The notes beneath the pieces are model-generated. The model searched no databases, was not told the origin of the DNA, and saw only the letters and a program-made list of their open reading frames with translations. A DNA stretch of 64,000 bases from Roseovarius sp. ZX-A-9 (GTDB lineage: Bacteria > Pseudomonadota > Alphaproteobacteria > Rhodobacterales > Rhodobacteraceae): assembly GCF_028369135.1 (NCBI RefSeq), contig NZ_JAPWHW010000008.1, positions 1 through 64,000 on the forward strand, given 5' to 3'. Below are positions 1 through 64,000 of this stretch, one piece after another. Positions within the stretch are counted from its first letter, which is position 1; each line of letters opens with the position of its first letter. The translations under genes were made by a program, and so were the position numbers.

Positions 1-60
1 ATCGAATTGGCAAACGCACTCGTCCAGCAAAACCGCAAATGGACACCGAAAACAGCTTGA
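1..60 (+). CDS. C-terminal tail of an unidentified protein (partial, enters from left edge)
   Basis: Reading frame 1 is open from the first base and ends at a TGA at 58-60, giving 19 residues ending in KWTPKTA. It could be the end of a gene that starts outside the window. There is too little sequence to assign a family. The alternative is that it is non-coding, because a second frame is also open here. Confidence 0.3.
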   Translation: MELANALVQQNRKWTPKTA

Positions 61-189
61 TCAAGACGGATACTCTAGACGGTTTGTAAGATCAGATAAA
101 AAACGCTTTTGGAGATCGCAAGATGCCCCTGTTTTTCGGGGTATTTCGATGCCCTCTGAGGTACTACCCGCAAAGACCCCGAGCGCCGA

Positions 190-1323
190 TTACTCCGCCG
201 CTTTCTCGGCAGCACGCGTTTCGGCCTCGATCTGGGCCGCGCGGGTTTCCACCTGCTCGACGATATGCTCGATCATCGCCTCGTTGCTCAGCTTGTGGCT
301 CTGCTTGCCGGCCAGATAGACCATGCCGGACCCCGCGCCGCCGCCGGTAAAGCCGACATCGGTCATCAGCGCTTCGCCCGGCCCGTTGACGACACAGCCA
401 ATGATGCTCAGGCTCATCGGCGTCTTGATATGTTCCAGTCGCTTTTCCAGTGTCTCGACCGTCTTGATCACGTCGAAACCCTGCCGTGCGCAAGACGGGC
501 AGCTGATGATGTTGACGCCTCGATGCCGCAGGCCCAGCGATTTGAGAATCTCGAACCCCATCTTGACCTCTTCGACCGGGTCCGCCGACAGGCTCACGCG
601 AATGGTGTCGCCGATCCCCATCCACAGCAGGTTGCCCATGCCGATGGCCGATTTCACCGTGCCGCTGATCAGCCCGCCCGCCTCGGTGATGCCCAGATGG
701 ATGGGCGCGTCGGTGGCCTCGGCCAGTTGCTGATAGGCGGCGGCGGCCATGAACACGTCAGAGGCCTTCACGCTGATCTTGAATTCGTGAAAATCATTGT
801 CTTGCAGGATGCGGATATGCTCCAGCCCGCTTTCGACCATCGCGTCGGGGCACGGCTCTCCGTATTTTTCCAGCAGATGCTTTTCCAGACTACCCGCGTT
901 GACGCCAATCCGGATCGAACAGCCGTGATCACGCGCCGCTGCGATCACATCGCGCACGCGTTTGGGGTTGCCGATGTTTCCGGGGTTGATCCGCAGGCAG
1001 GCAGCGCCCGCCTCGGCGGCCTCGATGCCGCGTTTGTAGTGAAAATGGATATCCGCCACCAAAGGCACCGGGCTCTCACGCACGATATCCTTCAACGCCC
1101 GCGCCGAGGCCTCGTCGGGGACTGAAACGCGCACAATATCCGCGCCCGCATCCGCAGCGGCCTGGATCTGGGCAACGGTCGCGGCCACATCCGTGGTCGC
1201 GGTGTTGGTCATGGTCTGGACGCTGATTGGCGCATCTCCGCCAACGGGCACGCTGCCCACATGGATCTGGCGGCTTGTCCGGCGGTAAATGTTGCGCCAG
1301 GGGCGAATGTGGTTCAGCGACAT
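190..1323 (-). CDS. ispG: 4-hydroxy-3-methylbut-2-enyl diphosphate synthase (flavodoxin/ferredoxin type)
   Basis: IspG catalyses the penultimate step of the MEP isoprenoid pathway, converting MEcPP to HMBPP in the cytosol. The 377-residue protein has the usual bacterial length. The N-terminal TIM-barrel half carries a VQTMTN stretch near residue 36 and the DIHFHY motif near 91. The C-terminal half carries the 4Fe-4S ligands Cys275, Cys278 (SCPSC) and Cys310 ([10 protein letters not shown]), with Glu317 completing the site. It lies downstream of the RodZ-like gene on the same strand, 117 bases away. Nothing is missing or truncated. Confidence 0.96.
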
Positions 1324-1440
1324 CGGTCAGGCTCCTCGCCTTACGGTTTCGGATTTGGGGCCAAGATGCCAAGATAAGGAGAGACGGCGCAAGCTTCAAT
1401 CGCCGTGACACCGAAAGCCAGTCTGGCCGCTATCCGCTGG

Positions 1441-2658
1441 TTATTGCTGTGGTTCCGTCAGTTCGGCCACGTAACGCGACAGATCCGAGTCCTGCGTGAG
1501 ATCGGCGACCTCGAGCATCTGGGTCAAATTGGCAGAGGCCAGCGCCAGATTGCTGGTGACAGAGCCACGCGGCCCGGCGGGCCCGAAATGCTGACCATTG
1601 ATGCGAAAATAGATCGCACCGGATTCGCCCACGCGCAGGGTTGGCGGCACCTCGGTGACGGGCACATCGTAACTGTCGCCAGCGTTCATGATCCCCTCGA
1701 AGATCACGCTGCCATCGGCGGCGCGAACACGCACCCAGGCCGGGCGTACCGCGACCATCTGCACACCGGGCGCCGGCGGGGCTACCACCTGCGGGCTGGA
1801 CGGGGAGGACTCGAGCGCCGCCGCGATCGCGGCATCGATTCCGGTCAGTGCCGGTGGGTTCGGAGCTTGCGGGATTGCGGCGGTCAGCGTGCCAAGCTGG
1901 CTCGGGTCCAGCGTCGAGATCGGCGCGTCGCGCGCAACCATCACGGGAACATCCAGCGCCTCGGGCCGATAGAGCCGATCCAGCGTTTCGTCCTGCGGCG
2001 CTGCGAAATTTCCGGCCAGTGTCGTCTGGGAGACCTGCCCTGACTGCGTCGCCTCAAGCGGGTCGAGATCGGCCAGAACACTCGGCGTATTTTCGACCGG
2101 CGCCACCTGTACGCGCTGCACTTCGGTCAACACGCTCCAGCCGCCATAGCCGATGGCCGCGATCAGTGCGACGAGAACCGCAACTGAGCCGACGGCACCC
2201 GGTTCGATCTGTGAAAACAGGCTTTCGGTCGCTGGCACGAACGGTGTGCTGGGCGATGTCAGCCGGTCATCGCCGCGCTTGGACTGCACGCGCGCGATGA
2301 GGTCATCATCCTTGCGCATCGACGACGCGGCCGCCGACATGCCATGCGCGGTGGAAAAGCCGCTTTCGGCGCAGAATGTTGCAAAGGCCCGATCCGGGTC
2401 CATGCCGAGATACCGGGCATAGGACCGCACGTAGCCGGGAATGAAACCGGGGGTATCAAAGGCATCGGGATCGGCATTCTCGATCGCGGCCACATAGCTG
2501 GCCTTGATCCTCAACTCGCGCTCGACATCCAGCAAGGATTTACCCAGCGTGGCACGCTCGCCCCGCATCAGATCGCCAAGCCGCAGTTCAAAGCTGTCAA
2601 AGCCCTGTGGCTCGACCTCTTTTACTTCGCTCTTGCGCGAAAACCGACGCAATTTCAT
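1441..2658 (-). CDS. RodZ-like membrane protein: N-terminal helix-turn-helix, C-terminal DUF4115
   Basis: The 405-residue protein has RodZ architecture. An Xre/Cro-type helix-turn-helix occupies about residues 25-90 (LGKSLLDVERELRI, then SYVAAIEN). A linker follows, then one transmembrane helix at about 175-200, a Pro/Ala-rich spacer and a C-terminal beta domain of DUF4115 type at about 300-385 (VRVRAADGSVIFEG ... YFRINGQ). In model bacteria RodZ links MreB to the elongation machinery. Membership of the domain family is clear, but the role in cell shape is inferred. It sits directly upstream of ispG on the same strand. Confidence 0.85.
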   Translation of the reverse strand: MKLRRFSRKSEVKEVEPQGFDSFELRLGDLMRGERATLGKSLLDVERELRIKASYVAAIENADPDAFDTPGFIPGYVRSYARYLGMDPDRAFATFCAESGFSTAHGMSAAASSMRKDDDLIARVQSKRGDDRLTSPSTPFVPATESLFSQIEPGAVGSVAVLVALIAAIGYGGWSVLTEVQRVQVAPVENTPSVLADLDPLEATQSGQVSQTTLAGNFAAPQDETLDRLYRPEALDVPVMVARDAPISTLDPSQLGTLTAAIPQAPNPPALTGIDAAIAAALESSPSSPQVVAPPAPGVQMVAVRPAWVRVRAADGSVIFEGIMNAGDSYDVPVTEVPPTLRVGESGAIYFRINGQHFGPAGPRGSVTSNLALASANLTQMLEVADLTQDSDLSRYVAELTEPQQ

Positions 2659-2768
2659 GCAACCTGCCCTTCGTCGTCAGAGCCTGTGGTTCGAGTCTTG
2701 ATTCGAACACTGCTCTTTTGTTACCCGATACAATACCACATGACGTTTTTCATTGCACGTGCCAAGCC

Positions 2769-3992
2769 TTAGGCTGACTGATCGGCACGATTCAGCGCAC
2801 ATTTCTGCCAAAGGGCATCCATCGCCCGGACCAGCCGATCAATATCGTCCGCCCCGTGCAAAGGCGACGGGGTAAAGCGCAAACGCTCGGTACCCCGTGG
2901 CACAGTGGGGTAGTTTATGGGCTGCACGTATAGGCTGTAATCTTCGAGCAATTTATCGCTCAAGTGCTTGGTATGGGTCGGGTCACCGACGATGACTGGC
3001 ACGATATGGCTGCCATGGTCGATCAGCGGCAGGCCCATCGCCTTGAGCCGGGTCTTGAGGATGCGGGCCTGGGTCTGATGCGCCGTCCGCAACGCCGAAT
3101 CGCGTTTCAGATTTGCAACACTCGCGGCGGCCCCGGCTGCCACCGCGGGGGAAAGCGACGAGGTAAAGATGAAGCCCGGCGCATAGGACCGGATGGCGTC
3201 GCACATCCGCGCCGAGGCCGCCACATAGCCCCCCATCACGCCAAATGCCTTGGCCAGAGTGCCGTTGATGATGTCGAGCCGTCCCATCAGCCCGTCACGT
3301 TCAGCGACGCCGCCACCGCGCGGGCCGTACATGCCCACGGCATGGACCTCGTCAATATAGGTCAGCGCGCCGAACTCGTCCGCCAGATCGCAGATCGCCT
3401 CGATCGGGCCGAAATCGCCATCCATCGAATAGATCGATTCAAACGCGATCAGCTTAGGGGCATGGGGGTCGTCGGCGGCCAGCAACTCTCGGAGATGCGC
3501 CACGTCGTTATGACGGAATATCCGCTTGGCGTTGCCATTGCGCCGGACACCTTCGATCATGCTGGCATGGTTCAGGGCGTCGGAATAGATGATCAGACCG
3601 GGAAACAATTTGGGCAGTGTGCTCAGGGTCGCGTCATTGGCGTTATAGGCGCTGGTAAAGAGCAGAGCCGCTTCCTTGGCGTGCAGATCGGCCAATTCAC
3701 GCTCCAGAGCCGTGTGATAGACCGTCGTGCCCGAAATGTTGCGTGTCCCGCCGGACCCCGCGCCGGTCGCCTCCAGCGCCTCGTGCATCGCCGCCAGAAC
3801 CTCCGGGTGCTGCCCCATCCCGAGATAGTCGTTGCCGCACCAGACTGTGATTGTACGTTCGGTGCCGTCGGGCCGCCGCCATGTCGCCTTCGGGAAATGC
3901 CCGTTGCGGCGCGCAATGTCGATGAATGTCCGGTATCGCCCCTCTTGGTGCAGCCGGTCTAGTGCCTGATCCAGTTTCGCCGAGTAATCCAA
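2769..3992 (-). CDS. hemA: 5-aminolevulinate synthase
   Basis: This PLP enzyme condenses glycine and succinyl-CoA to 5-aminolevulinate, the first step of haem (and bacteriochlorophyll) synthesis by the C4 pathway typical of alphaproteobacteria. The 407 residues match the family length. The glycine-rich [11 protein letters not shown] at about 80-90, the PLP-contacting YIDEVHAVG at about 212-220 and the Schiff-base lysine Lys248 in NGTLAKAFG are all present. The gene stands alone on the minus strand. The intergenic space to the M20 peptidase holds the divergent promoters, but I recognise no clear Fnr site in it. Confidence 0.97.
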
Positions 3993-4188
3993 CGGCTCTC
4001 CTCCTCTTGCCCGTTTACGACCTTGCCGCAGGGGTTTTCTACCCTGTGCCGCCGCATATAGGCCACATGCCGCCGTCGTAACAGATTACAAATTGCCGCG
4101 ACTGGCATCTGCACCTGCGCAACCCGCTGGACAGCACCGCAGCGCCTGTTACGGTCGGTGCCAAATTATCCCAAAGCGAGGTTCCACC

Positions 4189-5562
4189 ATGTCACTGGAC
4201 GCTGTTCTGTCCCGCATAGACGACCAACTGCCGGATGCGCTTGAGCGGCTGCAGGCGCTGCTCCGCATCCCGTCCATCTCGACCGACCCGGCCTATGCGA
4301 AGGACTGCCGGGCCGCGGCCGATTGGCTGGTCGCCGATTTGCAAGCTATCGGCATCGACGCCCGCAGGCGCGACACGCCGGGTCATCCGATGGTCGTGGG
4401 CCATGTGCCGGGCGACGGGCCTCATCTGCTGTTCTACGGGCATTACGACGTGCAGCCGGTCGATCCGCTGGAACTGTGGAAGACCGACCCGTTTGATCCT
4501 CAGATCGAGGATACGCCCAAGGGCAAGGTGATCCGTGCCCGAGGCGCCGGTGACGACAAGGGGCAGTTGATGACCTTTGTCGAGGCATGCCGCGCGTGGA
4601 AAGAGGTGCATGGCACCCTGCCCTGCGCCATCACCTTCTTTTTCGAGGGTGAAGAGGAATCAGGATCGCCGTCGCTGGTGCCGTTCATGCAGGAAAATGC
4701 CGATGAACTGCGCGCCGATCTGGCGCTGATCTGCGACACCGGCATGTTCCAGTCGAAAACACCCGCGATCGTCACGATGTTGCGCGGCATGGTCACCGAA
4801 GAAGTCACCATCAAGGGACCCGATGTCGATCTGCATTCGGGCTTTTTCGGCGGGCTGGCCGCCAATCCGATCCACGTTCTGGGTGGTATCGTCGCCGGGT
4901 TGCACGACAAAACCGGCCGCGTCACGCTGCCCGGTTTCTACGATGGCATTCCCGATCTGGACCCGGAGATGCGCGCGCAATGGCACGGGCTGGGCTTTGA
5001 TCATGCGACGTTTCTGGGCGATGTCGGCCTGAAAATCCCTGCCGGTGAACAGGACCGCACGCCGCTGGAAATGATCTGGTCGCGTCCCACCGCCGAAGTG
5101 AACGGCATCTGGGGCGGATATACCGGTGCCGGGTTCAAGACCGTGTTGCCGGCCGAGGCCCATGCCAAGATCAGCTTTCGCTTGGTCGAAGGCCAGGACC
5201 CGGACCGCATCCGCGAAGCTTTCCGCGCCTATGTGACCGCGCAACTGCCCGGCGACGTCAGGGCAGAATTTCATACCCATGGCGGCAGCAGCGCCTCGGT
5301 CATGAAAACCTCTGACCCGGCATTCGAGGCGGCGCGCAAGGCACTCAGCGATGAATGGCCCGAAGAAGCAGCCTATGTTGGATGTGGTGGCTCGATCCCG
5401 ATTGCCGGCCATTTCGGCGAGGTACTGGGCATGAATGCGCTGCTGATCGGCTTTGGCAAGGACGACGACGCGATCCATTCGCCGAACGAAAAATACGATC
5501 TGGAGAGTTTTCACAAGGGCACGCGCAGCTGGGCACGGATACTGGACGCGCTGGTCAGCTAG
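4189..5562 (+). CDS. M20 family metallo-dipeptidase
   Basis: Predicted cytosolic zinc dipeptidase or deacylase of 457 residues. The di-zinc site is visible as FYGHYDVQP near residue 83 (His and catalytic Asp), GAGDDKGQ near 120, the catalytic EGEEESGS near 152 and ICDTG near 182. Upstream in-frame codons exist back to 4093, but ATG 4189 is chosen because family homology begins with MSLDAVLSRID and an AAAGCGAGG stretch precedes it. The lid/dimerisation domain lies at about 200-360. The substrate cannot be read from sequence. A GC-rich hairpin follows the stop. Confidence 0.9.
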   Translation: MSLDAVLSRIDDQLPDALERLQALLRIPSISTDPAYAKDCRAAADWLVADLQAIGIDARRRDTPGHPMVVGHVPGDGPHLLFYGHYDVQPVDPLELWKTDPFDPQIEDTPKGKVIRARGAGDDKGQLMTFVEACRAWKEVHGTLPCAITFFFEGEEESGSPSLVPFMQENADELRADLALICDTGMFQSKTPAIVTMLRGMVTEEVTIKGPDVDLHSGFFGGLAANPIHVLGGIVAGLHDKTGRVTLPGFYDGIPDLDPEMRAQWHGLGFDHATFLGDVGLKIPAGEQDRTPLEMIWSRPTAEVNGIWGGYTGAGFKTVLPAEAHAKISFRLVEGQDPDRIREAFRAYVTAQLPGDVRAEFHTHGGSSASVMKTSDPAFEAARKALSDEWPEEAAYVGCGGSIPIAGHFGEVLGMNALLIGFGKDDDAIHSPNEKYDLESFHKGTRSWARILDALVS

Positions 5563-5580
5563 GCCGGGTTTCGGCCCGGC
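5563..5580 (+). terminator. Weak hairpin after the M20 peptidase
   Basis: GCCGGG (5563-5568) pairs with CCCGGC (5575-5580) across a 6-base loop directly after the peptidase stop. No T-run follows, so if it terminates transcription it is not a canonical intrinsic terminator. Confidence 0.35.
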
Positions 5581-5701
5581 ACGCGCCGACCGTAGCCGGG
5601 CCTCTATACGGACTGCGAGATTTGCGACCTATCCACCGTCTGCGGCGCGTGGGGCCTGAAACCGTTTGCCGTGCCAAGGCCGCAGGGCTAGCCTGCCGCT
5701 C

Positions 5702-6568
5702 ATGATAACCGGTTTCACCGACCACAGCGTTGTCTTGAACGGCATCGAGATCACCTATTCGGCGGGCGGCGACGGCCCGCCGCTATTGCTGTTGCACGGC
5801 TTTCCGCAGACCCGCGCCATGTGGGCAGTGATCGCGCCCGCACTGGCCCGAACCCACCGGGTTATCTGCCCCGATCTGCGCGGTTACGGGGCCAGCGGCA
5901 AACCGCAGGACGTGGCCGATTACAGCTTTCGCCACATGGCCGCAGACCAGCGCGCGCTGATGGCGCATCTGGGGTACACCCGCTTTGCCGTCGCCGCGCA
6001 TGACCGGGGCGCGAGGGTGGCGCACCGGCTCTGCCTTGACGCGCCCGAGGCCGTCCGCCGAGTGGCGTTGTTGGATATCGTGCCCACGCACCACCTGCTG
6101 AGCGATCTGCGCCGGGATGTGGCGGCGGCCTATTACCACTGGTTCTTTCTGGCCCAGCCTGCCCCCTTGCCCGAGACCCTGATCGGCCATGACCCGGATG
6201 CGTATTTCCAGTCCTGCCTGCTGGGCTGGGGCGGCTCGAACATGGATGAGTTCGACGCCGGGCAACTGGCCGCCTATCGCGCAGCCTGGCGCGACCCGGA
6301 GACAATCCGCGGCATGTGCAACGATTACCGGGCAGCGCTGACGCATGATTTCGACGACGATGCGGCCGATCTCGGCGCGCAGATCACCTGCCCGGCGCTC
6401 ATTCTCTATGGCGCGGACGGCGTGATGGCGCGCGCCTATGACGTGCCTGGGATCTGGGCGCGGTTTTGTACGGACATGCAGGCCAGCGCGGTCGCAGGCG
6501 GGCATTTCTTTGTCGACACCAATCCGGACGATACGTTGCAGGCCCTTGCCGCGTTTCTTGCCACCTAG
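5702..6568 (+). CDS. Alpha/beta hydrolase, probable fluoroacetate (haloacetate) dehalogenase
   Basis: The 288-residue alpha/beta hydrolase has an HGFPQTR oxyanion-side loop and the nucleophile motif AHDRGARVAHR. Aligned by eye with the Rhodopseudomonas fluoroacetate dehalogenase RPA1163, Asp101, Arg102, Arg105, Asp125, His146 and Trp147 fall at a constant offset of nine from its Asp110, Arg111, Arg114, Asp134, His155 and Trp156. Tyr209 and His268 can serve as the remaining halide-pocket and catalytic residues. Those residues hydrolyse the C-F or C-Cl bond and bind the carboxylate. ATG 5702 is preferred to 5666 because the family starts close to the first beta strand. Activity is inferred, and a general epoxide-hydrolase-like enzyme is the alternative. 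Confidence 0.82.
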   Translation: MITGFTDHSVVLNGIEITYSAGGDGPPLLLLHGFPQTRAMWAVIAPALARTHRVICPDLRGYGASGKPQDVADYSFRHMAADQRALMAHLGYTRFAVAAHDRGARVAHRLCLDAPEAVRRVALLDIVPTHHLLSDLRRDVAAAYYHWFFLAQPAPLPETLIGHDPDAYFQSCLLGWGGSNMDEFDAGQLAAYRAAWRDPETIRGMCNDYRAALTHDFDDDAADLGAQITCPALILYGADGVMARAYDVPGIWARFCTDMQASAVAGGHFFVDTNPDDTLQALAAFLAT

Positions 6569-6590
6569 TGGCGTGTGCCGCAGGCCCCGC

Positions 6591-7004
6591 TCAGGGCGCT
6601 TTCTCCACCGCGCCACCCGCCTTGACCCAGTCGGAAAACCCGTCCTTGAGATGCGCCGCGTCAAAGCCCATGTCCTGCAGCGTTGCCACCGTCAGCGCAG
6701 ACCGCCAGCCCGACGCGCAGTGAAAGACATATCTTTTGCCCGGCTGGGCAAAGACTTCCTTGTGGTAGGGGCTGTCGGGATCAACCCAGAATTCTATCAT
6801 GCCGCGCGGCGCATGCACGCTGCCGGGGATGAACCCGACGCGCTGACGCTCACGAATATCGCGGATATCAACGATCACGACATCCGGGTCGTTCTGCGCC
6901 GCGATCAGCTCATCAGTCTCGATTTCGCGGATCCGGGCACGGGCCGCTGCAACCATGTCCGCGGCGGTTGAGGTGAGTTTCTGCATGGGGGTCTCCTTTG
7001 GCAC
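6591..7004 (-). CDS. Single-domain rhodanese-like protein
   Basis: A 137-residue cytoplasmic protein with one rhodanese fold (DVVIVDIRDIRERQRVGFIPGSVHAPRG) and an active-site cysteine in FHCASGWRSA. Such proteins carry sulfane sulfur as a cysteine persulfide, and the acceptor is unknown. It has no signal peptide. It is convergent with the dehalogenase gene (22-base gap) and divergent from the FAD oxidoreductase at 7078. Confidence 0.88.
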   Translation of the reverse strand: MPKETPMQKLTSTAADMVAAARARIREIETDELIAAQNDPDVVIVDIRDIRERQRVGFIPGSVHAPRGMIEFWVDPDSPYHKEVFAQPGKRYVFHCASGWRSALTVATLQDMGFDAAHLKDGFSDWVKAGGAVEKAP

Positions 7005-7077
7005 TCACAGAGCGTGACACGGCCCGAAATCTGGTGCAACCATCCCACCGAACACCGTCAAAGAAGGATGATCCGAC

Positions 7078-8349
7078 GTGACCGCTACCGAGCCGCCCTC
7101 ACACTGGAAAATTTCCACCGAAGAACCTGCCGTGACCGGAGAATACGCCGGTGACACAACGACCGAACTGGCCATTGTCGGTGGTGGCTTTACCGGCCTT
7201 TCCGCAGCCCTGCATGCCACACAGGCCGGAATGGCCTGCCATGTTCTGGAGGCGCAGGCCATCGGCTATGGCGGTTCGGGCCGCAATGTCGGGCTGGTGA
7301 ATGCCGGGCTTTGGCTGCCGCCACAGGTCTGCCGCGCCCGGTTGGGCGAAGAGACAGGCGCGCGGCTGGTGCAAATGCTGGGCGAGGCGCCGAACATCGT
7401 GTTCAACCTGATCGAGCGCCACCAGATGCGCTGCGAGGCAACGCGCAAGGGCACGATCCACGCCGCCCGAAGCGCGGGCCACATGGCGGATCTGAGCGCC
7501 CGCGCCGAGGAATGGCAACGTCTCGGCGCCCCGGTGACCCTGCTGTCGCGCGACGAAGCCATTGCGAGGATCGGCACGCCCGCCGTGCATGGCGGATTGT
7601 TCGATGCCCGCGCCGGAACCATCAATCCGCTGGGATACGCGCGTGGGTTGGCCCGCGCAGCGCGCGCGGCCGGAGCCGTGATCAGCACCGGCACGCCGGT
7701 CTTGGCGCTCGACCGCGACGGCGATCACTGGCGGCTGCAAACACCTTCCGGCACGCTGCGCGCACGCCATGTTCTGCTGTGCACGAATGCCTATACCGAC
7801 GCGCTCTGGCCCGGGCTCCGCCAATGCTTCTCGCCGATCCGGTACTTTCAGCTTGTGAGCGCCCCGATGGGCGCACAGGCGGCACATATCCTGCCCGGTG
7901 GCGAAGGGATGTGGGACACCGGGACGATCATGTTCTCGCTCAGGCGCGACGCCAAGGGATGCATCTGTGTCGGCTCCATGGGGTCGGTCATCGGCGGCGC
8001 GAGCGGGTTGTCGCACCGCTGGGCCACGCGCCAGATGCGTCGGCTGTTTCCCGAACTCGGTCAGGTGCGCTTCGAGACGGCCTGGCACGGACGGATTGCA
8101 ATGACCCCCGATCACCTGCCGCGAATCTACCGACTGGCGGAGAACCTCTATGCGCCGATTGGCTATAACGGGCGCGGGATCGGCCCCGGTACAGTCTTCG
8201 GGGCCGCATTGGCGGCATCGTTGACCGGCGGCGGGCCGGACGCGCTGCCCCTGCCCGCGACGACACCGCAAAAGGTGCGTGCCGGTACGCTCAAAAGCAT
8301 GGCATTCGAGGCAGCATTCACTGCAAATCAGCTCTACCGCAGCCTCTGA
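7078..8349 (+). CDS. FAD-dependent amine oxidoreductase (DAO family, PuuB-like)
   Basis: A 423-residue flavoenzyme of the D-amino-acid-oxidase fold. The N-terminal dinucleotide-binding motif is AIVGGGFTGLSAA near residues 29-41, followed by GYGGSGRNVG near 63-72, the hallmark of the PuuB/gamma-glutamylputrescine-oxidase-like branch. The C-terminal FAD-binding GYNGRGIGPGT lies near 362. It starts at GTG 7078 with a GAAGGA ribosome site about ten bases upstream. It probably oxidises a secondary or primary amine. The four amine/amide enzymes downstream suggest a related substrate, but the 150-base gap means it need not be co-transcribed with them. Confidence 0.8.
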   Translation: MTATEPPSHWKISTEEPAVTGEYAGDTTTELAIVGGGFTGLSAALHATQAGMACHVLEAQAIGYGGSGRNVGLVNAGLWLPPQVCRARLGEETGARLVQMLGEAPNIVFNLIERHQMRCEATRKGTIHAARSAGHMADLSARAEEWQRLGAPVTLLSRDEAIARIGTPAVHGGLFDARAGTINPLGYARGLARAARAAGAVISTGTPVLALDRDGDHWRLQTPSGTLRARHVLLCTNAYTDALWPGLRQCFSPIRYFQLVSAPMGAQAAHILPGGEGMWDTGTIMFSLRRDAKGCICVGSMGSVIGGASGLSHRWATRQMRRLFPELGQVRFETAWHGRIAMTPDHLPRIYRLAENLYAPIGYNGRGIGPGTVFGAALAASLTGGGPDALPLPATTPQKVRAGTLKSMAFEAAFTANQLYRSL

Positions 8350-8498
8350 TGCGCCCTTTGACGCAACGTTCCGTGGCATGGATCCATGACCTGTTGTTAT
8401 TCCAGAACCTATCGGCGTAAGGTGGTCGAGCCCGAACGAACAGGCCCGCGCAAATGCGCGGCAAGGGGCAAGTGAAACGCGCTAGGAGAGCTGGATAC

Positions 8499-9533
8499 AT
8501 GACGCCTTTCGCCGTCGCCGGGGTGCAGATGTACGTGAATGCATTGCAACCGAATGTGGACGGGATGATCCACCGGATCGATATACTGATGGGCCGCTTC
8601 CCCTGGACACAGATGGTTCTGTTTTCGGAGCTTGCGCCATACGGGCCACTGCCGAAATTTTCGCTGCCACTGCGCAACGAAACGCTCGACCGGTTCCGCG
8701 AAGCCGCGCTCAAGCACAATATCTGGCTGATACCAGGCTCGATGTTCGAGACGGCCGAAGACGGGCGCATCTACAACACCTCCACCGTGATCAACCCGGC
8801 CGGAGAAATCGTCGCCCACTATCGCAAGATGTTCCCGTTCCGCCCTTACGAGGTCGGGATCGAGGCCGGAACCGAGTTCTGCATCTTCGACGTGCCCGAG
8901 GTGGGCCGCTTCGGGCTGTCGATCTGCTATGATATCTGGTTCCCCGAAACCACCCGCCAGTTGACAAGCCAGGGGGTCGAGGTGCTTCTGCATCCGGTGC
9001 TGACCGGCACCACCGACCGCGACGCGGAACTGTCCATCGCCCGCGCCACCGCGGCACAGTTCCAGTGCTACGTGGTGGATGTGAACGGGCTTGGAGCGGG
9101 CGGCGTCGGCAAATCCTGCGTCATCGACCCATCGGCCACCGTGCTGCACCAATCGGCGGGCCAGGAGGACATGTTCCCGATCGAGATGGACCTTGACCAC
9201 GTGCGGCGTCAGCGCGAAGCGGGCCTGAAGGGGCTGGGACAAGTGCTCAAGAGCTTCCGCGACCGTTCGGTCGATTTCTCGGTCTATGACCGCACCAGTG
9301 GCACCGATGCCTATCTGCACTCGCTCGGCCCGCTGGAGATTCCCAAACAGGGCTCGCGCGCTGGTATGCGTGGCGAAGAAGGGCAGGACGTGCTGCCGGC
9401 GCCGCATACAGATGGCTCGATAGCCAGCGTCACTGAAGCCGCAAAAGGGGTGCCGAACGCCAACGCGCCGCTACAGGAAACCACGGAACAATCAACACAC
9501 GACGAGAGGGAGACAGCGCCCTACACCGTCTGA
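8499..9533 (+). CDS. Carbon-nitrogen hydrolase (nitrilase superfamily amidase)
   Basis: A 344-residue member of the nitrilase superfamily with a complete Glu44 (FSELAPYG), Lys110 (HYRKMFPF), Cys143 (SICYDIWFPE) triad, so a C-N amide or carbamoyl hydrolase is expected rather than a pseudoenzyme. After the catalytic domain, from about residue 290, there is a low-complexity polar tail of roughly 50 residues. ATG 8499 is chosen for the AGGAG ribosome site nine bases upstream. It is the first gene of the decarboxylase/ATP-grasp/C45 set. The substrate is unknown and it differs clearly from the AguB in this window. Confidence 0.85.
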   Translation: MTPFAVAGVQMYVNALQPNVDGMIHRIDILMGRFPWTQMVLFSELAPYGPLPKFSLPLRNETLDRFREAALKHNIWLIPGSMFETAEDGRIYNTSTVINPAGEIVAHYRKMFPFRPYEVGIEAGTEFCIFDVPEVGRFGLSICYDIWFPETTRQLTSQGVEVLLHPVLTGTTDRDAELSIARATAAQFQCYVVDVNGLGAGGVGKSCVIDPSATVLHQSAGQEDMFPIEMDLDHVRRQREAGLKGLGQVLKSFRDRSVDFSVYDRTSGTDAYLHSLGPLEIPKQGSRAGMRGEEGQDVLPAPHTDGSIASVTEAAKGVPNANAPLQETTEQSTHDERETAPYTV

Positions 9534-9550
9534 CATAATAAATAAAAATA

Positions 9551-9603
9551 GCGGCCGATCATCGACTGCCTGCGCCAAGACATGTGCAATTTAGGTCGGC
9601 TGC
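9551..9603 (+). promoter_or_regulatory. Leader hairpin before the decarboxylase gene
   Basis: In the 91-base gap before the decarboxylase, GCGGCCGA (9551-9558) can pair with TCGGCTGC (9596-9603), 8 bp with one G-U, closing a 37-base loop. An A/T-rich stretch just upstream could hold a -10 element. The stem ends about 20 bases before the start codon. It could be a leader that controls decarboxylase expression, or chance. Confidence 0.3.
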
Positions 9604-9624
9604 ATAACAGCGGGGACTAAATCT

Positions 9625-12384
9625 ATGCAATCAATGGGTGACTACTATTCAGCCGTCCAACTGCGCTCGGACCGTTGGAGCCAGTTGCGCGAGGCCACCG
9701 ATGCACTGTCACGCGCCCCCGACGGGCGCAACGCAGAGGCCAATCTCGAAAAAATCACAGAATTGTTTAGTTCCCTGTCCCTGATCGAGGCTTACTGGGC
9801 CTTTCCCGGGGTACAGGCGTTTGAATCGCTGCGCCGCCAATTTGACCACGGCAATTATGCCGACCTAGCGTTTTCCGTCCAACGCATTACCCGTGCATTG
9901 ACGACCGGGGCCTATCGTCGGCGGCACATCCCGCTTGAACGTGACAGCGCCGACCAGGACGACCACGAGGACGAAGCGATCCAGTCGCTGGAAGCGCGTG
10001 CGCTCAGCAAGCCCTATTTCGAAGTGATGGTCGTCGATAACCTGAACGAGCATCAGGAACGCTGGATGAAGTCCAACTTTGCCCAGATGCGGCGGACCGG
10101 AGACCCGTTTCATTACGAAACAGTCGTGGTGCCCAGCCTGCAGGACGCGTTGATCGGTGTGCTCTTCAACCACAACATTCAGGCCATCGTGGTGCGTCCC
10201 GGCTTGATTTTGGAATCCAAGGTCGAACTGTCCATCCTGACCCGCTACCTGAATCGTGCGGGCGGGATCGAGGCGCTCGAAAACCTGGCGCCACAGAACT
10301 ATGGCCCCGAACTGTGTCGCATGATCGCGAAGGTGAGGCCCGAGCTGGACGCCTACCTGATCACGGAACGGTCGGTCGAGGATATCGCGGGGCTGGACCT
10401 CGGGATCTGCCGCCGGGTGTTCTATAATCAGGAAGATTTCCTGGAACTGCACCTGAATATCCTGCGCGGGGTGCAGGCCCGCTACAAGACACCGTTTTTC
10501 ACCGCGCTGGTCGAGTATTCCAAGCAGCCCACCGGCGTCTTTCACGCAATGCCGATCAGCCGCGGCAAGTCGATCAATCGCAGTCACTGGATTCAGGACA
10601 TGGGCGCGTTCTACGGGCCCAACATCTTCATGGCCGAAACCTCGGCCACATCCGGCGGGCTGGACAGCCTGCTGGAGCCGCATGGCCCGATCAAGGAGGC
10701 ACAGCGGCTGGCCAGCCGCGCCTTTGGCTCGAAACAGACCTATTTTGCCACCAACGGCACCTCCACCTGCAACAAGGTCGTCGTGCAAGCCCTTGTAAGG
10801 CCAGGGGATATTGTGTTGGTGGACCGCGATTGCCACAAATCCCACCATTACGGCATGGTGCTGGCAGGCGCACAGGTCTGTTATCTGGATAGCTATCCGC
10901 TGAACGAATATTCGATGTATGGCGCGGTGCCGCTGCGCGAGATCAAGCACCAGCTTCTGGCGCTCAAAGCGGCGGGCAAGCTGGATCGCGTGCGCATGCT
11001 GCTGCTGACCAACTGCACCTTTGACGGCATCGTCTACAATGTCGAACGGGTGATGGAGGAATGCCTCGCGATCAAGCCGGACCTTGTGTTCCTGTGGGAC
11101 GAAGCGTGGTTCGCCTTTGCCCGGTTCGGCCCCACCTATCGGCAGCGGACCGCGATGAACGCCGCCAACACGCTGCGCGAACGTCTGAGAAGCGATGCGC
11201 ATGCTGCAGCCTATGCCAAGCAGCAGGCAATGCTTGAGGGCGCCGATGACGAGGCGCTACTGAACACACGTCTGATCCCGCCGCCCGATGCGCGGGTCCG
11301 CGTCTATGCGACGCAATCGACCCACAAGACGCTGACCGCGCTGCGCCAGGGCTCGATGATTCACGTCAACGACCAGGATTTCAAAGGCGAAGTCGAGGCC
11401 AGCTTCCACGAAGCCTACATGACCCATACCTCGACCTCGCCCAACTACCAGATCATCGCGTCGCTCGATGTCGGGCGACGGCAGGTTGAACTGGAAGGCT
11501 TTGAATTCGTTCAGCGCCAGGTCGAGGCGGCCATGTCGATGCGCCGTGCGATTTCGACCCACCCCTTGTTGCAGAAGTACTTCAAGGTACTGACGGCGGG
11601 CGACATGATCCCCGAATGTCACCGCGAAAGCGGCGTGCAGAGCTACTACTCTCCCGATCAGGGCTGGACCGATATCTGGGATTGCTGGGAAAAGGACGAA
11701 TTCGTTCTGGATGCCACCCGCGTCACGCTGGCCGTGGGCGGAACGGGCTGGGATGGCGATACGTTCAAGACAGAAATCCTGATGGACAAATACGGCATCC
11801 AGATCAACAAGACGTCGCGCAACACGGTTCTTTTCATGACCAATATCGGCACCACGCGCAGTTCGGTTGCCTACCTGATCGAAGTGCTGGTGGAGATTGC
11901 CAAGGAGCTGGACGAGTTGATCGACGACGCGTCGATGATGGAGCGGCGCGGCTTTGAAAAGCGCGTGGCCAACCTGATGGAAGACCTGCCGCCCCTGCCC
12001 GATTTCAGCCGGTTCCACGACGCGTTCCGCACGGATAATCTGACATCGGAAGGTGATATCAGGTCGGCGTTCTTCCTGTCATATGATGAACGCAACTGTG
12101 ACTATCTCGAACTGGACGGATCGCTCAAGGACGCGATGGAAACCGGCGAGGATGTCGTGTCGGCCTCGTTCATCATCCCCTACCCGCCCGGTTTTCCGAT
12201 CCTGGTGCCCGGACAGGTGGTCAGCCAAGGTATCCTGGCCTTCATGCGGGCGCTCGATGTGAGCGAAATCCACGGTTACCGGCCTGATCTGGGATTGCGC
12301 GTGTTTACCAGTGAAGCGTTGAAGCAACAGGCCAAGACCAACGCCGCCCGGCTGAAGCTGAACGTGCAGCGGCAAAAAACGTAA
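9625..12384 (+). CDS. Orn/Lys/Arg-type PLP decarboxylase with long N-terminal wing domain
   Basis: A 919-residue PLP enzyme of the bacterial ornithine/lysine/arginine decarboxylase fold. Residues 1 to about 300 form a divergent N-terminal region with a receiver-like wing (FEVMVVDNLNEHQERW ... IQAIVVRPGL). The PLP core follows: FATNGTSTCNKVV, DRDCHKSHHYG, FLWDEAWFAFA and the Schiff-base Lys568 in QSTHKTLTALRQGSMIH. The C-terminal domain (YPPGFPILVPGQVV) is intact. It would decarboxylate a basic amino acid or a derivative to an amine. It is longer than CadA/SpeF-type enzymes (about 710-755). Its tight grouping with ATP-grasp and C45 genes suggests a dedicated amine supply. Substrate unknown. 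Confidence 0.87.
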   Translation: MQSMGDYYSAVQLRSDRWSQLREATDALSRAPDGRNAEANLEKITELFSSLSLIEAYWAFPGVQAFESLRRQFDHGNYADLAFSVQRITRALTTGAYRRRHIPLERDSADQDDHEDEAIQSLEARALSKPYFEVMVVDNLNEHQERWMKSNFAQMRRTGDPFHYETVVVPSLQDALIGVLFNHNIQAIVVRPGLILESKVELSILTRYLNRAGGIEALENLAPQNYGPELCRMIAKVRPELDAYLITERSVEDIAGLDLGICRRVFYNQEDFLELHLNILRGVQARYKTPFFTALVEYSKQPTGVFHAMPISRGKSINRSHWIQDMGAFYGPNIFMAETSATSGGLDSLLEPHGPIKEAQRLASRAFGSKQTYFATNGTSTCNKVVVQALVRPGDIVLVDRDCHKSHHYGMVLAGAQVCYLDSYPLNEYSMYGAVPLREIKHQLLALKAAGKLDRVRMLLLTNCTFDGIVYNVERVMEECLAIKPDLVFLWDEAWFAFARFGPTYRQRTAMNAANTLRERLRSDAHAAAYAKQQAMLEGADDEALLNTRLIPPPDARVRVYATQSTHKTLTALRQGSMIHVNDQDFKGEVEASFHEAYMTHTSTSPNYQIIASLDVGRRQVELEGFEFVQRQVEAAMSMRRAISTHPLLQKYFKVLTAGDMIPECHRESGVQSYYSPDQGWTDIWDCWEKDEFVLDATRVTLAVGGTGWDGDTFKTEILMDKYGIQINKTSRNTVLFMTNIGTTRSSVAYLIEVLVEIAKELDELIDDASMMERRGFEKRVANLMEDLPPLPDFSRFHDAFRTDNLTSEGDIRSAFFLSYDERNCDYLELDGSLKDAMETGEDVVSASFIIPYPPGFPILVPGQVVSQGILAFMRALDVSEIHGYRPDLGLRVFTSEALKQQAKTNAARLKLNVQRQKT

Positions 12385-12433
12385 GATTACCGATAAAACC
12401 GGCAAAAAAGAAAAGTCCAAGGGAGGACGACAA

Positions 12434-13918
12434 ATGGCCAAAAAGGCAGCCAAGACAACCAAGAAAGCGGACCTGGGGAACATCTCGGAGATCCGCCGGC
12501 ACTTTCACCGCAACGAAGACCCGATCTATTTCATCTCGGCCACCAACTTCAACCTGTTGGGCCTTGATGAGTGGTGCAAGAACTTCAAGTATATCTGCTA
12601 TATCGACTGCTATGACGGCAAGCATCCGAATGTGTTCTGCCCGTCTGAAGTCCCGCATGCGGAGTTTCAGTCGATCGAGGACATCAACAACTACCTGTTG
12701 CAGCACAAGGAAGTGATCGACCTGATCAAGCGCCGTGGCGGCAAACCGAAATTCGTGTTCCTGATGTTCGACGAGGAAACCGAACGCCTGTCCAAGGAAT
12801 TGGGTGCCGAAATCTGGTTCCCCAAAGCCAAGCTGCGTCAGGCAATGGACAACAAGATCGAAACCGTTCGGATCGGCAACAAGGCCGGCGTGCCGTCCGT
12901 GCCCAATACACTGTCAGAGGTCAAAAGCTACGACCACCTGCGCGAGGTCTGCGAAAAGGCGGGCATCGGCCATGACCTGGTGTTGCAGTCGGCCTTTGGC
13001 GACAGCGGCCACACGACGTTCTTTATCAAGTCCGAGGCCGATTTCCGCCGCCATGAGCATGAGATCGTCGGTGAAGGCGAGATCAAGATCATGAAGCGGA
13101 TCGACTGCCGTGGCAGCGCCATTGAGGCCTGCGCCACCAAGGAAGGCACCATCGTCGGCCCGCTGATGACAGAGCTTGTCGGCTTCAAGGAGCTGACCCC
13201 CTATCGTGGCGGTTGGTGCGGGAACGAGATTTTCAGCACCGCCTTTCCACCGAAAGTCCGCCAGAAGGCGCGCGATCTGACGTTCAAGTTTGGCGAGCAG
13301 TTGCGGAAGGAAGGCTATCGCGGCTATTTCGAGCTGGATTTCCTGATCGACAAGAAAACCGGCGATATCTGGCTGGGCGAGTTGAACCCGCGCATCACCG
13401 GCGCCAGTTCGATGACCAACCACGCCGCGTTTGCCCATGCCGACGCGCCGCTGTTCCTGTTCCACCTGCTGGAATTCTCGAAGAAGAAATTCAGCCTCGA
13501 CGTCGAGGAGCTGAATGCCCGCTGGGCCGATCCCAAGATGATCGACGGCTGGAGCCAGATGGTCATCAAGCATACCGATGACACGGTCGATATCGTCACC
13601 GAGGTGCCCGAGACCGGCATCTACCGGATGAACGAGGATGGCAGCATCAACTTCAACCGCTTTGACTATCACCGGCGCGCGGTCGAGAACGAGAACGAGG
13701 CGTTCTTCCTGCGCATCCTGCAACCGGGTGACTACCGTTACGAAGGCGCCGATATCGGCATTCTGGTGACGCGCGGGCGCTCCATGACCCCCGGCTTCCA
13801 GCTCAATGAGCGCGGCAAGCGGTGGATTCACGGCATCAAGCAGGGCGTCTCTGCGCGCCCCATGCCCACTGCAGAGGCCGGTCCGGCGCTGGCGGACCCT
13901 GCCTTCAAGATCATGTAG
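12434..13918 (+). CDS. ATP-grasp ligase (carboxylate-amine ligase-like)
   Basis: A 494-residue protein whose middle third is an ATP-grasp domain. KLRQAMDNK near residue 140 and the acidic Mg-binding strand FELDFLIDKKTGDIWLGELNPRITG at about 303-327 are typical. Such enzymes activate a carboxylate as acyl phosphate and join it to an amine. The N-terminus is Lys/Ala-rich. About 130 residues follow the ATP-grasp core. It may be labelled biotin carboxylase by similarity, but no carboxylase partner or biotin carrier lies nearby. It starts after a GGGAGG ribosome site, 49 bases after the decarboxylase, whose amine product could be its substrate (inference). Confidence 0.82.
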   Translation: MAKKAAKTTKKADLGNISEIRRHFHRNEDPIYFISATNFNLLGLDEWCKNFKYICYIDCYDGKHPNVFCPSEVPHAEFQSIEDINNYLLQHKEVIDLIKRRGGKPKFVFLMFDEETERLSKELGAEIWFPKAKLRQAMDNKIETVRIGNKAGVPSVPNTLSEVKSYDHLREVCEKAGIGHDLVLQSAFGDSGHTTFFIKSEADFRRHEHEIVGEGEIKIMKRIDCRGSAIEACATKEGTIVGPLMTELVGFKELTPYRGGWCGNEIFSTAFPPKVRQKARDLTFKFGEQLRKEGYRGYFELDFLIDKKTGDIWLGELNPRITGASSMTNHAAFAHADAPLFLFHLLEFSKKKFSLDVEELNARWADPKMIDGWSQMVIKHTDDTVDIVTEVPETGIYRMNEDGSINFNRFDYHRRAVENENEAFFLRILQPGDYRYEGADIGILVTRGRSMTPGFQLNERGKRWIHGIKQGVSARPMPTAEAGPALADPAFKIM

Positions 13919-13926
13919 CCGTCTGA

Positions 13927-14916
13927 ATGAAACTGATCTGGCGCGCCATATCCGAGGATGAACCCGGCCCCAAGTGGGCCGGGCTCTTCCACGAGTACTG
14001 GCCTGATTACCACCGCTGGTGGTCCCGCGAAGGCCCCGAGGCGCGCCCCGGCTTCCTGGACAGCCACAAGGCATTGCGCGCCCATATGCCCGAGCTTCTG
14101 CCGCTCTTCGATCAGCTGTGCGAGCTGGCGGGCGGCACGGATCATGCGGCGCGGTTCCTTAGCTTTTATTGCCCGCCGCCCTACCTGTCCTCGTGTTCAC
14201 AGGCGATCTGGCCCGGCGAAGAGCCGGTGATGGTGCGAAATTACGACTACTCTCCCAAGGCGTTCGACAGCCTGACCCTACGCACGAAATGGCAAGGACG
14301 CACGGTGATGGGCACCTCCGACGGTCTCTGGGGGCTGGTGGACGGGATCAACGATGCGGGGCTTGCCGTCTCGCTTACCTTTGGCGGACGGCGCGTCGTG
14401 GGCGACGGGTTCGGTGTGCCGCTGATCCTGCGCTATGTGCTGCAAACCTGCGAGACCACGGCACAGGCCGCCAAGGTGTTGGCCCGCGTGCCCACGCATA
14501 TGAGCTACAACGTGACCGTTGTGGACGCCAAACGTAAATATCTGACCGCGCTCATGGCACCTGACCGCAAGGCAGTGATCACGCATCAGGCGGTGGCCAC
14601 CAACCACCAGGAGCGCGTCGAATGGGCGTCCCACGCCCGCTTTACCGCCACAGTCGAACGCGAGCGGTTCCTGCTGCAACGCCTGACGCTGCATGTGGAA
14701 CCGGAAGAGAAGTTCATCAACGCCTTCCTGCGCCCGCCACTCTACTCCACCCGGTTCAACCAGGGGTTCGGCACGCTCTACACGGCGATCTACCGCCCGC
14801 AGCGGCTGCAAATGGAATTACGCTGGCCACGCGCCCGCTGGCCCTTTGACCTGAACGATTTCAAAGAGGATTTGCGGGTGATCTATACGCCCGAGGGCGA
14901 ACCGGACGCAGGATAA
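13927..14916 (+). CDS. C45 family Ntn hydrolase (acyl-CoA:6-APA acyltransferase-like)
   Basis: A 329-residue member of the C45 peptidase / penicillin-acyltransferase superfamily. These are made as precursors and cut autocatalytically just before a cysteine that becomes the N-terminal nucleophile. The likely residue is Cys90 in YLSSCSQAIWPG, followed by the family VMVRNYDYSP stretch and the core TSDGLWGLVDGINDAGLAVSL. Family members hydrolyse or transfer amide-linked acyl groups, for example beta-alanyl-dopamine hydrolysis in insects. The start lies 8 bases after the ATP-grasp stop, so the two are surely co-transcribed. That pairing suggests one makes and the other moves or removes an amide. 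Confidence 0.82.
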   Translation: MKLIWRAISEDEPGPKWAGLFHEYWPDYHRWWSREGPEARPGFLDSHKALRAHMPELLPLFDQLCELAGGTDHAARFLSFYCPPPYLSSCSQAIWPGEEPVMVRNYDYSPKAFDSLTLRTKWQGRTVMGTSDGLWGLVDGINDAGLAVSLTFGGRRVVGDGFGVPLILRYVLQTCETTAQAAKVLARVPTHMSYNVTVVDAKRKYLTALMAPDRKAVITHQAVATNHQERVEWASHARFTATVERERFLLQRLTLHVEPEEKFINAFLRPPLYSTRFNQGFGTLYTAIYRPQRLQMELRWPRARWPFDLNDFKEDLRVIYTPEGEPDAG

Positions 14917-14950
14917 CGGAGATGTGCCATGCGCGGCCTGCATTCGCGCA

Positions 14951-15952
14951 TCACCACCTTTTACGGAACTTGCTGGGCGATGTGTCGAACTTTGCCCGGA
15001 AAGTGCGGGCAAAACTGGACGTGCCAGCAAAACCGGTGGCAGCCGCGATCTCGGTGATCGGCAGATCTGTCTCGGACAGCAGCGAATAGGCCCGACTGAG
15101 CCGCAGATCGGAATAATACTGCCACGGGCTTTGCCCCGCATGTTCGGAAAAGCTGCGCTCCAACTGGCGGCGCGAGATGCCGATTTCCTGCGCGATCTGC
15201 TCCACGGTCAGCGGCTCTTCCAGATTGGCCTGCATCATCCGGATGGCGGCAATGAGGTTCTTGTTGCGGCTGCCCAGAATGGCCGATTGCGCGGTTTTCT
15301 GCGGCGCGTGGCCGGAATGGCTGCGCCCGTGCAGGCACATATCCGATACCACCAGCGCGAATTCCGGCCCAAAATCATCCTCGATGACGCTGAGCATCAG
15401 ATCAGTCGAGGCGCTGCCCCCCGCTGCCGTCATCAGGTCCCCGTCGATTTCGTAGAGGTTGAGTGATGGCACAAGATCCGGAAATATCTCCAGAAAGGCC
15501 GGCTGGTTCTCCCAATGCAGGGTAAAGATACGCCCGTTCAAAAGCCCGGCTTTGGCCAGCGTGAATGCCCCGGTGCAGATCGCGCCCACCGCGATGCCAT
15601 GCACCGCCTGCCGCGCGGCCCATTGCACCAGACGCGTGTTCAGCGTCTCGGCTGGCTCCACCCCGGCGCAGATGAAGACGCGACTGCCCCTATGGGCATT
15701 GGCGATCGGCCCGTCCGGCACCAGCCGCAGGTTATTCGAACATCGGATCGGTTCGCCATCGGTGGTCATGGTGCGCCAACGATAGAGTTCCTGCCGCGAT
15801 ATCTGATTGGCCACGCGCAGCGGCTCAATCGCGGCGCTCAGCGCCAGCATCGTCAGTTTGGGCAGCAGAACGAAATCGAAATCGCGCGGTGCCGCGACCT
15901 GAGGGATGTCGAAACTGGCGGCCCCCTTGGGCACATACGAAGATTGCAGCAT
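14951..15952 (-). CDS. GlxA-family transcriptional regulator (DJ-1/PfpI domain plus AraC HTH)
   Basis: A 333-residue regulator with an N-terminal DJ-1/PfpI-like domain (residues about 15-190, with the nucleophile-elbow-like GAICTGAFTLAKAG near 130) and two AraC helix-turn-helix motifs at the C-terminus (TVEQIAQEIGISRRQLERSF and ITEIAAATGFAGTSSFARTF). Relatives such as GbdR respond to glycine betaine or dimethylglycine. It is convergent to the C45 gene with a 34-base gap. ATG 15952 is preferred to 15991 because a GGAAAAGGGCAAGG ribosome site precedes it. Its targets could be the set to its left or the methylamine genes to its right. Confidence 0.86.
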   Translation of the reverse strand: MLQSSYVPKGAASFDIPQVAAPRDFDFVLLPKLTMLALSAAIEPLRVANQISRQELYRWRTMTTDGEPIRCSNNLRLVPDGPIANAHRGSRVFICAGVEPAETLNTRLVQWAARQAVHGIAVGAICTGAFTLAKAGLLNGRIFTLHWENQPAFLEIFPDLVPSLNLYEIDGDLMTAAGGSASTDLMLSVIEDDFGPEFALVVSDMCLHGRSHSGHAPQKTAQSAILGSRNKNLIAAIRMMQANLEEPLTVEQIAQEIGISRRQLERSFSEHAGQSPWQYYSDLRLSRAYSLLSETDLPITEIAAATGFAGTSSFARTFRAKFDTSPSKFRKRW

Positions 15953-16140
15953 CCTTGCCCTTTTCCTTCTGCGGCACCGCAACAGTGGCATTTGTCGGGC
16001 TTCGTGGCCGGCGGCATAACGGCAAACCCGCGCAAGTCCCGTGCATCCCGGCTCAGATTGCGCTTTCCGTGGCTCAGGTCAATTGCAAGACGACGCAAAA
16101 AGGCAGGACCGCAGGCCGCATGAGCCATCACATCGCGGGT

Positions 16141-16893
16141 TCAGGCGATAACCGTCATGCCCCGCACCAATGCGGCATAGGCTGCGGGCAGTGGCGCGTC
16201 ACAGATCAGGGTCGGCGCAGGTTCGAATTGCGCCAGCGCCACCATCCCGCGCGCCGGGGTCTCGATGAATTTCGAATGGTCCGCCGCCAGCAGCGTGCGT
16301 GCAGCGATGACTGACATCGCCGCGGCGATATCGGCCTCGCAGGTTTCGCCCACCAGAAATCCGCGTGCGGGATGGGCCTGGCTGACCGACAGGATCGCGG
16401 TATCGACCTGCATCCGTTCGATCGTTGCAAAGGCCGCCCTGTCAAACGCCGCCCCGTCGTGATCGCGCAGTTGCGTGCCCGCCATGAAGACCCGGTTGCC
16501 CGGCTGCATCGCCAGCGTACTGGCCACATAGGCCGAATTAGTCACCACTGTCAGCCGTCGCCGCACCGCCAGTGCCTGGGCCACGAACCCGCAGGTCGAT
16601 CCGGTGTCGATGGCAAGGCTCTCGCCATCCGCGATCAGGTCCAGCACGCGCTCGGCCACCGCAGCCTTGGCCGCGCGGTTATGCGCCATGCGGGTCTGGA
16701 AGGGGGCAGTCACCGGGTTTTGCATGCTGCGGATAGCGCCATGCACCTTTTCCAGCCGCCCGGCCTCCTGCAAGGGGCGCACAACGCGCCGGATTGTCTG
16801 GTCCGAAACCCCCAGAAGGTCCGACAGTTCTGCCACCGTCATGGTGCCGCGCAGCGCCAGCGCCTGTTCGATATCCTGAGAGTATTTTGACAT
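16141..16893 (-). CDS. DeoR-family transcriptional regulator (first copy)
   Basis: A 250-residue DeoR/GlpR repressor. The N-terminal winged helix reads MTVAELSDLLGVSDQTIRRVVRPL. The C-terminal sugar-phosphate-isomerase-like sensor domain has AIDTGSTCGFVAQAL and VVTNSAYVAS motifs. ATG 16893 fits the family length and has a GAGGGGAC ribosome site. An in-frame ATG farther upstream (17025) would run into the divergent gene. It is divergent from the FAD-GcvT demethylase, with a palindrome between them, and it is a paralogue of the regulator at 21205. Effectors in this family are usually phosphorylated metabolites, which fits the kinase-like genes nearby. Confidence 0.88.
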   Translation of the reverse strand: MSKYSQDIEQALALRGTMTVAELSDLLGVSDQTIRRVVRPLQEAGRLEKVHGAIRSMQNPVTAPFQTRMAHNRAAKAAVAERVLDLIADGESLAIDTGSTCGFVAQALAVRRRLTVVTNSAYVASTLAMQPGNRVFMAGTQLRDHDGAAFDRAAFATIERMQVDTAILSVSQAHPARGFLVGETCEADIAAAMSVIAARTLLAADHSKFIETPARGMVALAQFEPAPTLICDAPLPAAYAALVRGMTVIA

Positions 16894-16936
16894 TGTCCCC
16901 TCGCGTTTCCCAATGGTTCTGGGCCTTGGATCAGAC

Positions 16937-16971
16937 GAAATCAACACAAAACAACATTTTTTGTTGATTTC
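16937..16971. promoter_or_regulatory. Palindromic operator in the DeoR / FAD-GcvT intergenic region
   Basis: GAAATCAAC (16937-16945) is matched by its exact reverse complement GTTGATTTC (16963-16971) with a 17-base A/T-rich spacer. A second nested repeat CAACA (16952-16956) / TGTTG (16962-16966) lies inside. It is between two divergent start codons, where an autoregulated DeoR operator is expected. Confidence 0.65.
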
Positions 16972-17018
16972 TGGCGATAACCTGCAACGCTCTGTGTGCG
17001 ATTCTCGGAGGGACAGGC

Positions 17019-19442
17019 ATGGCACAGCATTCGGCGAAACATCTGATCATCGGCGGGGGCATCATCGGATGCAGCACCGCCTATCACCTAGCCAAAGGCG
17101 GCGAGCGTGATGTCGTGCTGCTGGAACGCGCCGCGCTGACCGAGGGTGCCACATGGCACGCGGCGGGCCTTGTCGGGCAGTTGCGCTCGTCACGCAACAC
17201 CACCCGTATGCTGAAACGCTCGGTCGCGCTCTATGATGCGCTGGAAGCCGAGACCGGCATGGCATTCGACTGGAAAAAGGTGGGCTCTCTGCGTCTGGCC
17301 GCCACAAAGGAACGCATGTTGGAGGCGCAACGCCTGACCACCATGGCCCAGAGCTTTGATCTGGAGATGCACATGATCACCCCCGCCGAGGCCAAGGCGC
17401 TGTTTCCCTATATCGACGAGACCGGTGTCGAGGGCGCGGCCTTCATCCCGTCGGACGGGCACGTGGATCCGGCGGGCCTTTGCCTGGCCATTGCAGCCGG
17501 AGCGCGGCTGCACGGGGCGGATATTCGGCAGGGCGTCGAAGTGACGGATTTCGAGATCAAGAACGGGCGGATCACTCGCGTGATGACCACGCAGGGCGAC
17601 TATGAGGCGGAAAACGTCATTCTGGCCGCCGGCATGTGGTCGCGCGAGCTGGGCGCAAAGCTGGGCCTGCGGGTGCCAGCCTGCGCGGTGGAGCACCAGT
17701 ATATCGTGACCGAGCCGCTGCCCGATCCTGATCTGGTGCGCAGCCTGCCCTCGCTGCGCGATCCCGAGAGGCTGGTCTATTACAAACCCGACGCGGGTGG
17801 GCGCATGGTGATCGGCGGCTACGAGGATGACACGCTTCCGTTCGGTTCGTCCGGTATTCCCGGACAGTTCGTGCGGCAGTTGCTGCCCGACAACCTCGAC
17901 CGCTTCGCGCCGCTGGCCGAACTGGCCGGGCGAGTCACGCCTGTCGTGAACGAGGTCGGCATCAGGCAGGTGATCAACGGGCCGATTCCCTACTCTGCCG
18001 ATGGCGATTTTGTCATGGGCTGGGCGCCGGATCTCAAGAACCTGATGATGGCCACCGGGTTCCTCTATGGAATCGCCGCTGGTGGCGGTGCGGGCGAAAT
18101 GATCGCGGAATGGATCACCGAAGGGCGGCCGAGCCTTGATCTCTGGCCGCTGGATGTGCGGCGGTTCGGACCGCATCACGGCACCCGCGCCTTCATGTAT
18201 CCCCGCGCGGTCGAACATTACGCCCACCACTACAAGATGCGCTACCCGGGCGCCGAGGCGCAGAGCGCCCGCGGCTTGCGTCGCTCGCCATTCTATGAAT
18301 CGCTGAAGGCGCGCGGGGCGGTATATGGGTCGAAAAACGGCTGGGAACGCCCGCTATGGTTCGCCCCCGAAGGCACGCCACCGGTCGATCAGCTCGATTT
18401 CCTCGACCCCGGCTGGCACGCCTTTGCAGCGGAGGAACATCGCGCGGTGCGGACCAGTGCGGCATTGATCGACCAGAGCAGCTTTGCCAAGTTCGAGATG
18501 ATCGGCCCCGGCACGCTGGATACGCTGCAACGGCTTGCGGCCTGCAACATGGATAAACCCGTAGGTTCAGTGATTTACGCGCAGTTCTGCAATCCGCATG
18601 GCGGGATCGAATCGGATCTGACCATCACCCGGCTGGGGCAGGATCATTTCTATATCGTCACCGGCGCGGGCTTTGGCACCCATGATGCCGACTGGATCAG
18701 ACGCCACCTGCCGGAGACCGGCACGGTGCAACTGATCGAAGTCACGTCGGCCCGCGCCGTTCTGAACATCTGTGGCCCCAAGGCGCGCGATATCCTGCAA
18801 GCGGTTTGCGAAGAGGACATAAGCAACGACGCCTTTCCCTTTGCCACAGCACGGGAAATTGCCATCGGCGCGGCGCCGGTACGGGCGGTGCGTATCGGAT
18901 TTGTCGGCGAGTTGGGCTGGGAGTTGCACATTCCAACCGAATTCGGCGCCTATGTGATGGAGCAACTGCGCGACGCAGGCGCGGACCACGGGCTGCGCGA
19001 TGTCGGCTACCGTGCCATCGATAGTCTGCGCATGGAAAAGGGTTATCTTTACTGGTCCGGGGACATCTCACCCGACTATACCCCGATCGAGGCCGGGCTG
19101 GGATTCCGCGTACATCTCAAATCGGGCGGTGATTTCATCGGGCGCGAGGTTCTGGCAAAGCAGAAGAAAAACGGCCCGGAACGCAAGCTCTGCACTTTCA
19201 CCAGCACCGCGCGGCTGCCGCTATTTGGCGGCGAAACCATTCTGCACGATGGCACCCCTGTCTCCCTCGTGACATCCTCTGGATTTGGTCATAGCGTGGG
19301 CCGCATGATCATGCACGCCTACCTGCCCCGCGCGCTCTGTGACCGGTCGGACTTCGAAATCGAGGTCTTTGGCCAGCGTCATGGCATAAGCCGCGTCGAT
19401 GGTCCGCTCTATGATCCCGAAAACCTCCGGCTGAAATCCTGA
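17019..19442 (+). CDS. FAD-dependent N-demethylase, dimethylglycine/sarcosine dehydrogenase type, with GcvT domain (first copy)
   Basis: An 807-residue two-domain enzyme. Residues 1 to about 400 are a DAO-fold FAD domain (LIIGGGIIGCSTAYHL) with the histidine expected to hold FAD covalently (His47 in GATWHAAGL). Residues about 430-800 are an aminomethyltransferase-like GcvT domain (RIGFVGELGWELHIP, FIGREVL). The family oxidises an N-methyl group and passes the formaldehyde equivalent to tetrahydrofolate. The exact amine is not decided by sequence. The regulator upstream and the kinase-like gene 10 bases downstream form a unit repeated in mirror order at 21-30 kb. Confidence 0.9.
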   Translation: MAQHSAKHLIIGGGIIGCSTAYHLAKGGERDVVLLERAALTEGATWHAAGLVGQLRSSRNTTRMLKRSVALYDALEAETGMAFDWKKVGSLRLAATKERMLEAQRLTTMAQSFDLEMHMITPAEAKALFPYIDETGVEGAAFIPSDGHVDPAGLCLAIAAGARLHGADIRQGVEVTDFEIKNGRITRVMTTQGDYEAENVILAAGMWSRELGAKLGLRVPACAVEHQYIVTEPLPDPDLVRSLPSLRDPERLVYYKPDAGGRMVIGGYEDDTLPFGSSGIPGQFVRQLLPDNLDRFAPLAELAGRVTPVVNEVGIRQVINGPIPYSADGDFVMGWAPDLKNLMMATGFLYGIAAGGGAGEMIAEWITEGRPSLDLWPLDVRRFGPHHGTRAFMYPRAVEHYAHHYKMRYPGAEAQSARGLRRSPFYESLKARGAVYGSKNGWERPLWFAPEGTPPVDQLDFLDPGWHAFAAEEHRAVRTSAALIDQSSFAKFEMIGPGTLDTLQRLAACNMDKPVGSVIYAQFCNPHGGIESDLTITRLGQDHFYIVTGAGFGTHDADWIRRHLPETGTVQLIEVTSARAVLNICGPKARDILQAVCEEDISNDAFPFATAREIAIGAAPVRAVRIGFVGELGWELHIPTEFGAYVMEQLRDAGADHGLRDVGYRAIDSLRMEKGYLYWSGDISPDYTPIEAGLGFRVHLKSGGDFIGREVLAKQKKNGPERKLCTFTSTARLPLFGGETILHDGTPVSLVTSSGFGHSVGRMIMHAYLPRALCDRSDFEIEVFGQRHGISRVDGPLYDPENLRLKS

Positions 19443-19452
19443 AAGAGAGCCC

Positions 19453-20382
19453 ATGTCCGAGCATACGACCCAAGTCATCGCCGCCCTGAACAACGCACCT
19501 GGATTTGAAAATGTCACTGCGCAGGACTGCACCATTACCCGGCTTGGGGGGCTGACCAACATCGTGCACCGTGTTGATATGCGCGACCATTCGGTGATTG
19601 TACGCATCCCCGGCACGGGCACCGAGAAATACATTGACCGCGCGGTGGAGATCGTGAATTCGCAAGCGGCACATGCGGCCGGCGTCTCGCCCGAGGTGCT
19701 GTGGGCTGACGCCGCCTCGGGCATCATGATCAGCCGCACCATCCCCGATATCGTGACGATGACCCCTGCCCTTTTTGCCAGCCGCGCGGGAGCTCCTGCC
19801 CGTGCCGGGGCAGCGCTGGCGAAATTGCATACATCCGGCGAGACGTTTGAATTCCAGTTCGATGTCTTTGCGATGATCGACGATTATCTGCTTATCCTTG
19901 GAACCAAGGATGTGATCCTGCCGGACGGCTATCACGAGATCGTCGCCGCCGCGGCACCGGTCAAGGAGGCGCTGGCCGCGAACCCGGCGCCACTGGCGCC
20001 ATGTCATTGCGACCCGCTCTGCGAGAATTTCCTCGATGACGGTGAGCGTATGTGGATCGTGGATTGGGAATATTCCGGCATGAATGATCCGCTCTGGGAT
20101 GTGGGCGACCTGTCGGTCGAGGCCGAACTGACGCCTGCGCAGGACATGGAGCTGATGCGCGCCTATTTCGGCGGCGATCCCAGCGCCGCACAACATGGCC
20201 GCGTCGTGATCTACAAGGCGATGTGCGATCTGCTGTGGACGCTCTGGGGCCTGATCCAGTTCGCGGACGGCAACACGGTCGAAGATTTCTGGGCCTATGC
20301 CACGGGCCGGTTCGACCGCTGCAAGGCACTGATGAACGATCCGCAATTCGAGGCGCATGTGGCCGCAGTGCGCAAGGGCTGA
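19453..20382 (+). CDS. Choline/ethanolamine kinase-like phosphotransferase (first copy)
   Basis: A 309-residue protein of the APH/choline-kinase fold. The catalytic loop is CHCDPLCENFLDD (Brenner motif, catalytic Asp) near residue 187, followed by the metal-binding WIVDWEYSGMNDPLWDVGDL near 202-221. Choline-kinase-like LicA proteins look the same. The start is preceded by AGAGAG and lies 10 bases after the demethylase stop. It would phosphorylate a hydroxyl of a choline-like compound, but no cytidylyltransferase is nearby, so a catabolic or signalling role is more likely than phospholipid synthesis. Confidence 0.82.
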   Translation: MSEHTTQVIAALNNAPGFENVTAQDCTITRLGGLTNIVHRVDMRDHSVIVRIPGTGTEKYIDRAVEIVNSQAAHAAGVSPEVLWADAASGIMISRTIPDIVTMTPALFASRAGAPARAGAALAKLHTSGETFEFQFDVFAMIDDYLLILGTKDVILPDGYHEIVAAAAPVKEALAANPAPLAPCHCDPLCENFLDDGERMWIVDWEYSGMNDPLWDVGDLSVEAELTPAQDMELMRAYFGGDPSAAQHGRVVIYKAMCDLLWTLWGLIQFADGNTVEDFWAYATGRFDRCKALMNDPQFEAHVAAVRKG

Positions 20383-20384
20383 AG

Positions 20385-20409
20385 CAGCCCCGGACCAAGC
20401 GCGGGGCTG
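20385..20409. terminator. Hairpin between convergent genes
   Basis: CAGCCCCG (20385-20392) and CGGGGCTG (20402-20409) form a perfect 8-bp stem with a 9-base loop, between the kinase-like gene and the convergent inositol-monophosphatase-like gene. It could serve both strands. No long T-run follows. Confidence 0.5.
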
Positions 20410-20431
20410 ATGGAGCGCGGCGCGCCATTGC

Positions 20432-21208
20432 TCAACCGTTGAGCACCTCCAGAACAGCGGCATGCAATTGCGGTGTCGCCGCAGTCACGACCCGCCCATC
20501 CGACTCCAACCCCAGTGCCTGGCCCTGCCAGTCAGTCATGACGCCGCCCGCGGCCTCAATCAGCGGCGCCAGCGGCAGGAAATCATACGGCTCAAGCCCG
20601 ATATCGGTGACAGCATCAATCTGGCCGCCCGCCACCATCGCGTGCGGGTAGCAATCATAGGACATGCGTCTTGTGTGGCCGATTTCGCAGAGCCGGGCAA
20701 AACGCGCCGGATCGTCTGCAAATGTACGCTCTGGTTCGTTGACGAAAACAATCGCCTCGTCCAGCCGTGTGGTGGCGCGCGCCCGAATGGGCGTACCGTT
20801 CAGCGTGGCCGCCCCGCCGCGAATGCCGAGATAAGTCTCGTTCAGCGCGGGCATGCGGACGACGCCGATCTGTGGCACGCCGGACTGCAGATGGCCGATC
20901 AGCATACCGAAGCCGGGATAGCCCGACAGGAAATACCGTGTCCCGTCTATCGGGTCGATGATCCAGGCCGGGCCGTCGAGCGATCCGCTGATGCCGAATT
21001 CCTCGCCAAAGACGCCATGTTCGGGGAACGCATCGGCCAATGCCGCGCGAATGGCTTCTTCGGTTGCGCGGTCGGCGACGGTGACCGGGCTGAGATCGCC
21101 CTTCAGCTCGATCCCGAGTCCACCTTGCCGGAAATGGCGCATCGGAACAGCGCTGGCCTCTTCAGCGATACGGGCCGCCACCCGCGCGATATCATCCAAC
21201 CCGCTCAT
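20432..21208 (-). CDS. Inositol monophosphatase family phosphatase
   Basis: A 258-residue Mg-dependent phosphatase. The metal sites are GEEFG near residue 72 and WIIDPIDGTRYF at about 87-98, with a later metal-site acidic residue in GLEPYDFLPLAPLIEAAGG. The family includes inositol phosphatases and histidinol-phosphate phosphatase HisN. It overlaps the second DeoR gene by four bases (ATGA), so they are translationally coupled. The location between two kinase-like genes suggests that it removes a phosphate from a pathway intermediate, which is inference only. Confidence 0.85.
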   Translation of the reverse strand: MSGLDDIARVAARIAEEASAVPMRHFRQGGLGIELKGDLSPVTVADRATEEAIRAALADAFPEHGVFGEEFGISGSLDGPAWIIDPIDGTRYFLSGYPGFGMLIGHLQSGVPQIGVVRMPALNETYLGIRGGAATLNGTPIRARATTRLDEAIVFVNEPERTFADDPARFARLCEIGHTRRMSYDCYPHAMVAGGQIDAVTDIGLEPYDFLPLAPLIEAAGGVMTDWQGQALGLESDGRVVTAATPQLHAAVLEVLNG

Positions 21209-21981
21209 GTTGCAGCCACCTGAATCTCGGTGCCCCAGCGTTGCGTCGCCTGTGCCAGATCGGCAGGTGGGGCAGCATCTGTAATCAGCCTGTCGATCAA
21301 TGACGGGTCACACAACGTGATCGGTGCGGTGCGCCCGAACTTGGACGAATCCGCCGCCACCCAGCGGCGTTTGGCGTTGCGCAGGATCGCGCGGCTGAAA
21401 TTCGCTTCTTCAAGGTCGAACAACATGAAACCGTCCCGCGCCGTGATCCCGGCCGTGGACAGGACAGCCAGATCGGTTTTGAAATTATTGGCGAATGTCA
21501 TCGCCTCGGCCCCGAAGGCCCCGCCATCATGGGCGCGCAGCGCCCCGCCGGCCATATAGACCTGATTGGCGTTGCGCGTGGCCAGCTTGAACGCCACCGA
21601 GACCGAGTTCGTCACCACCAGCAGATTTGAATGGTCGCGCAACGCGTCGGCGATGTAGGATGTCGTGCTGCCCACATCGAGAAACAGCGAACTGCCATCA
21701 GGCACCTGGCCCGCCACATAGCGCGCGATGGTCTGCTTGGCCTCCGGGCTGATCCGCAACCGCTGCTGGAAATCGTCCTCGCCGCTATCCTGAGCCAGGC
21801 GCGCGCCACCATGCATCTTTTCGACCTGCCCGCTATCGGCGAGCCGCTTGAGATTGCGCCGAACGGTCTCTTCCGAAACCTGCAATTCGCTCGCCAGCTT
21901 TTGCACACGCAACGATCCACCGGCGCGCCGAAGCGCGTCGAGAATCTCTTGCTGGCGATGATTGGGATGCGCGATTTCCAT
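21205..21981 (-). CDS. DeoR/GlpR-family transcriptional regulator (second copy)
   Basis: A 258-residue repressor with winged helix LRVQKLASELQVSEETVRRNLKRLADSG and a C-terminal sensor containing LFLDVGSTTSYIADAL and VVTNSVSVAFKLA. It is a paralogue of the 16141 protein. It is divergent from the substrate-binding protein gene of the importer and coupled to the phosphatase gene. The 216-base space to the importer holds an inverted repeat that resembles the core of the operator at 16.9 kb. Confidence 0.9.
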   Translation of the reverse strand: MEIAHPNHRQQEILDALRRAGGSLRVQKLASELQVSEETVRRNLKRLADSGQVEKMHGGARLAQDSGEDDFQQRLRISPEAKQTIARYVAGQVPDGSSLFLDVGSTTSYIADALRDHSNLLVVTNSVSVAFKLATRNANQVYMAGGALRAHDGGAFGAEAMTFANNFKTDLAVLSTAGITARDGFMLFDLEEANFSRAILRNAKRRWVAADSSKFGRTAPITLCDPSLIDRLITDAAPPADLAQATQRWGTEIQVAAT

Positions 21982-22077
21982 GTGGACCTGTCCAGGTTGG
22001 TGTGCGGTTTGGGTGCCCTAATTTGCAGCAGCCTTGTCGGCCTTCAACCTAAATAGTGCATGAATTCAAAAATTTTC

Positions 22078-22112
22078 CAACATAAAACCTCAAAAATCGT
22101 TGCAATATGTTG
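22078..22112. promoter_or_regulatory. Inverted repeat upstream of the importer operon
   Basis: CAACATA (22078-22084) and TATGTTG (22106-22112) are perfect reverse complements separated by 21 bases in an A/T-rich tract upstream of the ProX-like gene. The CAACA/TGTTG half-site also occurs in the 16.9 kb operator, which points to a DeoR binding site. Confidence 0.5.
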
Positions 22113-22197
22113 TTTTCTGCGCTTCACTCATTGGCGAATACACTACTCAAAACGGCGTCGCAGCAAGCGGGGCCACAATAAAATCAGGGAGTCTGCC

Positions 22198-23151
22198 ATG
22201 AAATTCACCTCTGCCATCTCCGCTGCCGCACTGGCCGCAGTATTAGCCATACCCGCCTTCTCGCCGGCCTTTGCCGAAGTCGAGAGCCAGGATCCGATCA
22301 GGCTGACCACCCATGACTGGACCGGTCAGATCATCAACACCACCATCCTGGGCGAGATACTCAAGAAGGCCGGATATAACGTCGAACTGGTACAGGCCGA
22401 TTACATCGCGCAATTCGCCGGCCTCAAGACCGGCGATCTGCATGTCGCCACCGAGATCTGGGAAACCACCGGCCGCGAGGCGATGGACGAGGCAATCGCG
22501 ACCGGCGATGTCGTCAACATGGGCGAAGGCGGCATGATGGCGATCGAGGAATGGTGGTATCCGTCCTATATGGAAGAACGCTGCCCCGGCCTGCCAAACT
22601 GGGAAGCGTTGAACGATTGCGCCGCTGAATTCGCCACGTCCGAAACCGCACCGTTGGGCCGTTACCTGGGCGGTCCGGTCACATGGGGTGGCTTTGACGA
22701 GGAACGTGTCGAAGCGCTCGGGCTCGATTTCGAGGTGGTCCACGCAGGCACCGACGCGGCCCTCTTTGCCGAACTCGAATCAGCCTATCAGCGAAAGGCC
22801 CCGATCGTGCTGTGGATCTATTCGCCGCACTGGTCGACGGTAAAATACGAAGGCAGCTTTGTCGAATTCCCGCCCTTTAGCAAGGAATGCTACGAAGATC
22901 CGTCCGTGGGCGTGAACCCGAATGCGGCCTACGACTGTGGCAAGCCAACAGGTCCGATCTGGAAGGTCGCATGGGCCGGCGTCGAGGACAAATGGCCCGG
23001 TGCGGCGGAAATCATCCGCAACTACACCCTGACCAACGATGAAATGGGCAAGCTGGTTGTTGCGGTCGATCTCGACGGCAAGTCGATCGAGGAAGCCGCC
23101 AACTCCTGGATGGAAGAGAACGCCGCCAAGGTTGATAGCTGGATCAACTGA
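22198..23151 (+). CDS. proX: Glycine betaine/choline-type ABC transporter substrate-binding protein
   Basis: A 317-residue periplasmic binding protein of the OpuAC/ProX type. Signal peptide residues 1-26 end in SPAFA. The mature protein begins EVESQDPIRLTTHDWTGQ. Several aromatic residues that could form a quaternary-amine box are visible (WETTGREAMDE, EEWWYPSY, WIYSPHWS). ATG 22198 has a GGGAG ribosome site and is required for the signal peptide. It is the first gene of the importer operon. The ligand is probably a betaine-like compound, but which one is not decidable. Confidence 0.86.
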   Translation: MKFTSAISAAALAAVLAIPAFSPAFAEVESQDPIRLTTHDWTGQIINTTILGEILKKAGYNVELVQADYIAQFAGLKTGDLHVATEIWETTGREAMDEAIATGDVVNMGEGGMMAIEEWWYPSYMEERCPGLPNWEALNDCAAEFATSETAPLGRYLGGPVTWGGFDEERVEALGLDFEVVHAGTDAALFAELESAYQRKAPIVLWIYSPHWSTVKYEGSFVEFPPFSKECYEDPSVGVNPNAAYDCGKPTGPIWKVAWAGVEDKWPGAAEIIRNYTLTNDEMGKLVVAVDLDGKSIEEAANSWMEENAAKVDSWIN

Positions 23152-23170
23152 TCCTTCCTGATGACTGAAT

Positions 23171-23195
23171 GAGGGGGCTTCTGTCCCCTCTTTTT
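23171..23195 (+). terminator. Intrinsic terminator/attenuator between binding protein and ATPase genes
   Basis: GAGGGG (23171-23176) pairs with CCCCTC (23185-23190) over an 8-base loop and is followed by TTTTT. Placed inside the operon, it should let the binding protein be made in excess over the membrane components. Confidence 0.75.
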
Positions 23196-23255
23196 CCCCT
23201 CATTCTCGGAGTTTCCCACACAGGTGGGATGTTTTGAGGTGGCTAAGAGGTGCCG

Positions 23256-24284
23256 ATGGAACGTCCGCTGAAAATGGTCTGCCGCAACGTGTGGAAGCTC
23301 TACGGGCCAGATCCCGCTGCATTCCTGCGGGCCAATCCAGCCCCTACGAACGAACAGTTGCGCGAGGTCGGCATGATCGGCGCGGTGCGTGCGGCGAACG
23401 TGCAGATTGGCGAAGGCGAGATTTTCGTGATCATGGGCCTGTCCGGGTCCGGCAAATCGACGCTGGTGCGGTGCCTGTCGCGACTGATCGAACCGACCGG
23501 CGGCGAAATACTGTTCGACGGCGAGGATCTGCTGGCGATGTCCGAGCAGGAGCTGATCCAGCTGCGCCGCAAGAAGATCGGCATGGTGTTCCAGAATTTC
23601 GCCCTTCTGCCGCACCTGACCGTTTTGCAAAATGTCGCCTTTCCGCTCGATGTGCAGGGTGTGCCACGCGCGACCCGCGAGGCGCGCGCGCATGAAATGA
23701 TCGAGACCGTCGGCCTGAAGGGCCGCGAGAACTACTTTCCCCGCCAGTTGTCAGGTGGACAGCAACAGCGCGTGGGCATTGCCCGCTCGCTGGTGGTGGA
23801 GCCGGAGATCTGGTTCCTGGACGAGCCCTTTTCAGCGCTCGACCCGCTGATCCGCCGCGAGATGCAGGACGAGTTTCTGCGCCTTCAAGGGCTGCTGAAG
23901 AAAACCATCGTCTTTATCACCCACGACTTCGACGAAGCGATCCGTCTGGCCGACCGGATTGCGGTGATGAAGGACGGGCGCATCGTGCAGACCGCGACGC
24001 CAGAGGAACTGGTGATGAACCCCGCCACCGATTACGTTGCCGAGTTCACCCATCACATACCGCGCGGCAAGGTCCTGAGCCTGCGCAGCATCATGTCACC
24101 GGGCACGGGTGACGGCCCCTATGCTGGCGATCTGAAATCGACCGACCGCGTCGCGGACGTGGCCGACCGCATCGAGGCTGCGGACCACCCGCACCGCGTG
24201 TTGGACGATAGCGGCACGCCCATCGGCACGGTGGACGGGCGCGCGGTGATCGACGTTCTGATCGGACGGAGGGCCTCAGAGTGA
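23256..24284 (+). CDS. proV: Glycine betaine-type ABC transporter ATP-binding protein
   Basis: A 342-residue ABC ATPase of the ProV/OpuAA type. An N-terminal extension containing [14 protein letters not shown] precedes the nucleotide-binding core, as in ProV. Walker A is GLSGSGKST (61-69), the signature is [15 protein letters not shown] (about 165) and Walker B is [13 protein letters not shown] (about 187). A short C-terminal segment replaces full CBS domains. ATG 23256 is chosen over GTG 23250 because AAGAGG lies six bases before it. It overlaps the permease gene by four bases. Confidence 0.92.
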
Positions 24285-26278
24285 ACTGGCGCCGCCTGAT
24301 TTCGCCGCATGCGCTGTTCTGGTGGGGGCTGCTGGCGGTCACATGGATTCTCTCGACGACCTCCTTTCAGCTCTACAAGGCGCTTGATGCGCGGTGGATC
24401 ATCCGCTTTCCCAAGGCGTGGGAAATGCCCATGGAATCGTGGATTTCCGACGCGATGCGCTGGCTGCTGGAAGACGCGACATTCGGCCTATTCACGTTTC
24501 GGGAATTCACCCGGTTCATTTCCGCAATCATCGAAGTGCCCTACGATGTGGCCCGTGCGGCACTGGCCGACGGGTTCGTGCAGGGCCAGGGCAGCAACGC
24601 GGTCGAGATCGCGCCGCCGCTCAGCTGGATCGCGATCATCGTCATCATGATCGTGCTGGGTCGGGTGGCCAAGGACTGGACACTGGCGCTGCTGGTCGGG
24701 GCCTGCTTCCTATACCTCGCGATGTTTGGCCAATGGGACAGCGCGATGGTCACGCTGGCGTCGGTGGTCATTGCGGTGCCCATCGGTGTCATTGGCGGGC
24801 TGGCGCTCGGTATCCTCAGCTTTCGCATACCCTGGGTCGAACGCGCGCTGCGCCCCATCCTTGACCTGATGCAGACGGTGCCGGTCTTTGCCTATCTCGT
24901 TCCGATCCTCTTCCTGTTCGGCTTTGGCCCGGTTGCCGCACTTGTCGCCACGATCATCTACGCCATGCCACCGATGGTCCGCGTCTCTACCGTGGCGCTG
25001 CAAACGGTCCCCGCCGAAGTGGTCGAGGCCGGCAAGATGGCCGGCTGTACCCGGCGCCAGATGATGTGGAAGGTGTTGGTGCCTTCGGCCGCACCGACAC
25101 TGATGGTGGGGGTCAACCAGGTGATCATGCTGACTCTCAACATGGTGATCATCGCGTCGATGATCGGCGCGGGCGGGCTGGGCTTTGACGTGCTCAGCGC
25201 GCTCAGACGGCTGGATATCGGCGGCGGCATCGAGGCCGGGCTTGCCATCGTGGTCATGGCCATCGCGCTTGACCGTGTGAGCCAGGCTTTCAGCACGCGC
25301 CTGCCCGACGAGGTCATGGGCCGCGACCTGAGCTATGTGCAGCGCCATCCGTGGTTTACCACCGTCTTTGTCGTGGTTGTGCTGACCTATATTGCGGGCC
25401 TCTTTGCCCCCGCGGTGCAGGACTATCCCGAGGCCGCGACGCTGACCACTTCGGCATTCTGGGAAGATGCGATGCGCTATGTCAACGTGACCTTCTTTGA
25501 CACGTTCGAAGCGATCAAGGATGTCTTTCTCTCCTATCTTCTGCTGCCGGTGAAACGCTTCTTTACGGGCATACCATGGGCCTGGGGCATCATCGCTGCG
25601 GGCCTTGCTGCGGCCAAGGTCGGCGGTTGGCGGCTGGGCGTGATGGCGGCACTGATGACCACGTTCATCGCGGCAACCGGGCTGTGGACCAAGGCGATGA
25701 TCACGATCTACCTGTGCGGTGTGTCAGTCTTTATCGCCTATGCGATTGGCGTGCCCCTTGGTATCTGGGCGGGCCAGAACGCGCGGGCGAACCGCTGGGT
25801 CGGCGCATTCATCGACACGCTGCAAACGCTGCCCAGTTTCGTCTACCTGATCCCGGTGGTGATGCTGTTTCGCGTCGGCGATTTCTCGGCGATGATCGCG
25901 GTGGTGCTCTATGCCCTCGCCCCCGCTGTGCGCTACGCAGCCCACGGCATCCGCGCGATCGAGCCGCAGATGATCGAGGCCGGTCTGGTCTCGGGCTGCA
26001 CGCGCCGACAGCTCTTGTGGCGGGTCAAGCTGCCGCTGGCGGCGCCCTCGCTGCTGCTGGGGCTGAACCAGACGATCATGCTGGCGCTGTCGATGCTGGT
26101 GATCACCGCCTTGGTCGGCACCCGCGATCTGGGGCAAGAGGTCTATATCGCGCTGACCAAGGCCAATACCGGCCAGGGCATCGTCGCGGGCCTCAGCGTG
26201 GCGTTCATCGCGATCATTGCTGACCGGATCGTGTCGGCCATGGCGCGCCATTCAAAGGAAAGGCTGGGACTCGCATGA
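24281..26278 (+). CDS. proW: Glycine betaine-type ABC permease, tandem two-domain fusion
   Basis: A 665-residue inner-membrane protein, about twice the length of a single-domain ProW. It contains two BPD_transp_1 permease modules. The EAA-loop motifs are VEAGKMAGCTRRQMMWKVLVP near residue 250 and IEAGLVSGCTRRQLLWRVKLP near 566. They are so alike that the protein clearly arose by duplication and fusion. A GTG start overlaps the ATPase stop (GTGA). One chain can therefore supply both transmembrane halves of the importer. Confidence 0.9.
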   Translation: MNWRRLISPHALFWWGLLAVTWILSTTSFQLYKALDARWIIRFPKAWEMPMESWISDAMRWLLEDATFGLFTFREFTRFISAIIEVPYDVARAALADGFVQGQGSNAVEIAPPLSWIAIIVIMIVLGRVAKDWTLALLVGACFLYLAMFGQWDSAMVTLASVVIAVPIGVIGGLALGILSFRIPWVERALRPILDLMQTVPVFAYLVPILFLFGFGPVAALVATIIYAMPPMVRVSTVALQTVPAEVVEAGKMAGCTRRQMMWKVLVPSAAPTLMVGVNQVIMLTLNMVIIASMIGAGGLGFDVLSALRRLDIGGGIEAGLAIVVMAIALDRVSQAFSTRLPDEVMGRDLSYVQRHPWFTTVFVVVVLTYIAGLFAPAVQDYPEAATLTTSAFWEDAMRYVNVTFFDTFEAIKDVFLSYLLLPVKRFFTGIPWAWGIIAAGLAAAKVGGWRLGVMAALMTTFIAATGLWTKAMITIYLCGVSVFIAYAIGVPLGIWAGQNARANRWVGAFIDTLQTLPSFVYLIPVVMLFRVGDFSAMIAVVLYALAPAVRYAAHGIRAIEPQMIEAGLVSGCTRRQLLWRVKLPLAAPSLLLGLNQTIMLALSMLVITALVGTRDLGQEVYIALTKANTGQGIVAGLSVAFIAIIADRIVSAMARHSKERLGLA

Positions 26279-27171
26279 CACCTGAGCAGGCACTTGATAT
26301 CGCACGCGGTTTGAGCTGCTGGAGCGCGCCCAGCAATGTCGCACCGCTGGATGGCGGCATAACCAATCACAATATCCGCGTGACCGACGGGGGCCGCGAT
26401 TACGTGGTGCGGCTGGGCGAGGATATTCCCGAGCATGGCATCATGCGCTGGCACGAACTGGCACTCAGCCGCGCCGCCGAGGCCGCCGGACTTTCACCCG
26501 CGGTGCACCATGCCGAACCCGGCGTGCTGGTGCTCGACTTCGTCCCCGGCACCGCGCTGACCGAGAAGGATCTGCATGATCCGGACACGCTGATGGCCGC
26601 CACGGAGCTGATCGCGCGCCTTCATTGCAGGATGCCCGGCCACCTGCGCGGTCCGATCCTCAGCTTCTGGGTGTTCCATATCCTGCGCGACTATGCGGCC
26701 ACACTGACGGAACGCGGCTCGCGCCATGCAGCCGCCCTGCCCGCCCTGCTGGAGCAGGCGGCGCTGCTGGAGCGCGCCGTGGGCCATGTGAAACTGGTGC
26801 TGGGCCATAACGACCTGCTGCCCGCCAACCTGCTGCGCGCGGATGATGGCGCGCTCTGGGTCATTGATTGGGAATATGGCGGTTTCAATTCGCCACTATT
26901 CGATCTGGGCGGGCTGGCCAGCAATTGCGCCCTGCCCCGCGACGCCGAAGAGGCGATGCTGACCCACTATTATCGCGCCCCGCCAGACGAGACGCTGTGG
27001 CGACGCTACGACGCGATGAAATGCGCCTCGCTCTTGCGCGAAACCATGTGGTCGATGATCTCCGAACTGACCTCGACGCTAGATTTCGACTACGCCGAAT
27101 ACACCGATAAAAACCTCGACCGATATGCAGGCGCATTTGCCGCCTTCACTGCCCAAGGATGCCAGCCATGA
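26275..27171 (+). CDS. Choline/ethanolamine kinase-like phosphotransferase (second copy)
   Basis: A 298-residue APH/choline-kinase-fold protein with catalytic loop LGHNDLLPANLLRADDGALWVIDWEYGG near residues 180-205 and a nucleotide-loop region near the start (APLDGGITNHNIRV). It overlaps both neighbours by four bases (ATGA at 26275 and at 27168), so translation is coupled from permease through demethylase. It is a paralogue of the 19453 protein. Coupling of a kinase-like gene to an importer suggests that the imported amine alcohol, or a derivative, is phosphorylated (inference). Confidence 0.83.
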   Translation: MTPEQALDIARGLSCWSAPSNVAPLDGGITNHNIRVTDGGRDYVVRLGEDIPEHGIMRWHELALSRAAEAAGLSPAVHHAEPGVLVLDFVPGTALTEKDLHDPDTLMAATELIARLHCRMPGHLRGPILSFWVFHILRDYAATLTERGSRHAAALPALLEQAALLERAVGHVKLVLGHNDLLPANLLRADDGALWVIDWEYGGFNSPLFDLGGLASNCALPRDAEEAMLTHYYRAPPDETLWRRYDAMKCASLLRETMWSMISELTSTLDFDYAEYTDKNLDRYAGAFAAFTAQGCQP

Positions 27172-29612
27172 CTGATTTTCCAACCTCGGCCCAAGCCGTC
27201 ATCGTAGGCGGCGGTATCGTCGGCTGCTCTACCGCCTATCACCTCTCGCGCCTTGGCTGGGATGTGGTGCTGCTTGAGCGCAAGAAGCTGACATCCGGCA
27301 CCACCTTTCACGCCGCGGGGCTGGTCGGGCAATTGAGGTCGTCTGCCAACATAACCCAATTGCTGGGGTATTCGGTCGAACTCTACAAGAAACTGGAGGC
27401 CGAGACCGGACAGGCGACCGGCTGGAAGATGAATGGCGGTCTGCGCCTTGCCTGCAACGAAGAGCGCTGGACCGAGGTCAAGCGACAAGCCACGACCGCC
27501 CATTCCTTCGGGCTGGAAATGGAACTTCTGACGCCGAAAGAGGCGCAGGATCTGTGGCCGCTGATGCAGGTGGATGATGTGGTCGGCGCGGCCTTCATGC
27601 CCACGGACGGACAGGCCAACCCGTCGGACATCACCCTGTCGCTGGCCAAGGGCGCACGCATGGGCGGCGCGCAGATATTCGAGGATACCAAGGTCACGAA
27701 GGTGATCGTCGAAAAGGGCGTGATCAAGGGCGTCGAGACCGAAAAGGGTCGCATTGATTGCGGCGTGGTCATTGCCTGTTGCGGGCAATGGACCCGCGCC
27801 TTTGCCAAGACCGTCGGTGTGAACGTGCCCTTGGTGTCGGTCGAGCACCAGTACATGGTGACCGAGCCGATCGACGGTGTCACATCCGACATGCCCACGC
27901 TGCGCGATCCTGACCGCCTGACCTACTACAAGGAAGAAGTTGGCGGGCTGGTCATGGGCGGCTACGAGAAGAACCCGATCATGTGGGCGCAGGACGGCAT
28001 CCCCAAGGGTTTCCACTATACCCTGCTCGACAGTAATTTCGATCATTTCGAACAGCTAATGGAGCTGTCCTTGGGCCGCGTACCGGCGCTGGAGACCGCC
28101 GGGATCAAGACGCTGACCAACGGGCCAGAGAGTTTCACCCCCGATGGCAATTTCATCCTCGGCGAGGCACCGGAGCTGCGCAATTTCTACGTCGGCGCGG
28201 GATTCAACGCCTTCGGCATCGCAGCAGGTGGCGGAGCCGGCATGGCGCTGGCCGAATGGGTCGCCAAGGCCGCGCCGCCCTACGACCTGTGGTCGGTCGA
28301 TATTCGCCGCTTCGGCGCGCCGCATTTCGATACCGACTGGATCCGTGCCCGCACCTACGAGGCCTATGGCAAGCATTACACGATGGCCTGGCCCAGCGAG
28401 GAGCATGACAGCGGCCGTCCCTGCCGCAAATCGCCGCTTTATGAAATCCTCAAGGCCCAAGGTGCGGTATTCGGAGAGAAGCTCGGCTGGGAACGCCCCA
28501 ACTGGTACGCCGACACCGAGGCGGGCGAGGAACAGCACGATATCTACACGTTCGAGCGTCCGAACTGGCACAAGGCCGTCGCGCGAGAGCACAAGGCCGC
28601 GCGCGAGGCGGCGGTGCTGTTTGACCAGACTTCCTTTGCCAAATTCGTGCTCAAGGGCCCGGATGCCGAGGACGCGCTGAGCTGGATCGCGGCCAATGAC
28701 GTGACCGGCCCCATCGGCACGCTGACCTATACCCAGATGCTGAACGATGCGGGCGGGATCGAATGCGACCTGACCGTCGTGCGCCGCGCCGAGGATGAAT
28801 ATTACATCGTCACCGGCACCGGCTTTGCCACACATGATTTCGACCATATCGCGCGCAACATCCCCGAGGGCATGAACGCCCAGCTTTTCGATGTGACATC
28901 GGCCTACGCGGTGCTGTCGCTTTTTGGGCCGCGAGCGCGCGACATCCTGCAATCGGTGACACGCAGCGATGTCAGCAACGAGGCGTTTCCCTTTGGCACC
29001 GCGCAGACCATTGGCATTGCCGGGTGCCCGGTGAACGCACTGCGCGTGACCTATGTCGGCGAGTTGGGCTGGGAATTGCATCTGCCGGTCGAATACGCCG
29101 TGACCGTCTACGAAGCACTGCATCGCGCCGGGGCCGAACACGGGCTGCGCAACGCTGGCTACCGCGCGCTGGAAACCTTGCGACTAGAAAAGGGATATCG
29201 CGCATGGTCGTCCGATATCGGCCCTGACCACACCCCGGACGAGGCCGGGCTGGGCTGGGCGGTGAAGCTGAAGAAGAACACCGATTTCAAGGGCCGCGCG
29301 GCGGTCGAGGCGCAGCGCGCCCGCGGTGTGACCAAGCGCATGACCACCTTTACCGCCGCCCCGGACGTGATCCTGTCGGGCCGCGAAACCATCTACCGCA
29401 ACGGGGTGCGCGTCGGCTGGCTCAGCTCTGCGGGCTACGGCCACGCGCTGGGCCAATCCATCGGCATGGGCTATGTGCGCAACCCCGAGGGCGTCAGCCG
29501 CGACTATGTTCTGGAAGGCACCTACGAATTGGAAGTGGCCACGGAACGGGTGCCGGCCACGGCACATCTGACGCCGCTCTACGACCCGAAAATGGCAAAG
29601 GTGAAGTGCTGA
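27168..29612 (+). CDS. FAD-dependent N-demethylase with GcvT domain (second copy)
   Basis: An 814-residue paralogue of the 17019 enzyme with the same two domains. The FAD domain has VIVGGGIVGCSTAYHL and the predicted covalent-FAD His48 in GTTFHAAGLVGQLRSS. The GcvT domain (about 430-805) has RVTYVGELGWELHLP. ATG 27168 is chosen over 27159 because it overlaps the kinase stop and has an AAGGA site at good spacing. It is the last gene of the importer operon. The copies have diverged enough to suspect different N-methyl substrates or sequential steps. Confidence 0.91.
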   Translation: MTDFPTSAQAVIVGGGIVGCSTAYHLSRLGWDVVLLERKKLTSGTTFHAAGLVGQLRSSANITQLLGYSVELYKKLEAETGQATGWKMNGGLRLACNEERWTEVKRQATTAHSFGLEMELLTPKEAQDLWPLMQVDDVVGAAFMPTDGQANPSDITLSLAKGARMGGAQIFEDTKVTKVIVEKGVIKGVETEKGRIDCGVVIACCGQWTRAFAKTVGVNVPLVSVEHQYMVTEPIDGVTSDMPTLRDPDRLTYYKEEVGGLVMGGYEKNPIMWAQDGIPKGFHYTLLDSNFDHFEQLMELSLGRVPALETAGIKTLTNGPESFTPDGNFILGEAPELRNFYVGAGFNAFGIAAGGGAGMALAEWVAKAAPPYDLWSVDIRRFGAPHFDTDWIRARTYEAYGKHYTMAWPSEEHDSGRPCRKSPLYEILKAQGAVFGEKLGWERPNWYADTEAGEEQHDIYTFERPNWHKAVAREHKAAREAAVLFDQTSFAKFVLKGPDAEDALSWIAANDVTGPIGTLTYTQMLNDAGGIECDLTVVRRAEDEYYIVTGTGFATHDFDHIARNIPEGMNAQLFDVTSAYAVLSLFGPRARDILQSVTRSDVSNEAFPFGTAQTIGIAGCPVNALRVTYVGELGWELHLPVEYAVTVYEALHRAGAEHGLRNAGYRALETLRLEKGYRAWSSDIGPDHTPDEAGLGWAVKLKKNTDFKGRAAVEAQRARGVTKRMTTFTAAPDVILSGRETIYRNGVRVGWLSSAGYGHALGQSIGMGYVRNPEGVSRDYVLEGTYELEVATERVPATAHLTPLYDPKMAKVKC

Positions 29613-29644
29613 GGCGGGGGACTTCCACTCCCTCACGATAAGGC

Positions 29645-29667
29645 CCGGCCCGGTTGATACGGGCCGG
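29645..29667 (+). terminator. Hairpin at the end of the importer-demethylase operon
   Basis: CCGGCCCG (29645-29652) and CGGGCCGG (29660-29667) form a perfect 8-bp stem with a 7-base loop, 33 bases after the demethylase stop and before the convergent cytochrome gene. There is only a short T-containing tail. Confidence 0.6.
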
Positions 29668-29693
29668 TTCCGTCCTCCGTGGTTCGCGCTGTG

Positions 29694-30173
29694 CTACTCT
29701 GCCTTGTCGTCCATCGCGGGCGGCTTCAGAGCGTACAGGAAGGCGTAAATATCCGTCGCTTCCTCTTGCTTGCGAACCTTGAAGGCCATCTTGCTGCGCG
29801 CCTTGCTGTCATCCAGCGTCTCGCGCAACCACCCGGTCGGGTCCTGCACGTAGGTCACGAACTCCTCTTCGTCCCATAGATTGCCCGTTTCAGAGACTGC
29901 CGACAGTGATTTGCCATACCGGAAACCCGCTTGTGATCCGATGGCGCGTCCGGCGATGCCATAGAGGTTCGGCCCGTTGCGCGCGTTGCGCCCGGCCAGC
30001 ACTTCGCCCGCGTCATCCCGGACCACGTGACAGGCGATGCATTGCCGGTTGAACAGCGTCTCCCCCGCTTCAGCATCGCCCGATGGTGCCACCATTTCAG
30101 CGGCCTCTTGGTTCTCGGCAAAGGCGGGCACGGCCAGCATCAGCGCGGCCGCGGTGGCGATAAACTTGTTCAT
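29694..30173 (-). CDS. Periplasmic class I cytochrome c
   Basis: A 159-residue secreted protein. The signal peptide, residues 1-19, ends in PAFA. One haem site CIACH lies at residues 45-49 and the probable axial Met is Met129 in RSKMAFK. The spacing and the NGPNLYGIAGR stretch match the cytochrome c2/c-550 group. It would carry electrons in the periplasm. It is not obviously part of the neighbouring operons and is convergent with the demethylase gene. Confidence 0.88.
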   Translation of the reverse strand: MNKFIATAAALMLAVPAFAENQEAAEMVAPSGDAEAGETLFNRQCIACHVVRDDAGEVLAGRNARNGPNLYGIAGRAIGSQAGFRYGKSLSAVSETGNLWDEEEFVTYVQDPTGWLRETLDDSKARSKMAFKVRKQEEATDIYAFLYALKPPAMDDKAE

Positions 30174-30444
30174 GGGAGTCTCCGGTTACATTGCGTGTCA
30201 GGCGCCTTGTTCGCGTCATGGAACAGAATAGCTTGCCGGGCGCGCGCTTCCAGCGCTTCTCGTCAAAAATTTGCGCAGCGTCGGGGTGTCATTCCGGCCC
30301 CGATGCCGCCACCGGGCGGCTTTTGCCACAGCCGGAAGGCACCGGCAAACCAGATAAAGGCATCTACCCCTTTCGGGAAATTGCGGCCTGTCGGGGGCTG
30401 CGCGAAACTGGCAGGCACACCCGCCCTCTCGAAAGGAGCCTGCC

Positions 30445-31815
30445 ATGACCGCCGCAACCAAATCAGATATCTGGACCGCCGACCGCGACCACCTGCTGCA
30501 CCCCTATACCGATTTCTCGACATTCCACGAGGAAGGCAGTCAGATCATCGAGAGCGCAAGCGGCATGCACGTCATCGACAGCGACGGCAACAAGCTGCTG
30601 GACGGGATCGGCGGGCTTTGGTGCGTCAATATCGGCCACGGGCGGAAGGAGATGGCCGACGCCATCGCCGCCCAGGTGATGAAGATGCAGTATTACAACC
30701 CCTTCGGCCATTCGACCAACGTGCCCGCCTCGATGCTGGGCGCCAAGCTGGCCGAACTTGCGCCGGGCGATCTGAACCATGTCTATTACACCTGTGGCGG
30801 CTCTACCGCGAATGACGCTGCGATCCGGCTGGTGCATTTCTACTTTGACCAGTTGGGCCAGCACCGCAAGAAGAAGATCATCAGCCGCCAGAATGCCTAT
30901 CACGGTGCCACCTATGTGGCCGCGTCGCTGACCGGCATCCACGGCACCAAGATGGGATTCGACCGGATCGGTGAGGATTTCATCCACCATGTCAGCGCCG
31001 CCAACCTCTATGAGAAACCCGATGGCTGGTCGGATGCAGAGTATTGCGATTACCTCGTGCGCGAATTCGATGCCCGCATTCAGCAGCTCGGCCCCGATAA
31101 CGTCGCTGCATTCATCGCCGAACCGATCATGGGAGCTGGCGGCGTTCTGGTGGCGCCCGAGGGCTATCATCGCCGGATGTGGGAGGTCTGCCAGAAATAC
31201 GACATGCTTTATATCGCCGACGAGGTCGTGACCGCCTTTGGCCGTCTCGGTGAATGGTTCGCCTCTGAAGCGCTCTATGACTACCAGCCCGATATCATGG
31301 TCTGCGCCAAAGGGCTGAGTTCGGGCTATATCCCGCTGGGGGCCACCCTGCTCAGCACCCGCGTTTACGATGTGATCGCGCAGCCGCAATGCGAGGGCGG
31401 CGTGCTGTCGATGGGTCTGACCTATTTCGGCCACCCCGTGGCCTGCGCTGCAGCGCTCAAGAACATCGAGATCATGGAGCGCGAGAACCTGCTGGATCAC
31501 GTCAAGGAGGTCGGGCCCTACCTGCAGGAAAGCGCCAAGTCGCTGATGAACCTGCCCATCGTCGGCGATGTGCGCGGCAGCCACCTGATGCTGGGTGTCG
31601 ATCTGGTAAAGGACAAGGGCACCAAGGAGCCGATTGGCGACGGCGTGGGCGAGAAGATATTCCAGGGCTGCCTGAAGCGCGGCGTGATCGTGCGCCCCGT
31701 CGGTGACCGGATGATCGTCTCGCCGCCTTTGATCATCACCAAGGAAGAATGCGATGAGATCGTCGCGGCCATCAGCGGTGCGATCAAGGACCATCTGGCA
31801 GAGGCGAACGTCTGA
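30445..31815 (+). CDS. Class III aminotransferase, probable putrescine/omega-amine:pyruvate transaminase
   Basis: A 456-residue fold-type-I PLP enzyme. The PLP-phosphate turn is YTCGGSTANDAA near 115-126, Asp259 (YIADEVVTAFGR) contacts the pyridine nitrogen, and Lys289 (VCAKGLSSGYIPLGA) forms the Schiff base. An ideal AAAGGAG ribosome site precedes ATG 30445. It overlaps aguB by one base (TGATG). With AguA and AguB beside it, the natural substrate is probably putrescine (to 4-aminobutanal), as for SpuC-like enzymes. Beta-alanine or other omega-amines are possible. Confidence 0.88.
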   Translation: MTAATKSDIWTADRDHLLHPYTDFSTFHEEGSQIIESASGMHVIDSDGNKLLDGIGGLWCVNIGHGRKEMADAIAAQVMKMQYYNPFGHSTNVPASMLGAKLAELAPGDLNHVYYTCGGSTANDAAIRLVHFYFDQLGQHRKKKIISRQNAYHGATYVAASLTGIHGTKMGFDRIGEDFIHHVSAANLYEKPDGWSDAEYCDYLVREFDARIQQLGPDNVAAFIAEPIMGAGGVLVAPEGYHRRMWEVCQKYDMLYIADEVVTAFGRLGEWFASEALYDYQPDIMVCAKGLSSGYIPLGATLLSTRVYDVIAQPQCEGGVLSMGLTYFGHPVACAAALKNIEIMERENLLDHVKEVGPYLQESAKSLMNLPIVGDVRGSHLMLGVDLVKDKGTKEPIGDGVGEKIFQGCLKRGVIVRPVGDRMIVSPPLIITKEECDEIVAAISGAIKDHLAEANV

Positions 31816-32693
31816 TGCGCCCAATCACCATTGCCGCCACACAGATGGCCTGTAGCTGGGACATCGACGACAACATTGCGCGCGCCGAACGACTTGTGCG
31901 GGCCGCCGTCGCGGATGGCGCGCAGATGATCCTGCTACAGGAGTTGTTCGAGACCCCGTATTTCTGCCTGACGCAGGATATGGATCATTTCAGCCTGGCC
32001 AAACCCATGGACAGCAGCCGCGTCGTGGCGCATTTCGCGGCTTTGGCGCGCGAGCTGGGCGTGGTGCTGCCGATTTCCTATTTCGAGGAAGCCGGCCTTG
32101 CGCGCTACAATTCGCTGGCGATCGCCGACGCGGATGGCACGATCCTGACCAACTATCGCAAGACACATATCCCGCAGGCGCCGGGCTATGAGGAGAAATT
32201 CTATTTTAATCCGGGCGATTCCGGTTTTCAGGTGGTACAGACGCGGTTTGGCCGCCTGGGCTGTGGCATCTGCTGGGATCAGTGGTTTCCCGAAACCGCG
32301 CGCAGCCTGGCGTTGCAAGGGGCCGAAGTGCTGATGTTTCCCACGGCCATCGGATCCGAGCCGGGCAGTCCCGATCTTGACAGTTCCGGCCACTGGCGGC
32401 GCACGATGCAGGGTCATGCGGCGGCCAACATGATCCCGTTGGTCGCATCGAACCGCGTGGGGGTGGAAACCGCCGGGGACGTGTCGATGACCTTTTACGG
32501 TACGTCCTTCATCGCGGGCTACACCGGCGAGATCCTGACCGACGCTGACCGCACGCAAGAGACGCACCTGACCGCGACCGTGGATCTGGACGCAGCGGCA
32601 GCCTATCGCGGCAGTTGGGGTGTTTTTCGTGACCGGCGGCCCGAAACCTACAGCGCGCTGCGCACGCTCGACGGGCAAACAATACGCGCCTGA
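31815..32693 (+). CDS. aguB: N-carbamoylputrescine amidase
   Basis: A 292-residue nitrilase-superfamily hydrolase that converts N-carbamoylputrescine to putrescine, CO2 and ammonia. The catalytic triad is Glu43 (LLQELFETPYF), Lys116 (NYRKTHIPQ) and Cys153 (GCGICWDQWFPE). These surroundings are the specific signature of the AguB branch. It is translationally coupled to the transaminase. AguA, which makes its substrate, lies 1.7 kb downstream, past a small secreted-protein gene and a divergent LysR gene. Confidence 0.93.
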   Translation: MRPITIAATQMACSWDIDDNIARAERLVRAAVADGAQMILLQELFETPYFCLTQDMDHFSLAKPMDSSRVVAHFAALARELGVVLPISYFEEAGLARYNSLAIADADGTILTNYRKTHIPQAPGYEEKFYFNPGDSGFQVVQTRFGRLGCGICWDQWFPETARSLALQGAEVLMFPTAIGSEPGSPDLDSSGHWRRTMQGHAAANMIPLVASNRVGVETAGDVSMTFYGTSFIAGYTGEILTDADRTQETHLTATVDLDAAAAYRGSWGVFRDRRPETYSALRTLDGQTIRA

Positions 32694-33027
32694 TATCGGT
32701 TGTGGATTGCCGGGCGGCGGCGGATACCGCTGCCCGTGCAAAAAAGAGCGCCCGTAGACTGGTCTGTGCATTGCGTAGTTCAAGTGAGCGATTTCGAAAT
32801 GTGGGACGGTAAGCGGTGCTTCGAGTCCGGGATTTCCGGACGCCGCAGCACTCGCGCAGACTTTAGTCAGCTTGTGGGTACGCCATGCCCCCCCTTATTG
32901 CAGCCTTCCAAGAAAGCAGATTATGTCATGGCCGTTACCACGAAACGCAAAGGACTGGCTCTCGCGAATGCCTGACCTGATCCATCCCGCACCCGATCAG
33001 ACATTCGCGCGCTGGCGCGGGGGGATG
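32694..33027. other. Intergenic region after aguB (no gene seen)
   Basis: This stretch holds a strong hairpin just after aguB (32711-32720 pairs with 32727-32736, 10 bp with one G-U), followed on the plus strand by AAAAAA rather than T. It also holds a smaller perfect stem GTCCGG/CCGGAC at 32825-32841. Open frames that cross the stretch have no ribosome site or family features. It probably contains the terminator of the aguB operon and the promoter of the next small gene. Confidence 0.5.
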
Positions 33028-33354
33028 ATGAAGGTCGGCCTGTCCCTCCTGATCCTCTTTGCCCTGCCCGCACCGGCCCCGGCACAGGACGAATGGAGCC
33101 AACGCAAATGCGATCTCTACAAACTGGCATTTCATGATGCGCTCGCGGCGCAAGGCACCACGGGGCTGAGGCCCGAGTTTCTTGGCGCCAATGATGCCTT
33201 CATCGCCTCTGGATGCCTGACGCAAGGGACGGTCTGCGCACGAACAGGTGCCGAAATAGCACTCGCCGATCTATTGACTGTCATGACGATGAACGAAGGC
33301 ATGGCCAGCACTTTTGTGCCGTTCGCGTGCCGCGAGGGGTCCGCGCCGGACTGA
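33028..33354 (+). CDS. Small secreted protein of unknown function
   Basis: From ATG 33028 (or the adjacent ATG 33025) the product is 108 residues with a clear signal peptide: Lys at position 2, then a Leu-rich core, with cleavage expected after PAPAPA at about residue 19. The mature part has four cysteines, probably two disulfides, and ends in CREGSAPD. I do not recognise a family. An in-frame ATG at 32968 would add 20 residues and hide the signal peptide, so the internal start is preferred. It may be independent of the polyamine genes around it. Confidence 0.6.
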   Translation: MKVGLSLLILFALPAPAPAQDEWSQRKCDLYKLAFHDALAAQGTTGLRPEFLGANDAFIASGCLTQGTVCARTGAEIALADLLTVMTMNEGMASTFVPFACREGSAPD

Positions 33355-33362
33355 GGCCCGCC

Positions 33363-34250
33363 CTATCCTTCGGCCAAGGACGCCTGCGCGCAGAGCCAGT
33401 CCCACAGTACCCGCACGCTCTGGCGGTGCAGGGTCCGTTCCAGTGCCACCAGATGGAACACCCGCTCGGATTCGAGAACATGCGCGCCCACCTGCCGCAG
33501 CCGCCCATCCGCCAGCCGGTCCTTGGCCAGCACCGGATTGCCAAGGAACACGCCCAGACCCTGCGCCGCCGCGTCCAGCGCCATGGCGTGATCGTCAAAA
33601 TTCAACCCGGCGCTGATATCCGCGCGCTCCACCCCGGCAGCGTCGAACCAGCGTTGCCAGTCATCGGGGCTTTCGTCATGCACCAGCGGCACCGTTTCAG
33701 GCGACCGGGCAAAGGCCGCATCAAGCTCCGGGGCCGCCATAGGTGCCCGATCATCACGCAGGAAGGGCACGGCACGCGCGCCGACTTCCTGTGCCGGTGT
33801 CAGGCGGATGGCGATGTCAATCTCCGCCTCGCTCAGGTCCATTTCCGTATCCAGCGTTGCCAACCACGGCTCTATGCCGGGATGGGCAGCACGGAATGCA
33901 GGCAAACGTGGCAAAAACCAGCCACGCGCAATCGCGGGCGGCATCAGAACCACGACCGAGCCGGGCTTGGTATAAGCGGCCAGACGGCGCACGCCCTGAC
34001 GGACAGTTTCCAGCGCTGCGGCACTGGTGCCCAGCAGATCGCGTCCGGCATCGGTCAGCTCCACCCGCCGCCCGGTCCGCAAGAACAGCGGCTGCCCCAG
34101 ATGTCCCTCCAACGTGCGGATCTGGTGGCTTATCGCCGACTGGGTGACGTTCAACTCATCTGCTGCCAGGCTGAAACTGCCCAGCCGCGCGGCGGCCTCG
34201 AATCCGACCAGTGCACCAAGCGGCGGCAGGCGCCGATAAGGGTTAGGCAT
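33363..34250 (-). CDS. LysR-family transcriptional regulator (GcvA-like)
   Basis: A 295-residue LTTR. The N-terminal helix-turn-helix reads LGSFSLAADELNVTQSAISHQIRTLEGHLG at about 25-54, followed by FLRTGRRVELTDAG. The effector domain resembles that of GcvA-like regulators. It is divergent from aguA with a 100-base gap, the standard arrangement for an LTTR controlling its neighbour, so agmatine or N-carbamoylputrescine is a reasonable inducer (inference). Confidence 0.9.
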   Translation of the reverse strand: MPNPYRRLPPLGALVGFEAAARLGSFSLAADELNVTQSAISHQIRTLEGHLGQPLFLRTGRRVELTDAGRDLLGTSAAALETVRQGVRRLAAYTKPGSVVVLMPPAIARGWFLPRLPAFRAAHPGIEPWLATLDTEMDLSEAEIDIAIRLTPAQEVGARAVPFLRDDRAPMAAPELDAAFARSPETVPLVHDESPDDWQRWFDAAGVERADISAGLNFDDHAMALDAAAQGLGVFLGNPVLAKDRLADGRLRQVGAHVLESERVFHLVALERTLHRQSVRVLWDWLCAQASLAEG

Positions 34251-34350
34251 TACTTTTCCTCATCCAAACCCGTAGAATTCCGCGTTTGTCCATGACGGTA
34301 TCTCATTGATAAGCTCTGAGCCAACAGAATTCAGCGCCGAGGAGCCCCAG

Positions 34351-35358
34351 ATGACCACGCCAAAATCCCAAGGCTACGCCATGCCGCCCGAATGGGCCCC
34401 GCACGCCCGCACATGGATGATGTGGCCCTGCCGCGAGATTGTCTGGGACGATATGGAGGCCACCCGCCGCAGCTATGCCGACGTGGCGCACGCTATCGCC
34501 CGGCACGAGCCGTTGACGATGCTGGTGCGCGCGCAGGACATGGCGCAGGCCCGCGACCTTCTGGGCAGCGATATCGAGTTGCTGGAAAGCCCCATCGACG
34601 ACAGTTGGTGCCGCGATGCGGGCCCGTGTTTCCTGCGCAATGCCAAGGGCGACAAGGCGGGGGTGAATTTCCGCTTCAACGCATGGGGTGGCAAATATGA
34701 CCCCTTTGATGGTGACGATGCCGCCGCCCGCGCGATCCTGACCGCTGCCGGGGTGCCGATCTTTGACAGCCCGCTGATTGCCGAAGGCGGCGGCGTCAAT
34801 GTCGACGGGCGCGGCACGATCCTGACCACCGAGACCTGCTTTCCCAATGCGAACCGCAATCCGGACTGGAGCCGCGACAGGATCGAGGCCGAACTGATGG
34901 AGATGCTGGGCGGCACGAAGGTGATCTGGCTGCCCGGCAGCTATCTGGAGGTCGAGACCAACGGCCATGTGGATGGCATCGCCGCCTTCATGGCGCCCGG
35001 TCTGGTGCTGATGGAGGGGCCAACAGACGAGGGCAACGCCTGGGATCAGATCAACGCCGACAACATCGCCGCGATGCAGGGCCAGACGGATGCGACAGGC
35101 GCGCCGATCACCATCCGCACGGTGCCGCCAGCGGTGGGTGATTTCCCGCATCCCGACATGTTCTGTTGCTCTTACGTGAATTCCTATCTGTGCAACGGCG
35201 CGGTCATCATGCCGGAATACGGCGTGCGCGAGGACGACATCGCGGCCGAGCTGTTTCAGGATTTCTTTCCCGACAGGACCATCGAGCGGGTGAATATCGA
35301 TGCCATCGCCATCGGCGGCGGGGGTATCCACTGCATCACCCAGCAGGAACCGGCCTGA
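34351..35358 (+). CDS. aguA: Agmatine deiminase
   Basis: A 335-residue guanidine-modifying enzyme that hydrolyses agmatine to N-carbamoylputrescine and ammonia. Recognisable segments are the N-terminal MPPEWAPHARTWMMWP, DDSWCRDAGPCF, the catalytic-His NGHVDGIAAF and the nucleophile Cys328 in GGGGIHCITQQEPA at the extreme C-terminus. ATG 34351 has a GAGGAG ribosome site, so the frame extension back to 34306 is not used. With aguB and the class III transaminase it completes agmatine to 4-aminobutanal. Confidence 0.95.
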   Translation: MTTPKSQGYAMPPEWAPHARTWMMWPCREIVWDDMEATRRSYADVAHAIARHEPLTMLVRAQDMAQARDLLGSDIELLESPIDDSWCRDAGPCFLRNAKGDKAGVNFRFNAWGGKYDPFDGDDAAARAILTAAGVPIFDSPLIAEGGGVNVDGRGTILTTETCFPNANRNPDWSRDRIEAELMEMLGGTKVIWLPGSYLEVETNGHVDGIAAFMAPGLVLMEGPTDEGNAWDQINADNIAAMQGQTDATGAPITIRTVPPAVGDFPHPDMFCCSYVNSYLCNGAVIMPEYGVREDDIAAELFQDFFPDRTIERVNIDAIAIGGGGIHCITQQEPA

Positions 35359-35412
35359 GAGTCAGCTAGAGGGACCGCCGAAGTCAGATTTCGCTGTCCG
35401 GCGCCGGTGGTG

Positions 35413-36549
35413 TCAGACCTCTGCCATCCGGGCCGATACCCAGTTGTGGAAATCGTGGATCGCGAATTCCTGCGGCATCAGGCGCGCCGCCTGAAATTTC
35501 ATGCAGCGCAGCCCGCGCTGGTTGATCTCGCAGGCGGCGCTGTCCTGCATCAGCACGGTGGTGGCAAAGCCGGTCACGGCCTCCAGGTCGAAATCGGCGC
35601 GCGCCAGCGTGGCGGGCGGAAACAGCCATTCGGCACGCAATCGCGTCTGCTCTGGCCCCAGAGGGGTCAGCGACACGGTGCGCACATAATCGACATGCGC
35701 CACGATATACATCGTGGGGTATAGCGTAACGAAAGTGTGGCCACGCTCGCGTTCTTCTTCAGTCAGGTTGGAAAATTCCGGACCACAAGGCGCGCCGGTC
35801 TGCGTCCAGCTGCGCGCACCGGATTTCAGCGCCGGTTGCGCCCCGCCCCCGGCGGCGACGCGTGCGCGTTCCTCTGCAGACATGATGCCCTGCCGGTAGA
35901 CCGGCACCAGATCGCTCAGTTCCGGGTGGACGCCGGGACAGTGCAGGCATTCATTGTAGTTCTCCCAGAACACCTTCCAGTTACAGGCCATGTGCTTTTC
36001 CAGAACATGACCGACGGCCAGATCCTCCATCGGCCAGTTGTCGAGCACGTCCAGCCCCATGTCCGGGGCGAATTCCGGCGGGGCGTCGGCAAGGCAGATG
36101 TAAACGAACCCGTTCCACTGTTTCAGATGCACCGGGAACAGCCCGTGCGCGGCGCGCTCAAAATCCGCCGTCGGCGTGGCATAGCCGGTCGAGACCAGCC
36201 GCCCCGCCGTGTCATAGGCCCATGCGTGATAGGGGCATTTGATCAGCTTGCCGTTAAAGCTCTCCTGCTCGGCCTGACAGAGCGCCGCACCCCGGTGGCG
36301 ACAGGTATTGTGAAACGCGCGCAGCGCGCCGTCCGCGTCGCGCAGCAGAAGGATGCTCTGGCCCGCGACTTCGATTCGACGCAATGTGTTTTCGGGCTGC
36401 TGGTCGTGACGACCCGCATAGACCCATTGCCGCGCCCAGATCGCAGCACTTTCGCGCGCATGCCAGTCCGCATCATAATAGGCTCGCGCGGGCAGCCCTT
36501 CGGGGCAGTGATCCAGCAAGGGCGAGTCCGGGGTCAGGTCGGCGTTCAT
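35413..36549 (-). CDS. Rieske-type mononuclear iron oxygenase, alpha subunit
   Basis: A 378-residue oxygenase. The Rieske 2Fe-2S ligands are CRHRGAALC at the first pair and KCPYHAW at the second. The catalytic-domain mononuclear iron motif is ENYNECLHCPGVHPEL. The family includes GbcA (glycine betaine demethylase) and stachydrine demethylase, so an N-demethylating monooxygenase fits the methylamine genes to the left, but ring hydroxylation cannot be excluded. ATG 36549 has a perfect AAGGAGG ribosome site. No ferredoxin or reductase gene is adjacent, so its electron donor must be encoded elsewhere. Confidence 0.86.
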   Translation of the reverse strand: MNADLTPDSPLLDHCPEGLPARAYYDADWHARESAAIWARQWVYAGRHDQQPENTLRRIEVAGQSILLLRDADGALRAFHNTCRHRGAALCQAEQESFNGKLIKCPYHAWAYDTAGRLVSTGYATPTADFERAAHGLFPVHLKQWNGFVYICLADAPPEFAPDMGLDVLDNWPMEDLAVGHVLEKHMACNWKVFWENYNECLHCPGVHPELSDLVPVYRQGIMSAEERARVAAGGGAQPALKSGARSWTQTGAPCGPEFSNLTEEERERGHTFVTLYPTMYIVAHVDYVRTVSLTPLGPEQTRLRAEWLFPPATLARADFDLEAVTGFATTVLMQDSAACEINQRGLRCMKFQAARLMPQEFAIHDFHNWVSARMAEV

Positions 36550-36818
36550 CTGGCCTCCTTGGGCGACTGCCCGCGGGTCTGCACCGCGCTGTGGCGCAGA
36601 TCGGGCACGGCAGAATGCTAAACCGGCACCCGGCATCTTACCAAGTCAAATTCGCAGGCGCAGGTGCGCTGCCCGGGTGAATTTGCCATTGCGCTTGAAG
36701 CCCAGCTTGGGCAAGCATCCTGCCGGGGGATGCCAGCGCCACACTGCCCAAATTTGCGCCGATTTCACGACGCGCAGACCATAATGCGCGAAAATATCTG
36801 GCTTTTGCCCCAAAATAA

Positions 36819-36847
36819 TTTACCGTTTGGTAAAAATAATACCAAAC
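36819..36847. promoter_or_regulatory. Palindromic operator before the BMP-type ABC operon
   Basis: GTTTGGTA (36825-36832) and TACCAAAC (36840-36847) are perfect reverse complements with a 7-base A/T spacer. A second overlapping palindrome TTTACC (36819-36824) / GGTAAA (36829-36834) shares the middle half-site. The element ends 15 bases before the start codon, so a bound protein would block transcription initiation or early elongation. The regulator is not encoded next to it. Confidence 0.65.
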
Positions 36848-36861
36848 AGCGGAGAGGATAC

Positions 36862-37896
36862 ATGATGACCCAGCCCAAGACACAGCCAGGCAGCCTGACA
36901 CGGCGGCACTTTCTGACCACGGCGGCCGGTGCGGCACTGGCCACGGCAGCGACGCTCAGCCCCGGCCGGGTGATGGCGATGGACCCGATCAAGACCGCAG
37001 GCATCTATACCGTCCCTGTGGAACAGCAATGGGTCAGCCGCATCCACAAGGCCGCGCTGACCGCGCAGGAACGCGGTGATATCGAGTACACTTTCTCGGA
37101 AAATGTCAGCAACACCGACTATGCCCGCGTCATGCGTGAATATGCCGAGAGCGGCTATAAATTGATTATCGGTGAGATTTTCGCTGTCGAGGCGGAAGCG
37201 CGCGAAGTGGCCGCAGAATACCCCGAAATCGCCTTCATGATGGGGTCGAGCTTCAAGCATGACGATGCGCTGCCGAACCTTGCGGTGTTTGACAATTATA
37301 TTCAGGATGCCTCGTATCTCAGCGGTATCGTCGCTGGTGCCATGACCAAGACCGGCAGCATCGGCATGGTCGGCGGCTTCCCGATCCCCGAGGTGAACCG
37401 GCTGATGCATGCCTTCATGGCAGGCGTCAAGGAAACCCGCCCCGACGCGAAGTTCCAGGTCAGCTTCATCGGCTCGTGGTTCGATCCGCCCAAGGCCAAG
37501 GAAACAGCGTTCGCGATGATCGAGGGCGGCGCGGATCTGCTCTATGCCGAACGCTTCGGCGTGTCGGACGCGGCGCAGGAAAAAGGCGTGCTGGCCATCG
37601 GCAACGTGATCGACACCCAGTCCGACTATCCCGAAACTGTCGTCGCCTCGGCGCTCTGGCATTTTGAGCCGACGCTGGACCACGCTATCGAAGAAGTCAG
37701 GAACGGCACATTCAAGGCGGCGGATTACGGCGTCTACTCCTTCATGAAGGCGGGTGGCTGTTCGCTCGCCCCGCTGGGAACGTTCGAGGGCAAGGTTCCG
37801 CAAGCGGCGCTTGATCTGGTCGAGACGCGCAAGGCCGAGATCATGTCGGGTGCCTTTGTCACCAAGATCGACGATTCCGAACCGAAGTCGATGTAA
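36862..37896 (+). CDS. BMP-family ABC transporter substrate-binding protein, Tat-exported
   Basis: A 343-344-residue periplasmic binding protein of the basic-membrane-protein (Bmp/Med) family, which usually binds purine nucleosides or related compounds. The N-terminus has a twin-arginine signal (LTRRHFLTTAAG) with cleavage expected after GRVMA, near residue 38. The core has GSIGMVGGFPIPEVNRLMHAF and GADLLYAERFG stretches. Adjacent ATGs at 36862 and 36865 are both possible, and GGAGAGG upstream favours the second slightly. It leads an operon with a two-domain ATPase, two permeases and an amidohydrolase. Confidence 0.9.
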   Translation: MMTQPKTQPGSLTRRHFLTTAAGAALATAATLSPGRVMAMDPIKTAGIYTVPVEQQWVSRIHKAALTAQERGDIEYTFSENVSNTDYARVMREYAESGYKLIIGEIFAVEAEAREVAAEYPEIAFMMGSSFKHDDALPNLAVFDNYIQDASYLSGIVAGAMTKTGSIGMVGGFPIPEVNRLMHAFMAGVKETRPDAKFQVSFIGSWFDPPKAKETAFAMIEGGADLLYAERFGVSDAAQEKGVLAIGNVIDTQSDYPETVVASALWHFEPTLDHAIEEVRNGTFKAADYGVYSFMKAGGCSLAPLGTFEGKVPQAALDLVETRKAEIMSGAFVTKIDDSEPKSM

Positions 37897-39444
37897 ATGA
37901 GTGCCAAGACCGAGGCGCAGGTTGTCCTGCGCCTCAATTCCATCACCAAGACATTCGGCGCGCTCACCGCGAATGATGCCGTCAGCCTCAGCCTGCACAA
38001 GGGCGAGGTGATCGCCCTGCTGGGGGAAAACGGCGCTGGCAAGACGACGCTGATGAACATCCTGTTTGGCCAGTACACGGCCGATTCAGGCACCGTGGAG
38101 GTCATGGGGCGCGCCCTGCCCCCGGGCAATCCGCGCGCCGCACTCGATGCAGGCGTGGGCATGGTGCATCAGCATTTCACGCTGGCCGAAGGCATGACCG
38201 TGCTGGAAAACGTGACCCTCGGCACACGATCGCTATGGTCGCTGGGCATGGACCGCGCCGCGGCCCGGGCGCGCATTGCGCAGCTGGCAGCGGATTTCCG
38301 GCTGAGCGTCGATCCCGATGCCCGTGTCGGTGCGCTGACAGTGGGTGAACGTCAGCGGGTCGAGATCCTCAAGGCGCTCTACCGCGACGCGCGCATCCTG
38401 ATTTTGGACGAGCCGACGGCGGTTCTGACCCCGCAGGAAACAGACGACCTGTTCGAGACCTTGCGCAAGGCGGTCGCGCTCGGCCTGTCGATCGTCTTTA
38501 TCTCGCACAAGCTGCACGAGGTCATGGCGATCTCGGACCGGGTGCTGATCCTGCGCCACGGCAAGCTGGTGCATGAGGGCCGCACCAGCGATACCGACCG
38601 GCACGATCTGGCCGCGCGCATGGTCGGGGCCGAGGTTGCCGCGCCCAAGGTTGCCAAGGGCGTCCCCGGCCCCGCGCTGCTGCAACTGGGGGCAGTGTCC
38701 ACCCCTGACGAGGGCAATGCGCCCGGCCTGAAATCCCTGACGCTCGATCTGCGCGCGGGCCAGATCACCGGGCTTGCCGGTGTGTCGGGCAACGGTCAGG
38801 CCGCTCTGGCGGGGTTGATCGGCGGGCTGCGCAGCCCGGCCTCGGGCACGCTGATGCTGAACGGCGAGACGCTGCCGCACTGGTCGCCGCGTATGGCAGT
38901 GCATCACGGCATTGCGCGCATTCCCGAGGACCGCCACAAGACCGGCACGATCGCAGATTTCGACCTGACGGAAAACGCCATTCTTGAGTGCTACACCGAT
39001 GCGCCCTATTCCACGCGCGGCTGGATGCACTGGCACCGCGCGACCGAGTTCACTCAGGAGATTATCAAGACCTATGATGTCCGCTGCCCCGGTCCCACGA
39101 CACGTATCCGCTTGCTGTCGGGGGGCAACATGCAAAAGCTGATCCTCGGGCGTGTTCTGGAGGCCAGTCCGCGCATCATTCTGGCCAATCAGCCGGTGCG
39201 CGGCCTTGATATCGGTGCGGTCAACTATGTGCACGAACGCTTGCTGGAGGCGCGCGACGGTGGTGCAGCGGTCTTGCTGATCTCCGAAGACCTGGATGAA
39301 ATCATGGCATTATCAGACGTCATTCACGTGATTTCCGAAGGCCGCCTGTCGCCGGCCTTTGCCCGTGGCAGCATGACGCCGGCAGAATTGGGCATATGGA
39401 TGGCCGGCCACGGCTTTGAGGCGGAGCACGCCCATGCGTCTTGA
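37897..39444 (+). CDS. ABC transporter ATP-binding protein, two nucleotide-binding domains
   Basis: A 515-residue fused ATPase of the RbsA/YufO type. Domain 1 (about 10-240) has Walker A LLGENGAGKTTLMN, signature LTVGERQRVEILKAL and Walker B ILILDEPTAVLTP. Domain 2 (about 260-505) has a degenerate Walker A VSGNGQAAL and signature LSGGNMQKLILGRVL, as is usual for this family. The ATG directly follows the upstream stop codon. It overlaps the first permease gene by 11 bases. It powers uptake of the BMP-protein ligand. Confidence 0.93.
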   Translation: MSAKTEAQVVLRLNSITKTFGALTANDAVSLSLHKGEVIALLGENGAGKTTLMNILFGQYTADSGTVEVMGRALPPGNPRAALDAGVGMVHQHFTLAEGMTVLENVTLGTRSLWSLGMDRAAARARIAQLAADFRLSVDPDARVGALTVGERQRVEILKALYRDARILILDEPTAVLTPQETDDLFETLRKAVALGLSIVFISHKLHEVMAISDRVLILRHGKLVHEGRTSDTDRHDLAARMVGAEVAAPKVAKGVPGPALLQLGAVSTPDEGNAPGLKSLTLDLRAGQITGLAGVSGNGQAALAGLIGGLRSPASGTLMLNGETLPHWSPRMAVHHGIARIPEDRHKTGTIADFDLTENAILECYTDAPYSTRGWMHWHRATEFTQEIIKTYDVRCPGPTTRIRLLSGGNMQKLILGRVLEASPRIILANQPVRGLDIGAVNYVHERLLEARDGGAAVLLISEDLDEIMALSDVIHVISEGRLSPAFARGSMTPAELGIWMAGHGFEAEHAHAS

Positions 39445-40483
39445 ACCCATCGCCAATCCGTCGCTTGCCCGCACGCTCACCCCGCCCGCGCTGGCCATCG
39501 CGGCTACTGTCGTGGTCGCCTCGCTTCTGGCGATGGTCGCCGGTGCCAATCCGTTCGGCGTGCTGGGGCTGATCCTCAAGGGCGCGGCAGGCAGCAAGTT
39601 CGCGCTGCTGGAGACGCTGAACCGCGCGACGCCGCTGATCTTTACCGGCCTCGCCGTCGCGGTCGCCTTCCGCGCGCGCTTGTGGAACATCGGGGCCGAG
39701 GCACAGCTATATGCGGGCGCGCTGGTCGTTGCGGTGCTGGGCACCGGCATGTTGCCCTGGCCATCGGGGCTGTTGCTGCCCACGCTTGTGATCCTCGCCA
39801 TGATCGCGGGCGCGCTGGTGCTGCTCGTCCCGGCCTTGCTCAAGGTCCGCTTCGGTGTTGATGAAGTGGTCACGACCTTGCTGTTCAATTTCATCTTCCT
39901 GCTGTTCGTGTCGATGCTGCTGGAAGGCGCGCTCAAGGACCCGATGGGCATGGGCTGGCCCAAATCCGCCCGCCTGATCCCCGAGGCGCGCCTCCCCCGG
40001 ATTTTTGACGGGCTCCGCCTGCATTGGGGGTTTGGTCTGGCGCTCATCTCTGCTGTGGTCGTCTGGATCATCCAGGCCCGCACCACGCTGGGCTACGAGA
40101 TGCGCGCCGTGGGACTGAACCGCGACGCGGCCAATTTCGCGGGCATCCCGGTCAACCGGGTGCTGATCAAGACCGCGCTGCTGTCCGGTGGCCTTGCCGC
40201 GCTGGCAGGTTTCTCCGAAGTTGCGGGCCTCAAGGGGTCGCTCACGCTCGATCTCAGCCCCGGCTTTGGTTACACCGGCATCATCGTGGCGATGCTGGCG
40301 CTGCTCAATCCGCTGGCCGTGGTTGCCGCGGCCCTGTTCGTCGCGGGTATCTTTGTCGGCGCCGACAGCATGAGCCGCGCAGTGGGCGTGCCGACCTATC
40401 TGGCGGATATCATGCTGGCCACCGCGCTTCTGCTGATGGTGCTGGCGATCCTGCTGACCCGGTTCCGCGTGGTGAGGGAGTAA
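39434..40483 (+). CDS. ABC transporter permease (first, BPD_transp_2 type)
   Basis: A 349-residue inner-membrane protein with about nine hydrophobic helices and the NATPLIFTGLAVAVAFRARLWNIG-like region (here starting NRATPLIFTG near residue 64) that defines nucleoside/BMP-type permeases. LGYEMRAVGLNRDAANFAGIP is the coupling loop. ATG 39434 is used. An upstream in-frame start at 39416 would lie deeper inside the ATPase gene. It pairs with the permease at 40487. Confidence 0.91.
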   Translation: MRLEPIANPSLARTLTPPALAIAATVVVASLLAMVAGANPFGVLGLILKGAAGSKFALLETLNRATPLIFTGLAVAVAFRARLWNIGAEAQLYAGALVVAVLGTGMLPWPSGLLLPTLVILAMIAGALVLLVPALLKVRFGVDEVVTTLLFNFIFLLFVSMLLEGALKDPMGMGWPKSARLIPEARLPRIFDGLRLHWGFGLALISAVVVWIIQARTTLGYEMRAVGLNRDAANFAGIPVNRVLIKTALLSGGLAALAGFSEVAGLKGSLTLDLSPGFGYTGIIVAMLALLNPLAVVAAALFVAGIFVGADSMSRAVGVPTYLADIMLATALLLMVLAILLTRFRVVRE

Positions 40484-40486
40484 CCG

Positions 40487-41431
40487 ATGGACCTGTTCGA
40501 TATCCTCCTCTCCGCCAGTTTCTGGACCGCCGCGATCCGCATCGCCTCGCCGCTGATCTTTGCCACGCTGGGCGAATTGATCTGCGAGCGCGCGGGCATT
40601 CTGAACCTCGGCATCGAGGGGATCATGGTCGCGGGCGCCTTTGCGGGCTGGATGGCGGTCTATTCGGGCGTTGACCTGTGGACCGGCGTTGCTGTCGCCT
40701 TTGTCGTTGGCGCTGCCTTCGGTCTGGTGCATGGCCTTCTGACCGTGCCCTTTGGCCTGTCGCAGCATGTGGTGGGCCTTGGCGTCACGTTGCTGGCCAC
40801 GTCTCTGACCTATTACGCCTACCGCCTGGCCCTGCCCGAAGTCACCAGCCCGCCCAAGATCGAGGCGTTCCAACCCTACGAGGTGCCATTGTTGTCGGAC
40901 ATTCCGCTGATTGGTCCGGCACTCTTTGCGCAGACGCCGCTGACCTATCTCGCCTTCGCGCTGGTCGTTATTGTCTCGCTGGTGCTCTATCGCACGCCGC
41001 TGGGACTGGCGCTGCGCGCGGCCGGAGAAAACCCGGCGGCGGTGGCGGCGCAGGGGCTGTCGGTCACCGGGTTGCGCGTCGGCGCGGTCGTTGTCGGCAG
41101 CGGGCTGATGGCGGTGGGTGGTGCATTCCTGACCATGTCCGCCTTTGACAGCTTCTTCTTCGAGATGGTCAACGGGCGCGGCTGGATCTGCATCGCGCTG
41201 GTGGTCTTTGGCGCGTGGCGTCCGGGCAAGGCGCTCTTGGGCGCGATCCTCTTTGCCGCCTTCGACGCATTGCAAATCCGCATCCAGCAAACGCCGATGG
41301 GGGCCAACGTGCCCTACCAGGTGTTCCTGATGATGCCCTATTTCCTCAGCATTCTGGCATTGATTGTCATGTCGCGCCGCGCCGAAGTGCCCGCCGCCCT
41401 GATGGTGCCATTCAACAAGGGAGAACGTTGA
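40487..41431 (+). CDS. ABC transporter permease (second, BPD_transp_2 type)
   Basis: A 314-residue membrane protein homologous to the second permease of BMP importers. The N-terminal ASPLIFATLGELICERAGILNLGIEG region is characteristic (it begins near residue 22), and LGLALRAAGENPAAVAAQG is the coupling loop. It starts three bases after the first permease. Its TGA overlaps the amidohydrolase ATG (TGATG), so transporter and enzyme are translationally coupled. Confidence 0.91.
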   Translation: MDLFDILLSASFWTAAIRIASPLIFATLGELICERAGILNLGIEGIMVAGAFAGWMAVYSGVDLWTGVAVAFVVGAAFGLVHGLLTVPFGLSQHVVGLGVTLLATSLTYYAYRLALPEVTSPPKIEAFQPYEVPLLSDIPLIGPALFAQTPLTYLAFALVVIVSLVLYRTPLGLALRAAGENPAAVAAQGLSVTGLRVGAVVVGSGLMAVGGAFLTMSAFDSFFFEMVNGRGWICIALVVFGAWRPGKALLGAILFAAFDALQIRIQQTPMGANVPYQVFLMMPYFLSILALIVMSRRAEVPAALMVPFNKGER

Positions 41432-42705
41432 TGTTCGATCTTATCGTCAAGGGCGGCACGCTGCCCGATGGCCGCGTCACCGACATTGGTATTCGTGGCG
41501 GCAAAATCACCGCGATTGAAACGCTTGAGGCGCAGGCGGGCGAAGTCATCGACGCCACCGGCGATCTGGTCGCGCCGCCGTTTGTCGATCCGCATTTTCA
41601 CCTTGATGCCACGCTCAGCTACGGCAAGCCGCGCATCAATGCCTCGGGCACGTTGCTGGAGGGGATCGGCCTGTGGGGCGAGTTGAAACAGATCGTTACC
41701 CAAGAGGAAATGGTCGCCCGCGCGTTGGAGTATTGCGACTGGGCAGCGTCATTGGGCCTGCTGGCAATCCGCAGCCATGTGGACACCTGCGATGACACGC
41801 TCAAGGGCGTCGAGGCGATGCTGGAAGTGCGCGAAAAGGTCAAGAATTACATCGACCTGCAACTGGTCGCCTTCCCGCAGGACGGGCTGTATCGCGACCC
41901 GACGGCGCATGCCAACACGCTGCGCGCGCTCGACATGGGCGTGGATGTCGTCGGCGGCATTCCGCATTTCGAGCGGACCATGGCGGATGGCGCGGCCTCG
42001 GTGCGCGAGCTGTGCCAGATCGCAGCGGACAGGGGCCTGATGGTCGACCTGCACTGCGATGAGAGCGACGATCCGCATTCGCGCCATATCGAGACGCTGG
42101 CGCAAGAGACCCACCGCCACGGCCTTAGCGGCCGGGTTGCGGGCAGCCATCTGACGTCGATGCATTCGATGGACAATTACTATGTGTCCAAACTCTTGCC
42201 ACTGATCGCCGAGGCGGGCGTGGCCGCGATCCCCAATCCGCTGATCAACATCATGCTACAGGGCCGCCACGACACCTTTCCCAAACGCCGTGGTCTCACG
42301 CGGGTGAAGGAGATGCAGGCGCATGGCATCACCGTCGGCTGGGGACAGGATTGCGTGCGCGATCCGTGGTATTCGCTGGGCACCGGCGACATGCTGGACG
42401 TGGCCTTCATGGGCCTGCACGTGGCCCAGATGAGCAGCCCCGACGAGATGGCGCGCTGTTTCGACATGGTGACCAACCAGAATGCCAAGATCATGGGGCT
42501 GGAGGGCTACGGCCTGCATGTGGGCGCGCAAGCCTCGCTTGTCGTGCTGGATGCGGGCGACCCGATCGAGGCGCTGCGTCTGCGCGCGGCCCGGCTCTGC
42601 GTGATATCCAAGGGCCGCGTGATCAGTCGCGCGCCCCGCATGGATGCCGCGCTGTCGATTCCGGGACGCCCCGCAAGTGTACGGCGGCGGCACAAGGTCG
42701 ATTGA
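41431..42705 (+). CDS. Cytosine-deaminase-like amidohydrolase
   Basis: A 424-residue member of the amidohydrolase superfamily, closest by motif to CodA-type cytosine deaminases. The metal site is visible as VDPHFHLDATLS near residue 55, HCDESDDPHSRH near 207, GSHLTSMHSM near 238 and a late Asp in GWGQDCVRDPWYS near 309. It would deaminate cytosine, isocytosine-like or related heterocycles. Translational coupling to the BMP importer suggests the importer delivers its substrate. The exact base is not decidable. Confidence 0.86.
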   Translation: MFDLIVKGGTLPDGRVTDIGIRGGKITAIETLEAQAGEVIDATGDLVAPPFVDPHFHLDATLSYGKPRINASGTLLEGIGLWGELKQIVTQEEMVARALEYCDWAASLGLLAIRSHVDTCDDTLKGVEAMLEVREKVKNYIDLQLVAFPQDGLYRDPTAHANTLRALDMGVDVVGGIPHFERTMADGAASVRELCQIAADRGLMVDLHCDESDDPHSRHIETLAQETHRHGLSGRVAGSHLTSMHSMDNYYVSKLLPLIAEAGVAAIPNPLINIMLQGRHDTFPKRRGLTRVKEMQAHGITVGWGQDCVRDPWYSLGTGDMLDVAFMGLHVAQMSSPDEMARCFDMVTNQNAKIMGLEGYGLHVGAQASLVVLDAGDPIEALRLRAARLCVISKGRVISRAPRMDAALSIPGRPASVRRRHKVD

Positions 42706-42849
42706 CCCCCGGACTCTGCTCCGCTCACGTGTCGGAACTGCGGAGCGTTTGAACCCAAATTCGTCGTTTCTGATCGAGTCATTCGCTGCCGGACCGCTAT
42801 AAGCACGACAATGACCACTCCGGTCAGTCACTTGCCAAAGGCGTGCGCG

Positions 42850-44223
42850 ATGTTTCTCTCTGTATTCGACATGTTCAAGGTTGGCGTCGGCCCGTCTTCG
42901 TCGCACACAATGGGGCCGATGGTGGCCGCCGCGCGGTTCCTCGACAAGATGCGTGCGGCGCCCTTTGCCTGCGCGGGCGTACATGGCACGCTGCATGGCA
43001 GCCTGGCCTTTACCGGCGTCGGCCACGCCACTGACCGCGCCACCATCCTCGGGCTGGCAGGGTTCCTGCCGGAAACCTATGACCACGAGAAGGCCGAGGC
43101 CACGCTGGAGGAGATCCGCGCCACCCATACCGTTTCGCCCCCCGGGCTTCCGGTTCTGGCATTCAATCCCAAAGAAGATCTGGTCTTTGATTTCGGCCCC
43201 AACCTGCCGGGCCACGCCAACGGCATGATCCTGCGCGCCACGGACAGCCAGGGCGACGTGATCCTGCAAGAGACTTATTATTCCATCGGTGGCGGCTTCG
43301 TGATGACCGAGGCCGAGCTGGCCGCGGGCCGCAATACCGACGAGGGCGATCCGGTCCCCTACCCGTTCAAAACCGCCGCGGAAATGCTCGACATGGCCGA
43401 ACGTTCCGGCAAGACCATCGCCGAGATGAAGCGCGCGAACGAGATTTCGCGCAATGGTCAGGTCCATCTGACCAGTGGCGTGAAACGCATCTGGCAGGTG
43501 ATGAACGACTGTATCGAGCGCGGCATGACCACGGATGGCATCCTGCCCGGCGGGCTGAATGTGAAACGCCGCGCCAAGGGCATCCACGATGCACTGGTCG
43601 CCGAGCGCGGTACCAACCTGAACGCGCCGCACAAGATCAACGACTGGATGAGCGTCTATGCCATGGCCGTGAACGAAGAAAACGCCGCTGGCGGACAGGT
43701 CGTCACCGCCCCCACCAATGGTGCGGCTGGCGTGGTGCCTGCGGTGATCCGTTACTGGCTCGATCACGTGCCCGGCGCGAACGAGGCACAGGTCGAGGAT
43801 TTTCTGCTGACCGCCGCCGCCATCGGCGGGCTGGTCAAGTGGAACGCATCGATTTCCGGCGCCGAAGCAGGCTGTCAGGCCGAAGTGGGCAGTGCCGCCG
43901 CGATGGGCGCTGCGGGCCTTGCCGCAGTGCTTGGCGGGACGCCCACGCAGATCGAGAACGCCGCCGAGATCGCGCTGGAGCATCACCTCGGCATGACTTG
44001 CGACCCGGTCAAGGGGCTGGTGCAGGTGCCCTGCATCGAGCGCAACGGGCTTGGCGCGATCAAGGCGGTGAGCGCCGCATCGCTCGCCCTGCGCGGTGAT
44101 GGCACGCATCTGGTGCCGCTTGACGCCTGTATCGAAACGATGCGCCAGACCGGCGTGGACATGAGCGAGAAATACAAGGAGACGTCGCTCGGTGGCCTAG
44201 CGGTCAACGTCCCGAACTGCTGA
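42850..44223 (+). CDS. sdaA: L-serine dehydratase (single-chain, iron-sulfur)
   Basis: A 457-residue enzyme that converts L-serine to pyruvate and ammonia using a 4Fe-4S cluster. The N-terminal beta domain contains [12 protein letters not shown]. The alpha domain contains [14 protein letters not shown], the Cys-containing [15 protein letters not shown] and [20 protein letters not shown]. Together these give the cluster cysteines. The start at 42850 ([12 protein letters not shown]) matches the family. The upstream ATG at 42811 would add 13 residues. It overlaps the DMT transporter gene by one codon. Confidence 0.94.
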
Positions 44224-45140
44224 TGCCTACGCGGGAACGGCCCGGGCTGGGCATTGCGCTGATGGTCGGTTTCGCGGTGCTGGCACCGGGGATGGACAGT
44301 TTCGCCAAACTGATCGGCGATACCATCGCCGTGGCGCAGGTCGCCACGTTACGCTTTGTCATGCAGGCCGCCTTGCTGTTGCCGCTGGCCGCCGCGATGG
44401 GCTGGCTGCATTGGCCCGGCCGGGCCGAGACCGCGCTGCATCTGGTGCGCGCGGCTTTGATGCTGGTGGCCACCGCGCTATTCTTTCAGGCGCTTCAGGT
44501 TCTGCCGATCGCCGACGCGCTTGCCATATTCTTTATCGAGCCTTTCATCCTGACCCTGCTGGGCGGGCTGATCCTGCGCGAGCCGATCGGCCCGCGCCGC
44601 TATGTCGCCTGTACGGTCGGGTTCGCGGGCGCGCTGCTGATCATCCAGCCGTCCTTTGCCGCCTTCGGACCGGTGGCGATGCTACCGCTGGGCACGGCGC
44701 TGCTGTTCGCCTTCTACATGATCCTCACCCGGCGCATGGCGACGCGGATGCACCCGATCACGTTGCAAACTTATACCGGGCTGGCGGCGGCTTGTCTGGG
44801 GGTGCCGGTGCTGCTGGCGTTCGATGGCTCCGGTATCGCGGCGCTCGACCCGGCCTGGCCGGACAGGCAGGCGGTCTGGCTGTTGTTGGGGATGGGGATC
44901 TGCGCGACGCTCAGCCATATCTGCCTCAGCTTTGCACTAAGCTTTGCACCGGCCTCGTTGCTGGCACCGATCCAGTATCTCGAAATCGTCAGCGCCACGG
45001 TGCTGGGGCTCGTGATCTTCGGGGATTTTCCCAATGCGCTCAGCCTGATCGGGATCGCGCTGATCATCGCATCCGGCCTTTACGTGTTCGTCCGCGAACG
45101 TCAGTTGCAGTTCAAACGCCGCCCCCTGCCCGCACCATAA
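44223..45140 (+). CDS. DMT-superfamily (EamA) membrane exporter
   Basis: A 305-residue protein with about ten hydrophobic helices arranged as two EamA repeats. The second half of the first repeat reads ADALAIFFIEPFILTLLGGLIL, a typical EamA stretch. Family members export amino acids or metabolites. Coupling to serine dehydratase (TGATG overlap) makes an amino-acid-related substrate plausible but unproven. Confidence 0.86.
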   Translation: MPTRERPGLGIALMVGFAVLAPGMDSFAKLIGDTIAVAQVATLRFVMQAALLLPLAAAMGWLHWPGRAETALHLVRAALMLVATALFFQALQVLPIADALAIFFIEPFILTLLGGLILREPIGPRRYVACTVGFAGALLIIQPSFAAFGPVAMLPLGTALLFAFYMILTRRMATRMHPITLQTYTGLAAACLGVPVLLAFDGSGIAALDPAWPDRQAVWLLLGMGICATLSHICLSFALSFAPASLLAPIQYLEIVSATVLGLVIFGDFPNALSLIGIALIIASGLYVFVRERQLQFKRRPLPAP

Positions 45141-45206
45141 GGCGCGCGGTAGGATCGGGATAACTGTCGCTGCGCGGGGCCGGGCTTCAGCCCGCCACGT
45201 CGCGCC

Positions 45207-45872
45207 CTACCAACGTGCGGGCGCCGCCAGCAACGCGTCGGCCACCAATGTCAAATGCACCCGTGGCACCATCACCAGCATCTTGGGCGCTGTCAGCGAC
45301 AGATGCACCGCACCCTTGGCCCGGTTTGACGTGCCGATCTGCCCGTCGGGGGCAAAGTTCAGCCCCGCGATCGGCCATGTCAGCCCGTCCGACACGCCTT
45401 CGACCGCGCCCATGGGAAACAGCGAGACAGGACAATCCTTGGGCAGGTCCAGCTTCAGGCTGGGCGGGCACAAGAAGACCAGATCATCGCTGCCGACCAG
45501 CAGGCAGCGGTGGTGAGGGTGGCAGACCAGCGTGTTGCACGCCGCCAGTTGATGATCCAGCCGCGCGCCACTGAACCCCAGACCAACGATCAGCGGGGCC
45601 TCGATATTTCGCAGACATTTGTCGAAATCACTGCTATCCTGCTCGGCGATCGGATGCAGACGCTCTGCCGGGATGCGTGTCCGGGCGTCGGCGCTGATGG
45701 AATCGAAATCGCCGATCACGGCCTCCGGCATCACGCCCTGTGCCAGCGCGGTATCGGCCCCGCCATCAGCGGCCACGACCCAAGGCGCGATCGCTTGCGC
45801 GGCCGTAAGATCGGCATAAGCCACGTTTGCACCGCCAATCAGTGTGACTGGCCCTGAATCGTGAACAATCAT
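45207..45872 (-). CDS. Thiamine pyrophosphokinase
   Basis: A 221-residue enzyme that converts thiamine and ATP to thiamine diphosphate. Diagnostic segments are VVAADGGADTAL, VIGDFDSIS, the QDSSDFDKCLRNIE acidic motif and GFSGARLDHQLA. ATG 45872 has an AGGAG site, while an extension to 45896 lacks one. It is a single gene, convergent with the DMT exporter. No TPP riboswitch is recognisable in the short upstream region. Confidence 0.9.
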   Translation of the reverse strand: MIVHDSGPVTLIGGANVAYADLTAAQAIAPWVVAADGGADTALAQGVMPEAVIGDFDSISADARTRIPAERLHPIAEQDSSDFDKCLRNIEAPLIVGLGFSGARLDHQLAACNTLVCHPHHRCLLVGSDDLVFLCPPSLKLDLPKDCPVSLFPMGAVEGVSDGLTWPIAGLNFAPDGQIGTSNRAKGAVHLSLTAPKMLVMVPRVHLTLVADALLAAPARW

Positions 45873-46020
45873 TCTAAAATTCTCCTGATTACCCACTATT
45901 TAGGAAACAGACCACATTCTCGACACGAAATGATACGGTAAACATCCCAGATTCGGACGTCTTTCGACGCGGCAAACATGGTACATAATGTCATTGCAGG
46001 CAAAGCAAGGCGAGCACCCA

Positions 46021-48456
46021 ATGGTTAGTACCAGTAAGATACTTACAGTCTCCTATGGCACTTTTTCGTGCACCCTCGAAGGATTCGATGACTCTTTCGA
46101 TACAATGAAGGCAATTGCCGAATATTTTCGTGACTTGGCGGCCGACGACCGTTACTTCGGGGCGGAACCGCCGACACCCGATGCCGAAATGCTGGCTCGG
46201 ATTGCCGAGCGCGAGATCGCGCGGCGGGTCGAGGCGCATGACGACAACGGTCAGATTGTGCTCCGCACGGGCGCTGCCACCGCCCTGACCGATGCGGCTG
46301 CCACAGCAGCCCACTCTGCCGTGTCTTCTGCTCGGGACACGGCAGAGGCGCCTGCCGCCGCGGCCCCTGCGGCTGAAAGCGCCGTGAGTCCGGCCCGCGC
46401 CCAAGCCCCTGCATCGCCCGCCACGCAAAACACAGCCGAAGCCGATATTGCCGACACCTCGGGCGCCGACATGTATCAGGCGGCCGAAACGGTCACGCCT
46501 GCCCCGGTCCAGGAGGCGGAAAGCGTCGCGGACAAGCTGCGCCGCATCCGCGCCGTCGCCGCGCCGGCCAGCACCCGGTACGATGACACCTACACCGAGG
46601 ACGAACATGCGCAGGATTTCCTGGGCAGCACGGCCGAGGACCTGAATGCCGCGCTCGAGATGGACGACGCCAACGAACCCATCGACGCCCTGCCCGCCAG
46701 CGATGCCTATGAAGGCGAGCAAGACATTCCGGCGCAGTTGATCGTTGACGCACTCCCTGACGCGGACGAAGAGGATGCCGCCCTTGAGGCCGCTGCCAGC
46801 AAAGCGACCGAAGAGGCATCTGCCGCCGCCGAAATGCCTGAAATGCCCGACACCGCCGCCGATCAGGAAGCCGCCCCGACACCGGGTGACGACGTCGAAG
46901 ATCAGGCAACGGTCGACGCACTGCAGGACGATGACGCGGAAGATGAAGATGCCGTTGCATCCGACGCAGCGGAGATTGCAGAAGCGGAGAGCCTGCAGGC
47001 AGATGACGATGTCGCCACAGCCAAGGCCTCGGAAGACAGCGACGACGACGAAACTCTGGAATCGCTTTTCGTCGAGGCAGAGGAGCCCGCGGATGAAGCG
47101 CTGGCGGATGAAGACGCTGTTGCAGAAGTTGAGGTTGAAGAAGAACAGGACGACAGCGATGCCGAGATGCTGGAAACGCTTCTCGACACCGCAGATGAGC
47201 CCGCCCTTGAAGACACCGATTTCGCAGATGACAGCGCTGAAGACGTTATCGACGACGAGGACTCGCTCGACAGTGAAGATGCGCCCGTTGACGGGGTCGA
47301 AATCGAACTGGCCACTGAAGACACTCTGGCTCAGTTGATGGCTGACGCCCTGCGCGATGACTCCCCCGTCCCCGCCCCGGCAGAACACAGCAAGGACGAG
47401 AGCGCCGAGGCGGAATCCTCCCCGGCAGAGCCGCCGCTCGCCGCGCGCGTGATCAAGGTCAAGCGCAGCGAAATCGACGACGCGATCGCTGATGGCACCT
47501 TCGTGGAAGTGCAGCACGACGGCGCCACATCGTCCGAATCGGACGACGACATCGGCCTGTCCGATCTTTCGCCGCTCAGTGACGAGGACGAGGCAGAACT
47601 GCGGAACGAGTTGGCCGCCGTCGAGGCCGAGCTGCAACAGGCCCGCGGCGCCGCCCAGCCCGGGAGCGCCGACGAGGCCGAGCAGAAGCGCGGCAAGCGT
47701 CTGGCACCGTTGGAAGCCGATGATCAGGCGCCGCGCATGTTCGACGAGGCGGCAACCCAACTGGAAGAGCCGGAATCGCACGAACGCCGCAACGCGATCC
47801 AGCATCTGCGCGCCGCTGTCGCCGCCACCAAGGCCGAACGCAGTGCCGGTGGAGAGATGCACGAAGACGTGGATGACAAGCCTTACCGTCTTGATCTGGA
47901 AAGCGCCGTGCGCCCGCGCCGCCCACAAGCCGTCATCGGCAGCGGCGAGCGGCTGGCCCGTTCCGAGCGGCCAAACCGCGAGCGCCCGAACCCGCTGAAG
48001 CTGGTGGCCGAGCAGCGGATCGACACGCCCCCGTCCGAACCGATTCGCCCGCGCCGCATCAGTCGCGCCGATCTGGGCACAAGCCCTCGCCGCGACGCCG
48101 CCAGGGCCGAAGCCCGCAAACCGGACGACGCGGAAAAGCCCGCGCCCACAGCACCGGCGGCAAAGGATGCCGGTGGCTTCACAGGTTTCGCCGAAGAGAT
48201 GGGGGCCCGCGACCTTCCCGACCTGCTCGAAGCGGCAGCGGCCTACATGTCCGATGTCGAAGGACAGCCCGAATTTTCGCGCCCGATGCTGATGCACAAG
48301 CTGAAAGAAGTCAGTGCCGCTGACTTCTCGCGCGAAGAAGGGTTGCGGTCTTTCGGCAAGCTGCTGCGCGACGGCAAGTTGCAGAAACTCAAGGGCGGCC
48401 GGTTCACCGTGACCGACGCAACCGATTTCCGGCCCCGGTCGCGCGCGGCCGGCTGA
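46021..48456 (+). CDS. Large acidic protein of unknown function
   Basis: An 811-residue protein I cannot place in a characterised family. Residues 1 to about 85 look folded (ILTVSYGTFSCTLEGFDDSFDTMK) and contain a motif-like EIARRVEAHDD. Residues about 90-470 are Ala/Asp/Glu-rich and probably disordered, with local runs of acidic residues. A conserved-looking VIKVKRSEIDDAIADGTFVEV follows at about 475. The C-terminal 90 residues (YMSDVEGQPEFSRPMLMHKL ... GGRFTVTD) look like a small helical or winged domain. There is no signal peptide or membrane helix. Start 46021 is favoured over 45988, which has no ribosome site. Confidence 0.75.
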   Translation: MVSTSKILTVSYGTFSCTLEGFDDSFDTMKAIAEYFRDLAADDRYFGAEPPTPDAEMLARIAEREIARRVEAHDDNGQIVLRTGAATALTDAAATAAHSAVSSARDTAEAPAAAAPAAESAVSPARAQAPASPATQNTAEADIADTSGADMYQAAETVTPAPVQEAESVADKLRRIRAVAAPASTRYDDTYTEDEHAQDFLGSTAEDLNAALEMDDANEPIDALPASDAYEGEQDIPAQLIVDALPDADEEDAALEAAASKATEEASAAAEMPEMPDTAADQEAAPTPGDDVEDQATVDALQDDDAEDEDAVASDAAEIAEAESLQADDDVATAKASEDSDDDETLESLFVEAEEPADEALADEDAVAEVEVEEEQDDSDAEMLETLLDTADEPALEDTDFADDSAEDVIDDEDSLDSEDAPVDGVEIELATEDTLAQLMADALRDDSPVPAPAEHSKDESAEAESSPAEPPLAARVIKVKRSEIDDAIADGTFVEVQHDGATSSESDDDIGLSDLSPLSDEDEAELRNELAAVEAELQQARGAAQPGSADEAEQKRGKRLAPLEADDQAPRMFDEAATQLEEPESHERRNAIQHLRAAVAATKAERSAGGEMHEDVDDKPYRLDLESAVRPRRPQAVIGSGERLARSERPNRERPNPLKLVAEQRIDTPPSEPIRPRRISRADLGTSPRRDAARAEARKPDDAEKPAPTAPAAKDAGGFTGFAEEMGARDLPDLLEAAAAYMSDVEGQPEFSRPMLMHKLKEVSAADFSREEGLRSFGKLLRDGKLQKLKGGRFTVTDATDFRPRSRAAG

Positions 48457-48490
48457 TTTTTCCCCAGGTCCGATTGCAAGACCTCACCTT

Positions 48491-48530
48491 CCCCTGCCCG
48501 GCACCGCGTGCCCGGCGGGGGTTTCTTTTT
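48491..48530 (+). terminator. Terminator after the acidic protein gene
   Basis: A GC-rich hairpin (CCCCTGCCCGGCAC pairing imperfectly with GTGCCCGGCGGGG) is followed by TTTCTTTTT. It separates the acidic-protein gene from the tmRNA promoter. Confidence 0.65.
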
Positions 48531-48539
48531 CTACCCCCT

Positions 48540-48567
48540 TTGCAACTGCGAAGAGGACGCCTATATT
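48540..48567 (+). promoter_or_regulatory. Probable promoter of the tmRNA gene
   Basis: TTGCAA (48540-48545) and TATATT (48562-48567) are separated by 16 bases, a good sigma-70-like pair. Transcription would start near 48574, just before the acceptor half of the tmRNA. Confidence 0.55.
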
Positions 48568-48573
48568 CATCTT

Positions 48574-48886
48574 GTCCCCTCGGGGACTATGGACATAAAC
48601 GCGCTCGTAATAAGCGGATCGGACCCGGGGGCGGTACCCGGCGACTCCACCAATATCCCTTCATTTGGGGGACAATGGGGTCGAAACAGGATCGACGAAC
48701 GTCTAAAGGGGTTATGCTTTGTCTCGGCTGTCTGCCACCGTTATCGGCGAAACAAGTACAATTGCAAATGACAATCGTGCTCCAGTAGCGATGGCCGCGT
48801 AAGCGGTCGGAGAGACTGAAACTTAAGTCCTTGCGCCTAGCCGCGTAAGGCGGGGTTCGCAGGCACCTGGCAACAGAAGCCTGCAC
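48574..48886 (+). ncRNA. ssrA: Transfer-messenger RNA, circularly permuted two-piece form
   Basis: This RNA rescues stalled ribosomes and adds a degradation tag. The acceptor half comes first and ends in CGACTCCACCA (48642-48652). A 24-base loop follows, which would be removed, and the coding half then starts with GGGGTCG (48677-48683), which pairs with CGACTCC to form the 7-bp acceptor stem of the tRNA-like domain. The stretch GGTCGAAACAGGATCGACG matches the conserved tmRNA 5' end. The tag frame opens at GCA 48764. GCAGGC (48859-48864) and GCCTGC (48879-48884), with CCCCC and TTTT after them, close the gene. This permuted order is the alphaproteobacterial form. The exact processed ends are estimates. 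Confidence 0.93.
48764..48802 (+). other. tmRNA proteolysis-tag reading frame (ANDNRAPVAMAA)
   Basis: The resume codon GCA at 48764 opens a 12-residue frame, Ala-Asn-Asp-Asn-Arg-Ala-Pro-Val-Ala-Met-Ala-Ala, ended by TAA at 48800. The AND(N) start and the small hydrophobic A-A end are the SspB- and ClpX-recognised parts of known alphaproteobacterial tags. Confidence 0.92.
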
Positions 48887-49085
48887 TTTCCCCCTTTTCC
48901 GATAGCACTGGCGGTTTTTTGCCAGTTGCCGCGATCAGCCCGCATGCTCCATGGCCTTAGCGGCAAGCCGGATGTAACCCCGCGCCGAGCCAACAAACAG
49001 CACGCTGTCACCGGGATTTTCTTTTGTTTCACCCTGCTTGACGCTAGGGTCAACCGATACCGTATCCAATTCAGGGGTTTGGCTT

Positions 49086-49511
49086 ATGTCCAACCGAAAA
49101 TTAGTGGAAACCTGGTTTCGCCGCGTCTGGGAAGAAGAGGACCTTAGCGCCATTGACGAGATGATGGCGTCTCCTGCCGACACGCACGGATTGGGCGGGT
49201 TGACCATGATCGGCCCCGACGACTTCAAACAATTCGCCGAGGCACTGCTGGGTCAGATCGGCAACGTCAGCACCAAGATCGAGCGTTTCATGGAAGACGG
49301 CGAGTGGTTCCACGCATTGATCGGGATCACGGCCACTGGCGCCCAGAGCGGCACTCCCATCGGCTTCACCGGCCAGACCACGGGAAAGATCGTCAATGGA
49401 AAGTTCGAGTCGAACTATAACCATTTCGACTTCATGACGATGTACGAACAATTAGGACATTTGCCGCAAAATACCATGGATTGCTGCCTTTCGGGGCGCA
49501 GTCTGGGCTGA
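49086..49511 (+). CDS. NTF2/SnoaL-like small protein
   Basis: A 141-residue single-domain protein with the SnoaL-like ester-cyclase pattern: an N-terminal helix NRKLVETWFRRVWEEEDLSAIDEMM, then GPDDFKQFAEALLGQIG, and strands around WFHALIGITATGAQSG and KIVNGKFESNYNHFDFMTMYEQLG. Such domains bind small polar ligands, and here neither catalytic residues nor substrate can be named. ATG 49086 fits the domain start. It stands alone between the tmRNA gene and the chromate genes. Confidence 0.75.
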   Translation: MSNRKLVETWFRRVWEEEDLSAIDEMMASPADTHGLGGLTMIGPDDFKQFAEALLGQIGNVSTKIERFMEDGEWFHALIGITATGAQSGTPIGFTGQTTGKIVNGKFESNYNHFDFMTMYEQLGHLPQNTMDCCLSGRSLG

Positions 49512-49540
49512 GTGGAGCAATCGTGGTGGCAAAGCGTTGA

Positions 49541-49595
49541 TTGACATTTTACCTGATTTCGAACACGTAAACGACTGTGGGGCGTACTACGCCCC
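49541..49595 (+). promoter_or_regulatory. Putative promoter and palindrome before the rhodanese-ChrB gene
   Basis: A consensus-like -35 TTGACA lies at 49541-49546, though no convincing -10 follows at normal spacing. A tight perfect palindrome GGGGCGT/ACGCCCC with a 3-base centre occupies 49579-49595. It could be an operator for a metal- or chromate-responsive regulator, but none is encoded nearby. Confidence 0.35.
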
Positions 49596-49648
49596 CGAGT
49601 GGCCTTGGCCCGAAGTCGCATCCACTGCCACAGTCAGAGGATGCAAAC

Positions 49649-50458
49649 TTGTCTAGTCCAAATGAAATCACTCCCGGCCATCTCAGGCGCCTGATTGGCA
49701 CGCCCGTCTGCCCGGTGGTCGTCGATGTCTGCACGGACGAAGATTTTGCACAGGATCCCCGCCTGATCCCCGGCGCGATCCGCCACCGGCACACCGACAT
49801 GAACGGGCTGATCGAGCGGCTGCAGGGACGGGCTTCGGTGATCGTCTGCCAGAAGGGTTGCAAGCTGAGCCAGGGGGTCGTCAGCTGGCTGCAATCCAAC
49901 GGTGCCACCTCCGAATACCTCACGGGCGGCGTGATGGCTTGGCGCGACGCGGGGATGCCCTTGGTGCCAGTCGCCACGATCCCCAGCAATGCGGATGGAA
50001 CAACCGTATGGATCACCCCGACCCGGCCAAAGATCGACCGCATCGCCTGCCCGTGGTTGATTCGGCGCTTTGTCGACCGCGAGGCCAAGTTCCTGTTCGT
50101 TTCAGGGTCAGAGGTGGAGAACGCCGCAGAGCAATTCGGGGCCACGCCATTCGACGTGGAAGGCGTGCATTTCGGCCATCGCGGTGATCGCTGTACCTTT
50201 GACACCATGCTGGATGAATTCGAGCTGAAATGTCCGGCGCTGGGGCGGCTCGCACTGGCGGTGCGCGCGGCCGACACCAACCGGCATGACCTGCATCCCG
50301 TCGCCCCCGGCCTGCTGGCGATCTCGGTGGGCCTGTCGCGCCAATACAGCGACGACCAGCAACAGCTGGCAGCGGGCATGGCGCTTTACGACGGGCTCTT
50401 TCGCTGGGCGCGTGACGGGGCCGAAGAAGGCCATGACTGGCCGCACGAACCGGCCTGA
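49649..50458 (+). CDS. Rhodanese fused to chromate-resistance ChrB domain
   Basis: A 269-residue fusion if translation starts at TTG 49649, which has an AGAGGATG ribosome site. GTG 49577 would add 24 residues without such a site. Residues about 8-110 are a rhodanese domain with active cysteine in VIVCQKGCKLSQGV. Residues about 118-265 are a ChrB C-terminal domain (WITPTRPKIDRIACPWLIRRFVDREAKFLFV, DVEGVHFGHRGDRCTFD, LHPVAPGLLAISVGLSR). ChrB is associated with chromate sensing or reduction. It lies 4 bases before chrA. Confidence 0.85.
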   Translation: MSSPNEITPGHLRRLIGTPVCPVVVDVCTDEDFAQDPRLIPGAIRHRHTDMNGLIERLQGRASVIVCQKGCKLSQGVVSWLQSNGATSEYLTGGVMAWRDAGMPLVPVATIPSNADGTTVWITPTRPKIDRIACPWLIRRFVDREAKFLFVSGSEVENAAEQFGATPFDVEGVHFGHRGDRCTFDTMLDEFELKCPALGRLALAVRAADTNRHDLHPVAPGLLAISVGLSRQYSDDQQQLAAGMALYDGLFRWARDGAEEGHDWPHEPA

Positions 50459-50462
50459 ACGA

Positions 50463-51719
50463 ATGCAACATGACAACGTGACGTTGGCAGAGTTCCTGCG
50501 CAGCTTTGGCCGTATCGGCCTGCTGTCCTTTGGCGGGCCGGCAGCACAGATCTCGCTGATGCACGAGGAGCTGGTGGAACGGCGTGGCTGGCTGACCGAG
50601 CCGCAGTTTCTCGGCGCGCTCAGTTTTTGCATGTTGCTGCCCGGACCCGAGGCGATGCAGCTGTCCACCTATGCCGGCTGGCGGCTACGCGGCACGCCCG
50701 GTGGCCTGATTGCCGGGTTGCTCTTTGTGCTGCCCGGCGCGGCAGTAATCTTGGCCCTGGCATTGGCCTATGCCAGCTACGGGCAGTTGCCACTGGTGCA
50801 GGCGGCATTTCTGGGGATCAAGGCGGCGGTGATCGTGATCGTGCTGCGCGCGCTCTGGTCACTGTCGCGCAAGGCGCTGAAGACCGGCGCACATTGGGGT
50901 CTGGCAGGTCTGAGTTTCGCCCTGATGTTCTTTGCTTCGGCTCCGTTCCCGCTATTGATCATGGCCGCCGCGTTCTGGGGCTACATGACAACCCGCAGCG
51001 CAGGTGATGCCGAGACAGCGCCACCGCCTGCCCTGCCCGCCACAAGAACGCTGCGCACAGTCTTGCTCTGGTCCGCAATCTGGGCCGCGCCTGTCGCGCT
51101 GGCCTATGCCAACGATCCGGCGTTTCTGGGGGAGATAGCGCTTTTCTTCAGCAAGCTGGCGGTGGTGACCTTTGGCGGCGCCTATGCTGTGCTGGCCTAC
51201 ATGACGCAGGCGGTGGTCGAAACCCATGGCTGGATCGACACTGCCCAGATGATCGACGCGCTCGGCCTCGCCGAAACGACGCCCGGCCCGCTGATCCTCG
51301 TCACCGAATTTGTCGGCCTGTTGGCGGGCTATGCCCAGGGCGGGCTGCCGCTGGCGCTGATGGCGGGCGCGTTGACGCTCTGGGTGACTTTCGTGCCCTG
51401 TTTCCTGTGGATCTTTGCCGGGGCGCCCTATGTCGAATGGCTGCTCGGCCAGCCCCGGCTGAAAGGCGCGCTCGCGGCGATCTCGGCGGCGGTGGTCGGC
51501 GTGATCTTGAACCTGTCGGTGTGGTTCGCCCTGCATGTGCTGTTTGGCCGGGTCATCAAAACGGATTTCGGCGCGGCGCCGGTAGTCGACAGCTTCTCGC
51601 CCGTGGCCCTTGGCCTTGTGACGCTCGCATTCGTCCTGATGCTGGTGCTGCGCCTGCCGATGATGGCCGCGTTGGCGCTGATTGCAGCAGCGGGCGGAAT
51701 GGTGCATGTGTTGCCCTGA
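50463..51719 (+). CDS. chrA: Chromate efflux transporter, long-chain type
   Basis: A 418-residue inner-membrane protein with two homologous CHR domains. The first opens with FLRSFGRIGLLSFGGPAAQISLMHEE and has LPGPEAMQLSTYAGWRLRG. The second has FFSKLAVVTFGGAYAVLAYMTQ and AETTPGPLILVTEFVGLLAGY. These PGP and FGG motifs are the ChrA signature. It exports chromate and is co-transcribed with the rhodanese-ChrB gene. In a marine bacterium its natural load may be another oxyanion. Confidence 0.92.
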   Translation: MQHDNVTLAEFLRSFGRIGLLSFGGPAAQISLMHEELVERRGWLTEPQFLGALSFCMLLPGPEAMQLSTYAGWRLRGTPGGLIAGLLFVLPGAAVILALALAYASYGQLPLVQAAFLGIKAAVIVIVLRALWSLSRKALKTGAHWGLAGLSFALMFFASAPFPLLIMAAAFWGYMTTRSAGDAETAPPPALPATRTLRTVLLWSAIWAAPVALAYANDPAFLGEIALFFSKLAVVTFGGAYAVLAYMTQAVVETHGWIDTAQMIDALGLAETTPGPLILVTEFVGLLAGYAQGGLPLALMAGALTLWVTFVPCFLWIFAGAPYVEWLLGQPRLKGALAAISAAVVGVILNLSVWFALHVLFGRVIKTDFGAAPVVDSFSPVALGLVTLAFVLMLVLRLPMMAALALIAAAGGMVHVLP

Positions 51720-51788
51720 AGTGTGTGCGGCCCCCCTTTTGTTTTGCTTCGAATCCCTTATGCTGTACGCACACCTCCAGGAGAGAGT

Positions 51789-52238
51789 ATGTCTGGCACC
51801 ATTGACTATGGAAATCTGATGCATCGGGCCATGCGCGGCCTGATTCAGGAGGTTTTGAAGGAAGTCCGGGATAACGGGCTTCCGGGCGCACATCATTTCT
51901 TCATCACCTTCGACACGACCCATCCCGACGCCCGGCTGGCTGACTGGCTCAAGGAACGCTACCCGACCGAGATGACGGTGGTGATGCAGCATTGGTACGA
52001 TAACCTCGAAGTCGACGAGACAGGCTTTGGCATCACACTGAATTTTGGCGACGCGCCCGAAAACCTCTTTGTCCCCTATGACGCGATCCAGACATTCGTC
52101 GACCCGTCCGTGGAATTCGGGCTGCGGTTCGAGACACAGGAAAACGAGGACGAGGAAGAGACCGAGGTCGAAGAGGATGCGGCCCCGCCGGTCAAGCCCG
52201 ACGCCGAGATTGTCAGCCTCGACAGCTTTCGCAAATAG
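51789..52238 (+). CDS. sspB: SspB-type ClpXP specificity factor (alpha class)
   Basis: A 149-residue adaptor that delivers ssrA-tagged proteins to ClpXP. The tag-binding domain is at about 1-115 (MHRAMRGLIQEVLKEV, HHFFITFDTTHPDARL, VVMQHWYDNLEVDETGFGITLNFG, LFVPYDAIQTFVDPSVEFGL). An acidic linker follows, with a short C-terminal ClpX-binding tail (EIVSLDSFRK). A GGAG site precedes ATG 51789. The tmRNA gene encoding the matching tag is 3 kb upstream on the same strand. Confidence 0.92.
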   Translation: MSGTIDYGNLMHRAMRGLIQEVLKEVRDNGLPGAHHFFITFDTTHPDARLADWLKERYPTEMTVVMQHWYDNLEVDETGFGITLNFGDAPENLFVPYDAIQTFVDPSVEFGLRFETQENEDEEETEVEEDAAPPVKPDAEIVSLDSFRK

Positions 52239-52410
52239 GCAACTTGCCCGCCGCGTTCCCCGCGCCATAAATCAAGGCATCGTCCGCAGCACCGGGTCTG
52301 CGGTTTGCGGTCGCATAATCGCCCGTCATGCGTTGTGCCAGCACACGCCACATTGAACTTTCCGCGCCAGACGGTATGACTTGGCACAACCTTCCAAGGA
52401 GAGCCGCGAC

Positions 52411-53802
52411 ATGACCGCCACCCGCACCGAAACCGACAGCTTTGGCCCGCTCGAAGTACCCGCCGACAAATATTGGGGCGCACAGACCCAACGCTCGATC
52501 CTGAATTTCCCCATCGGCTGGGAAAAACAGCCCGTGGCCATCGTGCGCGCCCTCGGTGTGATCAAAAAAGCCTGCGCGCAGGCCAATATCGAACTGGGTA
52601 AGCTGGACGAAAAACGCGGCAATGCCATCATCGAAGCAGCGGGCGAAGTGATCGCCGGCAAGCTGGACGACAATTTCCCGCTGGTGGTCTGGCAGACCGG
52701 ATCAGGCACCCAGTCGAACATGAACGCCAACGAAGTGATCGCCAACCGCGCGATCGAGCTGCTTGGCGGCACCATCGGTTCCAAGGATCCGGTTCACCCC
52801 AATGATCACTGCAACATGGGCCAATCGTCGAATGACACTTTCCCCACCGCGATGCATATCTCGGCGGCGATGATGGCGAATGACGTCACCCTGCCCGGTC
52901 TGGAGAAGCTGCACGCGGCCCTGCAAGCCAAGGTCGATGCCTGGGGCGATATCATCAAGATCGGCCGCACCCATACGCAGGACGCCACACCGCTGACCCT
53001 GGGGCAGGAATTTTCCGGCTACGCCCATCAGGTCGCCATGGGCATCCAGCGCATCAAGGATGCTTTGGGCCGGATCTATGAACTGGCGCAGGGCGGCACC
53101 GCCGTCGGCACTGGGCTCAACACCACCAAGGGCTGGGATGTGATGGTCGCCCGCAACATGGCCGAAATCACCGGCCTGCCCTTCGTCACCGCACCAAACA
53201 AGTTCGAGGCGCTGGCCGCCCATGACGCGATGGTGGAAATCTCCGGCGCTCTGAAAACCGTGGCCGCCTCGCTCTTCAAGATCGCAAACGACATTCGCTT
53301 TCTCGGCTCCGGCCCCCGCTGCGGGCTGGGCGAGCTGATCCTGCCTGAAAATGAGCCGGGCAGCTCGATCATGCCCGGCAAGGTGAACCCGACTCAATGC
53401 GAAGCGCTCACCCAGGTTTGCGCACAAGTGATGGGCAATGACGCCGCCGTGGGCTTTGCCGGGTCACAGGGGCATTTTGAGCTGAACGTCTACAAGCCAA
53501 TGATGGCCTATAACGTATTGCAATCCATGCAACTTCTGGGCGACGCAGCTTCGACCTTTACCGACAATCTCGTTGTCGGGCTGCAAGCGGATGAAACCCG
53601 TATCGACAAGCTGATGCGCGAATCCCTGATGCTTGTCACTGCACTGGCCCCCGAAATCGGCTATGATAACGCGACCAAGGTCGCCAAGACCGCACACAAG
53701 AACGGCACAACGCTGAAGCAAGAGGCCATCACCCTGGGCTTTGTCGACGCCGAAACATTTGACCGGGTCGTAAGACCCGAAAACATGGTAGGACCAAAAT
53801 GA
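52411..53802 (+). CDS. fumC: Fumarate hydratase, class II
   Basis: A 463-residue oxygen-stable fumarase interconverting fumarate and L-malate in the TCA cycle. Signature motifs are [50 protein letters not shown] and the family hallmark [18 protein letters not shown] 52411 has an AAGGAGAG site. An upstream frame extension to 52381 is not used. Its stop overlaps the next small gene by four bases. Confidence 0.97.
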
Positions 53803-53975
53803 CAACTCCGCTGAACATGAACAAGGCCAGGAAAGAGCGCAACCGCGCCTCTCGCCGCGCCCGTGCAGACGAAAACGCCGTCCAGTTTGGGCAGACCAAG
53901 GCGCAAAAGGAGCTGCTGAAGGCCAAGGCACAGAAGATCTCGGAAAACCTGGACGCCAAGAAACGCGAAACCTGA
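53799..53975 (+). CDS. Small basic DUF4169-family protein
   Basis: A 58-residue, very Lys/Arg-rich protein beginning [16 protein letters not shown] and ending NLDAKKRET, coupled to fumC by an ATGA overlap. The composition suggests a helical nucleic-acid-binding or ribosome-associated peptide, but no function is established that I can state. A small ribbon-helix-helix protein follows 18 bases later, and the fumC-DUF4169-RHH order is, from memory, common in Rhodobacterales. Confidence 0.8.
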
Positions 53976-53993
53976 CCTTGCGATGATCGCGCC

Positions 53994-54221
53994 ATGACAC
54001 AGCGGCCTGCCAAACGCTCCCTGACGCTGCGCGGTCACCGCACCAGCGTCTCGCTGGAGGATGAATTCTGGCAGGCCTTTCGCCAGATTGCGGCGGAAAA
54101 ATCAATACCTGTCAACGCGTTGGCAGCCAAAATTGATGCCGAACGCGGGGCCGATCTCGGCCTTGCGTCGGCCATCCGGCTATACGTGCTGCGCCACTAC
54201 CGGCAAACTTCGTCCACCTGA
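53994..54221 (+). CDS. Ribbon-helix-helix domain protein
   Basis: A 75-residue protein with an RHH fold: strand SLTLRGHRTSVSLE, helix EFWQAFRQIAAEKS and helix NALAAKIDAE. RHH proteins bind DNA as dimers through the strand. It follows the DUF4169 gene and precedes the nucleoside hydrolase gene by 48 bases. The target is unknown. It could be an antitoxin-like or global DNA-binding protein. Confidence 0.82.
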   Translation: MTQRPAKRSLTLRGHRTSVSLEDEFWQAFRQIAAEKSIPVNALAAKIDAERGADLGLASAIRLYVLRHYRQTSST

Positions 54222-54269
54222 ACCTGCGCCACATGGACAATGTGCGGCGCGCGTTGCATGGTCGCGCGC

Positions 54270-55211
54270 ATGAACGCGCGCAAGATCATCATCGACACCG
54301 ATCCCGGACAGGACGACGCCGTGGCCATCCTGCTGGCCCTGGCCAGCCCGGATGAGCTCGACCTTCTGGGCATCACCTGCGTCGCGGGCAACGTGCCGCT
54401 TGATCTGACCACGCGCAACGCCCGGATCATCTGCGAACTGGCGGGCCGGCCGGACATCCCGGTCTTTGCCGGATGCGACCGGCCGCTGGGACGCGCGCTG
54501 GTCACTGCGGAGCATGTGCATGGCCGCACCGGCCTTGACGGGCCGGACCTGCCCGAGCCGACAATGCCCCTGCAGGACCGGCACGCCACCGAGTTTATCA
54601 TCGACACGCTGCGCCGCCATGATGCAGGCACCGTCACGCTGTGCCCTATCGGGCCGCTCACCAATATCGCGACAGCGTTTAACAAGGCGCCGGATATTAT
54701 TGAAAAGGTGCAGGAAATCGTCCTCATGGGCGGGGCCTATTTCGAAGTGGGCAATGTCACGCCCACGGCGGAATTCAACATCTATGTGGACCCCGACGCG
54801 GCCGATATCGTGTTTTCCTCTGGCGTGCCGATCACGGTGATGCCGCTCGATGTGACACACAAGGCGCTGGTGACACGCGCCCGCAACGACGCCTTTCGCG
54901 CACTTGGCACCCCCGTCGGTATGGCGGTGGCGCAAATGACGGATTTCTTCGAGCGCTACGACAAGTCGAAATACGGCAGCCTCGGCGCGCCGTTGCACGA
55001 CCCGTGCGTGACCGCCTACCTGATCGCCCCGGAACTCTTCACCGGCCGACACGTCAATGTCATGGTTGAAACCGCGTCCGAGTTGACCATGGGAATGACC
55101 GTCGCCGACTGGTGGGGCGTCACGGATCGCGCGCCGAATGCGCTTTTTATCGGTGATCTGGATGTAGATGGTTTCTTTGCCCTGCTGACTGAAAGGCTGG
55201 CCCGCTTGTGA
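54270..55211 (+). CDS. Inosine-uridine-type nucleoside hydrolase
   Basis: A 313-residue calcium-dependent N-ribohydrolase that releases a base and ribose from nucleosides. The N-terminal Ca site is IIIDTDPGQDDAVAILLAL (residues about 5-23), with ITCVAGNVPLDLTTRNA, CPIGPLTNIATA and LDVTHKALVTR as further family motifs. ATG 54270 gives the usual length. It overlaps the GNAT gene by four bases. It may work with the BMP importer/amidohydrolase genes at 37-42 kb in base salvage, though it is 12 kb away. Confidence 0.92.
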   Translation: MNARKIIIDTDPGQDDAVAILLALASPDELDLLGITCVAGNVPLDLTTRNARIICELAGRPDIPVFAGCDRPLGRALVTAEHVHGRTGLDGPDLPEPTMPLQDRHATEFIIDTLRRHDAGTVTLCPIGPLTNIATAFNKAPDIIEKVQEIVLMGGAYFEVGNVTPTAEFNIYVDPDAADIVFSSGVPITVMPLDVTHKALVTRARNDAFRALGTPVGMAVAQMTDFFERYDKSKYGSLGAPLHDPCVTAYLIAPELFTGRHVNVMVETASELTMGMTVADWWGVTDRAPNALFIGDLDVDGFFALLTERLARL

Positions 55212-55654
55212 CTGCACTGACCCTTGCCAAACCTGACGATCTGGACCGGTTGATGCCGCTCTGCACGGCCTTCCAGATCGAAGAGGGCCTGCCGCCTGAC
55301 CCTGACACTCTGCGCGCGGCGCTGGTGCCGCTGCTCGAAGGGTCGCCGCATGGCGCGGTCTACATCGTCGGCCCGGTGCGAGCGCCCATCGGCTATGCGG
55401 TGGTGTGTTTCGGCTGGTCGCTGGAATTCGGCGGGCTCGACGGGTTTCTTGACGAGATCTACATCCGCCCCGGTGTGCGCGGGCGCGGCATCGGCAGCGA
55501 AATCCTGAACTCCCTGCCCAAGGCATTGGCGGGCGCAGGCCTCAAAGCGCTGCATCTGGAGGTCCGGCGCGACAACGAAAAGGCCCGCGCGCTCTATGCT
55601 AAGCTGCACTTCGAGCCGCGAGAGCAATATATGCTGATGACCCGGCGCTTTTGA
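55208..55654 (+). CDS. GNAT-family N-acetyltransferase
   Basis: A 148-residue acetyl-CoA-dependent transferase. The acetyl-CoA-binding motif A reads LDEIYIRPGVRGRGIGSEILNSL (about 77-99), followed by LHLEVRRDNEKARALYAKLHFEPRE, which is typical of GNAT motif B. It starts at GTG 55208, overlapping the hydrolase stop, so the two are coupled. The acceptor is unknown. Confidence 0.88.
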   Translation: MTALTLAKPDDLDRLMPLCTAFQIEEGLPPDPDTLRAALVPLLEGSPHGAVYIVGPVRAPIGYAVVCFGWSLEFGGLDGFLDEIYIRPGVRGRGIGSEILNSLPKALAGAGLKALHLEVRRDNEKARALYAKLHFEPREQYMLMTRRF

Positions 55655-55738
55655 GTATTTGCCCAGTAAAGAAGCGCGGCACCGGCCGTGCCGCAAACAA
55701 AGGCTGGATTTCATGTGCAGAGCGATTAGTTAGGGATC

Positions 55739-57160
55739 ATGAGCCTCCATATCCCCTTTGATAACAGCTATGCGCGATTGCCGCCGCATTTCCACACCCG
55801 GATCAATCCCAAACCGGTGCGCACGCCGCAACTCCTGCGCTTCAACACCGCGCTGGCCGAAGAGCTTGGGATCACCCCCGGACCGGAAGATGAGCTGGCC
55901 GAGGTATTTTCGGGCAACCGCGTTCCGGGCGGCGCGATACCACTGGCGCAAGCCTATGCAGGCCACCAGTTCGGCGGGTTTAACCCAGCCCTTGGTGACG
56001 GGCGCGCCAACCTGCTGGGCGAGGTGGTGGACAGCAATGGACAGCGCCGCGATATCCAGCTCAAGGGCTCTGGCCCCACCCCCTACAGCCGCATGGGCGA
56101 CGGGCGCGCCTGGATGGGACCGGTCCTGCGCGAATATGTGATCAGCGAGGCGATGCATGCCCTAGGCGTGCCGACCACCCGTGCGCTGGCCGCCGTCGCC
56201 ACGGGCGAGCCGGTTTACCGCGAACAGGGCGCCCTGCCCGGTGCCGTGCTGACCCGCGTCGCCGCCAGCCATATCCGCGTTGGCACGTTTCAGTACTTTG
56301 CGGCCCGGCGGGACACGGACGCCTTGCAGACGCTCTGCGACCACGTCTTGCAACGGCATTACCCACAGGCAGAAGGCCCTGAAGGCCTGCTGCGCGCGGT
56401 CGCGCAGCGGCAGGCGGAACTGGTGGCGCGCTGGCTGTCGGTGGGGTTCATCCACGGGGTGATGAATACCGACAACACCGCCATTTCAGGCGAGACGATC
56501 GATTACGGGCCTTGCGCGTTCCTCGACACCTATCACCCGCAAACCGTGTTCAGCTCGATCGATGCGCAGGGCCGCTACGCCTATGATAACCAGATCAACG
56601 TGATCACCTGGAATCTGGCGCAGCTTGCCACTTCGTTGGTGCCCTTGATGCCCGATCAGGAGGCGGCCATCGCCAGCTTTACCGAGATCGTGCACGCCGT
56701 GCCAGGGATCGCAGACGCCGAATGGCTGCGTCTTTTCGGGGCCAAGATCGGCCTGGCCGCCGCGACCGAGGCTGATCGCGGGTTGATCGACGACCTTTTG
56801 ACCCTCATGGCCGAAGGGCGCGCGGATTTCACCAACACATTCCGCAATCTGGCCAGCGCACAGGCGCGCGATCAGTTTCTCGATCCCGCCCGGTTTGATC
56901 CCTGGCAGGCCCGTTGGCAGGCCCGCGTGGCGCAAGAGACGGGGTGGCAGGCACGCATGGATGCGGCCAACCCTGCCTTCATCCCGCGCAATCACCGGAT
57001 CGAACAGATGATCAACGCCGCCGTCGCAGGCGACATGGCGCCATTCGAGCGGCTGCTTGATGTGCTCTCGCACCCGTATCAAGACCAGCCCGAGGCGCAC
57101 GACCTGATGCGCCCGCCCGAGCCTTCCGAGGTGGTGCAGCAGACATTCTGCGGCACTTGA
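55739..57160 (+). CDS. selO: SelO/YdiU protein adenylyltransferase (pseudokinase fold)
   Basis: A 473-residue SelO-family protein that transfers AMP from ATP to Ser, Thr or Tyr residues of proteins, a known redox-linked activity of the family. Characteristic stretches are [69 protein letters not shown] and [25 protein letters not shown] (metal site). No selenocysteine codon is involved. Its C-terminus is CGT, so the penultimate-type Cys of SelO proteins is retained near the end. Confidence 0.94.
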
Positions 57161-57260
57161 TGCGTTTGGCGGCCACCGGGCGTCGGCTTAACGCGTTGTT
57201 CCCCCGGCACGCCGCGCGTGTTACGCCTGTCCGAAACGCGACAGGCGGAGCTTTCATCCC

Positions 57261-58511
57261 ATGACGATCCTGCAAATCACCTCGCTGCTGATCGTCCTCG
57301 CGGGCGCGTTTGGGGCGATCAACTATCTTTTCCTCAAATTGCCCTCGTCGATCGGCATTCTGGTCGTTGCGCTCTTTGCGTCATTCGGCCTGTTGGGGAT
57401 CGATCTGATCTGGCCCGCGCTCGGCGTTGCCGATCAGGTGCGCGGCTTTGTCACCGGCATCGATTTCTCCGACGCCCTGCTGGAGGGGATGCTGGGGCTA
57501 CTGCTCTTTGCCGGGGCGTTGCATGTCAAGATCTCGGACCTTCGGGCGGAATGGCTGCTGGTGTTCTTGATGGCCACCATCGGGGTTGGCCTCTCGACCG
57601 TGATTATCGGCGTGGGCTTCAGCTGGCTCACCGGCATGCCACTGCTGGTGGCGCTGGTCTTTGGCGCGCTGGTCTCGCCCACCGATCCGGTGGCCGTGCT
57701 GGGCGTGCTGCGCGAGGCGAATCTGCCGAAATCGCTGGAGACGCAGATTGCGGGTGAGTCGCTCTTTAACGACGGCGTTGGCTATGTGGTGTTCCTGGTA
57801 TTGGTCGGCATCGCCTTCCCGTCGGGGGAACATCACGGCGATAGCGGGCTTCTGGGGGCCGGCACCCTGTTTCTGCGCGAGGCGTTGGGCGGTGCGATGC
57901 TCGGGCTGGTGCTCGGCTGGCTGACATTCCGGGTGATGCGCCTGATCGACGACTACTCGCTCGAAGTGCTGCTGACGCTGGGCCTTGCGTTCGGCGGCTA
58001 CGAACTGGCGGTGTGGCTGCATATCTCGGCGCCGATCATGGCGGTCTGCGCCGGGCTGCTGATTGGCGATGTCGGCGCAAAATATGGGATGAGCGCGGAA
58101 ACCCGGCAATATGTCGACGGGTTCTGGAAACTGATCGACGAGATCCTGAACGCCGTGCTGTTCCTGATGATCGGGTTCGAGGTGTTCGCTATCGCCTTCG
58201 GGGCCGATATTTTGACGACCGGGGCAATGGCGATCGCACTGGCGCTGATCGGGCGGCTTGCGGCGGTGGCGATCCCGGTTCTCATGCTGCGCCCGTTCCG
58301 CGACTTTTCACGCGGGGTGATCCCGATCATGACATGGGGTGGGCTGAAGGGCGGGATTTCGGTCGCGCTGGCGCTCAGCCTGCCTGAAGGCGAATGGAAG
58401 CCGCTGATCCTGACCGCGACCTACATGATCGTGATATTCTCGATCATCGTGCAGGGGTTGACGGTGGCGCGGCTGGCAAACCGTATGGGGCGCGAGCCAG
58501 ATCTGGTTTGA
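57261..58511 (+). CDS. CPA1-type Na+/H+ antiporter
   Basis: A 416-residue membrane protein with about 12 helices. The ion site is GALVSPTDPVAVLGVLRE followed by GESLFNDGVGYVVFLVL, the NhaP/CPA1 pair containing the transport aspartates. LIDEILNAVLFLMIGFEVF and MTWGGLKGGISVALALSLP are further family motifs. There is no C-terminal TrkA-type domain. It exchanges sodium or potassium for protons across the inner membrane. It is convergent with the helicase gene. Confidence 0.92.
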   Translation: MTILQITSLLIVLAGAFGAINYLFLKLPSSIGILVVALFASFGLLGIDLIWPALGVADQVRGFVTGIDFSDALLEGMLGLLLFAGALHVKISDLRAEWLLVFLMATIGVGLSTVIIGVGFSWLTGMPLLVALVFGALVSPTDPVAVLGVLREANLPKSLETQIAGESLFNDGVGYVVFLVLVGIAFPSGEHHGDSGLLGAGTLFLREALGGAMLGLVLGWLTFRVMRLIDDYSLEVLLTLGLAFGGYELAVWLHISAPIMAVCAGLLIGDVGAKYGMSAETRQYVDGFWKLIDEILNAVLFLMIGFEVFAIAFGADILTTGAMAIALALIGRLAAVAIPVLMLRPFRDFSRGVIPIMTWGGLKGGISVALALSLPEGEWKPLILTATYMIVIFSIIVQGLTVARLANRMGREPDLV

Positions 58512-58704
58512 GCCGGCCGGCGCGGTGACGCAACTGGTGGAAACGCGGCGGTGATACCTGCGTGCCCTATTCACCCGCGCCAAACGCGCCAGAGGCGTGC
58601 CGAACATCAACGGCACGCCTCTGGCAGGATCAAATCGGTGATCTGGCATTTACCCGGCGCGGGTCACTCCGACTGCACCGAGCAAAAACGACAGGGAAAT
58701 GGGC

Positions 58705-60024
58705 TCAGGCCGCAGCCTGCGGCCCGCTCCCACCACCACTGCGCCGACGACGCCGCTGTTGCGGTTTGCCCGCACCACCCGGCGCGCCATGCGCTCCGGC
58801 ACCACCTTTCGGTCCACCGGTCCCGCGTCGGCCACCGCGTCCACCACCGGGGCCACCGCGCCCTTTGGGCTTGGCCGTCGGATCAGGCAGGTCTGCCCAT
58901 GCGCGCCCCGAAGCGACGGGAATCGCGATGCCCATCGTCTTCTGGATATCCTTCAGTTCGCCCATTTCGTCGGGTGCACAGAACGCGATCGCCGCGCCAT
59001 CCTTGCCCGCCCGCGCCGTGCGTCCGATCCGGTGCACATAGTTTTCCGGCACGTTCGGTAACTCGTAGTTATAGACGTGCTTGACGTCTGGAATATCCAG
59101 ACCCCGTGCGGCCACATCGGTCGCGACCAGAACCCTGACGTCGCCATCACGGAACGCCCTGAGCGCACGATCACGCTGGCCTTGGCTTTTGTTGCCGTGG
59201 ATGGTGGCCACGGCATAACCAGCTGTTTCCAGCTTCTTGGCCAGCTTGTCAGACCCGTGTTTCGTGCGGCCAAAGACCAGCGCACGTTCGTCGCGGTGCT
59301 TGTCCAGCAACTCGATCAGCAGGCCCGGCTTCTCCGCTTTCGCGATGAAATGCACCTCTTGCGTCACTTTGTCAGCGGCCTTGCCCGGGGGCGCAACCTG
59401 CACCCGCTTGGGGTTCTTGAGGTAGCTTCCTGCGATCTCTTCCATCTGCTTTGGCATCGTTGCCGAGAAAAGCATGGTTTGACGATCGGCGGGGATCATG
59501 CCGGCAATCTTGCGCAACGCGTGGATGAAACCAAGGTCAAGCATTTGGTCAGCTTCATCCAGCACGAGGAACTTTGCCTCGTCCAGACGCACCGCGCGGC
59601 GATCCAACAGATCCAACAGGCGACCCGGTGTCGCCACCAGGATATGCGTGCCTTTGTCCAGACGGTTGATCTGGACGTTGATTGACTGCCCGCCCACAAC
59701 AACACCGATTTTCATCGGCGTGTCACGAACCAGCGGCAACAGTGTATCGCGGATCTGGCCGGCCAGTTCGCGCGTTGGGGCAAGGATCAGGCTGGAAACC
59801 GCTTTGGGCCCCGGCCGTGTGTTTTGCTCCATCATTCGCGCAATCAACGGCAGACCGAATGCTGCGGTCTTGCCGGTGCCGGTCTGGGCCAGGCCCATCA
59901 CGTCGAAACCATTCAGCGCATGCGGGATCGCATGGCTCTGGATTGGTGTCGGATCGGTGATGCCCTGTGCGGCGAGTTTCTTGACCAGGCTGCTGGGCAG
60001 CCCCATTTCTTCAAACAAATTCAA
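58705..60024 (-). CDS. DEAD-box ATP-dependent RNA helicase (RhlE type)
   Basis: A 439-residue helicase when started at TTG 60024 (MNLFEEMGLPSSL). AAAGGA lies seven bases upstream of that codon, whereas the more distal TTG start at 60063 has no ribosome site. Motifs: Q motif (LFEEMGLPSS ... ITDPTPIQSHAIP), Walker A AQTGTGKT, DEAD in VLDEADQMLDLGF, SATMPK, HRIGRTARAGK. The C-terminal 60 residues are Gly/Arg/Lys-rich, useful for RNA binding. The likely role is ribosome assembly or mRNA decay, often cold-induced. Confidence 0.92.
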   Translation of the reverse strand: MNLFEEMGLPSSLVKKLAAQGITDPTPIQSHAIPHALNGFDVMGLAQTGTGKTAAFGLPLIARMMEQNTRPGPKAVSSLILAPTRELAGQIRDTLLPLVRDTPMKIGVVVGGQSINVQINRLDKGTHILVATPGRLLDLLDRRAVRLDEAKFLVLDEADQMLDLGFIHALRKIAGMIPADRQTMLFSATMPKQMEEIAGSYLKNPKRVQVAPPGKAADKVTQEVHFIAKAEKPGLLIELLDKHRDERALVFGRTKHGSDKLAKKLETAGYAVATIHGNKSQGQRDRALRAFRDGDVRVLVATDVAARGLDIPDVKHVYNYELPNVPENYVHRIGRTARAGKDGAAIAFCAPDEMGELKDIQKTMGIAIPVASGRAWADLPDPTAKPKGRGGPGGGRGGRRGTGGPKGGAGAHGAPGGAGKPQQRRRRRSGGGSGPQAAA

Positions 60025-60366
60025 ATTTATATCCTTTCGGACGCCCAATACAGGACGCCGCAATTTCTACACAGAAACGCGGCGCGCCCTGCGATGGTCG
60101 TGGTTCCGCCCGGGTCCTGACGCAACGGCGGAGATGCCATAACGCCGTTCAGACGGCTGGCCCCACGCGTGATTTTGGGATCATTCCGCGACATTTCATA
60201 TGTAGTGGCAGGCCATCTTGGCTGCCCGCTGCTCACGCGGCAGGAAATGTCGGTTGAGAGGCATATGATACTGCAACGCAGCAAAGTCAACCGTATCGTC
60301 AAAAACAAACGCCGAATAGCGGTGGAATCCGCCTGCCAAACCCCGTATTCGTAGGGAACACCGGGC
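60025..60366. other. Divergent intergenic region between helicase and Fur-family genes
   Basis: 342 bases without a convincing gene. It holds the promoters for two divergent genes and a structured element at 60189-60252 (listed separately). A 61-residue open frame at 60169-60354 has no ribosome site and overlaps the structure, so I do not call it. Confidence 0.6.
60189..60252 (+). promoter_or_regulatory. Structured, possibly switchable RNA element
   Basis: CGACATTTC (60189-60197) pairs perfectly with GAAATGTCG (60244-60252). Inside, one CTGCC (60222-60226) can pair either with GGCAG at 60207-60211 (a hairpin extended by CCA/TGG) or with GGCAG at 60239-60243. A three-way junction or an either/or switch would result. 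It lies 115 bases before the Fur-family start and could be its 5' leader or a small RNA. Confidence 0.4.
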
Positions 60367-60792
60367 GTGAGACTGACCATGATCGAAACCATTATCGACC
60401 GTTGCGCGGCCAAGGGTCTGCGCATGACTGACCAAAGACGAACCATTGCCGCTGCGCTGGAAGAGTCCGATGATCATCCTGATGTCGACGAGCTCTTTGC
60501 CCGTGCCAGCGCCCGTGATCCGCGGATATCGCTCGCCACGGTCTACCGGACGGTCAAACTGTTCGAGGAAAGCGGCATTCTGGAAAAGGTCGATTTCGGC
60601 GACGGGCGGGCCCGCTACGAGGATGCCGAGCGCGAACATCACGACCACCTGATCGACCTCAAGACCGGCGATGTGATCGAATTCGTCGACCCCGAGATCG
60701 AGGCCCTGCAGGAAAAGATCGCGGCCAAGCTGGGCTACCGCCTGACCGGCCACAAGATGGAACTCTACGGTGTGCCGTTGAAGAAACGGTAG
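60367..60792 (+). CDS. Fur-family metal-responsive regulator (Fur/Mur type)
   Basis: A 141-residue repressor. The winged helix (residues about 10-80) reads AKGLRMTDQRRTIAAALEE ... ISLATVYRTVKLFEESGIL. The dimer domain carries the metal-site AEREHHDHLIDLKTGDVIEF. The C-terminal CxxC pairs of zinc-structural Fur proteins are absent, as in many alphaproteobacterial Fur/Mur proteins that sense manganese. It starts at GTG 60367 after GGGA, with ATG 60379 as an alternative. It may regulate iron or manganese uptake genes elsewhere. Confidence 0.88.
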   Translation: MRLTMIETIIDRCAAKGLRMTDQRRTIAAALEESDDHPDVDELFARASARDPRISLATVYRTVKLFEESGILEKVDFGDGRARYEDAEREHHDHLIDLKTGDVIEFVDPEIEALQEKIAAKLGYRLTGHKMELYGVPLKKR

Positions 60793-60798
60793 CGCGGG

Positions 60799-61959
60799 CT
60801 ACCTCTCGGCCGTCACGTCATGCCCGTAGATCCAGTCGAACTGCCGCATCATCCGTACCGGTGCGACCAGCCCCCCCAGCCGCATCACGGAATGGGCCGC
60901 AAAGCGCAGCGGCGCAAAGGACAGGTGATATTTCCACGCATTGCCGTTCGCTGCACTCACGACGCGCCGCACCCGCCCTTCGCGCTTGGCCTGATAGGCG
61001 GCCAGGGCTGTGCCCATGTCCGGCTTGGCCGCCACCATCGCGGCCAGAACCCACGCATCTTCCAGCGCCATGCACGCCCCCTGCGCCATGAATGGCAGCG
61101 TCGGATGCGCCGCATCGCCCAGAAGCGCCACACCGTCCCGGCCCCAGACCGCCGCGACCGGATGCCGGAAGAGGCCCCATTGATGCACCATGTCCACCCG
61201 CGCCAAAAGCGCCTGCGCCGCGGGGCCGAACCCGGAAAACTGCGCGCGCAGCTGATCGGGATTGCCTTCGTGGCTCCAGCTTTCTGCGGTCCACGCGGCG
61301 CGCTCCTCGACCGCCACAAGGTTCATCAACTGCCCGTCGCGCAGCGGATAACTGACCAGATGCCGGCGCGGCCCCATGTCCACCCGTGCCTCGGCCGTGG
61401 CTGAACCGGGAGCGGGCACAGTGGCGCGCCACGCGACCTGACCGGTGAAAAACGGCGCAGTGGCGCCATTCAGCGCCGGGCGCAGCACCGAATGCAGCCC
61501 ATCCGCGCCAATCACCAGATCGGCGCTCTGCGTACCCGCATCCGTCCGCAGGGCCGGCCCCGGCCCGGCGTCATGCACCTTGGCACCCAGTCGGATCGTT
61601 ACCCCTGCATCCAGTGCGCCGCGATGCAGGATGTCGATCAGGTCGGCCCGGTGAACGAACCAGTAGTCACGCTCTTGCAAGGCCCCCAGATCCAGCCGCA
61701 CCACCCGCGCGCCGCGATAGTCATGCAGTGCGATCCCGCGGGCCTGCTGCCCCGCGCCGCGCAACGCATCGCCCAGACCAAGCGCCCGCAGCACCGCGAA
61801 ACCGTTCGGGCTGATCTGCAATCCCGCGCCGACCTCGGTGATGGCGGGTGCTTGTTCATAGAGCGTGACGCGCGCACCGCGCAGCGCACAGGCACGGGCC
61901 ACGGCCAACCCGCCGATCCCACCGCCAATCACGGCAATCTTCAATGCATGCATATCCAT
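60799..61959 (-). CDS. FAD-dependent aromatic monooxygenase (salicylate-hydroxylase-like)
   Basis: A 386-residue flavoprotein hydroxylase. The N-terminal FAD motif is IAVIGGGIGGLAVARACALRG, then GAGLQISPNGFAVLRALGL. The DG motif is DLVIGADGLHSVLR and the GD motif GDAAHPTLPFMAQGACMALEDA. This pattern defines the NADH-dependent group that hydroxylates salicylate or 6-hydroxynicotinate-like aromatics. It is convergent with the Fur-family gene and follows dksA on the same strand after a terminator. Substrate unknown. Confidence 0.88.
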   Translation of the reverse strand: MDMHALKIAVIGGGIGGLAVARACALRGARVTLYEQAPAITEVGAGLQISPNGFAVLRALGLGDALRGAGQQARGIALHDYRGARVVRLDLGALQERDYWFVHRADLIDILHRGALDAGVTIRLGAKVHDAGPGPALRTDAGTQSADLVIGADGLHSVLRPALNGATAPFFTGQVAWRATVPAPGSATAEARVDMGPRRHLVSYPLRDGQLMNLVAVEERAAWTAESWSHEGNPDQLRAQFSGFGPAAQALLARVDMVHQWGLFRHPVAAVWGRDGVALLGDAAHPTLPFMAQGACMALEDAWVLAAMVAAKPDMGTALAAYQAKREGRVRRVVSAANGNAWKYHLSFAPLRFAAHSVMRLGGLVAPVRMMRQFDWIYGHDVTAER

Positions 61960-61975
61960 GCGACCGGTGATGAAA

Positions 61976-62005
61976 CGAAAAACGCCGGAGCGAAAGCCCC
62001 GGCGT
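61976..62005 (-). terminator. Intrinsic terminator of dksA
   Basis: Read on the minus strand, ACGCCGGGGC (62005 down to 61996) pairs with GCTCCGGCGT (61991 down to 61982), one mismatch, TTTC loop, followed by TTTTCG. It is a textbook rho-independent terminator placed 27 bases after the dksA stop. Confidence 0.85.
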
Positions 62006-62031
62006 CAGCAAATTCTTCGATTTCGGCGCGG

Positions 62032-62454
62032 TCAGTCGTCGCGGTGGACCTTTTCGCGGCGCTCGTGGCGCTCCTGCGCTTCCAGGGTCATGGTCGCGAT
62101 CGGGCGCGCATCCAGCCGCTTGAGGCTGATCGGCTCGCCGGACATTTCGCAATATCCGTATTCGCCATCTTCGATCCGGCGCAGCGCCTGGTCTATCTTG
62201 GCCACCAATTTGCGCTGGCGATCGCGGGTGCGCAACTCTAGCGCGCGGTCGGTTTCTTCACTCGCCCGGTCGGCCACATCGGGGATTGCGCGGGTGCCGT
62301 CCTGCAAACCCTCGATCGTGTCGCGGCTGCCTGCCAGCAGATCATCGCGCCAATCCAGCAGTTTACGCCGGAAATATTCCAGCTGCCGCTCATTCATAAA
62401 CGGTTCGTCATCGACCGGTCGATAGTCCTCCGGCAAGAAAACTTCTGTTTTCAT
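62032..62454 (-). CDS. dksA: DksA/TraR-family RNA polymerase-binding protein, zinc cysteines lost
   Basis: A 140-residue DksA that acts with ppGpp in the secondary channel of RNA polymerase. The coiled coil spans about 20-95, and its tip residues Asp59, Asp62 and Ala64 align with E. coli Asp71, Asp74 and Ala76. In the globular domain only Cys102 remains. The positions of the other three zinc ligands are Ser105, Thr123 and Ala126, so zinc cannot bind in the usual way. ATG 62454 has a GAGGGTAAGC site. A frame extension to 62574 is not used. Confidence 0.92.
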   Translation of the reverse strand: MKTEVFLPEDYRPVDDEPFMNERQLEYFRRKLLDWRDDLLAGSRDTIEGLQDGTRAIPDVADRASEETDRALELRTRDRQRKLVAKIDQALRRIEDGEYGYCEMSGEPISLKRLDARPIATMTLEAQERHERREKVHRDD

Positions 62455-62649
62455 ATGCTTACCCTCATCAACATCAAGGCTGTTTTTGATATCCGGTTTC
62501 GACACCTTGTGTCCCCTTTTGTGCCAGCGTCTACTGCATGAAAGGTCGAATGTCACTAGACAATCACGATGCATTGATGTGTTTTGCCCCTCTCGTTACT
62601 GTACCGCGCGACGCCGATGAGTAACGGCACGAAAAGGATTGAAAACGTG

Positions 62650-63489
62650 ATGAAATTCGAAGGCACGGACGATTACGTCGCCACCCATGACCTGACCATC
62701 GCGGTGAATGCCGCCGTCACTCTGGAACGCCCGCTGCTGGTCAAGGGCGAGCCCGGTACTGGCAAGACCGAACTGGCCCGCCAGGTCGCCCGGGGCCTCG
62801 GGTTACGGATGATCGAATGGAACATCAAATCGACGACTCGGGCGCATCAGGGCCTGTATGAATACGACGCCGTCAGCCGCCTTCGCGACAGTCAGTTGGG
62901 CGAAGAGAAGGTGCATGACGTGGCCAACTACATCCGCCCCGGCAAGCTGTGGCAGGCCTTTGACGCGGATGAAAAGGTGGTGCTGCTGATCGACGAGATC
63001 GACAAAGCCGATATCGAATTCCCCAACGATCTGCTGCAGGAACTCGACAAGATGGAGTTTCACGTCTACGAAACCGGCGAAACGATCTCGGCGCGCCATC
63101 GTCCGATCATGATCATCACCTCCAACAACGAAAAAGAACTGCCGGATGCCTTTCTGCGGCGATGCTTTTTCCACTACATCCGCTTTCCCGACATGGAGAC
63201 GATGAAGAAGATCGTCGCGGTACACCATCCGAACATCAAGGACTCGCTGCTCAGCGTCGCGCTCACGCAATTCTACGAAATTCGCGACCAACAGGGCCTC
63301 AAGAAGAAACCTTCAACCTCCGAGGTTCTTGACTGGCTCAAACTGTTGCTGGCCGAGGATCTGACCGCCGAAGACCTGAAAAAGAGCGGTGCCGACGCCC
63401 TGCCCCGCCTGCATGGCGCGCTGCTGAAGAACGAACAGGACGTGCATCTGTTCGAGCGTCTGGCCTTCATGGCGCGCCGACAACGCTAG
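62650..63489 (+). CDS. MoxR-family AAA+ ATPase
   Basis: A 279-residue AAA+ chaperone-like ATPase. Walker A is KGEPGTGKTELARQVA near residue 34, Walker B VVLLIDEIDKADIEFPNDLLQELDK near 106, sensor 1 IITSNNEKELPDAFLRRCFFHYI near 157. The product starting MKFEGTDDYVATHDLT is the usual family form, and AAAAGGA precedes ATG 62650. In-frame ATGs at 62584 and 62617 are possible but lack support. MoxR proteins normally work with a von Willebrand A-domain partner, but none follows here within the window. Confidence 0.92.
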   Translation: MKFEGTDDYVATHDLTIAVNAAVTLERPLLVKGEPGTGKTELARQVARGLGLRMIEWNIKSTTRAHQGLYEYDAVSRLRDSQLGEEKVHDVANYIRPGKLWQAFDADEKVVLLIDEIDKADIEFPNDLLQELDKMEFHVYETGETISARHRPIMIITSNNEKELPDAFLRRCFFHYIRFPDMETMKKIVAVHHPNIKDSLLSVALTQFYEIRDQQGLKKKPSTSEVLDWLKLLLAEDLTAEDLKKSGADALPRLHGALLKNEQDVHLFERLAFMARRQR

Positions 63490-63814
63490 ATGCGCCGCGC
63501 TTTTGCAGGATGCGCCCGACGCCTTGCCTGATGACCTTGGCAGGCGCAGACTTGAACGTTAAGATACTGTAGAAATGACAAAATATCTTCCGGGATCGCG
63601 CAGAGAGATCAAGCCGCATTTTCGCCCCAAATGCTCCTTACAGACGTCAGGATGAGTTACAACATTGCCCGCGACCCGGCTCTGGCGTAGGCCGGGGCGA
63701 TATCATGGCCTGCGCCGGCCGTGGTTCGCGTTCTTTTTCGCTGTGATCGCGACCGGGGCTCTCTGCTGCGTTGGTCGCAAGGTTTCGGGTGACAATTCTT
63801 TTTTCGGGGACCTT
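63490..63814. other. Intergenic region after the MoxR gene
   Basis: 325 bases with no convincing gene. A 10-bp hairpin (63684-63693 with 63707-63716, one G-U, 13-base loop) and a 6-bp repeat GCGACC/GGTCGC (63749-63754, 63773-63778) precede the lipoprotein gene. Open frames on the minus strand cover the following gene and are shadows. Confidence 0.55.
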
Positions 63815-64000
63815 ATGCGCCGACTGATTTTGCCAATCTGCCTCTTGCTCGGGGCTTGCATGCCGGGTGCCTCGAGCGACGTGACCACGCGCGCCGCGAC
63901 ACTTGCCCAAACCTCGATGCCCCCGATCAAGGTCTTTGCCGTGGCGCGCCCGACACCGCCCGCGCGCTCCAATCGGGACATCGCCCGCGACTTCCTCGAT
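63815..64000 (+). CDS. Lipoprotein, probable DUF2927 type (N-terminal part, runs off right edge)
   Basis: The first 62 residues of a lipoprotein. The signal peptide ends in the lipobox LLGAC, so Cys15 would be lipidated, and PGASSDVTTRAAT follows. RSNRDIARDFLD at the edge resembles the beginning of a DUF2927 domain, a periplasmic domain of unknown function. A GGGGA ribosome site precedes ATG 63815. The C-terminal portion lies outside the window. Confidence 0.7.
   Translation, partial: MRRLILPICLLLGACMPGASSDVTTRAATLAQTSMPPIKVFAVARPTPPARSNRDIARDFLD

What the first reader, a model, noticed from the sequence alone, without database searches (positions are those of the whole stretch)
8499..14916. 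Four-enzyme amide/amine set: C-N hydrolase, long PLP decarboxylase, ATP-grasp ligase, C45 Ntn acyltransferase
Four co-directional genes with complete active sites (Glu44-Lys110-Cys143; Lys568; ATP-grasp acidic strand; Cys90) combine decarboxylation, ATP-driven amide formation and two kinds of amide cleavage or transfer. I know of no described pathway with this set. A reasonable model is that the decarboxylase makes an amine, the ATP-grasp enzyme joins it to an acid, the C45 enzyme transfers or trims the acyl group after self-cleavage, and the nitrilase-like enzyme removes a protecting amide. It could make a conjugated polyamine, an amine-protected amino acid or a small osmolyte, or break one down.
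Basis: partly seen in the sequence, partly recalled or inferred. Interest (0 to 1): 0.8.

Follow-up and report, generated by a model that had tools for sequence, protein, structure and literature searches.

The report
Four-gene amide module, probably GABA-linked
Four neighbouring genes for a decarboxylase, an amide-forming ligase and two amide-cutting enzymes are inherited as one unit in marine and other bacteria, and they probably handle a GABA-like amino acid through a temporary amide, a pathway for which no description was found.

Summary
NIT (8499-9533), DC (9625-12384), ATPG (12434-13918) and C45 (13927-14916) are intact, co-directional and 91, 49 and 8 bp apart. They behave as one unit: at the E-values used, the same 33 of 149 genomes of the window's order carry all four and the other 116 none. 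They lie together in 60 of 61 related loci with full flanks. ATPG, labelled 'biotin carboxylase', lacks the bicarbonate-site motif and looks like an amide ligase. DC lacks the glutamates shared by E. coli lysine and ornithine decarboxylases and has gained arginines; a paralogue sits in an aspartate decarboxylase/antiporter operon. An acidic or amide substrate therefore fits better than Arg/Lys/Orn. The core is NIT+ATPG+C45, joined either to DC (often with a GABA-type transaminase and TRAP transporter) or to an arginine route ending in GABA. Elsewhere the set sits inside an ectoine-degradation operon, or behind nif-type promoters on rhizobial plasmids. Best model: a GABA/omega-amino-acid amide ligation-hydrolysis module; acyl partner and order of steps are unknown. 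Ten searches of an open-access library found no description.

The parts
8499..9533 (+). NIT: nitrilase-superfamily C-N hydrolase (Glu44, Lys110, Cys143); alternative start 8454
   Evidence: triad invariant in 108 of 108 loci
9625..12384 (+). DC: long-form (919 aa) OKR_DC_1 PLP decarboxylase, Lys568; relative of Rv2531c (PDB 9N0N/9N0O), whose activity is reported as unknown
12434..13918 (+). ATPG: ATP-grasp enzyme of the NF005096 type, labelled 'biotin carboxylase' but with GELNPRITGAS where carboxylases have ExNPRIQVEH; probable amide ligase
13927..14916 (+). C45: Ntn-type acyltransferase/amide hydrolase proenzyme, predicted nucleophile Cys90; nearest fold isopenicillin N acyltransferase

Best explanation
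The four genes are one metabolic module with a core of three enzymes: NIT, ATPG and C45. They act on an omega-amino acid of the GABA type (GABA, or beta-alanine). ATPG uses ATP to join it by an amide bond to an unknown partner. C45, after cutting itself before Cys90, cleaves or transfers that amide, and NIT hydrolyses a second, terminal amide or carbamoyl group. In this genome the omega-amino acid is supplied by the long-form decarboxylase from an acidic or amide amino acid (Glu, Gln or Asp) rather than from Arg, Lys or Orn. Where a class III transaminase lies beside the set it drains the product to a semialdehyde. The logic (join, process, un-join) is like the Puu gamma-glutamyl-putrescine route and butirosin assembly (both recalled), with different enzymes. 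Shown: the genes, active-site residues, co-inheritance, alternative feeders and neighbours. Inferred: substrate class of DC, ligase (not carboxylase) chemistry of ATPG, self-cleavage of C45, GABA as the common node. Not determined: the acyl partner, the order of steps, and whether the net flow is catabolic or makes a stored amide.
For: Unit: identical 33 of 149 genomes for all four genes; 60 of 61 full-flank loci; distance-matrix r 0.947-0.965 over 108 loci. Core triad: ATPG-C45-NIT with no long DC hit in the stretch fetched, in the own genome (L033) and in G110 (L038). Shinella-type clusters (L155, L157, L159, L197, L199, L202) hold ATPG and C45 with a NIT homologue (58% identical to the window's in L155), an ornithine-racemase-like enzyme (below cut-off), DadA, AruI, ALDH and an agmatinase-family enzyme, read as an arginine-to-GABA route. 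GABA link: class III transaminase at 50% identity or more in 35 of 61 full-flank loci (names from one GabT, 551 bits over a 507 cut-off, and one PRK07483 protein); PuuR-like regulator (132 bits, below its 211 cut-off) in 13 of 61; GabT beside the set in L194-L196 of other families. Acidic substrate: TAXI-TRAP in 38 of 61; a sodium:dicarboxylate symporter beside the Cupriavidus copy; Glu/Leu/Phe/Val-type dehydrogenase within about 7 kb of 4 of 5 rhizobial copies; a DC paralogue (48-49% identical) in an operon with aspartate 4-decarboxylase and two aspartate-alanine antiporters; residue changes in DC. Ligase. C45 fold.
Against: No activity is known to me for any of the four. The role of CadA Glu526/SpeF Glu532 in binding the distal amine is recalled, and AdiA has Thr571 there, so arginine is not excluded. 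In family f189 the set sits in an ectoine operon, where diaminobutyrate, a basic amino acid, is an equally natural DC substrate. In the window's own order, DoeA above its curated cut-off is commoner in set-bearing genomes (16 of 33 versus 25 of 116, p=0.004, not corrected for kinship). If DC plus GabT simply made and removed GABA, the ligase and two amidases would be unexplained. No TAXI-TRAP, class III transaminase or PuuR was noted beside the set in the window, and 15 of 61 full-flank loci have none of them. I computed no background rate for neighbours. The ATPG model failed (pLDDT 43.9).
Confidence: 0.38

Rival explanations
1. Polyamine/diamine route: DC decarboxylates Arg, Orn, Lys or, in the ectoine operon, diaminobutyrate to a diamine; ATPG acylates it; a transaminase and dehydrogenase oxidise the free end; C45 removes the acyl group to release GABA or beta-alanine.
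For: OKR_DC_1 family; PuuR-like regulator and GabT in some loci; in 20 of 22 fetched f189 loci the set lies between doeABX and doeC, where diaminobutyrate is made; DoeA above cut-off in 16 of 33 set-bearing versus 25 of 116 other genomes of the order; arginine genes in Shinella-type clusters.
Against: The conserved Glu is absent at two motif positions and Arg is gained in 108 of 108 DCs; a paralogue lies in an aspartate operon; Shinella-type clusters show no long DC; 4 of 33 set-bearing genomes had no DoeA match at E<=1e-100.
Confidence: 0.29
2. DC acts on glutamine or on a gamma-glutamyl amide made by ATPG, giving 4-aminobutyramide or a gamma-aminobutyryl amide, which NIT or C45 then hydrolyses to GABA (butirosin-like protection, recalled).
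For: Explains why ligase, decarboxylase and amidases go together; neutral Asn/Gln at the former Glu positions.
Against: No direct evidence; the core triad also occurs without a long DC in the stretch (L033, L038, Shinella type).
Confidence: 0.15
3. The set makes a small exported or stored amide (osmolyte, signal or metal-binding molecule).
For: Location in an ectoine operon, nif-type promoters in rhizobia, an SBP_bac_5 binding protein beside L069 and an annotated oligopeptide transporter beside the Roseobacter ponti copy.
Against: The transporters seen beside the set are of importer types (TRAP, SBP-dependent ABC, SDF), and the transaminases look catabolic.
Confidence: 0.15

Closest known systems
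Puu gamma-glutamyl-putrescine pathway (PuuA-PuuD, PuuR; recalled)
   Same: Ligate, process, hydrolyse logic; GABA end; PuuR-like regulator in 13 of 61 full-flank loci
   Different: PuuA is a glutamine-synthetase-type ligase and PuuD a class I GATase (recalled); here ATP-grasp and C45; the DC pocket does not look basic
Ectoine degradation doeABX-doeCD (PMC3187862, passages)
   Same: In family f189 the module lies between doeX and doeC in 20 of 22 fetched loci
   Different: The published H. elongata cluster runs doeABX-doeCD-eutBC without these genes; 4 of 33 module genomes in the window's order had no DoeA match
Long-form decarboxylase Rv2531c (PDB 9N0N/9N0O)
   Same: Full-length homologue of DC, PGQ motif shared
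   Different: Activity reported as not clarified (PMC12910592, passages); Ile where module DCs have Arg732; whether its genome has the other three genes was not tested
Aspartate 4-decarboxylase/AspT exchange operon
   Same: Holds a DC paralogue (48-49% identical) in G110 and G141
   Different: No ATPG, C45 or NIT hit in those stretches
Biotin carboxylase / pyruvate carboxylase BC domain
   Same: Nearest solved ATP-grasp sequences
   Different: Bicarbonate-site motif absent

Membership tests
Biotin carboxylase (NCBI label of ATPG) | NF005096 model above cut-off | tested here: met
   762.5 vs 684 bits; this names the family, not the reaction
Biotin carboxylase (NCBI label of ATPG) | RIQVEH bicarbonate-site motif (role of its residues recalled) | tested here: not met
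   RITGAS in the window; Thr322 in 106, Gly323 in 108, Ala324 in 105 of 108 loci
Orn/Lys/Arg decarboxylase (OKR_DC_1) | PF01276 match and PLP lysine | tested here: met
   2.4e-76; Lys568 in 108 of 108
Orn/Lys/Arg decarboxylase (OKR_DC_1) | Conserved Glu for a basic side chain (CadA 526/SpeF 532; role recalled) | tested here: not met
   Asn728 in 108 of 108; AdiA has Thr571, so weak evidence against Arg
Orn/Lys/Arg decarboxylase (OKR_DC_1) | Activity on a basic amino acid | not testable with these tools
   needs an assay
C45 Ntn acyltransferase/hydrolase | NF040521 / PF03417 above cut-off, conserved Cys | tested here: met
   176 vs 85 bits and 117.5 vs 23.2 bits; Cys90 in 108 of 108
C45 Ntn acyltransferase/hydrolase | Fold of isopenicillin N acyltransferase | tested here: met
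   top Foldseek hit 2x1c_B, E 3.8e-10, but TM 0.50 and rmsd 11.6; model pLDDT 78.6
C45 Ntn acyltransferase/hydrolase | Autocatalytic cleavage before the Cys | not testable with these tools
   needs purified protein
Nitrilase superfamily | PF00795 and Glu-Lys-Cys triad | tested here: met
Nitrilase superfamily: known amidase subfamily | Any NCBIfam equivalog above cut-off | tested here: not met
   best 67.9 bits against a cut-off of 355
Puu gamma-glutamyl-putrescine pathway | PuuA- and PuuD-type enzymes among the four | tested here: not met
Ectoine degradation operon | doeA beside the set in the window | tested here: not met
   the own-genome DoeA-like matches lie on contigs C11 and C59, not C61

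The most novel reading that the evidence does not exclude
A previously undescribed GABA/omega-amino-acid amide cycle, run by an ATP-grasp ligase, a C45 hydrolase and a nitrilase, travels between bacteria as a cassette fed either by a non-basic OKR-type decarboxylase or by arginine. It has been recruited into ectoine breakdown in one lineage and put under nif-type control in legume symbionts.
Probability: 0.3. Interest if true: 0.75.

Novelty: new variant of a known kind. Interest (0 to 1): 0.6.

Why it matters
Four enzymes with generic or misleading database names ('biotin carboxylase', 'aminotransferase class I/II-fold', 'C45 family peptidase', 'carbon-nitrogen hydrolase') turn out to be one inherited set in about a fifth (33 of 149) of the genomes sampled from the window's order, in an ectoine-using family and on rhizobial plasmids. 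Solving it would correct a widespread mis-annotation, could give a substrate to a decarboxylase family whose solved member has none known, and could reveal a new step in GABA, glutamate or ectoine nitrogen flow in the sea and perhaps in root nodules.

Tried and rejected
AlphaFold2 of ATPG from 26 close relatives failed (pLDDT 43.9), so no fold search was run on it. Ten literature searches listed no paper on the set; most subscription papers and all bioRxiv preprints are missing from that library. I read only passages of PMC12910592, PMC10228743 (a lead on diaminobutyrate in rhizobia, not used as evidence) and PMC3187862. I first took the E. coli PGE glutamate for the recalled Glu532; one search showed it at 663-708, and that SpeF Glu532 is the VVPEK glutamate; both positions are reported. 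The carboxylase reading of ATPG was rejected on the missing motif. The FAD oxidoreductase upstream (7078-8349) was considered as part of the set and dropped: its only match in 80 related loci was 32% identical (L054).

Ectoine link in the window's order: DoeA at E<=1e-100 in 29 of 33 set-bearing versus 82 of 116 other genomes (p=0.07), but above the curated cut-off 16 of 33 versus 25 of 116 (p=0.004); neither is corrected for kinship.

My first sigma-54 scans used wrong spacing or too strict a -12 box and missed sites; one search is the one used, with a pattern loosened after looking at the sequences. Counting rules: ATPG counts use only the 33 strong matches (E<=5e-286); its tally of 125 of 149 at E<=0.001 is mostly weak matches. 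In one search one row (L155:8808-10427, AruI) was included by mistake and ignored. Neighbour counts use tblastn at E<=1e-20 and half coverage, without a background control. Names such as Rhodobacterales for the window's order rest on the named relatives.
Full report
What is there. The window is contig C61 of a 4.69 Mb genome whose nearest named records for ATPG are Roseovarius and other Rhodobacteraceae. The four ORFs are NIT 8499-9533 (or from 8454), DC 9625-12384, ATPG 12434-13918 and C45 13927-14916, all on +, separated by 91, 49 and 8 bp.

One inherited unit. In 149 genomes of the window's order the same 33 carry strong matches to ATPG, DC, NIT and a C45 at 62% identity or more. At the E-values used the other 116 have none, apart from three genomes (G009, G034, G137) with only a 43-47%-identical C45 paralogue. 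Around the ATPG hits of 80 related contigs, 73 show NIT-DC-ATPG-C45 in one order and strand; of the other seven, six are cut by contig ends and L049, which has full flanks, shows no NIT. Of the 61 with full 10 kb flanks, 60 have all four. Pairwise-distance matrices of the four proteins over 108 loci correlate at 0.947-0.965, with 0 of 200 permutations as high for any pair. Gene order changes in more distant lineages (NIT-ATPG-C45-DC; DC-ATPG-C45 without NIT; C45-NIT diverging from DC-ATPG) but the genes stay close. Further afield ATPG was found in 8 of 289 genomes of the class and 11 of 398 of the phylum at E<=1e-30, and in 10 of 199 and 2 of 48 genomes of two other orders at E<=1e-60. A decayed copy exists: G343 has C45 and only residues 309-494 of ATPG.

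The core is three genes. The own genome has a second ATPG-C45-NIT set on contig C31 (44-52% identical) with no long DC hit in the stretch fetched, and so does G110. The L155 NIT homologue is 58% identical to the window's (3e-114). Read with the arginine transaminase-type pathway (recalled), this cluster runs from arginine through 4-guanidinobutyrate to GABA. No long DC hit was found in these stretches.

Neighbours of the DC-bearing form. Within the 61 full-flank loci: TAXI-TRAP transporter 38, class III transaminase 35 (PRK07483 type 26, of which 24 at 60% identity or more; GabT type 15), PuuR-like regulator 13; 15 of 61 have none of these (family names from single members). No background rate was computed. 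GabT also stands beside the set in L194, L195 and L196 from other families (L194 shows no NIT). None of these partners was noted beside the set in the window. A Cupriavidus copy is followed by a sodium:dicarboxylate symporter and a family 3 binding protein (nearest NCBIfam names DctA and GltP, below cut-off). Four of five rhizobial copies have a Glu/Leu/Phe/Val-type dehydrogenase within about 7 kb, and four of five are followed by an ABC transporter and an amidase.

Inside the ectoine operon. In the unnamed family f189, 29 of 121 genomes have ATPG. I fetched 22 of those 29. In 20 of 22 the set lies between doeABX and doeC (in L182 with a gap of roughly 3 kb before doeC); in L176 only the doeC side is adjacent; L186 shows ATPG and C45 but no DC, NIT or doe genes. 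DoeA and DoeB of L148 exceed their NCBIfam cut-offs. In Halomonas elongata the published doe cluster runs doeABX-doeC-doeD-eutBC without such genes (PMC3187862, passages), so the set looks inserted. In the window's own order DoeA is not required (4 of 33 set-bearing genomes without a match at E<=1e-100), but DoeA above its curated cut-off is commoner with the set (16 of 33) than without (25 of 116; p=0.004, not corrected for kinship).

What DC may use. DC is full-length homologous to Rv2531c (PDB 9N0N/9N0O, 838 bits), whose activity a 2026 review says was not clarified (PMC12910592, passages). Aligned with E. coli AdiA, CadA and SpeF, the Glu at CadA 526/SpeF 532 is Asn728; AdiA has Thr571. 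The Glu of the PYPPG...GE motif is Gln864; the Ser six residues after the PLP lysine is Arg574; and Arg732 is new. All four are invariant in 108 of 108 DCs. That Glu532 contacts the distal amine is my recollection. A DC paralogue (48-49% identical) in G110 and G141 lies in G141 with an aspartate 4-decarboxylase (710 bits, cut-off 435) and two aspartate-alanine antiporters (599 and 615 bits, cut-off 547); G110 has homologues of these at 75-82% identity. I infer an acidic or amide substrate at about 0.6, a basic one at about 0.3.

What ATPG may do. It is NF005096, 'biotin carboxylase', and its nearest solved relatives are biotin-dependent carboxylases (E about 1e-6). The carboxylase stretch ExNPRIQVEH reads ELNPRITGAS here, and residues 322-324 are nearly invariant. 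The bicarbonate-site residues of carboxylases (recalled) are therefore missing, while the Glu and Asn of the metal site (recalled) are kept. A carboxylate-amine ligase is the better reading. The structure model failed.

C45 and NIT. C45 exceeds its NCBIfam cut-off, and its model (pLDDT 78.6) has isopenicillin N acyltransferase as best Foldseek hit, with TM 0.50 and a high rmsd. NIT reaches no named amidase subfamily.

Explanation. The two feeders of the core, DC with GabT-type transaminases and the arginine cluster, meet most simply at GABA. I therefore propose that ATPG forms an amide with GABA or a similar omega-amino acid and that C45 and NIT undo it, with DC as the supplier in this genome. 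Substrate class, partner and direction are inferred; only the gene facts are shown. The ectoine operon keeps diaminobutyrate as a live alternative.

Novelty. The enzyme families are known; no description of the pathway was found in ten searches of an open-access library. I rate it a new variant of a known kind (ligate-process-hydrolyse pathways), interest 0.6.

Noticed in passing
L154 9039, L160 8675, L161 9042, L162 9161, L163 9159: All 5 rhizobial plasmid copies examined have a nif-type sigma-54 element TGGCA[CT]-N5-TTG[AC] shortly upstream of the decarboxylase (12 such sites in 254 kb of strand in all); L163 has the same element upstream of nifH. NifA-like sites lie about 100 bp further up in L154, L160 and L161. 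The pattern was loosened after seeing the sequences. The set may be expressed in nodules.
   Followed up: partly
L165 and L166 (G141, G110): A long-form decarboxylase paralogue lies with aspartate 4-decarboxylase and two aspartate-alanine antiporters, suggesting a second amino acid exchange cycle (family scores taken on L165 only).
   Followed up: partly
L033 403-4477 (own genome, contig C31): A second ATPG-C45-NIT set without a long decarboxylase hit, on a contig that also has ABC transporter-like genes.
   Followed up: partly
L198 and L200 (G996, G1064): The Shinella-type genomes carry a second ATPG-C45 pair (45-46% identical to the window's) with no NIT or DC hit in the stretch.
   Followed up: no
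L164, L167, L168, L170: C45 paralogues (43-47% identical) lie in a conserved cluster with a PHB-esterase-like protein and an RHH_8-type regulator; a separate unexplained C45 context.
   Followed up: no
L137 (G343) 9607-11213: Remnant of the set: C45 present, ATPG reduced to residues 309-494, no DC or NIT hit in the stretch; looks like decay by deletion.
   Followed up: no
window 48560-48893: tmRNA gene with tag peptide ANDNRAPVAMAA.
   Followed up: no
window 17019-19442 and 27159-29612: Two related FAD oxidoreductases; the first matches oxidase plus aminomethyltransferase models of the sarcosine oxidase type. Homologues lie near the set in 3 of 80 loci each.
   Followed up: no
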